Below are positions 1 to 64,000 of a DNA stretch of 64,000 bases, piece after piece. Position 1 is the stretch's first letter, and the number at the start of each line of letters is the position of its first letter. The translations under genes were made by a program, and so were the position numbers. Origin of the DNA: Owenia fusiformis (lineage: Eukaryota; Annelida; Polychaeta; Sabellida; Oweniidae); the NCBI GenBank assembly GCA_903813345.2, contig CAIIXF020000009.1, positions 33,793,259 to 33,857,258 on the forward strand, read 5' to 3'. Below the pieces are notes generated by a model, which was not told the DNA's origin, made no database searches, and worked only from the letters and a program-made list of their open reading frames with translations.

Positions 1-497
1 ATAGATTTGATGGAGTAGAGAATGCATACATGATTGATTACGAAAATTAAAACCATGCTGAAAAAACTACTAATTCATTCAATCCACTGGAAAGATTGAT
101 CCAATATACTCGCCAACCAAAATTTTGAAACCCTGTCTCACCATTTGACAGCTTGTCCGAAGTTGTTTTTATTTTAGAAATCACGTTGTCTTAAGTTCAC
201 TAACAGTCGAAGATATATTTCAGAGACATAGTCTCGACACATTGCCCAAGTAAATGTGTGTAGAGTCTATAAATAATCGAAGGGACGAGACTGAACTAAT
301 GTAAGTTAAATGACGAAGAAGTTGCAATTTCCTTCGTTTCGTAAAATTTCTTTACCACTTAAAATAAATGATGCTTCACTCTGAATCTGTTTGTCTCTCG
401 GGATCACTTTCATTGTTCAACAAAATCTGTTATTTGTCTCAGAGATAAGCTGGAGTCCCCTTAAGTCTTCTCTAATGGACGACGCTTAATTTATAAT

Positions 498-575
498 ATA
501 CGCTTTGCATTCATTCTACTTAGCTTTTTAAAAGAGAGCTTCGTCTCCATGGTAATTTATAACTGTGCGCAGGGT
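498..575 (-). repeat. Short internally deleted copy of the TACCCT...AAAGGGTA element family
   Basis: In reverse orientation this stretch keeps both ends of the family seen in full at 50034-50411. One end reads CTTTGCATTC followed by AAAGAGAGCTTCGTCT, and the other reads GCGCAGGGTA. The roughly 300-bp middle is missing. A similar short copy lies at 31882-31976. Confidence 0.55.
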
Positions 576-1119
576 ACTTAATTTATTTACTTTACTCAAA
601 ATAGTTTACCATTAGATATTACATGTAACTTTTTTCAATCCTGTTTTGATGAAGCAAAAGATTATCTGATTTTATTTATTTACTACAAGTCTGTAAGCAA
701 ATGAAATTAAATATTGTTTTACATTATTACGTATTTTAGAAGATGTTTAACCATTTTGTCATCAATTAACCTCGTAAATCTTCGTAAGAAAAAACTCATC
801 ATTTAAAGTAGGATCTTACTAAAATATTAGAAATGTTGAAATCGGCAGAAGTTGTATTTATAAACCCCTGCCCAAATAATATAATATTAATAGTATAGTA
901 TTGGAAAGCATAATTTTTACCATTTTAATTGTCAAGATGATCCAAAAAGTGATCACCAAGATGTCTAATTCAAAGATCAATTACTGAGTGAAAAGCCAAG
1001 AATGGCATTTTGAGCGCGTTTTGTAAAATGGCCATGCATTCATTTAGTATAGACCAAGGAAACTTGAAGAACATTGAAGAAAGTATAAATGTGTTGAATG
1101 ACTCAGAAATTAACATTTG

Positions 1120-1145
1120 TGCAACCTTTTCTGGCTCACCCTGTA
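1120..1145. mobile_element. Solitary mariner-type terminus
   Basis: The sequence ends with GGCTCACCCTG followed by TA. This is the usual outer end of Tc1/mariner-type MITEs (TA, then CAGGGTGNNCCA in the other direction). I could not find a matching left end, so only one terminus is called. Confidence 0.45.
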
Positions 1146-1264
1146 TATCAGTAATCGATTAAGTTACTTAGTCTTTTGTTATATCCTCATCCAGTCAACA
1201 CTCATCTTTCTTTGATTATTTCATTCTTTACTGTAATTTCCTTTACAGTTTTCTTAATATATTC

Positions 1265-1443
1265 AAGGCATTAAATATGACAAAATGTCACTAAGCTATT
1301 GGAAGTTGTAAGAATTTGTGACAAACGCCGAACACCAACCTCCGACCTGCCAAACGCCGAACACCAGCCGCCGAACACCGTCCACAGAAAAGTTGGAGAT
1401 TATAACATTGTAATATTATAACCACTTCTGGTGGTGACATTAT
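1265..1443 (-). repeat. ATGTCACCACC repeat family, copy 1
   Basis: This is a reverse copy of the dispersed family of about 150 bp with eleven recognisable members in the window. It has AAGGCATTAA and ACAAAATGTCAC at one end, GACAAACGCCGAACACC in the middle, and GGTGGTGACAT at the other end. The middle is GC-richer than its surroundings. An open frame across it is a by-product of the repeat, not a gene. Confidence 0.7.
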
Positions 1444-2136
1444 AAAGTTATTACTGAATTGATAAACATTTACTACAAAAATAGCGTTCACAGTGGCGTT
1501 GATTATCTTTAAAATGTTAACATACTCATTGAAAATAAGGATGTATCATGGTTTGGACAGGGTGGGGCGACTGGGGATACAAGGAAACTGACACCGTGAC
1601 AAGTTACACCGTTGCAAAAACAACAGTTTCAACAACTTATTTCCCCTATGATCAAGCATTGCACCTCGCGTATGCCGCAATATCCGGTTCCTAACCCCTG
1701 CCTTTGGTTCTTTCTTTTCATAAGATGCAATGACTTTGATTATATAAATATTATGTCAGCGACTCTGGAATGTAGTTTAAAGTCGAACCTATTCTATATA
1801 GAGGCATTCCTTTATCTATATTTATAGACCCAAGACTCATTATCAACGCCTGTTTTTCTTAGCACGGTACTTTATAACGCCTTTCGCGATTTTTATTGAT
1901 CCCTCTGTACCTTTTTGTTGCCACTAATAACCAATTAAACTCAAGATTAATATGACACTTCCAACAAAAAATCTTTTGAGCTGAGCAATGTGTTCAATCG
2001 TAAATGCGAAAATTGAATCCGCTCATATAAGATTTGAAAATTCGAGTGAATATCTCTATTTTGGGATACAATTGGATATCATATATAGGTTCTCCTTCGG
2101 GAGCCAATTGAATACTGTTGCATTTGCTCCCATTTG

Positions 2137-2292
2137 GGAGACAATCGTGTACCACAATGGTATACCACAAGTTGTGATATATTGTTATGGTCTCTAAGAT
2201 TTTTGTAGACGTCGGAGGTTCATGTTCGCCGGCCGGCGTTCTGCGTCTGTAACAAATAGTAGGTAGTGGCATTTTGCATGTTAATGCCTTAT
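2137..2292 (+). repeat. ATGTCACCACC repeat family, copy 2
   Basis: Plus-orientation copy with a degraded left end (CCACAAGTTGTGATATATTG). It keeps the TTCGCCGGCCGGCGTTC middle, TCTGTAACAAATAG, and the GCATTTTGCATGTTAATGCC end. The open frames in both directions here (about 1990-2335) cross the repeat and are rejected as genes. Confidence 0.7.
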
Positions 2293-3718
2293 GTGCTGAT
2301 GGGACTCCTTTACACCGCAAACCACGAATAATCAAAATATCAACATTTCTAAATTATTGTATCACATCAAAATGAAATGCAGTGATTTATGCAGTAACTT
2401 TTATTGCAATTATCTCGATTATGTCTGCCCATCCAAGTTGTGCAAGGGAAGCACAATATAATTTCTTGATTCACAAGGTCTCATGATCAGTTCCTTCAAC
2501 TTCAACTAAACTATGTTAAAACCACCTTGGAATTCCAAGATGATATAAAAGGTATTATTGAACCGCTGAATCCCATTTTCAATGATGTGTTGGAATCGGG
2601 GAGATAGAGATATACAATGAATTTATTTCTCATACATTCCAATTACACTAAATGTTTTTGTAAATAGAGAACTGCTCATCAAACTGTAATATTGCAGTAT
2701 AGCAGATAATGAATTGGATAATTCCTTCATCATCTACAATATTGATACATTGTCAAGTAACTGGTCCAATTGCGATACTACTACAATAACGGCCATTATT
2801 AACTAGCTGTTTTTAAGAAACAAGATCAAACTTCTCAGATTATCACTTTACATTAAACCTAAGAGAAAGACACAGTAGATCTAATAACCTTGGATTTTCT
2901 TTATGTTTGTCGTTTTGACGGAATCAGAATAGACGAATGAGCATAGGGACCGAGGATCCGGTGTACAAAGAAAAGGCCTGGATGTCCCTTGCAAAAATAA
3001 CCACCCTCAGTTTATACAGAGCCTCATCACATTTTTAAAATTTTAATTTTACTCGTTAATGGTCAGTGAGGAGGGGGACCAAAGACCATATGACAACGTT
3101 TAAGTGACTCTCAAAAATCCCATTCAACTTCAACAGTGGGTTGCATGGGTCGAAACGGTTTCACGAAATTGACTCACTAAAGAACCATCCGTCAAGAATT
3201 CATTTTAGTTATAGAGATCCTGGCAATTAAAATTAGACAAGAACAGGTTATTAAAGGGATCCGCTTAAGTTACTAGGAATTGAAAGTAATTTCAGAAGAA
3301 AAAATGGAATGTAAGTTATAAAGACACAAAACAGAGGATACTTTATATGGTTTAAACTGGGTTAACGTCCATGCACTTTATGTATAACATGTCAGAAGAT
3401 GAAATAATACTAGGCATTTTTAAAGATGATGTTCAAACTAACAAGTTAAATTATATTATACTCATTGCAAAGTGGTGTATACATAAACATACTCTAGGGT
3501 TTTATAACACTATTGACTTGTACTATAATTTTAAAATAGAGCTCTCCAAGAGAAATATTATGTAATGCAACAGGTAACTTTTGTAAACAAATTTTTAAAT
3601 TGATGTAATCTTTTTTAATTATCTGAAATAAAAAAGAATTTTAGATATAAAAAAAAAATTAGGATTTTTTCTCGCCATTGAATTTTGAATCGATTCAAAA
3701 TTCTAAATCACATTCCCC

Positions 3719-4161
3719 GTCCGGGAAAGTCCATGAAGTTCGTAAACAGACCGAAGAACGTTGTAGCTACATACGTTAATTCCGTTCGCACACAGTTTAA
3801 AACCAGTTTTGAAGAACGCAGTGGCAACTTGCTTGGTGTGATAGCTATATTTTTGCTAACTCGTTGATAAATACGATCTTAATCAATTTTAATCCGTTTG
3901 CAATTAGGATTGAAGTACGACGGTTCCGTTCGTAGTACGTCCAGCTCGTCGTTAGTACTTTGTCACTCGTTCTAATTGTGGAACGTGACAACCAAGAGAA
4001 CATTTTGAGCATGTTCTAAGTTCTAGAGGACATACCCGTTCGAGTACGTTCGATGAAGTTTGTAAATAGACCCCAAACGGTTCTAAGTACGTCCAGTCCG
4101 TTCGTACACAGTTAAAGCCCGTTTTCGAGAACGTAGTGAGAACTAGTTTGGTGTGATAGTA
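3719..4161 (+). repeat. Pair of diverged direct repeats, about 125 bp each
   Basis: Two similar blocks lie at 3719-3846 and 4033-4161. Both contain GATGAAGTT or CATGAAGTT with TCGTAAACAGACC-like sequence, CCGTTCG with CACACAG, and both end in TTTGGTGTGATAG or CTTGGTGTGATAG. They differ at roughly a quarter of positions by eye. The spacer also holds CGTTCGTAGTACGT-like motifs. The origin is unknown: an old tandem duplication or the ends of a decayed element. Confidence 0.55.
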
Positions 4162-4382
4162 GGGTTAATGACGTTTACTAAAGAAAGGGTCTCTTGGTCC
4201 AATTTGATGAGCTCAACCAAATAGATTAGTATTATCGCTCATCTTGCAGCCCTAGATTATCGATGACATGTACAATGACCGTGGAAAATCTCGTTAGACG
4301 CCATTAACGGAAGCTTGGATGAACGATATGAGATATGAGAAAGTTATCGTGCAAAATCTGTTCTATAACTATATTAATTTTA

Positions 4383-6479
4383 GGCTTTGTATAAAAAACC
4401 TCCTACCCACGTACCCTCGTACCCACGTACGTGGGTCCTGACCCAGTCTTTAAAGAGTTAAATCTTTAACATTTTTTAAACATTATTCTATCTCAATGTA
4501 TGCTTAATTATGGATGAATTTATGTACCCATATGCCTTTATTTCTAGATCGGACATCTGTCTCGTCATAAATACATGTATGTTAACAAGGTCACAAAAAT
4601 GACAGCCAAATAAATATCAATGCTGGCTTTGAATATTATGATATCCCCATATAAAGTCAATATGGCAATAATGCATACCTGTAGCCCCGTCTGAAGTCAA
4701 TACATCTTTGTTCAAATCATCATTAATTTTACTAGGAACACTATCTTACTATGGAGTAGCTGTTTTTTATAGAGGGCACCCGGACAACAAACTCCTTATC
4801 TACAGGTCTTAGGAAAATCAGATCTATTATGAATGGATAGGGTTGCTTATGCCTTGGTCACATTTGCTTCGATTTTCACTACGGCGCCCGGCCGATTGAG
4901 TATTTCGTTCAGAATTGAATTCACTTTTGAACAAAATACTCATTGGCCGGGCGCCGGTGCTGAAAATCGGGGCAAATGTGACCATGGCATCAACTAATGA
5001 TGCTGGCGTAGTAAACAAGGTAACACATTATAAAACACTGTCCTCCGCCATACTGTAGCATGTATTTCTTAAAATTAATTACAGACTGAAGTGAATTTGC
5101 AAATGTTATCCATGGGGCTTTTCTGCCACCTTGCAAACTGCTCGATGAATCTATGTAATGCAAGGGAAGAACACTTGGAATATATGTAGCTAAAATCTAG
5201 TATACTGTACCTTCAGAACTATGGAAATAAACAAACGTTCTCCACAGTTTGTAACCTCTTTGCAGCACCCTTTGAAGAAATAAAGGCTAGCCTACAGTTT
5301 GGGGGCAGGGGCAGGGTAGTGTGATACGTACCTTTAAGTTCTACATAACTTACCTAAACAGAGTAAAAGATCATGCAGATCTGCCGTTCAAGTAGCACTG
5401 TCCGTCGTGTCCGACTGTTGCCTTCTTGTGTTCACACTTGAAAAGTTGCCAAGTTGCAAGAAAAGGGTTTAGAAACATTTACTTCCTCTCATTTCTTACA
5501 TTTGTACTCCAGTCAGGAGAATGCAAATCGAAATTACTTGCACCGCAATGGAAGCCTAATAGACGAATGCAACAAAATTAGGTAAATAACATGAATAATC
5601 TAATAACGAAATATTTGAAAAGTAGAAGGATTCGCTATATTCGTTTTTAATCGCTTTTTGGCACAATTTAAGGATAATTGTGCGCACTAGTTCAGTGAAT
5701 CATTTAGATGGAATTAAAAGTTAGAGTTGCCAAACTTATGCAGGGGAGTGTAAGTTTGGTTTTGTAAACTTCGACATTATTCATGGCCGTTTGATCCATA
5801 ATTAGGTAATATGAAGAGTAGTTTTATTTTGACAATGATTTGATGTAAAACTGGTTTGAATGATAAAAGTTCAGCTTTGTAGTTTCTAGCTTTTTGCGCG
5901 TAAAACGTGAATACAATGGACAACAACGACAACAAATCGTTGACTAACATACGTTAATATAACGTATAATATTCGTAAGAATGAATTCTAATAACATTTG
6001 AAATAAACATCTAATAAAATGTGGTGAATTTAATTGGTTGGAAACTCTAAAAAATATATTTTTAAAAAGATGTCAACTTTTGGACAAGGGTAAACTTCCC
6101 GGGACATTTACAATATGCATGAGGTAACAGGAGGCACGGATTGCACTGAACGAAGGCTAGGAGATTGCTAATCAGCACTGATGTGTTATACAGGTAAGAC
6201 TGCCCGATCAACAAAAAACATTTCGACATATCAAAAACATAAATCAAATAGCTGAAAAATAATGAACAATTATGCAATTCCGGCTTTATTTTATTTTACT
6301 AGAGAGATGTCAGACCTATAAATAAAGGCATATGGATGCATAAATTCATCTATAATTCAGGATAAACTGAGATTGAATAATGTTTTAAACATTTAAAAAT
6401 TTAACTCTTAAAAGACTGGGTCAGGACCCACGTACGTGGGTACGAGGGTACGTGGGTAGGAGGTTTTTTATACAAAGCC
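4383..6479. mobile_element. Mutator-like (MULE-type) non-autonomous DNA element
   Basis: A 2,097-bp element with long terminal inverted repeats of about 180 bp. The left end starts GGCTTTGTATAAAAAACC, and the right end is its reverse complement up to 6479. The arms share a strongly palindromic stretch around CCCACGTACGTGGG. A perfect 9-bp direct repeat, TTAATTTTA, flanks it at 4374-4382 and 6480-6488. Long inverted repeats with a 9-bp target duplication are the known signature of the Mutator superfamily. I see no transposase frame, so it is probably non-autonomous. Family placement rests on structure only. Confidence 0.75.
4850..4989. mobile_element. GC-rich hairpin MITE nested in the Mutator-like element
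   Basis: A 140-bp near-perfect foldback. The left arm starts TGCCTTGGTCACATTTGC and the right arm is the reverse of TGCCATGGTCACATTTGC. The inner arms carry GGCGCCCGGCC and its reverse, GGCCGGGCGCC. It is much more GC-rich than its surroundings. It sits inside the 4383-6479 element, so it inserted later or was carried along. An open frame across the hairpin has no merit as a gene. Confidence 0.7.
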
Positions 6480-7739
6480 TTAATTTTAACCGTCTGCGAT
6501 CATTATTCAAACGTTTGATGGGAAGCTTCACCCAGAAATATAACAAGGGATTTTTTCGTCAAATAAACAAATCTGACACGTTTAAAATCATGTTCCATGT
6601 CGGGGTAGCCCTTGCTAAAATTATAAGTAACTGTGTTCAAATCAAAGCATATTCTTATTATTCATATTTGAATGATACCTTTCTGTGTCTAATGTCTATA
6701 TATCAACCCATCATATGGGACAGTTTATAAATCTTTGAAATGTTCGAAATCCCTTGTATATAAGACTAGAAACAAGATTATTTTTTCGATATTTTTCGTT
6801 ATGTGGCAGATCAAGGAATTTGTCCAGTCCAAGTATTAAATCAAACTTGAATTCTTTAGACAGACTGCAGAAATTCTATATTTTCTGATTTGTCAATTAA
6901 AACTTGATCATCCATCGATATTTCTTGAACTTCGTGAAGCGGGGTGAGCGTTTTAGGGGACAGTAATTGATAGTTGTAATACTGATTATTATGGATCTGT
7001 TTTAAAAGTCACAACTGAAGAAGACTAAACTAAATTCAAGCCACAATGCTTAAAATGGATTAATGGCAAGGACTGGTTGTTATAACCTAAAGAAACCATC
7101 GCCTTCTATTAATAAACGTTCCTTTCTGGTTGAAAAAGAGAGAGACGTCAAGAGTAACAGAATGACATCATTATTAGTAATCGAGTACTCTAAATCAAAA
7201 TTTTATTGGCAAATATTGTTTCTATAATATGATCTCGCGTGAAAGAACGTAATCTATATTTTGGCGTCGTTTGATTTATTTAGGATTAAGCAGATCCCCG
7301 AACAGGAAAAATGAAAGAACTATGAATTGCGGGAAAACTATATCACTTAGTTTCCCATCAATGTAAATTCCCAAATGGAAAACGTCTAATTTACGTACCT
7401 GATTCAGTCATTTAGGTAATTTAATAACTCATGATCAGAGTAACAGAATATAAACGATCAGTCCGAATCTTTTAAATCCTAAATCTTCGTGTCTTCGCAG
7501 GTTCTGGACCTTATCTTAACTAATCAAATTAAACATTATAACGTCAGAATTATGCCACTATTTTTTTAAAACCCTCAAAATGAATCTCATATCTCGTGAA
7601 TAAATGTTGTTACTCTTACCATTATTATAGACATTTATGCCATGTGTCCCAAATATATTTCCATTAATTGAGTTAGAGGCACCTGACACACATTTGTGCC
7701 TTATTTATGTGACGCATGGTGCTTCTAAGCACAATTATA

Positions 7740-9416
7740 CAGGATGGGCCAAAAAACGTCCACATTTTTATTTTTGTAATATATTTGCTGATATGTTGGA
7801 AATATCCATAACTTACACATCATTAGAAAGATAATTCAATTTTCATCGAAATGTTATGATTCATAAAATATGAATAGCTATGGGTGACTCTCTGATATCC
7901 GTATCGTGAGGTAGTAACAGTCGAAATCAGGATTTTCCTATATTTTGAGCTTATTGCATAATATCACATTGCTTGATCAACACGTTTAGGCTTTTTGTAC
8001 ATATTATAAAGAAAAAGAATTGACGTTGAGTTTTATTGTTAGTAAGTCATTTCATTGGTCTAAAATAATCATGAAACCTATTTCTATGGTAACGATTAAA
8101 AGGTGGATTGGATCGAGTGGATTGGATTCATGTAAAAAGTGGATTGGGTCGGTAATCTTCAAAATGTGGATTTTCATTAAGAAATCATCATCTGTCATCT
8201 CCCTCTAAGAAGACTGGTGCCGTCCTCACTTCCACAATGTCAAATAATAGATGTAATATTATATTATTTTGCTAGAATGGGGTCGAAGAGTGATCTGGTA
8301 CATGCTTTCTGATACACCATCTTATTAATTGCAAGACTAATTTTAGACATTTCATAAATCATAAGGCAGACTGGTTTGAAGATCCATATCATCTGCTTTC
8401 AGTCATACAGAACAAAGCAGAAATGTTTTGGGAACATCCACACATCAATTTGAATAACAGCCTTATCTACAGATCTATGTTTAGTATGTCTTATAAAAGT
8501 TGATTTACAAGTGAAAGTAGTCAAATACTTATAAGTATCCATCAATTAATTGAAGCATGTATTTGTTGTTGCTTTGTTCTGATTCCTCAAAGGGACCGAA
8601 GTGATCACAAAATACTTTAGAGGGATATTGGTTAGAATGAGATCAACAGAATTTTTTTTAAAGAAATTCCATATTTTGAAGATTCCCAATCCAATCCACC
8701 TTTTACATGAATCCAATCCACTCGATCCAATCCACCTTTTAATCTCTACCATTTCTATGCATTGTAGTTCGTTAGATTATTAGATTTACAAATAAACTCA
8801 GTTGAATATTTTGTCATAACCCATGATATGATATTTCCATTATTTCCTCTTCTGGTGTCTATAATTGCATTGTCTGCCATTCAAAATGTCAGTTAAGTTA
8901 AGTTATATAAGTACAACATCATTATTACTTATTTCATGATTTTACCTATATACTGTATAGGCATTGTCTCCAAAATGTCTTTAAAATGAGTAAATATTCA
9001 ACTATTTGATACAGACTTCACTACATTATTTAGGTCATATTACCAAAAGTTGGTATTATAAGAACTCAATAATATTGCATTAATAAATCAATTTGCTTTA
9101 ATTTGAAACATAGATCAACAATTTTGACCTTCTATAATAAGAATTATATCCCCAAATCATACAAATCTGACATAGTGGTTATATCTGTTTGTTCAGTTCT
9201 CAGCATTCTGTATTCAGCAATTGGTAAATCATGATTTTGACCCCTGTGGTAATCAAACTGATATTTAAGACAAATACTCATATATAATGAATGAATTATA
9301 TATCATTTTGTTGGAAATTGAATTGTCTTTCCAATGATATATGATTTATACATTTGTCTGTGATATCAACAAGGCTGTAGCAAAACAAAATTGTTGACGT
9401 TGTTTGGCCCACCCTG
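7740..9416. mobile_element. Mariner-type foldback element
   Basis: Termini CAGGATGGGCC and GGCCCACCCTG form an inverted pair, flanked by TA on both sides (7738-7739 and 9417-9418). The inverted similarity continues about 130 bp inward, for example AGAAAGATAATTCAATTTTC on the left and its diverged reverse complement on the right. TA target sites with CAGGGTGGNCC ends are typical of Tc1/mariner-type non-autonomous elements. No transposase frame is visible. Confidence 0.65.
8071..8757. repeat. Inner inverted repeat with GGTGGATTGGATCGAG arms
   Basis: Two arms of about 115 bp (8071-8190 and 8640-8757) are inverted copies of each other. Each holds AAAAGGTGGATTGGATCGAG, GTGGATTGGATTCATG and TCTTCAAAAT. 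They lie inside the mariner-type foldback, so this is either a second element nested in it or its own sub-terminal structure. Small frames in both orientations translate the same arm (RWIGSSGLDSCK) and are rejected as genes. Confidence 0.65.
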
Positions 9417-10973
9417 TATAATATATGAGATGGAGAGAAGGGATGGGCAACTAGGCAAATATCCTGGATTTTCTAAGGGGAGTTCACTTTTCGAAAAATT
9501 CCAGGGGTTCACTTTTCACCCCCCCCCCCCTAAGGGTTACGGGCTTGGAACAATCTTCCCAAATATATTCACACAATTGTTAAATTGTAGGGGCGTCACC
9601 TTTAGAATCAATCTTATGACCAAGAATTCAAGCTTGAAAGCCTTGCTCTATATGAATCCAATGAGAAACTTAGGGCACAGACATATTCCGCTCAGCTTGC
9701 TGATCTATTGACCTATACAAGAAACATTGCAGTAGTCTATCACAGTACCTGAGTACAATCTATGACTTTGACGAGTTTGATTAATTCGCTTTAACATACA
9801 TGAATTAACAAGTAGTCCAAGAGGGACTTCCAGTTACCAAACCTTTTGAGAGGAGTGTATATCTTAAATTTATTTTCTGACATACATATAACAGAACTGT
9901 GTACTATCTCTTAAGTCTGAAACCATAGTATCATAGGAACCATACTATAGCAATCGAAATAGTATAATTTGAAAGACCTGGGACACGTACAGAGAATGCT
10001 TGAACGTTTTAACAGAGGATTTGCTTTAGAATCAATAATGAAGTGGAAATTGATAGGACGTACCCCTGACTGAGGTTCAGCAACCAATTATGGACTATCC
10101 CTTGTTGATGCAAATATTGCGTGGAACAATGTATTAATTAATCAACTACAATTATTACGACGAGAACAGATTATCACTTCTTCGCAACAACACATGGTGC
10201 GTGAGAGATCTATAGATTGACAAAAGGATTGCTTTTTCGGTACCCCTCGTATTACTGCTTTCCTCGTATTACTTCCTCGTCTTTAAATGAGCTAAAGTCT
10301 CAGCTTGGATCGAGAGAAAGCAAACGTACTACTAAGATGTTGGAAATGTTGAATTCTTTGCAAATTATGTCTAAACCTGAGACTAACATAAATTATGTTA
10401 GTCTCAGGTCTAAACTATTGAATAAAATGTGGTTATTTACGCAAAGTATATTGTGATGATTTTAATCATTTCCTTTCCAAAAAGGTTTTAAAAGTGACAA
10501 ATTATATTTACCATGTTGGACTTAAAAATTTGTTATCTTTTGTTTATTTTTAGTGTAATGTATAAACCTTGGGGATGAAAAAGATATCCAATGGATATAA
10601 AATTGTAAAAAAGAGTGGGCCTAATACTGAACCTTGATGCATTTCACAATTTATGAGTATTAGGTTCATGTTTGGATGGAGTTCTAGATTTTATCTTGAA
10701 CATTTCATTACATCAATTGATGTATCGAAGAAGCTTACAACCATCGCTACTTGCAAAGAATGAAACCAAGAATCTTCCCAATGTAACCTACTGTAGTCTC
10801 ATCAATTTATCAAAAGGAGTCGCGATTTATTAGAAATGTTTATTAAATTGAGAATTTATTCATGTATTTTGAGTTTGGGATTTTATGAGATTCTTCCTTG
10901 GAGTTTTGCCTGAATTAAAAGTGTAATTTATGCTTCTGTCTCTCATGGATATTGAAATTAGCAGATGTGATAC

Positions 10974-13110
10974 TAGCCCTATTTACACTACACGCGGCAT
11001 TCCAAGACGTCTTGGCTAAAACGTTTTAGAAAAATTATGTTGAGTTTACACCACCATTTTCAAGACGTCTTACGAAATATGATTGAGTTTACACCTGTTT
11101 TTCTAAAACGTCTTAGAGATATGTATTCATGTATTGGTATTCATTCAGTTCTGGTTGAAGGACGGTTCAGTCAATATAGCTATTCCTTTCCCGCTTCCCG
11201 CTTTGTACTAAAGAATGCATCGGTTTCACAAAATATGTCCTAAAGACAGCATTGTTAAAAGCATGAAAGAGAGCAGGAAGATTTTATGCATAAATTAAGA
11301 TTATGATAAATCGCCAGGCAAACAAGTTCTTCAGTCTCAATAATTTTGGGATGATATTGGGAACAAAGGATAAGACAAAAGAAAGGACCATGCGACATAT
11401 GTAAATGGAAAGTTTCAAATGTTTCGTTCGGCGCAACGCAAAAAAGCGGACTAAGAGCTCTTAGCTAAAATCGATGGATTTACACTCGCTTTTAAAACGT
11501 TTTAACGCTAAGACGTCTTGGCTATCACTAGGGTCCTAAAACGTTTTGGCTAAGCGCTGAGAGCATCTATACTAGTAAGCTGAGAGCTCTTGAGAAAATT
11601 TGGATTTACATTACATTTGTAAAACGTTTTAGCCAATACGTCTTATGGCTCTAGTGTAAATCCAACAACTAAAGCCCAATTTACACTACACACGACATTC
11701 TAAGACGTCTTGGCTAAAACGTTTCAGAAAAATTATGTTGAGTTTACATCAGCATTTTCAAGACGTCTTACGAAATATTATTGAGTTTACACCTGTTTTC
11801 CTAATATTTAGATTTGTTTTGAATTTCACAAAAATTGATGTAACTTCATATTTTTATGGGTTATGGGGAGGGGGGTGCGCCCCTGGGTAATATGAGAATA
11901 TCAGTTCAGTATTGGTCGAAGGACGGTTCAGTCAACATGGCCATTCCGTTCCGTCCCTACTTAGATACTTTTTGCGAAAGGATGCATCGTTAAAAGCATT
12001 GTTAAAAGCACGAAAGAGAGCAGCACGATTTGGTGCATATATCAGGAATATGGAAGAACACCAGGCAAAGATGGAGATTGTTCTTCTTCTTGATATTTTT
12101 GGGACGATATTAGGAACAATCGTTTGGACAAAAGAAAGGTACATGTGACACATTTGGTGGATTTACACTTGCGCGCTAAGACGTCTTAGCTAAAACGTTT
12201 TAGCGTTAAAGCGTTTTACAAATGTAATGTAAATCCAGATTTACTCAAGAGCTCTCGGCTAAGAGCGCTTAGCTAAAACGTTTTAGAACCCTAGTCATAG
12301 CCAAGACGTCTTAGCGTTAAAACGTTTTACGAAGCAAGTGTAAATCCATCGGTTTTAGCTAAGAGCTCTTAGCCCGGTTTTTTGCGTTGCGCCGAACGAA
12401 ACATTTGAAACTTTCCATTTACATATGTCGCATGGTCCTTTATTTTGCCTTATCCCTTGTTCCCAATACCATCCCAAAATTATTGAGAAGAACTTATTTG
12501 CCTGGCGATTTATCATAATCCTAATTTATGCATACAATCTTCCTGTTCTCTTTCATGCTTTTAACAATGCTGTCTTTAGGACATATTTTCTGAAACCGAT
12601 GCATTCTTTAGTACAAAGTCGAGTACGAAGTATGGAAGCGGGTAAGGAATAGCTATATTGACTGAACCGTCCTTCAACCAGTACTGAACTGCCTTTTTCA
12701 TTTTACATGTATACCTACATATCTCTAAGACGTTTTAGGAAAACATGTGTAAACTCGATCTTATTTCCTAAGACGTCTTGAAAATGGTAATGTAAACTCA
12801 ACTTAATTTTCCTAAAACGTTTTAGCCAAAACGTCTTGAAATGCTGCGCGTAGTGTAAATTGGGCTATTTAAACAGAAAGTCTTCTTTCGTTCAGCGCAA
12901 AGCACAAAACCGAGGTAAGAGCTCTTAGCTAAAACCGATGGATTTACAATCGCTTTGTAAAACTTAAATAACGCTAAGACGTCTTGGCTATGACTAGGGT
13001 CCTAAAACGTTTTAGCTAAGCGCTCTTAGCCGAGAGCTCTTGAGAAAATCTGGATTTACATTACATTTGTAAAACGTTTTACCCATGACGTCCTAGGGCT
13101 CTAATCCAAC
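10974..13110. mobile_element. Compound inverted array of an unclassified DNA element
   Basis: Units of about 700 bp share the end TAGCCCAATTTACACTAC and an interior block with GAAGGACGGTTCAGTCAA. Unit L (10974-11671) and unit M (about 11672-12153, partial) run in plus orientation. Unit R (about 12154-12867) is inverted relative to L. A fragment of the same end (about 12885-13110) is again plus. Sub-terminal parts are packed with self-complementary decamers (AAGACGTCTT, AAAACGTTTT, AAGAGCTCTT) and AGCGCT joined by GCTAA-type linkers. Unit M holds a 78-residue frame (11912-12148) whose start VEGRFSQ is also readable in unit L and, on the minus strand, in unit R. It may be a remnant of an element-encoded protein. 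I cannot name the superfamily. Confidence 0.7.
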
Positions 13111-13949
13111 AATAATTCCATTGATGTAAATTTCTTTTGTGTGAAGCTCACTAGTGAAGAATTTATGACAATGTGGAGTAATTGTATCTTCAAAGGTGTT
13201 ATATGATTCATTAGTGTCATCATATAATTAAACAATGGCATAATTGATAGTTTTGCTAATTGTATTCATGAAATATGAATGAAAATACATAAATTCTACG
13301 AATGAACAGTAAGTAATGTAATTGATTTGTTGTTTAAGTATTTTAGCCTTGGACTCAGTGTAATGTGGAATGACCATTCCTTGAAGGTGTTGCTTTCCAA
13401 AATTTGCACGAGATGCGCAACATCAAGTGTTAATTTTAGGAAACAACGCCTAAAGAAATGATTATTCCACAATGCATTGAGTCTTAGGCTATAGTTCTTT
13501 TCACACTTTGCAAAATACTTTCTACCATGTGACTAAAAGATACGAAATCACTAAAATAACATATTTTCGATGAACGTTTTTGCAAGGGTCAAGTTGGCAA
13601 AACATCAATTTCAATCTGTAGAGTCAAGTTGTCACCTTGACAACCCCATAATGAATGACCTTGGATACGGTCATTGGTTATATAATGCACTGCAGTTATT
13701 TGAAAAACTGTGTTCGGATTGGCTGGAATAGAAAATAACGTATGAAAGTAACATATGATATCTGAGTCCCAGGTCTATTTTTACTCTTAAAAATGCTTAC
13801 AACGTAATATTTTATGAGCCATCTTTGAGATGTAAGCTCCGAATCATTGCCCATCTGAGGAATATAACTCATAAATGAGACGATTACAATGCTGAAAGTA
13901 GTAGTGTATCTAAGACATTCTACTTTAGGAATGCGGCGTTATTCAATGT

Positions 13950-14040
13950 GAATGAGGTAACGACAATTTATGTACAATGCAACGAAATGCAATGCAATAC
14001 TAAACAACAAAATACAGTATAATGCAATACAATACAAATC
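13950..14040 (+). repeat. AATGCAA/AATAC-rich degenerate tandem repeat
   Basis: Overlapping copies of AATGCAACGAAATGCAATGC and CAATACAATAC give a short-period, low-complexity block. A second block with almost the same words lies at 15340-15400. No coding signal is visible. Confidence 0.5.
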
Positions 14041-15339
14041 CTAATAAGAGAAAAACTTCTGCGTTAAACCTTGCAAGTACCATCAAAATCATACCGTTAA
14101 ACCAGCATAATATCTCTTTCGTCATCATGATGCATCGAACTGATAACCAGAACAAAATGCACAAAAAATCTCCATTTATTACCGTCACGTTGATTTTGAG
14201 ACGTGCATTTTATACCTGTGTAAAAGTAAATGCATACCCCTCGTAGTTGATGATTTTTTATTTACAGTCAAAGATAAACATTAAAGAAATGTTTTGATGT
14301 TTTGATAATGATGACAGCATCATAGTTTTAAGCGATCGAAAAACATCTTTAAAAGATAAACTTTGAACTTCATTTCACGTTGATGGCTTAAAACTATCCA
14401 GGCGTACTTTATCATCGAGACAAAAATTAATCATAGTTTCATTAGATCATCAAATAATCCAAAACATGGACTAACACGAATATTATTAGATTTAGAGGTT
14501 GCAAAATCACATCCCTTTGTTAATATAGTCTTTCGTTATTATTGTTAACCGATCAATCTCTATCGTATTGTATTTTGATAAAATAAATCACGACCAATTG
14601 CTTCGGAATTCTGCTCAATTTCAATTCGCTTTTAATACAAACTTATCGACAGATATTAATCTTCTAGGGAAAATAAAATCGCCGGTCTGCAATTACTATC
14701 CACTCAATGACTAAGAATGACAACTCCATTGTTCGCAGATCATTTCTCTGAGAAGTCGATACTATCATCTAGTTGTTCTGCCCACTTCTTGCGACATTCT
14801 ATAATTTGTAAATAAGAAGATAAAATTCGTACTTGTGCATCTTCGACTTCTAACAATTAAATGAAAATTTAATCAAACTAACTTTTAGTAAAAAAATATT
14901 ACATAGATCGTTATGAACCATAAAGTTGGAATTTATATATATTTTTATCTAGAAATAGTCATTCTTGAAAAATAAATAGGTTCTAATGATCCTTAGTTTA
15001 GCCTTTATACAAATCCTGAAGATTAAAAGAATGCTTCGTATTGTGTCAGTATATTTATCAGGCAGTTTAGATTGTGCCTATATGTTATCTGATACATTTG
15101 TTCGCCACTTTGAGGGACCCATTGCGGTATGAAGAGGTCTTACTCCCTAGTAGGTGGGATAACATTTATCCACCCTGGTGAAGATACTCGTTTCCCAGTT
15201 TGATTTTCAATTATGAAAACATCATACCTTGGAAATTCAAGATGGTGAAGATGCGTATTTGACGTATTTTTATTATTTCAGGTTTTAGTTTTTCTATATC
15301 TTTGATTAATTTTGTGAAAAAAATTATTTCCCTCAGGGA

Positions 15340-15400
15340 AATGCAATACAATGCAACGAAATGCAATGTAATACTAGAATACAATGCAATACCAGAACGC
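15340..15400 (+). repeat. AATGCAA/AATAC-rich degenerate tandem repeat, second block
   Basis: Contains ATGCAATACAATGCAACG, AAATGCAATGTAATAC and GAATACAATGCAATACC. It shares its vocabulary with the block at 13950-14040, about 1.3 kb away. Confidence 0.45.
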
Positions 15401-16517
15401 AAAGCCTTCCCAATATGACTAAATCGGCAAGTGCTATAACCAGTTTGCTAATGATGAAGATTTATCAGAATTAGGAGGCCAGATCTTGCACATTGACAGA
15501 ACTTGATATGTGTTCATTCCAATACTCCAGTTTCTGCTTCAATAGTCATCATGTTTATGTGTGTTGCGTTTCTTTCGGTTTATGAGTTGAACTATTTCAT
15601 GTAATTTATAAAAAGGGTCAAATATAAAGGGGACAATAATCCACGAGGACCATACATTACGGAGTAAGAGATTTTTCAGTCTTTGTTAGTAGATGACAAC
15701 CCCATGTGGCCTTCATCAATGCTTATAATAGAGGGTTGGCGGTATGAAGAATAATGAAAACATTGAAAGTCAGTACCCGAGTACATAAATCGTAATTGCT
15801 GATCTTTACCACTCTATGTTTCAATAGTATAGGCATTTGGATCCTATGAGACTTTTTTTACCAGTGATACATCGCACATCGACTAATTTGTTTAGATTGC
15901 CTTACTTCATCGAAGGGACTCCGGCGTAGACATGGGCTGCATTAATGATTACTGGCATGGTAAATAGAATCTTGAGACCTCTTGGTACAAAGGGAACATC
16001 ACTCATTTGATGTTTTAAGGGAGTTATCATTCAACATGTATTTATAGCAGCCCTCATTTTCGAAATTGTTAGTAATGGTTTCATTTACATTACATTTAGC
16101 ATAAACATTGTTGATTAAACCAGCATAATTCTGGTGAACTGGAAATAATTCATGCGTGTATTCCGTCCATGATCTTGAACTAGAACATTCACTCATCGTA
16201 ATTAGTCCCAGACATTTCATGAACTCATGCATTCGCTTCGATAGATTCATTTAGAGAAAATGATCACGTTAATTGACACACAACGAGAAAAGATATCTCA
16301 TTAAGAATATGTGTTTTCTTCCATAGAGTTTCAAATATAACGCATTTACATGATGTATGTCTTGTTTCTATAATACATTCGTTATTATATACTTGAGAAC
16401 CAGTGACCATGATTAGTTTGTAAAGCCATGGAATGGTATGGATATGCCTTGTACTTGTTATAGTCATACCTTCTGAATAGATCGGGTTCTAAAATAAAAT
16501 CAAAGCTAATACACAAA

Positions 16518-16523
16518 ACTTAC
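16518..16523 (-). promoter_or_regulatory. Splice donor of the guanylate cyclase-like exon
   Basis: On the minus strand the exon ends ATCTCTTTC and is followed by GTAAGT, a full consensus 5' splice site. Reading past it gives only a few more residues before a stop, which supports the splice. Confidence 0.75.
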
Positions 16524-16886
16524 GAAAGAGATCATAGGAAGGTTCCACGCAGCAGCTATTCTAGCCTCAGTTCTACAAGTGTCCTCAGGCCCAATAAACG
16601 CTATGGTGTCATTCTGCCATAGCTCCGTCAACGCATCTATACTAATAAGCGGATCTGCAGAATTATCCTTAAAAATAAACTCCAGCGTATGGTTTGCTAG
16701 GATTTCTGAACTATTGTTGATTTGTTCAATTGCGTATGTGATCGCCCCAGAAACCTTCCTGCCCTCAGTCGGGTCGTAATTGCCAATACGCTCGAAAGCG
16801 GGGATGTACCCAATTCTAAAGACATCTCCTAATAAGACACGTATCAAAAAGTTGAAGAAAACTGTCAAAGTTAAAGATTGTCGCAT
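16524..16886 (-). CDS. Receptor guanylate cyclase-like protein, first coding exon (partial gene)
   Basis: First coding exon (121 codons, ending in phase 0) of a membrane receptor with an ANF-receptor ligand-binding domain. The start MRQSLTLTVFFNFLIRVLLG reads as a signal peptide. It is followed by FRIGYIPAFERIGNY, then an ALTELWQNDTIAFIGPEDTC segment and ARIAAAWNLPMISF. The FxGPxxTCxxEAxxAAAWNxPMI pattern is typical of the extracellular domain of receptor guanylate cyclases (natriuretic-peptide receptor and invertebrate GCY families), where it carries conserved cysteines near the ligand pocket. The exon stops at a consensus GTAAGT donor (complement of 16518-16523). No later exon (rest of the ectodomain, membrane helix, kinase-like domain, cyclase) was found to the left, so the gene probably runs off the window. 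Other receptors with this fold, such as glutamate-type receptors, are less likely given the motif. Confidence 0.75.
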
Positions 16887-17988
16887 CGTGTCTTAAGATA
16901 ATAGTAGCCTTGATTTCTATGTCGGTGTCTTTGGTTGAATTTTCTTAATGATGTGTAGTTGGTTCAAATCCGTTCCATACACCTTATGCATTTTAAACTA
17001 ACTAGCAACAGAGTTAATTTCATTTTCTATTCAAACGAATCGTTTTTATTTACATACAGCAGTCTATAAAACCATCCAGTTCGAACACCGGCGTACTACT
17101 CTGTTTTGATTTTGCGATACTCCTTTGAGAGATCTCGATAAGGAAATATTAGTTTTTGGTGGTATTAAAAGTAGTCTATCGATACAGATATTTCCTCAAT
17201 ACCTTAATCCGCATTATCATCATAAATGACGTGTGTTCTGTTTTCGCTGATTGAAATGTCATACAGAAATATTCGATTGAAATATTGTTCACTAATCAGT
17301 TGAACTATTTTAACTTTGCTTACAACAGCTGATTCAATGAGAACTAGCTTATAAATGTTCCAGCTAAGTTTATTTGCCGATGATAAACCTGTTTTTCGAG
17401 TACCTCTCTTGGGAAACTGTCCTCAGTGCAAAGCGACTCCGTAATCCTAGTGATTGGCACTTTTCTTTATCTTTTAATGTCTGTAATTGCTACTTTGAAC
17501 GCATTTATAGCTTCAAACACTATTTTTTACAAACGCTGCTTTTGAAATTCTTGGAGACCAGATTATAAACGTTACACCATCCGTCTCTGTGGATTAAATC
17601 AAACTGCTAGGAAACATTAATTACACGTTACCATGGAAACGTTGAGTCCCATTTGTGCGTGTATCATTAGAAGTTCCAACGACTTAGGGCTTCATTCTCC
17701 ATTGTATCATAATTTATTTGAAAATATATTGAATTGCAAGCTTTGTTGGAGCATGTATCATATTCATTTTAATTTGTATATTAATCCTACCAATATGCAA
17801 TAATGCGGAGAAATTACCAATAACCTTTTTCTTATGTATACACTCTCTTTCATACTTTTGGAAACCTGATGATTTTCGCATTGAAGATTGTTTGCCTGTC
17901 GCCGCACTTTGAGAAGCGTTCTGTAAGTCAATTAGCCTTATTTATAGTCATGATTGTTTTTGACTATACATTCCCTCCAGCCCAGCCT

Positions 17989-18122
17989 ATTATGTCACCA
18001 CCACAAACGGCGACACATTGTTTTAATCTCCAACCTTTTTGTGGACGGTGTTCGGCGGTTGGCGTTCGGCGTCTGTAACAAATAGCAGGTTGTGGCATTT
18101 TGCATTTTGATGCTTTGTTTTA
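17989..18122 (+). repeat. ATGTCACCACC repeat family, copy 3
   Basis: One of the best-preserved copies. It starts TATGTCACCACCACAAACGG and has CTCCAACCTTTTTGTGGACG, GGTGTTCGGCGGTTGGCG and TTCGGCGTCTGTAACAAATA, ending near GCATTTTGCATTTTGATGC. Confidence 0.75.
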
Positions 18123-18489
18123 TCATCATTATTGAAATATGGCAATCTACCAAACATGGAATAAAATAGGTAAATAAATTGTTGATAGCACATTGTCTTT
18201 GGAAGGGGTAGAATTCTCTCTAAATATAATCACAGGGGATGATCTCTCTATTAACATGTCACTCAAAATGAAATTGCATGATGCAACAACATGCAAAAAA
18301 TATGATCTATAAACTGCTGTAAAAGCAGATACTCATGTAACAGCAGTTATGATACCGTAGTAAAGTATAGTGTGTACCAATTACTGTTTATTGTCCGAAA
18401 TTACAAGAGATTACAGAGGATATTCAGTTCAGCCTTAACTCTTGACCATGTTCTGTCCCTGAAATGCCCTCCCCCTAAAAAACATACAA

Positions 18490-18600
18490 GCCTGCATTTT
18501 GCACCATCGCACAAATTTGCACCATCGCATTTTGCACCATCGTAATTTGCACCAACACACTAACTTGCACCATCGCCCGACTGTGCACCATTGAAATAAA
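18490..18600 (+). repeat. TTGCACCATCG minisatellite
   Basis: Degenerate tandem copies of a 13-17 bp unit, TTGCACCATCGCA, occur six or more times. On the minus strand they open a frame rich in RWCK/KxRWCK repeats. It has no domain or splice support and is rejected as a protein. Confidence 0.7.
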
Positions 18601-19860
18601 CCTTCTTTTCTGTAAATTGAACATATAGGAAGAGGTGCATTTTTAAAATGCTGACCATGTGAGCATTTTTTCAAATTTAATATTCACAGATAGGGTTTTA
18701 TTAAGTTAAACGATTTGATGGTGCAAATTTAGAATATGTCTATTTATGGATAAGGGTAAAGACTGAGTCACTTTAAGAAATTGCTAGTGAAAATAATTAT
18801 GAATATTAATAAGGCAAATCCGGTTTTTAGGAAACAATAAAACGTTTCTTTGTAAATTGTTCTCCGATTTGGCGACATAATATCTGATTAAATCGGTTGT
18901 TTACCGTTCAGCGATAACAAAATATGAATTTCATTGAGTTACATTGTCATTATATAGCGTATAACAGTCAACGCCAGCGTAACATTTCAATTAATCTTTT
19001 CCCAAGTTTAACATTTAATAACAGTTCGTGACACTTATAAGAAATTATTATCTTAAAAGCATCATAAAACAGCAACCACCTTGTTAGAGTTGGCTCTCAG
19101 GAAATCGTTGTAATGAAGTCATAATCAAAGGGACCCCATGGCTAACATTTCACTGTATCATTCCCACTCCTATGATATTTCAATGTAGAATCGGATACAT
19201 TGATTTCTATACAAACCGGTGAGTTAAGTTCAGCTTTATGCCTATACTTTTTCTCTGTGTTGTCTTATCTTTTCCTCTCTGGAATTAAAATTTGCATTTT
19301 TGTTGGAAACTAACTCGCCAACTATTTTAGCTAGACTCAATACAATAATTCAAGTGATAAGCTTCCTCCACATAAAGTGGCAGCAAAGAAGAGTACTAGT
19401 GTAAAGAGAGAAATTAAAATAGGCCTAGTTGAATCAATATTGTCAAATACATGCCAAATTTTCCATAACAATCCCAATATTTTAGTATCTGAAACATTTC
19501 AAACAAAACATTAGTTTGTTCCCACTGAACTGCATTTTATAATGTTTTTATATTTTCCTTGATAAGATGCTGAACTGAAATCCACTTAGTGGGTTAAATA
19601 AAAATACATGCAAGGTGATTTTAAATGGCTGCCACTTTAATTGAAAGCGCGTCTCAGTGTTTGTCATGGTACTAGTTTTTACTACATCTTAATGTTTCCA
19701 TAAAATAAAAATATAAGCTATGACTACTCGCCAATATTACCATGGAGATTACAATAGTAACTGAGAATTGTTTCTTTTTTACTACAGCTTTATTACAAAC
19801 TGTATTTTAGGTAAGTGAAGTAGAACCAGTATGTTTCATAAAAGAAAGTCTAATTTTATT

Positions 19861-19971
19861 CTGTCACCACCACAAGTGGTGACAATTTGTTATGGTCTCC
19901 CAACCTTTTTTGTGTATGGTGTTCTGCTATAGGCGTCTGTAGTGGTGATATTTTGCATGTTAAAGCCTTGG
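19861..19971 (+). repeat. ATGTCACCACC repeat family, copy 4
   Basis: Starts CTGTCACCACCACAAGTGGT, with ATTTGTTATGGTCTCCCAAC following, and ends with TGATATTTTGCATGTTAAAGCC. It is shorter than the other copies because the middle has lost the tandem GTTCGGCG part. Confidence 0.65.
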
Positions 19972-20216
19972 TCCATGTTCAGTTGCTTCTTAAAACGTCA
20001 TCGATTTCAACACTTTTTAAAAATGCTGCTTTGGGAAATCTCTTGATTTTGTTTGTTTTCCTGGTTTAGAATTCTAGTTTTAAAGACACTCGTCACTATT
20101 TCTTTCATAAAAAGGTCCCCTTTCTGCTGTTTTTGTTAGGTAGAACACATCCACATCCACCCAAAAGAAATCATCCCACTTTGATTTCTTACAACTCATC
20201 TCACTTTAACTTAAAC

Positions 20217-20512
20217 AAGGCATTAACATGACAAAATGTCACCACCTGCAAATGGTGATGATAATTGTTACAGATAAAGGTCAACCAAAGGTCAAATCTC
20301 AAATTTAAAGTCAGATATGAATTCCTGAGAACCAGTTTGTGATATTGAAAAAATGGTCAATTTAAAGTAAGATTCAGTCAGTCTAAACAGTAATTTTAAA
20401 ATTATTCAAAGTTGTAAAAATTTGTGACAAATGCCGACCTCTTAACACCAACCAGCATCCACAAAAAAGTATGGAGATTTTATCAATATGTCATCAATTT
20501 TGGTTGTGACAT
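20217..20512 (-). repeat. ATGTCACCACC repeat family, copy 5, interrupted
   Basis: Reverse copy whose two ends (AAGGCATTAACATGACAAAA and GGTTGTGACATAAC) are separated by about 130 bp of unrelated sequence (about 20275-20405). It has therefore taken an insertion or is two fused fragments. Confidence 0.55.
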
Positions 20513-21390
20513 AACAAATCATCCCAATTTGTCCACCTTAATCAACTCAAACCACTCTGACCAACTTAAACAATTAATAAAATAAGCCATCGTTGTTCCA
20601 ACATTACTAACATTCTAATGAATTCAAACAAATTGATGAATGGGATTCAGGATTAATCTTCATGGAGAAAGGCACAATATTTATATAAAATGATGTTTGC
20701 TTGTTATCCACCAAGCATGGTTAATGGATTATATGCCTTGTTTGATCTCTTTCCTATCTCTCTTTTAAGGAAGAAATATTTCTACTGATGACACCAGGCA
20801 TAAGATTCTACATATGCATCAATGAGTTTTTTCAAATGAAATCAATTGAAATCAAACGAGTAAATCAGCAACTCAACAGAGTAGCAAATCCCACAGAACA
20901 AATGATTTTCAAACAAATCACTCATCATTTTGAACATTGTATAATTTTATGTACATTTAAGCATGTGCTATTCTAGTTGAAAGAGAATGATTTAAGTAAG
21001 AGCATCCCGTATTGGTGTGCTACCATTTTAAAGATGTTATAAATAAAATAATAATTTAAGCAAAATCGACATGCACGATGTGGCGTGACAAAATATTTAA
21101 TACATGTAATAGAAGATCTTACTCGAGTAGTGGCCCATGTTGAATTTGAGAAATTCCTTTTCAAACAGATGTCCTATTTCCTTTGCACTGTTAAAGCCAG
21201 TGACTGGTATTTGAACGTATCAAATTTTAAATTTTCGTAAAATTCTTTTCTTAAACAGTTTTTCTCTTTATCAAAGATATATATTTCTTATAAAAAGTGA
21301 TTGATTTGAGCACACTGCAAAATATAGACCAAATCTGATCGATCCCTAGTATTTGAGTTCTCAAAGAAAAATTAAACCAACTGCTCAACA

Positions 21391-21512
21391 AGGTATTAAC
21401 ATGCAAAATGTCACAACCTGCCATTAGTTACAGAATCCGCAATTTGTTATAGACGCCATGTCTAAAAGTTGGGAGTCTAACAATATGTCAACACTTCTGG
21501 TGGTGACATAAA
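21391..21512 (-). repeat. ATGTCACCACC repeat family, copy 6
   Basis: Reverse copy: AAGGTATTAACATGCAAAAT, then GTTGGGAGTCTAACAATATG, then CTTCTGGTGGTGACATAAAA. Confidence 0.65.
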
Positions 21513-23159
21513 AATTTACCCAAATCCATCTAGCAGTTTTCGACAATTACATGGATGGACAGAGGGACAAACAAGGATGGCCTCTCTATATCCCTTCTCG
21601 AACTCCGTCTAGTGGGTAATTAATATTGATAAATTATTGGGCAGTAATGTCTGCTAAAATACAGAGATCAATATTTTGCATCATTAACTTTTGTAAAATA
21701 AAAGGTCATAGTTTGATAACATTTAATTGCAATTGATGCAGGTCTTCCGAATCAAAACAGTTTCTTTTTTTGATTTTTATGATAGTAAATTGATGGCATT
21801 TGTGCCTTAACAGCCATCAAAATTAGAATCGATGGGAAAATATTCCCACTGCATATTACTTAAATTGATGATTTATATCAAAGAGCCTGTAGGCTATTAA
21901 TAAACCTATTACTTATAGAACTTAATATCTGTTTTTATTTCTGTATTTTTGTCACAATTTATAATATGACTGATGTATTAAATTATGAGTTATTTTACAT
22001 GGCCATTAGAAATCGATATTTAATTAACATTGGTCATTGACATAAATGATGAGCCAAAACAGCAAATATGCAAGGCTTTAACTTGACCCTGTGATAAATA
22101 TTAAAGGAATAATAATTAGAAACTTTGTGGCATTTCCCAATGCAACACAAGTACATAAAACACAGCACACTTTGAACAATATCATTCCTAAAAATGAAAA
22201 CCTGCTGTTTTACAAATTATGCATCGTGCCCATACATGAATTAAGCAGCTCTAGATTTTCATACCAAGTCACATCTCTGAAAATTTCAAATCAATCCATC
22301 AGTTTGTCTGAAACCATTGTTTACCTATGCTTGTTTATAAATATGAGAAACAGAGTGTTTTATAAATATGGTAAACATAGTGTTTCAATAAAACAAAACA
22401 CGATGTTGAAAAACAATTTGTATATTCTCAACAGGAAAGTTATGTTGTACTGGAAAGTCCCTCGCATAAGTGCCTTGAAGAGATATTGCCATATAAAGTA
22501 TGAGATATAATCCCCATAGGGAGATTTAAACTCTGATTTACATGTTTTATATGATTCTTAACATTTCTAAAATAGTTAAGTTCTGTTTATGAGCCACTTA
22601 AGAGTTTTCATATTCTTAGATAAAGTAAAAAAGTAATGTTTCCCATTCTGATACTCATCCCATCTTCTTTTAGATACGAGTACCATGGTAACCCATGATA
22701 AATGGTTCCCTGTTGACATATATTGTTTATGGATTCTTTATCCATAAGACATTGCACTTGCACTATATAACATATATGTACAGCCAAACTATTTTCTGTG
22801 ATATCTAATGTTGAATCTACAACAATAATTTTGTGAAATCTAAAAGAGCAAGAAGTATTTCAATCATCTCAGACAAAAAATCTCAAATTCGGTTTCCAAT
22901 TTTGAACAAGAAGCAACAATTTTGAAAAAAACATGAACAAAATCTTTCCACTGGTATTTGAGATATTACCCAAGTATCTTGTAATTCATTTAGACATGGA
23001 TAGGAGACTTAACTTTAAGTATATCCCATTTTTCTCATAAAAAAGGTATCTCGTGCTTGTTTTAGGCTCATCACACTTTACAATTTCAACCCCTTATAAC
23101 TTACCTCATTGGCCCCAACTAAAGTAAGCTGTAATCAAAATGTTTTATACTGTACTTCA

Positions 23160-23240
23160 TTTATTTTTTTAAATAATAAATATTAACAATAATGATTATA
23201 TGTACAATATGGTACAATCACACAATGTGTACTTTTTATT
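23160..23240 (-). terminator. ATPAF2: Candidate poly(A) signals of ATPAF2
   Basis: Two minus-strand AATAAA hexamers lie downstream of the stop codon, at 23235-23240 and 23160-23165. They would give 3' untranslated regions of roughly 125-220 bases. Which one is used cannot be told from sequence. Confidence 0.4.
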
Positions 23241-23362
23241 GACAAGATGTACTGTCATACAGTTGGTAAAATTATAAAGTTCTACTATGATATTTAAAGT
23301 CATTTCCCATGCCCATTGCCAGGTATTATCATACAGTAGGTACTATTGTATGATAGGCACTA

Positions 23363-23509
23363 TCAATGTAGCTGCCCAGCTATGGTTTTATGCTTAGTAA
23401 ATGTGTCCTCACTGGTTAGATGTATACACAGTAATGAAGCAGAGACTTTAGCATAGAGATCTGTCAGTTCTATATCATGGTGCCATTCTACATTGCCCCA
23501 TTTTCCTAT
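23363..23509 (-). CDS. ATPAF2: ATPAF2 exon 7 (last coding)
   Basis: Starts after TTTTCAG in phase 0 and encodes IGKWGNVEWHHDIELTDLYA and onward to LHLTSE-type sequence, ending KTIAGQLH and a stop (49 codons with the stop). It matches the QKWGNIEWAHDYELQELRAR end of vertebrate ATP12. Confidence 0.93.
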   Translation of the reverse strand: MGKWGNVEWHHDIELTDLYAKVSASLLCIHLTSEDTFTKHKTIAGQLH

Positions 23510-26500
23510 CTGAAAATACAAGAATAAACCCATAAAATGAATGACCTGAAACATGAAATCAATTACATGCACTAAATATAAAGGTATGGTACATAAGCTA
23601 TAAATATAATCAAAAAACATGTGTAATTCACTACAAGCAGCCTTCATAGATTACATTTACTGGAAATTCACCAACCCTTTCATTGTATAACTTCAATGGC
23701 AAAATAATTACAGTATTTCTAACTTATAGATCTGTGTAACATATTTGTGATATCCTTTTAGACATTCAAGATCAAGATATACTAAGAATTGCATTTTTGG
23801 ATTGTATAGTTAAACAAATTGATACTATTACTGTTTATTCAGTTGGCTGAGCAAATGTATATAATATAATATGTTTTATGCTGCCGTTATATTTAATTGA
23901 AGGCCCATTCTATTTTCTGATTCTCATCAGTAAGATTAATGATTTATTGCCTAAATAATGATGATTTTATTGCTTAGAGAAAAAAATGAACAAATGAATC
24001 TAGTTGAAGGCCCATGACAAAAGTAAATATATATCAGCAATGCCAAGGTAAAGCAAAGCTCATTGAAACATCTTGCCAAGCATCGGAATTGATACACTCT
24101 CAAAAGATAATGTGTCATGATTGTACATAAAAGATCAGCACAATTGCCATATTACTCTTGAAGTTATATTAAAAATGACACGTCAATGAAATCCATTTGC
24201 AATAGAACCATAATAACATTCCAAATTTATAAACTCAAAAATGGTAAATTGTCTATGGGCAGTTCTATATCACTCCAAACTTAGTTCAAACAGAAAATAA
24301 ATCTTGACTCAAAAATCAAAATTTATTTTGTAATAATTGTTTATAGTTAGCTTAAAAAGAGACATGGAAGTCATGGAAATCTGTTTTCGTTCAGCACTAA
24401 CATGAAACATTTTCAGAAAAATGCACTAAAATAAAAACTTTAAACTGACACATCCACCTCAGATTGACTATACAAGGCTCATAATTATTTGGTTAATCTA
24501 ATATCAGGTCATTTGCATGTGACCTCCTTGCAATGTACAGTGTATGGTCTACTAGTCCTAATATTGTTCCCCAAAGGCATGTTTATATGGAAATGGTTTT
24601 CTAATGACCATTTATCCAGACAAAATTATGTCAAAGTTAATTTTTATTTCTCCCAAGGTAAAAATCTTCATACTCAGTAATTTTTGTACTTGGTGTACTT
24701 GATGATACTGGAAAATCAATGTAAATTCTTTTGTATTGTAAAGGTATTGCCATCAATATGGGTCGTTCAAAAAGTTAAGCGAAAAATATATCCAACTTTA
24801 ACAATAATGAACCAATACTGTTCATAATTGATAGGTATGTGTTCCAATCTTATTTCCTTACACTGCCAAGGACATGTTTCATGTACAATATTTCTCTGAT
24901 GATAACAACGGGCTCAACAGTAAAAATGAACGTTTATGACTGCCTAAAAATGTATGCATTGTGAGGGTCTGACAACATGGGGAGTCAATGGAATATCTAA
25001 ATATTGAACTAAGTTTTCAGATTTTGAGGTGGTCAGTGCTTAGTGACCTGTTCACATATACAGATTTAAGCTCAGAAAAATATGTTATTTGAAAATAATC
25101 AATTATCCAAATAGTACTTTTCATGACCTAAAAAATGAGTTGAGGCCTTTAAATATGAATCTATCACACAGTGAAAATCGAAAATTCCTGGAATATATTA
25201 TGAATATTGCCCATACATGTACTTGTTTTCCTGCATGTCCATCTATTAATGAATGATTTAACTACCTGATAATTCAATTCTAGTCTTGAAAGATCCACTG
25301 CAGTTTCTACTGTGGTGTAGCGGTCAACTAGTGCCATGGTCAGAATTACAGATTTTAATGCTTCAACAATGGTTTGAAATCCTGGAATATCAAACACATA
25401 AGTTAATAATTATGATGTTTATTTGTGGTAAAAATTGAATTTTACAATGGGGTATTTTTAATTTATGTACTATGTAACTGCTTCTTACTTTGTTTAGTCA
25501 TGTAGAAATTAAGAGAAAACATTTGGTAAATACTGACATTAATTCCACGGAAGAACAGATGATTAAATTTTAAAGGCCCATTGCGTACCTACCTATAAGA
25601 GACCAGTCACTATATGATTGCAGATGTTGCCTGAATACTTCTACTGTCTCGGCAGGAACCAGTGGTTGGGCTATAGTTACAGTGGGCTCTAGCACTATAT
25701 TGTATCTTGAAATATGAACAAGTTTGAAAATTATAAAAAGCAATTTTGTTTTTCTGAACTATATTTTGTTAATTCAATAGAGGTTCCATTGGACATCTAC
25801 TGTATATGTTTAAATGGATTATAGACATTTGTCCATCTTCATCATCAGTACTTCAAAATATGTTCATCTTCATGAGTATTTGAAAAATTACTTTCTTATT
25901 GTTTTGTATTCTTGATAAAAAAAACCTGAACAATGAACAATCACAAAAAGATCAATTATGTTTCAATCAATGGTGGCTGGGGTATACTGAGCTTTATTAT
26001 GAAAAATCTGAAACCGACTTTACTGATAACAGAAATGAATGGTAACGGACCAATCAAAAGCTCCAAAATCTAGTAATCATGCCTAGTATAGGTGAGAATA
26101 AATACATGTATATATTATATAAAAGTTATTTTATTTCCCAGGCTTTATTTAAGTAGCAACAACATCAAAGGTCAAAGATCACCCAATCTAACTATGTAAC
26201 TTATGGCTTATATGTACCTTTCTTTAGCCCAGTCTAACAGTGGATCCCATTTGGCTTTTTGTAGTTCATGCAACTCTTGGGGTTCATCCATTCTATAACT
26301 GAAAATAGAATAATGTTGAGTGACCTTGGAATCTATCTATAAACACTACAGGACATAGAATATATTTAATGTTGTCACATTGAGCCTTTGCTTTCCTTTC
26401 CTTCGGAAAGACACTGAAAGATCAAGCAAGTTTTCCTTGCCAACTTTGTGGTATTTATATACAGTACACATATTCCTTGACATCGGAAAGTTATATGTCA

Positions 26501-29500
26501 TGTTCATCAAATAATTCATTATAGTATTTTTTCATTATAGTATTTAAGGCTGATCACAAATCAAATCATATACGTCAGTGGTATGTAATTCATGGGCCTT
26601 GATTTGCCTTGTCTCATCACTAAACTTCTGTCATCCAATGGGAAGTTCTGAATCTAGAGGTTTCTACTAAGATCATCCTTGGCCCAAAAGTAATTCATTG
26701 CATTACATTGATCTGCTATGACAGCAGTGAAGGTCCGATCTTGAAGGATGACTAAGATAGGTTTTAAATTTTTTTAAAATTGGGCCACATTTTTTTGACA
26801 AACAGGTCTAAAAAATTTTTATTGAGAGTTTGCCAAATAAAAATTTGGTTTACAATAAAACTAAATAACTCTTTACAAATCATGCATTACAAGGAATAGA
26901 ATCTAACATGTCCTTGATAGCAGACTTCAGGATGTATTTCCCTAAAACAAACCAAAAGTATTCTACAGCTTATACAGTAAAACCTATTGTATCCAAACAC
27001 ATCCCTTATCTGAACACCTCTCAAGGTGAACACTTTTATAATCTGCCATAGACTACTTCCATGTTAAAAAAACTTGAAATGTGAACACCTGCCAATCCAA
27101 ATATTTTTGACAAATCCCGATATAGAGATTGGATTGGAAAGGTTTTACTGTACCTGTATATCCAAAAATACTTTATTAAAGAGCAACACACGTTTCGCAT
27201 CATCATGTGATGGATTATCTATGAAAGCTCACCATATAGTATCTGTATTAAGGTATTCTATGAAAGCTCACCATATAGTATCTGTATTAAGGTATTCTAT
27301 GAAAGCTCACCATATAGTATCTGTATTAAGGTATTCTATGAAAGCTCACCATATAGTATCTGTATTAAGGTCTTCTATGAAAGCTCACCATATAGTATCT
27401 GTATTAAGGTATTCTATGAAAGCTCACCATATAGTATCTGTATTAAGGTATTTTATGAGAGCTCACCGTATAGTATGTGTATTAAGGTATTCTATGAAAG
27501 CTCACCATATAGTATCTGTATTAAGGTATTCTAGCATGCCACCCACTACCACTTCTCTAGATCTCTTTGTTGGATTATCTTGGGCTGTATTACACAAGGA
27601 GGTCTGCAAGTTCATTGAAAAATATAATTAATTAGAAAGATAAAATGCACATTCATTTCACAAAGACTTATGGTTCCTTCAACTAACTACTTATATTACA
27701 TGTATATGTAGATACAGATACAAGATTTAATTGATTCTTTCAATAGTAAATTCCCGCAAAAATATAACACGGGAATCATGGGTTTAATCACCTTAAACTA
27801 ACTCATAATATAAATGAAATGAAATGTAGATCTAAGTTATTCAGTAAAACAATAAACATGAAATAATATTGAACTGCTTAAACTCACCAAGTGCATAGAT
27901 GGTCTGTGAATGACTTGATCTTGTGCCTCCCATTCTGCCTGGACCGCCAGGGCTAGTGGCTCACTAGGTATTTGTAAAACAGTCCCCATTGGAGTACGTA
28001 GTTTGCGTTTATCCAGATTTATTTCAAACCCTTGGCGCCCCTCAGCTTGTGTTACAGTCACATTTTTATAAAATCGTTTGAGCTCTGAAAATGTTGAAAT
28101 CTACTTTTTAAAATTATAACACAAGAATTCTAGGTAAAACATACTGTACTGTACTGTTCTATTAACTGGAACACTTGTGCAAAAGTAATGCTCTTCAAAG
28201 TCTCGTGTATTTTTGAAAGTGATCGACAAAGGTTCCCAAAAACAGAATATATTTGTATTACTATTCATCATTCAGTGTATGTTGTATACAATATTATGTC
28301 ATGGGTCTTATTCTGAAGTCATGATATAAAATTAAAAATGATCAGATCGTTTGATATCAATCAGATTGTATGATATTTCCTGCAAGTGAACGATTCACTC
28401 CTGAGCAGTGAGCACTTATCATAAAATTAATCGAACTACAACTGACAGAGAATGTCCCTACTTCCGTTTATTTCAACCCCAGGATACACAATACAATACA
28501 CAAGTAGTTGTGAGGGTGATATGAAAAATCAACCAAACACTGGCAAGTTGCATACTGATAGAGCCCATAGGCCAAGGGTAAAGAAATAGTAAGCCGTATA
28601 TAGAAGAGACAAGTGAACAAGTCTGACTTAGACCACTTGTTAAGATGGAGATTTCAACAATATTTAGTGTATTATTTTCAAAAAGCAATGGGGAGTTGAT
28701 AGAAAATTGATAGTTTGTAGCTCTTACCTAAGATTGAAACTCAGTCAGATGATATAGAGTGAATAATGCTGTCTAAAAGAGAGAATTTCTGAAAACCTGC
28801 AATTGCTTGGCAAGTTCATTAGTAAACAAGTGATCTGATTGGTCACTGCTGACCTCCCTGACCTCTTAACCAACCAAATCAGTTTCAGCTTGCCATGCAA
28901 TATCCCAGATGCGAGTAGAAATAATCTTGATTTACATCATTAAAAACTGTTGTCATATTTGGAATCTACATGTAAAATTACATTTACAAATGTGGTTTTG
29001 AAAAGAGTTTATCAACTATGAAAAATTAATTTTCTTTGAAAATGTGACTTCGTGGTCGGGGAGATTCCCCATAGACCCCATGTTGTAAAACCACAAAAAG
29101 TGAAATATCTTTTCTTGTGTTGGGCAGATACTATTTTCTTTTACTGGACATATTTTAATTTGTATTAACTATCAGATACATATGGGTAATATGAGAAGTG
29201 AACCACTAAAACTGATGCATATTCAAGTTTAAGGGAATTTTGTAATACCCTGCCATGTTAATTCCCCCGAATCAGCCACCTGGTGGCGAAACTGGTAACT
29301 ACCTACTCGCATCTGAGTAATTGCGGATATCCATAGTTGTCGTTTTATATGCAGTATTATATGCAGTTTTTAGATAAAGATTTGAAAAAAACAATGATAT
29401 AAGTTTGAAAAACACTTTGAAGAAGATTTTGGAGGAATTTGGGAATACAATTTGATACCAGTAAGGAGAACTAGATCTAGTGCCAAGACTAAAAATTTTT

Positions 29501-30151
29501 GAAAGATTTTCAATCTTACTTGTGGACCTGTCTCTTCTATATACAGCTTACTATTACCCTTCCCCTGGCCTATGATAGAGCCCATGGTTGAAAGCCCAAA
29601 GTGCCAATGGGTAATGAATAGTATGTATCCAACAGACTGACTAGAAGTCAGTCTGTTATGATGTACTACTTTCCTGTGGAAATTGCAGTGAAATTTTTTG
29701 CACAAAATTATCAATTGGAGGAACAATTTCTTCAATAAAATAAACATTACAAAATTTCAATGAAATAGTAAGGTACAATTAAATGCAATAAAAAGTAAGA
29801 CAGCATATTGTCAAGTGGAAATAAAGCTAGTTGAAGTAACAAATGTGCAAATTAATTTTACCCAATCGGCCATTTTGAATAGCACTTCCTATGTAAACAA
29901 ATATTTGGAATAACCAAACTTTAACATAGGTGCCTTATAGTCTGAATATAATTCAGACTAAATAGGATATAGTCTAGGGTAATGAATAGTCCTAAATTTT
30001 GGACTTGCTTCAGAAACGATTTGGATATCATTGTAAAGTTCAAGCACATTGATGAACATACACTCATACCTTTGCTACTATATCTTTTCACATATTGCAC
30101 TTGTACATGCTGTATTTCACGTAAAACCATGCAAAAGGTTTTGACAAGCAT
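23363..30151 (-). CDS. ATPAF2: ATP synthase mitochondrial F1 complex assembly factor 2 (ATP12), 7 coding exons
   Basis: Mitochondrial matrix chaperone that binds the F1 alpha subunit and keeps it from aggregating until it joins beta. Coding exons in gene order are 30070-30151, 27888-28084, 27506-27603, 26218-26298, 25593-25705, 25266-25381 and 23363-23509. All introns are GT-AG, the phases join exactly, and the total is 834 bp (277 aa plus stop; human ATP12 is about 289). Residues 1-27 (MLVKTFCMVLREIQHVQVQY, then VKRYSSK) are basic and lack acidic clusters, as expected of a targeting peptide. Family landmarks are RFYKNVTVTQ (31-40), GFEINLDKRKLRTP (46-59), PSEPLALAVQAEWE with the conserved Trp79, TSLCNTAQDNPT after residue 93, NTDTICYR, LQKAKWDPLLDWAKER, LKSVILTMALVDRYTTVETA, LSRLELNYQIGKWGNVEWHH and the C-terminal LCIHLTSE. 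It is divergent from GID4, 270 bp away. Intron 3 begins with an amplified exon-intron junction, described separately. Confidence 0.95.
25266..25381 (-). CDS. ATPAF2: ATPAF2 exon 6
   Basis: Acceptor ATATTCCAG and donor CAG|GTAGTT (116 bp). Encodes FQTIVEALKSVILTMALVDR and YTTVETAVDLSRLELNYQ, the helical C-terminal core of ATP12. The first codon, Gly, is split G|GA with exon 5. Confidence 0.93.
25593..25705 (-). CDS. ATPAF2: ATPAF2 exon 5
   Basis: Acceptor ATTTCAAG and donor G|GTAGGT (113 bp). Encodes YNIVLEPTVTIAQPLVPAET, VEVFRQHLQSYSDWSLIG. The Arg codon is split AG|A with exon 4. It corresponds to the RYGVEISSSTSIMGPSIPAK region of the human protein. Confidence 0.92.
26218..26298 (-). CDS. 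ATPAF2: ATPAF2 exon 4
   Basis: 81-bp exon between acceptor CTATTTTCAG and donor AG|GTACAT. Encodes YRMDEPQELHELQKAKWDPL, LDWAKE. Its first base T completes the Cys codon TG|T begun in exon 3, which restores the NTDTICYR motif. This fixes the true exon 3 donor as the first copy in the tandem array. Confidence 0.93.
26975..27150. mobile_element. Pogo/Tigger-like MITE in ATPAF2 intron 3
   Basis: A 176-bp element with inverted ends CAGTAAAACCTATTG and its reverse, AAAGGTTTTACTG, flanked by TA at 26973-26974 and 27151-27152. CAGTAAAACC ends with TA targets are typical of pogo/Tigger-type members of Tc1/mariner. A plus-strand frame at 27074-27631 starts inside it and runs through the tandem array. 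It is not a gene. Confidence 0.65.
27218..27529 (-). repeat. ATPAF2: Eight tandem 39-bp copies of the ATPAF2 exon 3/intron 3 junction
   Basis: Eight units start at 27218, 27257, 27296, 27335, 27374, 27413, 27452 and 27491. Six are identical by eye; the fourth differs at one base and the seventh at several. In gene orientation each unit holds 24 bases of exon 3 (coding YLNTDTI and the TG of Cys) followed by the donor GTGAGC and a few intron bases ending TTTCATAGA. The unit nearest exon 3 (27491-27529) is the real boundary, with its donor at 27500-27505. The other seven lie at the start of intron 3 and keep the same GGTGAGC. Splicing at any later copy would put TGG TGA into the frame. Exon sequence just before the array ends CTAGA, matching the unit end CATAGA, so a TAGA microhomology may have seeded the first duplication. 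Confidence 0.9.
27506..27603 (-). CDS. ATPAF2: ATPAF2 exon 3
   Basis: Acceptor AACTTGCAG and donor ATATG|GTGAGC (98 bp). Encodes TSLCNTAQDNPTKRSREVVV and GGMLEYLNTDTI plus TG of a split Cys codon. TSLCNTAQDNPT matches TTLCNTSLDNPT of human ATP12. Its last 24 bases are the exonic part of the 39-bp tandem unit. Confidence 0.93.
27888..28084 (-). CDS. ATPAF2: ATPAF2 exon 2
   Basis: 197-bp exon with acceptor CATTTTCAG and donor TTG|GTGAGT. It starts with AG, completing G|AG (Glu) from exon 1, then LKRFYKNVTVTQAEGRQGFE and so on to RPSMHL. It contains the GFEINLD signature and the Trp in AVQAEWEAQ that corresponds to the Trp altered in a known human complex V deficiency. Confidence 0.93.
28566..29574. 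mobile_element. hAT-like MITE, copy A, in ATPAF2 intron 1
   Basis: Inverted ends of about 45 bp start CATAGGCCAAGGGTAAAG, and the right end is its diverged reverse, CCCTGGCCTATG. An 8-bp target duplication, ATAGAGCC, lies at 28558-28565 and 29575-29582. It is collinear with copy B (30602-31182) except for an extra segment of about 410 bp, which is a second element inserted into it. The 8-bp duplication points to the hAT superfamily. Confidence 0.8.
28906..29315. mobile_element. CAGATGCGAGTAG element nested in hAT-like copy A
   Basis: Inverted ends CAGATGCGAGTAG and CTACTCGCATCTG bound about 410 bp. A second copy lies at 37994-38399. The segment is absent from hAT-like copy B at the equivalent place, which proves insertion after the hAT-like family had formed. 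Exact outer limits are uncertain, since a few flanking bases are also shared between the two copies. Confidence 0.7.
30070..30151 (-). CDS. ATPAF2: ATPAF2 exon 1 (first coding)
   Basis: 82 bp encoding 27 residues of presumed mitochondrial targeting peptide plus the first base of a Glu codon. The donor AAAG|GTATGA joins in phase to exon 2. The ATG at 30151 directly follows an ETS-type site (CCGGAAGT), typical of housekeeping starts. No downstream Met gives a better targeting sequence, so this start is preferred. Confidence 0.85.
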
Positions 30152-30421
30152 GTTGCCGGAAGTTGTTGATTTAAAAAGTAGGCTAAATCTTTGGAAATTA
30201 AAATCGAAAATACTAATATTTTATGGTCGTTACTTCAATCTAATTATTTTTTCATTTTGATAAATCATTGTGTACTCATTCTATTAATCATTTATAATAC
30301 TGAATATTTCAAATTACTTTGATATTATGTTTCCGCCTAAACATATACAAGTTTTGCATGTGGTTGACCTTCGGCCATTTTTTTCAAAATCAAAATCATT
30401 TACAAATAAGTCATATAAGGG
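30152..30421. promoter_or_regulatory. Bidirectional ATPAF2/GID4 promoter
   Basis: 270 bp separate the two divergent start codons, so both 5' untranslated regions and the promoter must be compact unless untranslated exons exist. An ETS/GABP-type site, CCGGAAGT, lies at 30156-30163, five bases from the ATPAF2 ATG. This factor class is common in divergent housekeeping promoters. No TATA box sits at a clear position. The rest is AT-rich. Confidence 0.7.
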
Positions 30422-30568
30422 ATGCCTGTTCCAACAGAGCTTGATCCACCACCACCGGCAAACTCAAGACAACCGGGGGTAACCACTTCTCTTTTATATA
30501 GTGGCTCAAAATTCCAAGGTAACCAGAAAAGCAAGGGCAATAGTTATGGTGTCGAAGTGAATTTGCAG
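30422..30568 (+). CDS. GID4: GID4 exon 1
   Basis: 49 codons from the first ATG to CAG|GTGGGT, phase 0. [20 protein letters not shown] resembles the MPVRTE start and the proline-rich stretch of vertebrate GID4, which supports this start. Confidence 0.9.
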
Positions 30569-33500
30569 GTGGGTTTTCCCGTTCACTTTCCTTTTGTAGA
30601 CCATAGGCTAAGGGTTAAGTAATAGTAAGCTGTATATATAAGAGACAGGTGAACAACTCTGACTTAGACCACTTGTTAAGATGGAGATTTCAACAATATT
30701 TAGTGTATTATTTTCAAAAAGCCATGGGGAGTTGATATAAAATTGATAGTTTGTAGCTCTTACCTAAGATTGAAACTCAGTCAGATGATATAGAGTGAAT
30801 AATGCTGTCTAAAAGAGAGAATTTCTGAAAACCTACAATTGCCTGGCAAGTTCATTAGTAAACAAGTGATCTGATTGGTCACTGCTGACCTCCCTGACCT
30901 CCACCAGTGACAATCAGTTTCAGCTTGCCAGGCAATTGTAGGTTTCCATAGTTGTTGTTTTATATGCAGTATAATATGCAGTTTTTAGATAAAGATTTGA
31001 AAAAAGAATGATATAAGTTTGAAAAACACTTTGAAGAAGATTTTGGAGAAATTTTGGAATAAAATTTGATACCAGTAAGGAGAACTAGTGCCAAGACTAA
31101 AAAAATTTGAATAATTTTCAATCTTACTTGTGGACCTGTCTCTTATATATACAGCTTACTATTACTTAACCCTTAGCCTATGTTGTAGACTAATGTCAAC
31201 TGTCACGTGTCAAGCTAAGCTTGATTATTACTACATTTAGGTCAGTAATTAATTTAATTTAGATGATACAAAGTCTTTAGGATCTTCTTTATCAAAGTCT
31301 TTTTCATCTCAAATTCCATAAAATTGATTGAGCCGAAGTGATTGCACAAAATCTTGCCTATTTTCATAATTGTAGATTCCACGGACAATTCCCAAAGGTG
31401 CTCCCTGGGTATTAAGAGTGTGCCAACGTTTTGCAAGCACATTATCTGAAAAGTCAACCCCACATTTATGAACATGCTATCTATTGCAAGACTTACGCCT
31501 ACCACAACCGTCGCCATGTTAATCAGTGTTTTTAAGTAGCGCAAGGATCCTGCCATGACCGTGGTAGTGTTATCTTGTAAGCCTGGTATAACCGTGACAG
31601 GCTGGTATAACCGCGACAATGCTGTATTATATTGCAAGGCTTGTCATGACCCTGGAAGTGTTATCGTGGAAGCCTGGCGCGACCGTAGCCTTTATTGTGG
31701 TTTATAAGAGAATGTAAATATTAATGTATAGTAGTAATTTTGATTTTGACATGATTAAGGTAGTTAAACACCATGATCATAGTATTAAACTGTTTAATTG
31801 TAATGACGATCACTTAAAATTGTTAAGGATATTCCTGGCATTAATGTCATACATATTTACTAGTCCTTGCAATACATTATATACCCTTTGCATTCGTTTG
31901 ACTTCACTTCTTAAAAGAGAGCTTCGTCTTCAACTAGAAGAAGATAGTAGTTTAACTAGACTCTGCACGCAGGGTATACTTTATAACGGTCATAGTAGGA
32001 CTAAGCCTAAATTTCTACATTACCACCCTCATATCCGAACTTGGAATACTATATCACATTGCCACGGTGGTCATACCAAGCCTTGCAATACCATATTACA
32101 TTGTCACGGCCATGCCAGGCCTTGCAGTACTATATTACATTGCCACGGTCATGCCAGGCTTTGCAGAACTATATATCATTGTCCCGGGCATGCCAGGCTT
32201 TGCAGTACTATATTACATTGTCACGGTCATGGCAGGCATTGCAATATAATACAGCATTGTCGCGGTTATACCAGGCTTTCACGATAACATTACCACGGTC
32301 ATGGCAGGATCCTTGCGCTACTTAAAAACACCGGAATAACATGGTGACGGTTACGCCAGGCGTTAGTCTTGCAACAGATAGGGTCTCCATTTATGGGGGA
32401 ATTTGAGACTTGATTTCTAGCTGTTTTGTCTGACACTCGTTCGATGTTTGATGAGATTTGCTACGACTTATCAATGATAATATCATTGCTGTTATCTATT
32501 TTTTCGCTATAAATATAACTAGAATCACATTTGGAAAATATACAGGAAGTCTCGTAATACTTCAGCCATTTATTTTTCTAGCATGTTGACATGGAGAATT
32601 CCTATCTCTGTGGGTACTTAAAGATAAAAGGTCTAACTGAAGAGTATCCCACCCTCACAACATTCTTTGATGGAGAAATCATTAGTGATCGATACAAGTT
32701 CCTCACTCGTAAATGGGACGCAGATGAAGATGTTGACAGGAAACATTGGGTACGTTGTCTTTGCCTAATTTTTTTTCGGTCATACATATTCTTTGTACAG
32801 TAGTATTTATTATCAAAAATTAAATGTGACAGTTCTACACAATTTAGATTGACTAAGTTCAGAAAAAATGTTGGGCCTTTAAAAAAATTCAAAATTTGAG
32901 GCCCATTTTTTATAATTTGGCATAAAAAGGCCCAAAAAATATCAAATATAATGCCCAAAAAGGCCCACTGATCGAGGCCCTACAAAATTTTTGGGCCCAA
33001 ATTTTTTTTGGTCCACCCAAAAAGATTTTCTGTTCCCCCTGGATCCAGCAGTGCAACATGTAGACTGTTTTCCGTTTAATTTTCAATTTAAAAGTATTAA
33101 GATCTTAATATACATGCATGTTAAAGGTTATGTTGTTATCTTTCTTATTATGAAAAATGTAGCATATCTTTTGTAGCTTATTGAGGTGTTCAGCTTTAAA
33201 GGAACTGCAGTGATTATTAGAACTACTTGCACAAATATGAGAAATAAAAAAGAGAATACTCACCACTTCTATATGTAGCATATATGAGGGTTATGTTATG
33301 GGAGGTTTTGAATATACGGTATATATAATATATCCTGAGGGAAATATAGATATCTTACTGAGGGCCTGAACATTATCATTGTTGAAAATATAGAGATTGT
33401 ATTCTGGGAGCCAATCCTCCTTGTATCTGATCAAAACAGGTAAAAATAGGATTAATCCCCCTATTAAGGAAAAATGAAGAGATCACTGGACATTGTATCA

Positions 33501-34610
33501 ACTTGATATGTTAGTATTGTTACATACGAAACATAATTGTTCTTCTATTTGCAGGGAAAATTCCTGTCCTTCTATCAGTTTGCTAAAACATTCAATTCTG
33601 ACACCTTTGACTATGAAGAGCTTAAAAATACAGACTTCGTTTTCATGAGGTGGAAGGTATGTTGATTTTGATATTTGATATAACAATCTGGTAAAGTAGT
33701 AAGTGGTAAAAATGTGCCATTTGTCCAAGGAATCAAGATTGGTAGCGATTAGTGACATCATAAAAATCTCCATCTCTCAGCTCATGACACAGGTGGGGCT
33801 ATTTTATGTTGGAAAGATATATAATGATCAATGGTTTACAAGGATTTTTGTTGATATTTTATATGCATGCATGTTATACATGTAAGCGTGAAAGAGCATC
33901 ATCAGTTCATCATTTCTAATTCTTCTAATGGGATTTACTCCACATTAGCGTTGCCATTATCTAGTTATATTATTTTTGCTCTGTAAATTGTTATATCAGT
34001 TAAAAACAACAATGAAAATTTTCCTTTTCTAATATGTTGCATCAAGATTGTTTTTTAAATTGTGGACTTCATAAACCTGACCCATGTTACTATCACAAAA
34101 AATCTATATTTCTATCCCATATATAGGGTTTCAAAAAAACATGGCACATCCCTCCATCTACAGCAAAAACTACTAAAAAACATGATGTATTGTTTTTTAT
34201 GACATGTGTGTTGTTGTTTCAGGAACATTTTCTTGTGCCAGACCACACTATTAAAGATATAAATGGTGCTTCATTTGCTGGGTTTTACTACATATGCTTT
34301 CAAAAGTCAACAGCCTCTATAGATGGCTACTACTACCACAGAAGCTCAGAATGGTAGGTAAAACATAATATAAGGGAATGTCCTTACTGGTCACATTGTG
34401 CTATGGACAGTAGAGTGGTAAAGGAATATTAATACAAATTGCTCATGACTTTAGACTAAAAACCTTACTTTGAAGCAAATAAAATACATATAAATGTAAA
34501 GAAAATTATACAATGATGATATCTTCTTTTAAAATGTTAATTGCAGGTTTCAGTCGCTGAATTTAACCCATGTACCAGAACACAGTGTCGCTGTATATGA
34601 GTTCAGATAA
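30422..34610 (+). CDS. GID4: GID4, substrate receptor of the CTLH/GID E3 ubiquitin ligase, 5 coding exons
   Basis: GID4 (yeast Vid24/Gid4) is the beta-barrel receptor that recognises N-terminal proline degrons for the GID/CTLH ligase. Exons are 30422-30568, 32582-32749, 33555-33656, 34223-34353 and 34547-34610. All introns are GT-AG, and the total is 612 bp (203 aa plus stop). Landmarks in order are [146 protein letters not shown] and the end YEFR. They follow human GID4 almost residue for residue. The protein is shorter than human GID4 (about 300 aa) only in the poorly conserved N-terminal tail, and the barrel is complete. Intron 1 is filled with transposons. Confidence 0.96.
30602..31182. 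mobile_element. hAT-like MITE, copy B, in GID4 intron 1
   Basis: 581 bp with inverted ends CATAGGCTAAGGGTTAAG and CCTTAGCCTATG. The 8-bp target duplication TTGTAGAC lies at 30594-30601 and 31183-31190. It begins only 34 bp after the exon 1 donor. It is the same family and orientation as copy A in ATPAF2 intron 1, without the nested insertion. Confidence 0.85.
31471..32387. mobile_element. Foldback element with inverted minisatellite arms in GID4 intron 1
   Basis: 917 bp flanked by an 8-bp direct repeat, CATTTATG (31463-31470 and 32388-32395). The outer arms are inverted: CTATCTATTGCAAGACTTAC on the left against the reverse of CTATCTGTTGCAAGACTAAC on the right. Within the arms, copies of about 39-40 bp, such as TGTCACGGTCATGCCAGGCT, repeat in opposite orientation on the two sides, with the longer array at about 32040-32290. 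A short TACCCT-family copy sits in the centre (31882-31976). Foldback elements with tandemly repeated arms are known (FB/Galileo type). Three overlapping plus-strand frames through the arms are repeat translations, not genes. Confidence 0.75.
31882..31976 (-). repeat. Internally deleted copy of the TACCCT...AAAGGGTA family
   Basis: Reverse copy of 95 bp joining the two ends of the element seen at 50034-50411: TACCCTTTGCATTCGTTTGA with AAAGAGAGCTTCGTCTTC at one side and GACTCTGCACGCAGGGTA at the other. It lies in the middle of the foldback element. Confidence 0.65.
32582..32749 (+). CDS. GID4: GID4 exon 2
   Basis: Acceptor TTTTTCTAG and donor TGG|GTACGT (56 codons, phase 0). Encodes [20 protein letters not shown] and onward to [13 protein letters not shown], the most conserved block of the family. 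The internal ATG (MENSY) is not the start, because exon 1 joins in frame with homology. Confidence 0.95.
33555..33656 (+). CDS. GID4: GID4 exon 3
   Basis: 102 bp in phase 0, acceptor TATTTGCAG and donor AAG|GTATGT. Encodes [20 protein letters not shown] then [14 protein letters not shown]. Confidence 0.95.
34223..34353 (+). CDS. GID4: GID4 exon 4
   Basis: 131 bp with acceptor TTGTTTCAG and donor TG|GTAGGT, splitting a Trp codon. Encodes [20 protein letters not shown] and [20 protein letters not shown] then SSE, strands of the degron-binding barrel. Confidence 0.95.
34547..34610 (+). CDS. GID4: GID4 exon 5 (last coding)
   Basis: Acceptor TTAATTGCAG. The first base completes TG|G (Trp), then [20 protein letters not shown] and TAA. 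The C-terminus is identical in length to the vertebrate family end. Confidence 0.95.
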
Positions 34611-35111
34611 ACCCCCATTTTTCCAACAGGATGAGATTATCAAATTGGTGGAGATGGAAATATGAACCATACTGAGGAGTCGTGGAGTGAAATTTATCGT
34701 AATATTCAATGGAATTTTCCCTTGCTCGAGCTCTAGGGAAATTTCTGCTCCATTGGGGGAAATTTCCCCTCCATAGTGCCAAATTAAGAGATTATGGATG
34801 ACAATGTTGAAGGAATGGCAAATACGATCCATTAGTAATAGAATTGATTCTGTGAATGAATTAAACATACACAATTACCATCTAATTGTACTGAGACAAT
34901 TTCTCTTATTGTTTGTCATCAACCTGTGTAACTACGTATATCGTGCAGTCCTTCATAATCATATCTGCCAACCCTCGGTATGATTCAGGAGGTGATCAGT
35001 TTTTGGCATCTCTCGGGCGATGGATCCCTTGTATAGTCTAACCATATTGCTTAGATAACCACTGGTTAAGGGACATTGCTTATTATTATACCATGTGTAA
35101 GCCATTGTATA

Positions 35112-35117
35112 AATAAA
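35112..35117 (+). terminator. GID4: Candidate poly(A) signal of GID4
   Basis: First good AATAAA after the stop codon, giving a 3' untranslated region of about 500 bases. Later AATAAA hexamers exist (near 37237), so longer isoforms are possible. Confidence 0.45.
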
Positions 35118-35540
35118 CAATTGATAGTATGGACCAGATTTTCTTGTAATTACCCATGGGCTCTTAAATGAAAATTGGATTTTTGTTATGTTTTGCTTTG
35201 TAATTTAATCCAATTTGAGTTTTTAAAATACTTTCTATAAACTTATATAAGACCCACAGATATTTTCATTCAAATATTTTAAAGAATGTTTAAAGGTTGA
35301 TCGTGATCATAATTGGTATTTTATATGCACTTTATAAAGCAAAAATAAGTTGTACAAAATTAGGTCATGATATTGAAGAACTTATAATTTACATAGAAAA
35401 TAATAACTGATTGCATTATTTTGGCAGTAAGTTCAATTAATTACATGTGGGCCAAATGAAGGGACCTTATAGTAAGAAAATTTGGTTTGTATCCCATAAT
35501 ACATGAAAAGCATGAATTGCCAATATTTTAATAGGGGTGA

Positions 35541-35610
35541 ACAAAGTAATGCACCTGCCACTAATCCAATCAGATTCATGATACTTGGATGTGACATTGC
35601 TATGAATTCT
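35541..35610 (+). repeat. 70-bp perfect direct duplication, copy 1
   Basis: ACAAAGTAATGCACCTGCCA through to GCTATGAATTCT is repeated without a visible difference at 36938-37007. Flanks on either side are unrelated. Confidence 0.85.
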
Positions 35611-35772
35611 GATTTTCATTTGCAGGAAAGATTATAGTGTTAAATGTTGAAGCAACCAGGACTCTCATCTTTGTTGCCCCTTTAAAGCAAGTACATGCAT
35701 TTGAAAGTTTTTCATGCTTTTCAAAACAAACAATTGAGTTTGGGGCAATATTCAATACTTCAGTAGTGTTTT

Positions 35773-35927
35773 TATGCCACCACCACAAGTAGTGACATAT
35801 TGTTATAGTCTCCAACTTTTTTTTGTGGGTGGTGTTTGGCAGAAGACACTTAGTGTTCGGCCATTGGCGTGTTGTGTCTGTAACAAATGGCAGGCAGTGA
35901 CATTTTGCATGTTCATGCCTCGTTATC
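35773..35927 (+). repeat. ATGTCACCACC repeat family, copy 7
   Basis: Starts ATGCCACCACCACAAGTAGT, with GTTATAGTCTCCAACTTTTT, GTTCGGCCATTGGCG and TCTGTAACAAATGGCAGGCA, and ends TTTTGCATGTTCATGCCTCG. Confidence 0.75.
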
Positions 35928-36937
35928 TCATGTGATGGTATTGAGTTAATGAATGATACAAGAACAATTTCTTATTTGTACTTTATGTTATACTGCTGTG
36001 CAGTTTCATGTAACAGGTACTAGTTTAGGAGTGCTGCGGATGTGTTAACCCACCAATGTACATGTGCATTATTGTGAAATCACTCAAATGAAGTTACCTT
36101 ATTTGTAAAATGTGTAAATATGCAATTTCAAGTATATTGTAAAAATATATGAACAAAAAAGCATGTACATGTTCACATATCTTCATTTTGTTGATATTGA
36201 TTTTGTATTTTGTTGATAAATTTTATTCGTATGACATTGTATACCTGTCTGTTAAAGGTGCAACAATTAGTACAGAGGCGCCATTCAACGATCATCGACC
36301 AGTGTCAAAATACATGTATATTTAATTTAGGATATTTCATCAAGACTAACATATGTTTTCATTATCTTCAAAGAAACTCCCTGGATGAACATCATTTCAG
36401 CTGATATTCCTCTTGAAACATGGTGGATCTTAAAAAACTATAAGTGGGACTCCCTTTATAGAAGCTTTTAACTGAATTTACACTTCTTAATGCTGAAATT
36501 GATAGTTTATCCATACATGTCAAGAAAATAGGTATGTCAAAGAAGATGTTTAGCCAGATATTGACCTGATAGCTCAGAAAAAATAAAAAAATTCTAATTT
36601 TCTCTACAGTCATTGTTGCCCCTTTAAGACACGAGATATTTGCAATCTCATTGAAAAAAATGTAATGTTAGAGAGAAACTGCGAGTTTTACCACTGACTA
36701 AAAATTGTGTGATAATATTTGTTCATTGTGCTTGTGAACTGTCAATAGATGACATAAACTTTGTCCAATTAATTTTACTTAAAAATCTCACAACTAGTTT
36801 ATTATCTTTCGAGTAAAAATAACGTCATAATGTAAAGAGAATAATTAGAATTAGTTTGATTAATGTAGCGTACATTTAGTTTTGTTAAAGCAAAAGTGGA
36901 TTGTTTTCCAATATGCAAGAGAAGTAATGTACTAAAC

Positions 36938-37007
36938 ACAAAGTAATGCACCTGCCACTAATCCAATCAGATTCATGATACTTGGATGTGACATTGCTAT
37001 GAATTCT
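36938..37007 (+). repeat. 70-bp perfect direct duplication, copy 2
   Basis: Identical by eye to 35541-35610, in the same orientation and about 1.4 kb away. Confidence 0.85.
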
Positions 37008-37993
37008 AAGCACATTTGGACTTCTGTTTCAAAATATATGTAGTGTATATGTAGTTCTTTACAACTATAGGAATGTGATTTTATTACATGGATTACCATA
37101 TTGAATTCTAGTTGTGGTATTTACAGCAGTAGTTGTTAAATCTTGTACAAACCTGATTTATTGTACACTGTACAAGTTATTTTTAAAATAAAAATGATTT
37201 AAATATTTGACTGATATTATTGTCTATGGTCGGTGAATAAAGATATTATTTATGATATACCAAAACTGTTTTCCCTGTTGAAACAAATGCTGTATGAGCT
37301 ATTAAGATTTTTGTCATTTTATATGCATTAAGGCAAAATCAAAATAATCCAGCTTATATTAAGAGTAATTTCATTGTGTATAGTGTACCTAAACCTTACC
37401 TTGTGCCAATATGGCCTCTTGGTCTATACTGACCCAGACAGAGGCAGTATTTGCTGACAAATTAATTTGGGTAGAAGAAAACCTAGACAAAAAGCTCTCA
37501 TTTAGGCATCTTAACTAGCCAAATTGGCAAACTTGATAATGCAATGTCTTTATGATATCCACTGGAAGGAACTATGTAGTACAATGTATCATTTTTCTGG
37601 ATGTAATCCTACTCATATACCCCATCCCACGATAAGATGAAAGAAAAATGATTTTAACAATTTCAGGTCAATCATAATTGTGCTTCATTTTAGCATGGAT
37701 TTTTTAAAAACACTGGGCCAAATATAAAATATGAGACACAGAATGAATTCACTAGATAATCATGACTAGCACAAATCTTCTGCCCTCTAGAAAAGTAAGA
37801 AATTAAATTCCATGAAAATCAAGAGGACTGCCTCTCATATACATATTACTAAATCTGTAGAATTTACCTTTCAAGTGACTTTGGCACACAAATGGGACCT
37901 TAACTGCCACCTATAATACTTGATTCCATTGGGCAATATTGAAACGAATATCTAATAATAAGGTTATGACATGATGTGTGAACTCCAATATAC

Positions 37994-38399
37994 TAGATGC
38001 GAGTAGAAATAATCTCGATTTATTCATAATTTAGTTAAAATGATATCATATTTGAAGTCTACATGTAAAATTGCATCTAGAAATGTTAAAAAAGTATTTA
38101 CCATTTTGAAAATTCAATTTTCTTTGAAAATGTGTCTTCTTGGTTAGGGAGATTCCCCATAGACCTCATGTTACAAAACCACAAAAAGTGAAATATCTTT
38201 TCTTGGGCAGATAATATTTTCTTTACTGGACATATTTTTGTTCATATAACTATCAGGGGACACATTAGGATTTTATGAAAATTGATCCACTTTAACTGAT
38301 AGTATTCAAGTTTAAGAGAACTTTCTTATATACCTGCCATGTTAATTAACCCGAATCTGCCACCTGGTGGTGAACCTGGTAACTACCTACTGGCATCTG
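37994..38399. mobile_element. CAGATGCGAGTAG element, second copy
   Basis: About 406 bp and collinear with 28906-29315, including TGAAATATCTTTTCTTG, GGGGAGATTCCCCATAGACC-like text and a CACCTGGTGG block near the right end. One base of each terminal repeat has changed. Confidence 0.7.
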
Positions 38400-38739
38400 G
38401 GACTCTGGGTAAGTGCGCATAATTTTGCCAACACTTTTATGACAGCATATGGATCAGTATCCAGTGCGGCTACATGCAACTACATGTATACAATATGAAT
38501 AAAATACAAAGTCATGTATAATTTCTTTAAAACAATGTTACATAAACTAAAATGATCATAGACATAAATCTTGGGGCTTGTACAATTGGATGAAAATGGG
38601 TTTTTCAATGCTGTCAAATAATCTAAAATAGTCTTGTCCCCAACATCTGATCATCAGGATTCAGGGCGTATGATCAGATATTCCCGTCCCGTGTATTTCA
38701 ATTTCTAATCTCATTTCCTTTTCGTTCAGTGTAACTCAC

Positions 38740-38821
38740 ATCCGGGTACTTGACCCCAACATGGCGCCTGCAAAAAATAAGGAAATGAAAATTTTGTTGT
38801 AAACTTCCTGTGTTTACTCAG
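38740..38821 (+). promoter_or_regulatory. Candidate transcription start and 5' untranslated exon
   Basis: A locally GC-richer patch with CATCCGGG and AACATGGCGCC, the latter a good YY1-type site as found at many TATA-less starts. It is followed by an open stretch ending CAG|GTAGGC at 38821/38822, a good donor. The ATG inside the YY1 site opens only a 13-codon frame. If real, this is the first, non-coding exon of a plus-strand gene whose coding exon begins at 46087. This is inferred from motifs only. Confidence 0.35.
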
Positions 38822-39451
38822 GTAGGCTGCTTTATTGGTTATTAATATCATCCTCCATTATATAAGAATTGTTTTCATATGTCCCAAAATACTTCTTTTT
38901 TAGTTTTGATTTCTCCATATGGAAGCAAAAGGTCTTCATTGACCGAATAATCATAGCAAAAAATAAAAACGATCTGCAAAAGTGCAAAACAAAATTTGTA
39001 GGACCCCAACCTCTAACTAATTATTGTCGACTGTCTGAAGAAAAAGTATTGGCATTTTTGTAATTAGATTATTCATTATGTATAGTGTTGAGGTTGTTCT
39101 TTCTCACTATAGTCTGATGATTGATGCTTGGTTATTTTGGTTGTCATGCTGACATGACAATGTCATCTGTCAATGTGATTTGAATAGGAACGGATGGTTC
39201 TTTCAAGCTCATATTTGTTTACTGGATTCATGGAAGGATGTGGCGTTATGTGATTTATATTATTGTGTTGCCACTCTCCCAGTGTTCCACTTTAGACCTC
39301 CTTCTAGACCTTGAAGATTATGATAAAATGCTATGATTCATCGAATACATTTAAGACAAGAGTTTAATTTAGTGTTGTATCAAAGCATGTAAATGTATAT
39401 GTAAAACAAACTGTTCTATGCAATGATTTCTGCTCCCTATCCTTACTCCTA

Positions 39452-39688
39452 CAGTTGGGGACATAAATAAATGACAGGTGGATTTGCTGAAGTGAGGATT
39501 TCCCATGTTAAAAATAAGAGAATTTACAAGAGGCCATAAATCAGTGGATGAGATTATACAAAATGTAAAATATACAAATTTTAAGGGATATGTATCTAGA
39601 CAATATTGGAAATTATGGGCTTTCAGACCACCATAATTAGGAAATGGTGATCGAAAATCGACCTGTCATTTATTTTTGTCCCCAACTG
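39452..39688. mobile_element. TA-flanked MITE (CAGTTGGGGACA ends)
   Basis: 237 bp with near-perfect 28-bp inverted ends (CAGTTGGGGACATAAATAAA against its reverse), flanked by TA at 39450-39451 and 39689-39690. Tc1/mariner-type by structure. Confidence 0.8.
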
Positions 39689-39690
39689 TA

Positions 39691-40000
39691 GAGTCCATTT
39701 CACTGTTTAATTGCCTCAGTAAAACCTAAAAATTAAGAAATCTAAATATCATTGTGCAATAATATATGGAAAATATATTCCTATTGTACATGAATGACAT
39801 TCGTCATCAAATTACAAGAGGGCACAGGCTTATTGCACAAAAAACTAAAAAAATCTGAAATATACATGTACATGTACAAATGTCATTCATGTACAATTTG
39901 AATATTATATATGTAACTTTTCCATATATTATTGCACAATGGTCTCCCGATTTCTTATTTTTGGGGTTCTACTGACGCAATAATACAGTGAAATGGACTC
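39691..40000. mobile_element. TA-flanked MITE (GAGTCCATTTCACTG ends), directly abutting its neighbour
   Basis: 310 bp with ends GAGTCCATTTCACTGTTTAA and the reverse of GAGTCCATTTCACTGTATTA. The arms continue inward (ATTGTGCAATAATATATGGA and its reverse; TGTACATGAATGACAT and its reverse). The left TA (39689-39690) is the same dinucleotide that ends the previous MITE. Confidence 0.8.
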
Positions 40001-43000
40001 TAAGATTTCTCAATTTCTTGTCTAAATCTCTGCACAGACAACGGAATGACCCTTTTTCTTATACAAATTACAGATGTCATAAGAGGTACAATATCCCTTG
40101 ATGCAACACTAAGCCAGCTCCAATTCCTTGGGAAATCAAAAATGTACAGGAGAGAAGGGGGAAAATATGTATGAAAGTGTGCATCCACATGCCTATCTGT
40201 CTTTCCTTTTACTATATGATTTATCAGTCAGGATGGTTTCCCAGAAACAATGCAGAAGTGTTCAGATATTTATTCCATCAGCAGTCAAACTTATATTTAT
40301 GGTCACAGGGAGTTTCCTTTCAATTTTAAAATGAGTTGTAAACCATAGATCTATTTTTTTGAATGTTAGGTTTATATTGTATTCTATTCAAATTCTATCA
40401 CTGTTAAACTGTATATCTGCTTTAAATGGGCTTGTTGGCCTTTTGCAGATTATTGATGGAGATGTAGATGTAGGTTATAATCATAACAGATATGACATGA
40501 TATCTTTGCTTAGAGAGTAGGATTTAATGTTATGCAATGTTCTTTCTACATTGAAATCACTGAGGCACAACACGTCAATTTTTTCCATAACATTAAAACA
40601 CTCCTCAATTTAATTCAGTTCGATGTGTATCCTAAAGTGTTGCAATAAAAAAGGGAAATCTTAGAATTTCGCACAAAAAAATACAAAAACCTAAAATGTT
40701 GCACAAGAATTACAAAATCTTAAAGGCCCCATATATATTTTGAACCACTTGAGCTTATATTCTAGTCCCCTCCCTTGCTCCAGAAAAATAATAAAATCCT
40801 CTACACAGAATAATCACAGAGAGCACAGTGTTATGCTCTACAGTACATGTAGATGGAATTATCCGGTTGGGATATCAAGATGAAGTTGGTGCAACCGAAA
40901 ACTTAAGAATCTGCAATCATGCGTTTTCAGTCATTTTCTCTTGTTTATCTCTCAGTATGAAAATAACTAGGTATATAACAAACTTGTTTCACTTCAAACG
41001 TACATGATCATAAAGCTTAGTGACATATCTAATGAATGATTTTTAAACAAATCTTTACCAAGATGATAACTGGAACTATCTGAAGTGTACTTTAAACAAT
41101 TCTGAATGCAAGTATTATGTATTGCTTGCTAAGACAGAAGTTTTCCAAGTGCCCCATATTCAAAACCCAGCATCTGGAATTCAGAAACTCAATAGACGGA
41201 TAGGTGGTCAGATTGCAGTTACAGATTAGTAAAAACAATTACTCCAAATAGATTGTCTACATCATTTAAGAAATACAATTGAATAAGCTTTTATATGATG
41301 TATAACATATGGGGGTATGTTATCTTGGCTTGGCTATTGAGAGGGGGGCAATTATTTTAAAAAAAACTGTTTGTATATAGTGTTCACGTATAGTAAAATC
41401 CAAATTTTAATTGCATGATTTTGTTTAGTGGCTGTATCAGTGTATCATTGATATCGTTATAACCTAGAAAATGTTATCTTGTATGGTCAACATTGCCCCA
41501 TCAACAGTATAAGTACATGCGTTACACTTTATCTCAGTACAAATAATAACAGTTAGATTAGACATTGTTTGATGTTGTTAGCTTGTTCTAAAATGTTCTT
41601 ATTTCTACGTCTATTCTTATTACTTATTAGTATGTTAGTTCGATTTAAAGATATAAGTATAATTCATATCTAATTTCTATATACAGTAGATTCATATCTA
41701 GTTGTTATTGTGCTTAAGTGTCACACTAGACTTTCAAGGGCATTTTTAACATCAGAACAAGTTCAAAATTTTTTTACGCTGTACATTTGTTCTTCATCTT
41801 TGTGAATTTGATACGTTGTCTGGCGTTGGTATGAATTGGTTGCCATGGCATTCAAGCTTAGCTCAAATGCAGACTAATTTTTTTGTAGAAGTGAACATGA
41901 TCTGCTTAACCACCTATACCATTTAAAATGCAGTGTAATTTCAACCATAGATGTTGTAATATATCTACAGTATTTATCTTTAATTTATAATTGAGGAAAA
42001 GGTAAGCATTGTTTGAATATGTTCTGTAGTATGTCCAAGTATTTTTTTGTTGATTTATTGATATTTATATAATGCGAGAACTTCAAAGAAATCAATTTTT
42101 AGAATTGTATATATATTTTTATAGCAACATATTTTACCCTGGATCTCTAGACGCAAGCCACACTCCCCTCTGAGAATCACAAATGATCTCCTATTTTGAT
42201 GCATAAAAGATCAAAACTGTTTCATATATGACCTTCTTGGTCTTAACTGAGATTGAACATGAAATGAATGTTAGCTTTTTATATGTAGAACATAGGGTCA
42301 TAATAATCTGACTCTGTTGTCTGATTTGAGGTATACCAGATCAAAGAACTAGCTCTGAATAAAAGAGTAAAGATGAAGTGAAATCAGTCTTGAGTTGAGA
42401 ATGATACTCATATTTGTAATGCTATTCCACTTATAAAATGAAAATGAATAGGTTATGTACTTCCTTAAATATTGGCAAGTATTGTGTTGGTTGTGTCACT
42501 TTGAACTCTGAAATAGACTAGGTAATGCCTTTGAAAGTCGAGTTGTCATAAGCTTTATTATGTTTATCGATGCTTAATCAATGATAAATTCTGAAAGTAT
42601 ATTCTTTGAGTCTTACTTTATATGTGTTAGTGTTTTTTAACCAGTATATTCCAGTTAAGTCTCCAGAATGTAATTTCCTTTTGGCTTGATACTGATAGAG
42701 ATCTGGCTAGAGAATTTTATGAACATGCTTAATTGTGGTTAGCACTTAACATGGTCCACATCTTTCAAGACTATTCTTTGCATTACTGTGTTTTCAAGAA
42801 AATGGTGAATCAGCTTCTTGTGGAAAATATGATGAAGTGCTAATATAAGGTCTATACTTCTGTACAGATAGGACCGTTCCCTGTGTAGTTGATTCAGTCA
42901 TTAATACATCCTATAGGACAGCATTTAGTCTGTAATACATCCTATAGGACAGCATTCAGTCTGTAATACATCCTATAGGACAGCATTTAGTCTGTAATAC

Positions 43001-43032
43001 ATCCTATAGGACAGCATTTAGTCTGTAATTAG

Positions 43033-43150
43033 AGGTTATGTCACTATCGTGGCATATATGCCCGAGGTCTCAGTGATATATGGCCCGACCTTGGGAGGGA
43101 CATTGATCTCTGAGAACCGAGGGCGTATGTGCCACGATAGTGACATAAAC
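43033..43150. repeat. Hairpin with TTATGTCACTATCGTGGCA arms
   Basis: The left arm GTTATGTCACTATCGTGGCA is matched by the right arm TGCCACGATAGTGACATAAA, with CATATATGCCC/GGGCGTATG inside. The loop is moderately GC-rich. It forms the first half of the insertion inside the minisatellite. Confidence 0.7.
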
Positions 43151-43153
43151 GAT

Positions 43154-43405
43154 TTATAACATACCTATGATGATGTAGACTTGTCAGAGAGTACCGTTTT
43201 CTTATAGAATTGACAAACAAATGGTTTGAAAATGATTGAAATGAGTTTAGAAAAATTGCTCGCGCAGTTTTATCTTCGATTGATTGGTTATGACGTCAGC
43301 GCCTTGACCAATCAGAAAGTTAGTGGGCGCGGGCTTTTCAAAACTTATATTGGCCCGCTGTCTTGTGTACACTTTGCACTATACATCATCATAGGTATGT
43401 TATAA
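43154..43405. mobile_element. MITE with perfect 24-bp inverted ends carrying CCAAT and CRE sites
   Basis: Ends TTATAACATACCTATGATGA (24 bp in all) and its exact reverse complement up to about 43404. Inside, a perfect CRE, TGACGTCA, lies at 43291-43298 between GATTGG (an inverted CCAAT) and GACCAATCAG. A GC-rich GGGCGCGGGC follows. The layout resembles a small promoter, but activity is unknown. Confidence 0.75.
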
Positions 43406-46086
43406 TACATCCTATAAGACAGCATTTAGTCTGTAATACATCCTATAAGACAGCATTTAGTCTGTAATACATCCTATAGGACACCATTTAGTCTGTAATA
43501 CATCCTATAGGACAGCATTTAGTCTGTAATACATCCTATAGGACAGCATTTTGGTGAGGTTATGGCACAATTGAATAGGCACATTATCAATTAATTGTGA
43601 CTAGACATTAGCTATAACAACAAGGTCTCATACCAGCTCCCCTTGTATTTCCCTTGTTTGATTGTTTTGTTGAGGTATATCCAATAGGGCTCCGTTGGTA
43701 AACTGAAACCATGGTACACCGCAGCACGGTTGGTATGTTCAGTCCTGAAACTGTATGCTTCAGTTTTTAATTGTACATTAATCCAGAAAAAGTTGCCATT
43801 GGCAAAAAATATTGTTGTTTGCTTGCTAAAGTGAAGTGAAGAATTAATAGCGTCAAACGGAGAGAAGAACTTGGCATTAGAGACACTTCTAAATCGTAAA
43901 AAGCTCAATTTTGGGGCTATATTGGCTTTCCATTCTAATGATGGGTGCTGTCGGGATTGTGGAGAAGAGAAATTTTACAAGCTGAAGTGTCAGTTTGAGT
44001 TATCAAAGTGCGAGTTATTAAAGTGCGAAAAGAATTGAAACTGAACCGAAAAGATTAAAACTGTGAACTGAACTGAGAAATTATGAAACCATTGGAGCCC
44101 TAGTATCCAACCAGTAATTATTTCTTCCTCTAGCAAGGTGTGTTGCTTCTTGATAGCATGTTCCAGGCTGTCAGGTTTAGGTAGGCAGAGTAGAAGGTAA
44201 TTCTGCCTCATATCCTGGCAATCCAAGATGGTGTCAGTGTAGCCTATATGTGAAATGCCAACCTTTATGATTTTTCTATTCCATAATGTCCTTGTTGATG
44301 ATATATCATTTCTACTTATCTATTTTGTTTAATCTATTTTGAAAGTTACATTCAAATTCAAATGAACTAGAGATGTTTATATAATTGTCAAATTCTACAA
44401 AAAAACACAGTTAGGTGAATTATTATACAAGGGTTGGAACCTTCTAAACAGATGATGCGGTCCTGGTGTTGATAAACTTGCACTTTGCCTGTTTCATTTC
44501 TATCAGCTTTTGCAGCACGTTGAAGTTTCTTTCTTAATCTGGTCTAATGATTGGTTACATTTGATCACATGATACTAGTTGTATGGGATGTTGAGAAAGG
44601 CCCTCTTTAGCTTGGTGTTTCATTCATGCAGTTTTGACTATTTTGAAAAATACAGACTAGAGCGCGAGTTCTTAGATTTTTGATGACTGTAAATTAAATT
44701 AAACATTCAAATATATCTGAATTCTCCCAGTATCTTTTCTCCCCATCTGATAAAAGACTACTCAGTAGTTCAGGAAAGACTTTACCTGACTTAAATGAAA
44801 ATCTGTATGTCTGTTCATGAATTTGAGATTTGGGCACAAACAAGAGATAAACAAGTATAATCATATTGCCTCGTGAACTTCATAGATCAAAGAACATTTG
44901 GTGGGTTTTATTTTACAAACATGTTTGTGCACTGTATTGTGCTGCCCTCTATTTGTAATGGTTGATAAATATATTCAAAAATCATGTATTAGATGAACCA
45001 ATGCAACAGTGAATTCTTCTGAGAGAGTTTTTAACATGCTGATCTCTGGCAGATTAAAAAATTAACTGGAAAACTGTTCATATCAAAAGGTGTTCAGACG
45101 AGAGAGGTATTCTGATATACATGTTCCGAAATACATTATATTCCGTTAACTTTTCCTTCTGATTTTTGACATCTCCAAACTCTATTGACCAACATTGTTA
45201 ATAACCAAAATCACTGTGTACATGCAATTTCAATGTTTAGTCCTAGTACTCTATTACACATGTAGTTTATAAATAGACCTTATAGTAGAAAACATCTGTG
45301 AGACACCTATTACAATAATACTTGTTATATTAATTTTAATTATTGTAAAATATGTTGCAATTGAGTACCTACATAGTATATTCAGGTATATAATTTAAGT
45401 TATTTTGAAAATGATAGTAGAACATATCTTCTGTAAGTAGCATTAGGACTGGTCATTTTATGTTAATAGTCATCAAAATCATACTTGAAATAAATCATCA
45501 GATAAGAAAACAAGAGCATAGACTTGATTTTAAATCTAACAAAGAATATGTTAGATTAGGCACTCTTGTAGAGATAAATGTTTGGTGTTTTTCTTTTAAA
45601 TACTAATAGGTCAATGGAAAGTTGTATCAGTCAGTAGCCTGGTCATATTTTTAGAAAATGATTTAACAAATTATTTTTGCCCCTTTCCTCTCTTTGTTAA
45701 AACAACATCTTGACATAACCCTAAAAATTACAAAGGAAAGAAATTGATAGTTTGAGTGGCCTTTATATTAGTGCTATGTACATCTGTATTTTACTTCTCA
45801 CCTATGAAATGCCAATGTGTGAATATATTGCATATTTGCGAGCACATTTAATTTTAATTGCAATTTTAATAGAGTTAGTAGGGAGTTGTGAAGACCGCAC
45901 TTTGAGATACTTTAAACATATAAATCTCTCTCAGTTTGAAACATTATGAAACTGGAGATTTTATAGATAATTCTTAGGATTAAATAGGATTTGAATTAAT
46001 TATGAGATATAAAATAAGAACGAAAATAAAGCTGAACTAAATGGCTTTATCTGGAAAATTATCTAAAATGCATTTTGTTTTACTAG

Positions 46087-46360
46087 GAAAATTAAAGTGA
46101 GAATATGAATAGTTCTCACATTTATTCTGGTAACCATGTCAACCAGTACCAGCTGCAAAATGGATATCAAAATGGTCACTATGATAACAACTATGTAAAT
46201 GGTTACTATGACAACTATGACAACTCATTGTCATTTTATCATGATGGATATAGTGGTTACCATGGCAACCAACTTGGCTCTTCCACAAATTATTACCATG
46301 GCACCTACCCTGGTAATCCTGGATATTGTAGTGACCCTTGGTGTGCCACTAACTACTTGG
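46087..46360 (+). CDS. Candidate first coding exon, Tyr/Asn/Gly-rich N-terminus (unknown protein)
   Basis: Acceptor TTTTGTTTTACTAG, then an ATG at 46105, and a donor G|GTAAGC at 46361. The 85 codons (phase 1 at the end) read MNSSHIYSGNHVNQYQLQNG, then YQNGHYDNNYVNGYYDNYDN and YHGTYPGNPGYCSDPWCATN. Codons for Tyr, Asn, Gly and His dominate, as in disordered N-terminal extensions. I cannot name the protein. In human the GID4 neighbourhood continues with DRG2 and MYO15A, and MYO15A has a Tyr-rich N-terminal extension, so a myosin XV-like gene is one possibility. That rests on composition and synteny only. Confidence 0.5.
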
Positions 46361-48424
46361 GTAAGCTCTTATATAATATCATATACTTACTTCAAAAACT
46401 TCATACACTCAAGACTGTCGATTATGATATAGGGTTGACAAATTGAAATTAAATATTTTTATCACCTATTATGACTTGTTAGCTTCCAATTTCTAACACC
46501 TTAGTTGTCTTGTATTATAGTTATGAATTATTACCTTCATTGACATGATTTCTCTCTTATGGATACTCATTTCTCAAAAAAACATGCTTACGATATATCC
46601 AGGATGTTTATAACGTAAGATGATATATTTTAAAGGTAGATGTTTTGTATGATAGAATGATATTGTCATTTGTGAAATGCTGGTTTTCATAGTATTGGCT
46701 TTTTTACTTTAAAATAAATGATATATAGAGAATCCCACTTTATCACGAAGTTTTATGGTTAATGGATTGTGTGAAGTCCTGGAGTGAGCTATGTGTTACT
46801 TGACCACCATTTTAATTAATTATGTAGCAATTAAAATTAAAACTATAAAACAATCAATTAAAATATATGACATCTCTTTCCTATTCTTGATTCAACAGAA
46901 ATATGAATTTTATCCTTACAACATTTTGTCTCATCTTATGGTTGTTAATATGTTGACGCTTTTTTTTCATATACCACCATGATTTAATTTAAACATATTT
47001 CATGTTTGGAGATTATTTAAATGTTTCCTCAGAGGTTTAGGATAAATCTGAACACCTCTCTTATCTTTTTATTTTCCCACATCGGGAAACCTTGAAATGA
47101 ACGCGTCCTAATCCAAACTTCTACAATGCTGAATTAGCCATGTTTCTCTGTGTATGTAACAAATCATGTTCTACTATAATTTGACTAATTTTCACAATTT
47201 CATGGAAGTATTATATAATATTTTACAATCATGCAAAAATAAATCAATGCTTAGTGTTTTAAGAATTAGGCTAAGCAGATTTACTTTTAAGTCATTGATT
47301 ACAAGCAAAACTTACCTGTGTTATAAGTACATGCTGACACTAAACTGAAGTCCCTGCTATTTATAAATTGTTTCTTCTCTTGGTCTCTGCAGAATTTTTT
47401 GGATTCTTTTTGATATCAAAAGGTTGCTGATATTCTAATGTTTCATTGTTCTATATTCTGACTTTAAATGCTATGTTTCTTCTCTTTCTCTTGTTTATGG
47501 TTATGTTTCAACTGATTGAGCAACCTTGATTTATCCATGTTTTTTTTAATTGTTCATATTTAGGCACAGCAGGATTGTTACTGATTACAATAGCTTTGGA
47601 TTTTCCCTTAAAAGATATCATCATCATCATCAAAAACAATATTTTATTATACATTCATTTTTAACATTTAAAAGTATCTCGGTGTATTAAGAATTGTTTG
47701 TACATGTTCAGATTAACCTTTTGAATTTTCTCTTCACTCTTACTCTTTTTCGTTATCAATGAATCTATACTGAGATTTTACAACATACTTTCTTGTTAGG
47801 GTATTTTTGTCTATTATCCTCAGGGACCCCCAGTGTTGGTCTATTGGTCAATGATAACATATAAAATTTGGAAAAGTTTCAGTGCAAAATATATAATTTT
47901 CAAGGTGACCTGAAAAAACATGAATTTTCTTTAATCGAGCCAAGTTCATCAATATATGGACTGGGCAAACAAAGTGAACAAAATGTCTCTGTTTTCATCT
48001 AAGGTGCATGTTAATGTGCCATTTAGGAGTTAAAGTTATTAAGGATGAGGCACTAAGTTTTCATACTGAAAAAACATTACATGGATATTATAGTACAGGA
48101 CATGAGTTTGTGGATTATGTACCAATGCATGAGTAAAAGCTAGAAGGAAGCATGGGGAAAATTGGACGTTATATTTGTGTTAAAAGCCAGAGAAGTCCTA
48201 TTGGAATGATTTATTCAGGTGATCTGTTTTTTTCTATTTGGAAGGAAGGATGGATTGTATGAAATGGGTTGATTAAAATCCATCTATATTTTTTGAATAT
48301 TTGCAAAAACACATACAATTTTGAGTTGTTCAAATCGGTTCATGTCATATTCCTAAAAGTAAAGTTTTCCAGGGGTGTAAGATTTTGATGTAAAGCAATT
48401 GCAATGAGAAAAATATGCTGATAA

Positions 48425-48549
48425 CTAGTCTTGCTTAAAATACCCTGTACCCCCCCCCCCCCTTTATCCTTCTCTCTAGGAAGTTCTGTATATTGCCAGG
48501 TAAAGAGAGTGAAGGTGGGGGGGGTGGACACAGTCTTTGAGCAAGACTA
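48425..48549. mobile_element. Small hAT-like MITE with internal C-run and G-run
   Basis: 125 bp with ends CTAGTCTTGCTTAAA and TTTGAGCAAGACTA inverted, flanked by the 8-bp direct repeat GCTGATAA (48417-48424 and 48550-48557). Inside, a run of 14 C faces a run of G (GTGGGGGGGG), so the hairpin extends to poly-C/poly-G. Confidence 0.8.
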
Positions 48550-48781
48550 GCTGATAACAAACAAACAGTATTTCCATATCTTTTCTGATATCTTAGAACT
48601 TGCAAGGAGGTGGAGCCATATGGTGAGAAAATAGTGAATTAAACTAACAAGTTATCTACTGCAGAACTCAGAATTCATGCTTCATTCAAAATAACAGGGA
48701 ATTTTACAAGTACTTTTTAGCCAGATTTATATCATGATTTGTTTATCAAATTTGCCATTGCAATATCTATGTTTTAATTTT

Positions 48782-48925
48782 TATGTTACCACCAGAAGTG
48801 GTGACATATTTTTATAGTCTAACTTTTTTGTTGATGAGGTCACATTTTGTGGTTGGTGTTCAACAGTTGGTGTTTGCATTTGTAACAAATGGTAGGTGTT
48901 GACATTTTGCATGTCACTGTCTTGT
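48782..48925 (+). repeat. ATGTCACCACC repeat family, copy 8
   Basis: Begins TATGTTACCACCAGAAGTGG with TGACATATTTTTATAGTC, has TTTGTAACAAATGGTAGGTG, and ends TTTTGCATGTCACTGTCTTG. Confidence 0.7.
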
Positions 48926-49548
48926 ATAGAAATATGCACAATTGTAATAGCAAGAGATCAGTGGTATAATAACTCTGGTAGCTTCAGTTTCATTACTCTT
49001 GCGTTCTAACTTCTTTTGTATATTTCATTGGACTTTATTTGGGGATTTAATTGGTTATTCATGTTTCAACTTGAATGATCATATAGCCTGACTGCAATTA
49101 TTGCATGCATTCTTATCACATTATTTGTAAACCTCTTCTTTTTGTTTTAAATTTTTGATCTAATTATGAAATGTCATGATGTCAGTCACTTCTTGCTATT
49201 CATCTTCATAATATTTTGTTACAAATACTGTATTTCACCTTTTTACAAATTCTATTAAACTTTCAATAAAAACATGTTTTGCATTTAAATTCAACCTTGT
49301 AAATACCCAATGACTTGGATTGATCTTTAGGTTGATCATGAGCCAGACCCCCTCAATGCTGAACCTGGTCCCAACTGTTAGTTATGCACATTTGTTCAAA
49401 CGGGTATATACCAGTCCAAGGGGGAATTATCAGTCATACACACATTCTACCTCTATGCCATCTTCTAGCATAGTGAGAGATCACTAAACAGTTTAGTATT
49501 CAATCAACCAGAAATCATCGAAGAGCCATGCCCATGTGATTAGTATTT

Positions 49549-49684
49549 TTATGTCACCACCATATTGTTGACATATTGTAATTGTACTTTTTGTGGCCGC
49601 ATTTGGCAGTTGGTGTGTGACATTTGTTGGGTGGTGTTTGTAACAAATGACAGGTGGTGACATTTTGCATATCAATGCCTTGTT
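49549..49684 (+). repeat. ATGTCACCACC repeat family, copy 9
   Basis: Begins TATGTCACCACCATATTGTT, has GTTTGTAACAAATGACAGGT, and ends TTTTGCATATCAATGCCTTG. Two overlapping minus-strand frames across it are rejected. Confidence 0.7.
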
Positions 49685-50033
49685 TACCTATATGAGGACT
49701 GTACCTTAAGAAATGGATAGGAATATTCCATTGACTCATTCTTTCAAAATTAATCTACCAAAGTAACAGCTATGAATTCTCCAAACATGTAAGCATTTTG
49801 TTCAATCATCTCACAAATAATGTCTTCAAAGGCTGAGAAAATTCTAAATGATTTATGCATATGACTCCTTTTGCATTATTAAGTGTCTTCACCATAAAAT
49901 GCGAGCTTAGTCCATACCCCTTAACTAATTTCCTCTCTATCACTGCTGAGAGAAAAATAGAGAGGAGGTCCAGGGTCCCAATGCAAGACTAACCTACAGC
50001 GCTAATACATGGCTGATGCCAGTTCAATTTGGC

Positions 50034-50411
50034 TGTACCCTGCGTGCAGAGTCTAGTTAAACTACACTCTGCCTAGTAGAGACCATATTACAGTTTAGTA
50101 GCCCCGCCCCTACGACAGGTACCGGTGACAGTTTGGGTAAATCACTTTTGACCTACGCGCTGATCATGACCTTTCACCAATCAGCGAGCTTGAAGAAACA
50201 TACGCCAAATGCGTTCTAATTAAATATGCGCATGTCATTGGTCAATTCTGGGCTCAACGATGACGTCAGAAGGAATGACTATATAAAGAACGTCGGTCAA
50301 ATTTGGCCAACGAACACTGATTGGCGCGGTGAGTTCACAGGTTTATTTTAGTTTGAAAGAGTGAAGACGAAGCTCTCTTTTAAGAAGTGAAGTCAAACGA
50401 ATGCAAAGGGT
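50034..50411 (+). mobile_element. Full-length TACCCT...AAAGGGTA element with promoter-like motifs
   Basis: 378 bp flanked by a perfect 8-bp direct repeat, AATTTGGC (50026-50033 and 50412-50419). The left end reads TGTACCCTGCGTGCAGAGTC and the right end GACGAAGCTCTC then ATGCAAAGGGT. Inside are CCAATCAG, an inverted CCAAT (CATTGG), a perfect CRE TGACGTCA (50261-50268) and a TATA box, CTATATAAAG (50279-50288), in promoter order. The 8-bp duplication suggests a hAT-type MITE. Given the promoter layout, a solo LTR-like origin cannot be ruled out; if so it is a fossil without coding parts. Confidence 0.65.
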
Positions 50412-52621
50412 AATTTGGCAACCATTTTTATTTTCAAATAGATTTGTAGTTTGATCATTTGTGTTAAACACTGAATCATAAGAATTAAATGAACTTTCAG
50501 CTGGTATTATTTCTGAGATAAACAGATAAAGGATGACCCCATTGTTTTTTCCAACATGTGGTTATCTTGACTTGTAGACACCATAACTGCTGACTTGCAG
50601 GTATTTTACATTTCGGAGTAGGAGGGTAAAAATTTGTATTTTTGTTTACTCATTTATCAAAACTAAACAATTCAGATAAAGGTTGAACATATGGCAGTAA
50701 TATATGCTTCGTTGAACTGTGAAGAAAGAGTTCAATCCTCTGCACTTTGTATTGAATATTGAGTCCACAGTGTCCTATTTACTCTTAGATAAAATGAACA
50801 CATTCAGACACTCTTGAGAAAGCTTGTGATATGTCAAAGGTATATTTTTGTATAAGAGTATAGCATAATTCTGTGTATGATGCATCTTATGACACTATTC
50901 AATTGTTTTCATAGTATACATTGTACATATAATTATACCAATTGACCATAGTATTCTGATTTACAGGAGTTTGTCCCCCAGAATGTACATACTTACTAAT
51001 GTTTAACATAATTATCTAACTATTCCACGCTGATTCTCTTCTAATATATATTTCTAATTTCTCACTTATCAGTCAACATAAAAGGTAGGGTGATTATGCC
51101 GAACTATATAAAAACAGCGAAATAATTCATAAGAAACCATCTATATTTGCTATACTAAGGTTATGTAAGTTGTATTTTAACTTCAGCTCTATTCCACTTA
51201 AACATAACTTTTAAAATTCCTTGAAACAAGAAGTGCAAAATGCATGACTTGCTCCAGTTGCTTTACCCCTTTGAAGTTAACTCTTGTTTATCTTTCCCCC
51301 ACCCCCTCTAGATTAACATAACCCAAACATAGTACTAAGTAATGAACCATGCAATTGGAAGAAAAACGAAAACACGGTCTAGTTTTCTGCATGAAGAATA
51401 TAAAAATTCTGCAAGGAAAAGGGAAATTCAAAATTCTGCACAAATTTTCAAAAAAATTAATTTCTGCAATCTTTTTACCTGACAATTCAATCAATATTCT
51501 TCATGGATCTATCCATTTTGGACTATTCTTAAGTTTGAAATTCTATACCGAAACTGGAAGCAGGAATCTATGAACAATTTCTATGAAAGAATTGCTGATC
51601 GCTTTAGTGAACTGAAACATGATAGAACAGGACAGAATTGCACGGTGCAGAATTGACAAAAAGTAGTATCTATGTACTCTGGAGTCTGTTTTACTTTGTT
51701 AAGTCGGTTAGTTAGCATATCTTACACAGAAGATATCAGTCAAATTTGCATAATATTAATCATATTCATAAATGATTAATTGGCAACTTCCTAGAAAATC
51801 TGTCTTTAATAAATTAGTCTGCCTATGCATGAAAACATTTCAAAGTAAATGCTTTCTTTGATTTTGTTAATAATGAAACTGTTTCAAAGAAAGTTTCTTT
51901 TATTGTACATATTAGGAATTTTTCAGTTTGAAAGATTATCTTTATTATTCTGTGCTATAATTTCCAATGATTGGAATGCACAAAGGGAAACATAAAACCA
52001 CAAAAAACCATAAACCATAGAGTTTTACAGATAGTATAGTCATGTATACGCCCTCCCCTTCTGACGCCAATGCATACCAGCGTCCTGCAAACACTAGAGC
52101 CCTAGAAACACAAGTGTCAAATAAACTATAGAACCATAGTTATTATATATTATAATTCTACAATCTGCTGGGTTAGCTCTAAATATGGAACCATGTTGCA
52201 GTTCTCTAATTGATAATTCCTTGTGATATTTAAACATGGTAAAGTTCAACAGAAAGCAAATATTTAGAATTTACCTTAAGGTAATATAGCCAGTTAGCTT
52301 TCAAAACATAATCTTGGACAATTTTGTTGCCATGAAATTCAGGTGAGTGATGAAAACATTTGCTTTAACTCATAAAAACACTCTCCCAGTGAACTTTGTA
52401 TGTATTAGGAAGATGAGATGAGTGATAACAGATAGGGAATTAGAAATAAACTTGATTATTTTAAATAAACTGAATTATAAATAGTCCTAGAAAACATCTC
52501 AAAATAATTTGTATCAGTTTTGGTAGCTATTTTTGTGGTCTTAAGGTATCTTTTTTTAAGTAAATTATGAGCGTAACTAGTTTCTTCCTGTAAGATTATG
52601 TCCCATAGCAGTATAATATCC

Positions 52622-52953
52622 TCTACCCTGCGCACAGTCTAGTTATAAACTACCCTCTACCTAGTAAAGACTATATTACAGTATAGCAGCCCAGCCCCGA
52701 AGATTGGGGCTTGTGACAGCCCGGGTACAAATCTACCAAGCTGACCCTTTCTCAACCAATCAGCAAAGTGGAAGGAACACATGCTAAATATGTGTCCATT
52801 AACTATACGGGGATGTCAGAGGAAATGACCATATAGAAAGTTGTCCGTATTTTGACGACAAACTCTGTTGGATCGGTGAGATCAGAGATATATTGTAAAC
52901 TGAAAGAGACGAAGCTCTCTTTTAATAAATAAAGTCGAACGAATGCAAAGGGT
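52622..52953 (+). mobile_element. Second long copy of the TACCCT...AAAGGGTA family
   Basis: About 330 bp collinear with 50034-50411: CTACCCTGCGCACAGTCTAG, AACTACCCTCTACCTAGTAA, CAACCAATCAGC, then GACGAAGCTCTCTTTTAATA and ATGCAAAGGGTA. Flanks (TAATATCC and AAATATTC) are similar but no longer identical. The CRE and TATA positions are degraded here. Confidence 0.65.
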
Positions 52954-55900
52954 AAATATTCTCATCCTCTGGTCTAAGTTTTGCCTTGTCTATTTTTTCA
53001 TTCCTAGCTTCAGGCCTGTAAATGAAAGAAAACGGGGTTTGTCAGGAATGGTTGTGGTTTTCTTAAGAAGGTCATGATTGCATATGTTGTTTTGAGATAT
53101 TTGCACAAATGCAAGGAAGAGTTAGAGGGAATTGTTGGTTTTGTTGTTTGAAGTCTATAAAGTCAGTCTGTAAATATGCTTTGACTATAGGCTCATAATG
53201 TTGTGGTTTGGTAGCATCCATTCAATAATGTCTTCATCTGTTCAATGACACATCTTTCATATAACGAGTGTTGTTCCTACTATTATAAGGTTCAGTTTTC
53301 TGTTTTGTTTTTGTACCATTCTCCCATAGCATCAGTTTATCTTCCATTCTTAACTCTGCAGTTGACAAAATATAATAAATATTTATGCTTTCTTTCTCAT
53401 CTTAAATTGTTGGAAATGTATTTCCCTGTGATGTTTATTCATTGAAATAAAAGAAAATAGTTTTGTGGGTGCATTTTTAACCATATTTGTGGTCATTGTT
53501 GGATAACGTAATTATGAGCCTCATTTGAAAATAGTGCTGTTTGATTTGCTATCTGCAAAGATGGATGGAGGACAGTAGAGAGAATGTTGAAAACTTTCAA
53601 TGAAGGGTGTTACAATCTATTTAAAAAGAACCTAAGACCTGAAGTCGTCTTTATATGTAGGTAATGAACTCTGATATTAAATCTGAAGGGGGGTGGGGCT
53701 AGGCCTAAGTCTGAGTGATGTTTTTTATTCTTATACATATTATTACTGTTTGTTTTCTGCTCAGAAAAAACTGACAGGTTAAAGTGTTCTGCAAAGATCT
53801 CGGTTTGTGATTGACCTACATGTACATATTGGTGATATGTTCAGATACATTTCACCTGGATCTGATCCAACTTACATCTGGGGAAGAAAGTTTATTTTAA
53901 CCTCAAAATCTAGTTTTTTGCTAGTTTTTTTTTTTTATTTTGGACAAAATGGGGGCATTGTGCCATTGATGTTAATCCCAAAATGGAAGGCTTTGAATGG
54001 CCTTCATAGCAAATTCAATCAAAGGGTTAAAAATAAAATGCTGGAAATTGATCTTGATTTAACCTTAACATTTTGACATTGACCAAATCATACAGATACA
54101 GATGTTAGATGAAATATCTTAAAACTGCTCAGGGCTCTTGCCAGGCTTTTAGAATTAGACCACACTCTATTTAGCTCCCACCACACCCTACTGGCAAATC
54201 ATGATTGTTACCACAGTCTAAACTTGACTGAATATACAATAATAGCAAAGGATAAAATATAACTTAAATATGATTGAACGATAATGCTGAAGATGTTTGC
54301 ACCACACCCTAAATATTTCCTGGTGAGAGCCCTGCTGCTGTTGATAAGTTTTAAATTGTAAAATGTCATCCACAAATGGATGCTCCCATTAGTCTTTTTG
54401 CTTTTATTTAACACCTCTGGCCAAAGTGGTGTTTCATTTCCATGTTTGAGGTATCAGCTGAAATGTCCGTACCCTCTGCATTTTCTTTAATTTATGTATG
54501 GCTTTTTATTTTCATATCCTGTATTTCTGCTGACCATGATGATGATGATGTTCTCTCTGCTGTCATCCAACTTGCCTATGATGTCATACAACTTGCCGAT
54601 GATGTCATGTAATGCTACATTGTGTCTTATGATGATGTCATATCACTCATTTTTCTGGTTAATTAACATGATCAGGTAAGCATAATATTTGAATTTGGGT
54701 ACTCATACGTAGTTTATCAACTCAACCTTCTAATCTAAAAATTAGCAATTTAGACTATGTTCCAAGAAACATATCAGGAGAGGTGGCATATTTGTATGTG
54801 GTAGGCTGGGGGGTTATTGTCATATTGTTTCGAAATGATTTGCTTTAATACTTTGCAAACATTTAAATTTTCGAACTTCAACATCAGAATTTTTTAAAAT
54901 ATCATCAGAACATGGACCTCTACCTCGGGAATACTTAAGCTGTGTTATATGTCAGGTAAAGTTTCTAATTGTGCTACAACTGTAGATTGTAAAAGTTTAT
55001 TAATGATGAGGAGCAACAGAGAGTGGGGGTCATAATTAAATTAATTGGCAATCAAATATAACTGCATCATTAAAATATATTTTATTTATTTTAGAATTTA
55101 TTAGTTTGTATTGTAGACCTTTTGACCAGTGTGAAATTAGAATATGGCGGAAATAAATTGGGTGTATTCAATATTTTGAAAGAATTTTTATTTTCTACTT
55201 TCTACTGAGAAATATAAAGTTCAGAAAAGTTTAGAGAAAGATGAACTTCTCCCCTCAATAGCCAATAATAAAGTGTTTATAATATAGTGAAGACGATATA
55301 AATGACTAAGTAACAGACAGAGGAAAATGTATGAGTTTATGGCCTTCCTTGTCATATTGAAAAAACATAGACAACTGTGTAGGTTTTCATCACCCTAACA
55401 CAAATTTCATGAGGGTCAGGACTTCTTTGAATATTTAAGATCTCTATATATTAATAGGGAATAAGCCTTGTTGGCATTGTATAAACCCTTCAAGCATTGT
55501 TGGGAAGTTACTGTAAACGACAGATTTTTTTCATTATGTTGTGAGAAAAATGTGATGATCATTGTTTGTGTTATCCATTAGGTGTTTCTTGATCAGAGAA
55601 TACACTCCCTTGGGAAGACAATCCATGCTTCTTCTTTTTTTTTCTTTGTATATGTTTCCACACAAATCAAACATAGTTTGATGATTTTTATATGTGTTCA
55701 AAATGTTATATTCACCATGTTTATCTTTATCATGTGTGTTCTGAAGAAAGTTAATAAAAGTGTGAAGTTTTTCCAAGGGTGCCTTTCACTTAGACATACC
55801 TTGGCAAATGTTAAAATATTACAGAGCCATACAGCTGATTCAGTTAACCCCATCCCAAAAAACTCATCCATCCGGTCATTTAACATTATATTTTACTGTC

Positions 55901-57010
55901 AAAATTAACAAAATTTAAACTCCTCTCAAAGTTCAATAAAAATCGGAATATTTCAACTTGACTATAGCATTGCTCTTAAATTCTTTCTATTCGTGATAAT
56001 CACAAGCAACTACTTCACAGAGATAATTTTTAAGGGATCAACAACCGGCATGTAGGTGTGCTAGATTATTGGTCCATCTGAACCATCCAGGTAGCAGCCT
56101 AGGTAGGTAAGCCATCAGCCTACCAATGTACGCTAGTTAGTAGCGAGAGAACATAGGGTCACCTGAGGCTCGAGTCCACACACAGGTAGATACACTATAA
56201 CAATCCAACGTGGGACTATTTGATAAAGAAACAGCCCTCAACCATCGGAGGTAGGATTATTTGATCAACTGGGGACCAACGACCATCGAAGGGAAGACTC
56301 GTAGATCAACTTCACGCTATCAACCATTGAAGTGTGACGACAAAATTAAATAGAATCAGACAGACATAACACTGTGATCTTAGTAGATGTTAAATCTGAG
56401 TTATTCACCTTGATCTAACTACACATGGAGAAAGTGCAGTTCTCATAAACTTTGAGAAGGCGCTCATCTTAGCTACAGATTCAGTTGGAAAATTTTAATT
56501 GATAATCATAACCATTCATCTGATAGACATCGTCATTGAGAGTATCCTAAAAGGATTGACGGAACTTGATTGTTTTCATAGGACAGTTTAGAGTAGGGGT
56601 ATGTAAGGATATCTGTGGATTTAATATATGATTGGGGTATGAATGTTTATCCTTGGACATATGGAATAGATAAGTCTATGAGAGTTGCTTCTGCTAAGTC
56701 TGGCACCAGAATGGACTATATCTGTGTAGTAGACTAAGTGATAGGTAAGGTGCAGAGTTGAGCTTGATTGCAAGCTGTAGATACATACATCCTGGATGAT
56801 CCTGGTTTAGGGCCCTATAGCAGCTATACTATACATAGACCCTTATCTCCACAGATGCTATCTCCCTGTAGTTTATCCTCACTAAATGAACAGTTAAGTT
56901 ATGGCAGTACATCATATTCTTACATCACTGCTTACTAACAATCAAATCACAGCCTTCTTGACTTAATTCGAGGCTTGACAAAAATGTCCAAAAGCGACGC
57001 AGGATTTTAG

Positions 57011-57157
57011 TTATCTACACCCAAGGACGGGTGTCCTTCCTCGTTGAGGATAGTGGATTATATCACGTAAATATACCTCATACCCCGATGACCGTCGCTG
57101 TTCAACAGATGGGGAAAGTGAAACGCCTCAAACTCGACTTGAGCCCTGAGGACGAAG
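57011..57157 (+). CDS. Candidate internal coding exon (unknown protein)
   Basis: Follows GGATTTTAG and ends with a consensus donor, GAAG|GTAAGT. In the open frame (first codon completed by the G left over from 46360) it reads VIYTQGRVSFLVEDSGLYHV, NIPHTPMTVAVQQMGKVKRL, KLDLSPEDE. It starts and ends in phase 1, compatible with the candidate exons before and after. Base composition is GC-richer than the surroundings, as expected of coding DNA. The polypyrimidine tract before the acceptor is poor. I recognise no domain. An alternative first-exon reading could begin at MTVAVQQMG. Confidence 0.45.
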
Positions 57158-57866
57158 GTAAGTATATTGAAGGGTTCCCCTGCTTTATGCCAAAAAGAGG
57201 ATTGCTCTAGATGTAGAATGATTCCCCGTTTCCACGTTTTTTTGCAACTAAGGATTTCTTGTTTTATGTCAAAGAGAATCTCAATTTGGGAAAGAAGATT
57301 TCCCCAATTTATGTGGAGCAATTTCCCTTTATATGAAGGGGGATTCACATGGTGGAAAATGATGTTTCGGTTTCATATTAAAGAGTATACTTTTAAGTGG
57401 TTTTTTTTCGTCAGCTTTTTGTGAAATCAGCTGTTTTATGAGAAGGAAAATATCCATTCCTACTCTACAATCCACATCAGTGTCCACTCCAAAGTGTATG
57501 TTATATTCAGGACACCAGTTCTGTAAATTGTTATCAGTTCTAGTTTGCTTCACCTCAATTTCTCTGAATAATATTTGTAAACAGGTCTCACGCTTGTTGG
57601 TTAAATCTTAAAATCCGTCAGAACATTTGTGACCTGGCCAGTTAGTAATGGTATAATGTAAATGCTAAACAGAGCCACATTGGCATTATTGGAATACAGT
57701 TTTGTCAAAATACGGGTTTGAAGTGTTTTTAAAGGAATGAATGAAAAAGTGCCTTGCTTCCAACACCTCAATAATGTATGAATCTGGGATAGACCTTAAA
57801 ACATTTAAGTGAATTTATTCTTGTGTTATCAGATTCAGAATCAGGCCTTTCTCTTTTACTTTTTAG

Positions 57867-58003
57867 ATCATTCCCGGTTTGTTAGAGTGGCAGCAAAGAG
57901 AAGAGGATATAAAATGTTTGAAGCAATCATTGCAAAAAGCATGTCTATGTTTACTCAGACTCCTCATTTTATTTTTGCAAAAAGAATTGACATCTGGTAT
58001 TAG
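57867..58003 (+). CDS. Candidate terminal coding exon (unknown protein)
   Basis: Excellent acceptor (CTTTCTCTTTTACTTTTTAG) and a frame that joins phase 1 from 57157: DHSRFVRVAAKRRGYKMFEA, IIAKSMSMFTQTPHFIFAKR, IDIWY and a stop at 58001-58003. An AATAAA follows at about 58137. It may be a short alternative 3' end rather than the main gene body. No homology is recognised. Confidence 0.3.
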
Positions 58004-58339
58004 ATTGACATGAAATTGGTAAATTTAGAATTCATCACAATTCAAAAATGCTGACATCAGTCAGAACTGTTGAACTTTTTATTAGGAAATGACATGAAAT
58101 GAGAGCAAAAAATGGAAAATAGTGACAATCTTTTTATAATAAACTCACTCTCAACTCATCTTGGTTACCTTTTTAATTCTTAATCAAGAAAATGTCTTTC
58201 TTCAACTTTCCAAATATTATATGCAACCAGAGTCTGAGGATTAAGAATGGTTAGGTCATGATGAAGTAGCATTCTGATACTCATAGCATCTTTTTGTTTC
58301 ACCTGAAACACATCTCAGGGCTGAGAAGAAATGGTTTAT

Positions 58340-58497
58340 CATGATGAAGTGGTGACATATTTGTTTGTGTAGCCACCAACTTTTTGACTGTTGCCGAGGG
58401 TGTTTGGTATTTTGCTTAGGTACTTGGGATTCAGCATTTGTAAGAAATAGTTTCACTTGCAGCCAGGTGGTGATAATTTGTAATGTCAATGTCTTAT
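58340..58497 (+). repeat. ATGTCACCACC repeat family, copy 10, diverged
   Basis: Recognisable from GAAGTGGTGACATATTTG, CACCAACTTTTTGACTGTTG, GCATTTGTAAGAAATAG, CAGGTGGTGATAATTTG and AATGTCAATGTCTTATTT. Confidence 0.55.
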
Positions 58498-58658
58498 TTC
58501 TTAATGGTAATTTCTTATACTTATATTCAATCAATCCCAACACATTACTGACTGCAAGCCAGTTTTGTCATACCCTAGTCTAGAAACATTCAACTGCCTG
58601 CTCTGTGATATTCTGTTCTTTAGAAATATATCTTTGTTGACAACAACCCATAATATAC

Positions 58659-59188
58659 CAGTGTTCCAAAAAAATATACTCATATAGAATGGGAATGACC
58701 ATTTTTTCCTTCATTGAAAATGCTGGACGTTTCACATGATAAAGATAAATTAATTTCTAATTAGCACTTAAATATACATAGAGATTTGTAAATTATGTAT
58801 TGAAATATTTGACAATTTAGAAGACATCTAATTGACCTCTATCAAAAATTCACGATTGATGCAGAGCTGTATAGAAAATTGGGTGATGGTGCTATAACGA
58901 GCCTTTCTCTAAAATTAAAAGAATTTTAACTTTCAGATCTATGATATTTAAATTATATGATGGTCAGATTACTCAATTTCAAGAATTTCACTCACAGAGT
59001 AACTTCATGTTTGTCTCAGTATAACATGAGAAAATGGGTAATGGTGCAAAAACAATTTTTCTACTGGTGAAACATTCAGATCTTTATGATTATCAAATCT
59101 TTTGCCAGATGTCTTAATTTCAAGAATATTCCTTCATCACTCAGAGTTATTCCATGTTTGACTCTGTAATTTTTTTTGGGACACCCTG
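58659..59188. mobile_element. Mariner-type MITE
   Basis: Left end CAGTGTTCCAAAAAAATATA and right end TTTTTTTGGGACACCCTG form an imperfect inverted pair. TA follows the right end (59189-59190). About 530 bp, with no transposase frame. Confidence 0.5.
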
Positions 59189-60039
59189 TACATATTCATT
59201 CACAACTTAAACAAACATCATTGGTTCCCTATTGAATTTAGAATAAAGTATGGCTTAAAATGCATTATAAATCAGATATTTTTTTAGAATGTGGTTCAGT
59301 TCATAGATTTTCAGTGAACGTGCATGTTGAAAGGTGAATTAATTGCGAAGTTACCTTTTCCAGTTGTTGCTTAGTTGAGGAGTGCCTAATAGACATAAAT
59401 TGATGGACAGCAATGTGAATAATGGCCTAACGGGCATCTTAACATAGAAAATAAGGCTGTTTTGGCAATATATTTGCAATATGTTGTCTACAGTCCTGAA
59501 AAGCTATTTATTTTTTAAGAATTGCTTGTACAAAAAGTAATCAATTTTTTAAAATTGTTCTACTTTCACATTCTTTGACCTGTAAGTCATACAGTAAATG
59601 GTCCATTGACTTGTGCAGTATGCAGTTCATAATGAAAAGGGTATTTTGAGTATTCTATTTGTTGCATAATTGTTTTTCTCTTGTTTGTTTTGTAATGTTG
59701 AGTAATGTTGATTCAACCCTCACATTTGTTTGTTTGTTTGTTTATTTATTTTGAAATCATGTTTATAAAAAGAATTTAGCATTATTCTGAAAAACATGAA
59801 ATGTGAAAATTCATGGAATCAAAGTTAATTTAGATCTTATTGTTTACCTTAACATACAAGTATTTCAATATTGACATTGTCAATCTGACGAAGATTTTCG
59901 GATTACAAATGCTTTTTATATTAGCAAGGGTGTATTTACAACTTCTTATTTATTTTAAGCTTATTAGAACAAAGCTTGCTGAGCTAAGTAGTATAATTAG
60001 TCTTTTGTAGAATTCTTATTTTTTATAGAATTCTCTAAA

Positions 60040-60310
60040 CTTACTTATACTTTTAGAAGATATATACTTTCTTATAACTTTTAGAAGATACTCTCAACAT
60101 TTATAAGATACCCTGAACTGTTGTAAGATGCACTGAGCTTTTGTAAGATGCCCTGAACTTTTGTAAGATTCCCTGAACTTTCGTAAGATGTCCTGAACTT
60201 TTATAAGATGCTTTGAACTATAAAATTATGAACAAAAAATATATAAACTTCTATTGTTGTCTGAATTTTCATAAGGTGCTTTGAATAATAAGATGCGCTG
60301 AACTATAAGA
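60040..60310 (+). repeat. Degenerate minisatellite of about 20 bp (TTTTGTAAGATGCCCTGAAC)
   Basis: Copies such as TTTTGTAAGATGCCCTGAAC, TTTCGTAAGATGTCCTGAAC and TTTATAAGATGCTTTGAAC follow one another, best preserved at 60110-60220 and more decayed toward both ends. Confidence 0.7.
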
Positions 60311-60940
60311 TGCACATGGAATCTGATTGAAGTTACGGGATGTTTGCATTACCATGATGTGATCTAATGATGTTGTTAATTAACCCAGTATCTTAACTAG
60401 TCTTCTTCCACAACAGAAACATGGAACTAACCTCACAAATATTTCACATTTTTCGTAAAATTTCTCTATTTTTCTGTGTTAAGCCATTGTTTTTTTCCTA
60501 TTACTATTATGATTCAAAACAATAGTTATCTGTATGATTAATCATTGTTTTAAAATTTTAGTTTGATCAGAATTGTCTTCAATAGATTCCTTTTTTCTCA
60601 CATTTTTTGTATGGGAATGCACCCTAAATAAGCTGATTATCACATAATGTTGTAGTAGAATCTTATCCATTCACAAAATCACAAATTTCTTACATCCATG
60701 ATTCTGATAAATCTAGGAGGTTGTGTTCTTATCTAATGATAAACCAAAAGGGAATTGGAGTTTTTGTACTTTATTACTGAATAACCTTGAGTCCATTTTG
60801 TATGGTTTCTAGGGGTTGTTGATTTTTTCAGCTCAACAGGTAGATATTTTCTCATCTGTAAGTTTCATTGTTAATTTGTTTTTCTCTGGAATTGAATTTG
60901 TAAATTGATGTTTTGTCTGAACTTATATTGCACCTTATAG

Positions 60941-61295
60941 GATGTCACACCCAGAAAACATATTTTACAATTGCCACCCACCAGAACTAGCGGTAGACAT
61001 TTTAAACATCTTTCTCCAGAAACTTTTAAAAAACATTTTTATCTTGTTACTCTATCTCTACCATTATTTGAAATTGCTTTCCAAGGATCTGTCCATCTTC
61101 AGAAGTAAACACACTAGAGCCATACCTCCTAGAAAGAACGATTTTTCATGCCTATCTAGACAATGTCTGTGTTCCCTAATGTATGAGCCCATTGACAGTT
61201 TTATTCCCAGACTTAATCTGGATACCTGTAATAATGTCACAATAGCCAAGTTCTCTAACAGCAGATTAGATAAATGTTGGTGGTTTATTCCGCAG
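60941..61295 (+). other. Weak exon candidate
   Basis: An open stretch of 118 codons lies between an acceptor-like CACCTTATAG and a donor-like CGCAG|GTAGCG. It reads MSHPENIFYNCHPPELAVDI and so on to KFSNSRLDKCWWFIPQ. Its entry phase does not fit directly after the exon ending at 57157. A second frame is open for about the first 150 bp. No domain is recognised, and it may be a chance frame. Confidence 0.2.
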
Positions 61296-61659
61296 GTAGC
61301 GATTCTACGGAGATCATCATTTATCAATGATTTGGATGGATGGCCCTTTTGAAACAACTGTTATTTCTAGGAAAAGAGTGTTGCTGAAAGTAAATGTCAG
61401 TAGTTGGAATGGAATCGATTTTGATTGTTGGTGCTAACTATAGTTTACTCAATATTCTTGGTGTTTATCGGTGATTTTATATAATCATTCTCTGATTTTA
61501 GCGCCTATAGAGTGAACAGCAGTTATGAAGCCTTGTGCTCTGAGTTTGTATTGTGTACATTCTTCTCTATCTTTATTTCACCTGGTGCTTTCTTTGTTTC
61601 TTCATGTTGAAATATATGGTTTGTTGAGTGTTGTTGCCTTTGTCCTCCACCATTATTAT

Positions 61660-61735
61660 AGGTGTGGTATACTGGCTTGATGTGGTATGGTGTGTGTGGT
61701 ATTGTATGGTGTGGTGTGGTGCATTGAAACTAGGC
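61660..61735 (+). repeat. GTGTGGTAT-rich low-complexity block
   Basis: Irregular repeats of TGTGGTAT, GGTGTGGTGTGG and similar words make a strongly G/T-biased strand. Confidence 0.6.
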
Positions 61736-62293
61736 TTGATGAACATTTGACAAAGAAGAACTCTGGTAAATCTGAATGATGGTACCCAGTCGTTTCAATG
61801 TTAGGGAAACCACTGAGATGTTTGACTAGTAATGCAGAGAAACATGTCTCCTCAGATGGCTCCTTAGTTTCAAGATCAACAAGGCTGAACCAAAGGATAA
61901 GATAATACCTGATAGATCACTATGTACTGCTAATATTGAGAGTGGTTTGGTGTCCAAAGTTGATTAATCCTCTAAATACAATGTCAAATCAATGCTTGTC
62001 TCATCCACTGATGTCTTGTAAATATCTGGAAGCTGAAAAACTTGAAGCACAACTTTAAAGCATAGCAATCATATACTAAAAACACAAGTAACACTGAGCA
62101 CAACATATCCGATTCGGTGTATGAACTGATAGGATGCCCCACATTGTATCTCTTTTTCACAAGTTATAGAGCACAAAGCCAAGTAGCCTTATATACATAA
62201 ATATACCAGTTACCAGATGTACCCTTACTTTTCAGAGTTCAGCTTAGAAATATTCATCCTTTTCATGTTCATTAATAATAATAATACTGTATT

Positions 62294-62455
62294 ATGTCAG
62301 CAATCGTTGGTATTGACTTATTGTTATATTCTCCACCTTTTTTTGGACAGTGTTCAGCATTTGGTGTTTCAGGTGTCTGCATGGGCTTTCAATTGAAAGC
62401 CCATGGTGTCTGTAACAAAGGGCAGGTGGTGACATTTTGCACATTAATGCCTTGT
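62294..62455 (+). repeat. ATGTCACCACC repeat family, copy 11
   Basis: Left end decayed. CTCCACCTTTTTTTGGACAG, GTTCAGCATTTGGTGTTTC, TCTGTAACAAAGGGCAGGTG and TTTTGCACATTAATGCCTTG are clear. A short palindrome, GGGCTTTCAATTGAAAGCCC, sits in the middle. The frame of 70 codons across it is not a gene. Confidence 0.65.
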
Positions 62456-62518
62456 GTCCAATTAGTCCTTATTAGCTCAAACAGCCAATACCTTCACAAA
62501 ATTTAAACAAAAGTATCA

Positions 62519-62775
62519 TTTTGGCTGAATTATTAAGGAAATATATTCAGATATTTCCTCTTTTTTCACAATAGTCTATTTTCACTCATAAATCCCATTT
62601 TGACTGAATTATTATAAGCAAGCTCGTTCCAATTTCTCTACTTTGCTATAACTGGACTATATTTTAACAAACCTTTCACTTTGACTGAATTATTGACTAA
62701 GCATATTCCAATTTCTCTACTTTGCTTTAACTGGACTATATTTTCACAAACCTTTCACTTTGACTGAATTATTGA
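62519..62775 (+). repeat. Tandem repeat of about 80 bp
   Basis: Units begin TTTGACTGAATTATT at about 62600, 62681 and 62760, preceded by a diverged unit at 62519. The last two share CAATTTCTCTACTTTGCT, TAACTGGACTATATTTT and CACAAACCTTTCACTT-like text almost exactly. Confidence 0.75.
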
Positions 62776-63847
62776 GTAAACAGGGGTTGGAGTTTCACAA
62801 ATGGTGTGAAAAGGAATGTCATATATATTGCTTCTGTAATTGCTGGCCACTGATTTGTAGTGTCGGGAACCTTTGTGTTCAGTTTACGAAGGTGAAATAC
62901 TTCATGTGAGGTGAACTTGTAACTCATTAAAAAGCTAAAAAATAAAGGTTACAAGTCAATGTTATTACAGTTGTCTCCGATCTAGTTTTGGAAGTAATAA
63001 TTCAATTAGCAAATTATTGTTTTTTGGTTGAAGTTTTTTATTTATGACATTTTCAGGTGTTCTGTATAATTTGAAGTTGGCCATATTTCTTTTAGGGATA
63101 CGCGTGTGTATGTACACCCCACTAATATTAGTCATTAATTTTGGTGAGGGGTGACTTAATTTGAAAACAATCAACACATATTCAGTCATATTTGGAGGGA
63201 GGAAGTATTTATTTATATTTGAGACAGCATTTTAATATTGGATAATAGTGAATGGTATGTCAGATTTTTATTAAGACAAATGTAGAGCTACAACTCAAAT
63301 TACCAAGAATTCTTTACATTTGAATTTATCATTCGCAGAGATAAGAGATTTCCATATGTAAATACACTTTAATGGGGCCAACCTGTGATATATTATTCAG
63401 GACAGGAGAAAAAACATTGAGATATATTATCTCTTTCAAAACGACATAGTTTGTTCCAAGTTGTTCACACTTGGTGGCTTCTGTGATATGGATGTTTGAG
63501 GGGTCAGGGGTTTGCCGGCTGTTTATGCTACATTTAGGTGTCTTTCCTCATCTGGGGGCTAGGTGGGGAGCTAGATAACCCTTTAAAGTCTGTACCTAAT
63601 CAACCTACCTCCTACCTTTCCTTTCAAGAACCATTGAGGCTTACAAGGCTGTTGCTGCATTGTTTAAAAAATTACATCAAACAAATTCTCTTTAGTTGCT
63701 GACTGTTGTTTGGGCTCATGTTTAGAACTTGTAATGCCATTGGCAACTTGTATTTCAGTTTTGCCAAACCAAACCAGTGTTACTATTTAAATACAATGAC
63801 CAATTCATTCAAGGCTCATACTACTCTTACCAGAGAATGCAATACTA

Positions 63848-64000
63848 CAGGGTGGTCCAAAAAAAATTGGAACATGTGTTAATTGAACGCAAAACCTTTA
63901 TTTTTTCTTCTAAAATGTACCAAACTTTTACTGAGCATAATTCAATCACTTATTTATCTGATGTAAAGTTTCTAGGTAAAAACCACAAAGTTAATGCATT
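63848..64000 (+). mobile_element. Mariner-type element start, cut by the window edge
   Basis: TA at 63846-63847 is followed by CAGGGTGGTCCAAAAAAAAT, a typical Tc1/mariner-type MITE terminus. The right end is beyond the window. Confidence 0.5.

Follow-up and report, generated by a model that had tools for sequence, protein, structure and literature searches.

Minisatellite-like repeats lying over an exon-intron boundary have been described in amphioxus, where they are called 'mirages'. According to the available excerpts of the two reports (PMC3087553, PMC3902484), they occur in Adh3, in the globin genes BflGb6 and BflGb9, in troponin C and in PGBD5, the latter being the mirage-like case of PMC3902484, where troponin C is cited. 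As excerpted, amphioxus mirages sit at donors or acceptors, have units of 10 to about 160 bp, many of them with splice signals, and leave the authentic junction at the exon body; splicing is reported to be undisturbed in both papers and copy number to vary in PMC3087553. Two further systems are close. Intron gain or sliding by tandem duplication, set out in the excerpts on Drosophila near intron pairs (PMC2891723) and on human internal tandem repeats at exon-intron boundaries (PMC2812944), likewise duplicates splice-signal sequence in or beside a coding exon, and GYNGYN tandem donors (PMC1779574, in excerpt) likewise place several donors near one exon end.

The array described here, at the end of exon 3 of an annelid ATPAF2 gene, shares with the amphioxus mirages the repeats over a boundary and the authentic junction at the exon body; it has an annelid host, a 39-bp unit and eight copies, and the likeness is one of sequence features. 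All eight copies combine exon with intron sequence from a single boundary (28 + 11 bases), the splice signal GTGAGC is present in 8/8, and arrays were found in the same genome at donors (ATPAF2 and a MEK1-like gene) as well as at an acceptor (a PKN-like kinase gene). By these features the ATPAF2 array is probably a member of the mirage class, that is, a known class in a new phylum; no annelid report of mirage-type arrays was found among the open-licence papers listed, which is weak evidence of absence. The cases excerpted from PMC2891723 and PMC2812944 create or move an intron, whereas the homology-supported intron position in ATPAF2 is that of the first unit and no new intron is shown. GYNGYN donors, as the excerpt presents them, overlap, being only a few bases apart, and for the most part alter the protein subtly, while in ATPAF2 the spacing is 39 bp and every donor except the first leads to a stop.

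The window, that is, the whole stretch of DNA analysed, is 64 kb long; no RNA family or tRNA was found in it. The genome encodes the erythrocruorin linker domain, which is typical of annelid haemoglobin (three matches above the family cut-off, the best at 5e-7), and a search for haemerythrin found none. To describe the host gene, exons 2-7 were set by hand on AG/GT sites, with the first exon outside the model (Table 1). The joined exons form an open frame of 249 residues followed by a stop and matched Pfam ATP12 (1.8e-42) and three ATP12-family structure sequences (8.3e-26 to 1.2e-25). Judged by this homology the host gene is ATPAF2/ATP12, the identification made in an earlier note on this DNA. 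That note had also placed the true junction in the first unit from the homology of exon 4, and rightly so: the ATP12 alignment includes the exon 3/4 join, NTDTI-C-YR reads across it, exon 4 follows the acceptor TTTTCAG with TTATAGAATGG, and the coordinates that had been given for the true donor were correct. ATPAF2 was found once in the assembly (six protein matches, all exons of one gene), and the protein search returned no second copy without the array for an ancestral comparison.

Table 1. Features of the ATPAF2 locus (positions in the window) and of two further junction arrays (positions in their own regions)
Feature	Position	Strand	Details
ATPAF2 exon 2	27888..28084	minus	
ATPAF2 exon 3	27506..27603	minus	98 nt, phase 2 end (TG|T = Cys)
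ATPAF2 intron 3	26299..27505	minus	1207 nt, starts inside the array
ATPAF2 exon 4	26218..26298	minus	
ATPAF2 exon 5	25593..25705	minus	
ATPAF2 exon 6	25266..25381	minus	
ATPAF2 exon 7	23363..23509	minus	with stop codon
Eight 39-bp units	27533 -> 27222	minus	TRF and unit-by-unit reading
True exon 3 donor, unit 1	27500..27505	minus	GTGAGC; only donor of the eight with the 249-aa open product
Competitor donor 2	27461..27466	minus	GTGAGC, ACG before GT; unit with three substitutions
Competitor donor 3	27422..27427	minus	
Competitor donor 4	27383..27388	minus	
Competitor donor 5	27344..27349	minus	
Competitor donor 6	27305..27310	minus	
Competitor donor 7	27266..27271	minus	
Competitor donor 8	27227..27232	minus	
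TAGA after last unit	27218..27221	minus	putative breakpoint microhomology
PKN-like kinase gene, acceptor array	L013:5451-5748		three 98-bp units
MEK1-like gene, donor array	L026:4300-5020		eight copies, 54-bp unit

The ATPAF2 array is real. TRF reported a tandem array at 27218-27533 with a period of 39, 8.1 copies, 96% matches and a score of 597, far above chance, and reading it unit by unit bore out the eight 39-bp units of the earlier note. Each unit consists of TAGAATACCTTAATACAGATACTATATG, the 28 terminal bases of exon 3 (the note had counted 24 coding bases), followed by GTGAGCTTTCA, the 11 initial bases of intron 3; the exon-side end of the array is at 27533 rather than 27529. Units 1, 4, 6, 7 and 8 are identical, and units 2, 3 and 5 carry three, one and one substitutions, so that the copies are 92-100% identical to unit 1. 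Since the units are nearly homogeneous, the array looks young; with five substitutions across seven copies there are too few to judge selection on the units. The seven competitor donors claimed to follow the true one are all there, GTGAGC being kept in every one. The crude acceptor that had been ascribed to each unit holds for seven, which start with TAG; unit 3 starts with TAA and has no acceptor-like AG there. On the plus strand the array is open in two frames by the ORF translations, which is possible because a unit equals 13 codons.

Further arrays were seen elsewhere in the window: two that share a 31-bp unit and are separated by about 370 bp (42902-43029 and 43403-43551), and a 39-bp array at 31540-31660 with a related stretch nearby on the opposite strand, as read from translations (32040-32276). 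Peptide strings common to 28470-29550 and 30600-31155 suggest a dispersed repeat in direct orientation.

To see what each donor would yield, we spliced the gene conceptually. With any of donors 2-8 (7/7), exon 3 becomes 137-371 nt long and the frame meets a stop after ...NTDTIW; donor 1 alone of the eight gives the full-length product, as the earlier note had held. Retention of intron 3 brings a stop at the same codon, and a 25-nt microexon taken from units 2-8 (7/7 tried) brings one a codon earlier; these microexon trials included unit 3, where the AG is missing, and would imply introns of which the first two are very short, 14 and 53 nt. U1 duplex energies, computed for four units, were -8.1 kcal/mol for donors 1, 3 and 5 and -8.3 kcal/mol for donor 2; units 4, 6, 7 and 8 equal unit 1 in sequence, for which the energy was computed. 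With U1 pairing equal, donor 1 is therefore not favoured by site strength. The four other ATPAF2 donors ranged from -5.7 to -11.9 kcal/mol.

Published work on competing donors bears on which of them would be chosen. In the excerpt of PMC9225289, minigenes that had 365-nt introns and a pair of identical strong donors used the upstream donor exclusively, and among human events whose donors are nearly equal in strength exon definition works in favour of the upstream one; in the C. elegans unc-73 donor doublet, duplicated 18 bases apart, mostly the upstream copy is used, according to the excerpt of PMC8865678. The excerpt of PMC9225289 also recounts, from Reed and Maniatis, the older intron-proximity rule, which favours the downstream donor, and states that about 60% of human alternative-donor events prefer the downstream site, a figure uncorrected for strength; before that correction the downstream majority is seen in all four intron-length classes, the exon-defined ones included. 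The intron upstream of ATPAF2 exon 3 is 284 nt long, shorter than the introns of those minigenes. Exon 3 (98 nt, between introns of 284 and 1207 nt) fits the exon-defined case better, however, because the donor borders the long intron, and by analogy exon definition should favour ATPAF2 donor 1.

To place the array in its genomic context, kinase exons of this genome were taken with their surroundings as 20 regions of 9.9 kb each (198 kb; 262 kb with the window) and scanned for arrays with a period of at least 10, at least three copies and a score of at least 100. Such arrays cover 4.6% of the whole 262 kb, 5.5% of the 20 sampled regions and 1.7% of the window; at a coverage of 4.6-5.5%, some junctions should therefore fall in arrays without any function. 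Junction arrays were found in two of the 20 regions. The unit of the PKN-like array holds the acceptor TTTCTAG and about the first 58 exon bases; its last copy alone continues into the exon, the first two reading into stops, and the spliced fragment matched PKN2 through the join (2.5e-92). The MEK1-like array is split by an insert, present twice and palindromic to judge by eye, and the spliced fragment of this gene matched MEK1 through the join (7.6e-50). GTAAGT is found in the true MEK1-like donor and in one of the seven competitors; two others have GTTAGG and four have no GT there. Mismatches in the competitor copies affect 10 of 42 donor sites against 33 of 224 in the rest of the unit (13 sites used for finding the copies excluded), which is not clearly more, and we make no claim of selection against these donors.

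As for frequency, repeated 16-mers were found in, or at most 40 nt from, one of 24 kinase exon matches (MEK1-like) and one of six ATPAF2 exons (exon 3). Among 57 pre-listed exon matches (26 kinase, 31 myosin), one, again MEK1-like, overlaps an array of at least three copies; two more touch repeats of two copies each (13 and 17 bp) and were left out of the count, and the PKN-like exon, outside the 57, came from the scan of the 198 kb. At 5.5% coverage, chance would place 2.6 of 48 exon edges (24 exons, those listed first) in arrays and one was seen, a sample too small to decide between depletion and enrichment. Three junction arrays in about 262 kb, ATPAF2 included, suggest that the mirage phenomenon occurs in a protostome too and may be common. 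At a myosin exon match in L032, an array that starts 22 bp past the match and slightly resembles the exon end was not counted.

The edges of the arrays point to how they may have arisen. The TAGA that follows the last ATPAF2 unit also begins seven of the eight units, all but unit 3 (in unit 1 it lies at 27530-27533), and ATTC has the same role in the PKN-like array; at least four matching bases are expected by chance in about 2% of random duplication events. This TAGA/ATTC pattern fits a tandem duplication guided by microhomology and followed by expansion. A dispersed element or introner was rejected as a source: array plus exon 3 matched one place in the 498-Mb assembly, in a search that skips simple repeats and very common words. 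The array is not the entire intron: another 923 nt of intron 3 separate it from exon 4. We also noticed, post hoc, that exon 3 (27580-27571) shares ten bases, AGATAATCCA, with the stretch immediately following the array (27220-27211); a match of at least 10 bases arose in 1 of 5000 shuffles and in 2 of 976 real 40-nt windows. The match is unlikely by chance and is not accounted for by a single duplication.

Taking into consideration the microhomology, the near-identical units, the open gene model and the two further junction arrays, we hypothesize, with a probability of roughly 0.8, that we are dealing with a young mirage-type minisatellite, seeded by microhomology and tolerated through exon-defined use of the exon-side donor. 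A tandem duplication with 4-bp microhomology (TAGA) would have copied a segment across the exon 3/intron 3 boundary, and slippage or unequal exchange would have expanded it to eight copies. One intact junction would stay joined to the exon body, so that the gene works if the spliceosome takes the exon-side donor, to which exon definition should steer it; occasional use of donors 2-8 would give an mRNA that meets a stop at once and should therefore be degraded. The extra donors are thus most likely tolerated, and presumably neutral, rather than used as a switch. Counting against this reading are the AGATAATCCA match, competitor donors that are not weaker than donor 1, a donor 2 predicted to be as accessible, an upstream intron shorter than those of the minigenes, and, from the excerpted literature, the intron-proximity rule and the downstream preference of about 60%.

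The choice of donor could instead lie in the RNA itself, if the array folded back on itself, hid donors 3-8 and left the exon-side donors to be picked by structure. In local folding the probability that the donor 6-mer is unpaired was 0.0002-0.0012 for donors 3-8 and 0.0083 for donor 1, and a ratio that low was seen in 3.7% of 300 shuffled-unit arrays. The same model leaves donor 2 as exposed as donor 1 (0.0121), through the substitutions of its own unit; the absolute accessibility of donors 3-8 was equally low in 6.7% of the shuffles, and proteins are absent from this single folding model. The predictions thus make a weak case for structure-based donor choice, which we regard as unlikely.

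The earlier note had suggested that the array could tune ATPAF2 output through nonsense-mediated decay (NMD); on such a reading donors 2-8 would divert part of the transcripts to NMD and copy number would set the level. Every one of the seven competitors keeps GTGAGC and brings a stop directly behind ...NTDTIW, the products tried with a microexon or a retained intron end at that codon or the one before it, and U1 pairing is equal in the computed units, all of which speaks for such tuning. Competitor sites nevertheless arise in any junction duplication, and therefore their presence is not evidence of use; the array looks young, with five substitutions in seven copies, and thus bears no sign of long maintenance; similar arrays sit on unrelated genes (PKN-like, MEK1-like), and the amphioxus analogues are reported, in the excerpts of PMC3087553 and PMC3902484, not to disturb splicing. 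We found no positive support for the proposal: regulation of ATPAF2 through NMD is possible but unsupported, and we hold it to be quite improbable. The same low odds apply to a wider version, in which junction arrays are very many in the genome and their copy number sets the productive transcript fraction, that of ATPAF2 included, with expression varying between individuals. By analogy with amphioxus, polymorphism in the copy number of the array is itself plausible. Tandem arrays are prone to assembly errors, and on that general ground the copy number reported here might be wrong; units 2, 3 and 5 carry private substitutions, however, the contig (C9) is chromosome-sized (38.9 Mb), the 312-bp array is much shorter than long reads, and an error might add or remove copies but could hardly give rise to the array itself, so that we consider this highly unlikely.

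With the tolerated minisatellite as the preferred reading, eight GTGAGC donors 39 bp apart, the first alone productive, make a natural test of exon-side donor choice. Such arrays are also relevant to gene annotation, since repeated donors can lead automated models astray, and to the gain of introns through duplication; should splicing be unaffected, the finding would chiefly concern the robustness of splice-site choice.

Outside the window, at G000:C9:37986009-37994334, a row of myosin-head matches all fall on one profile segment (about 25-83), the pattern that tandem alternative exons of a muscle myosin gene would give. At L028:1-1101, a kinase exon, presumably GSK3-like, is present in two tandem diverged copies, as read from translations.
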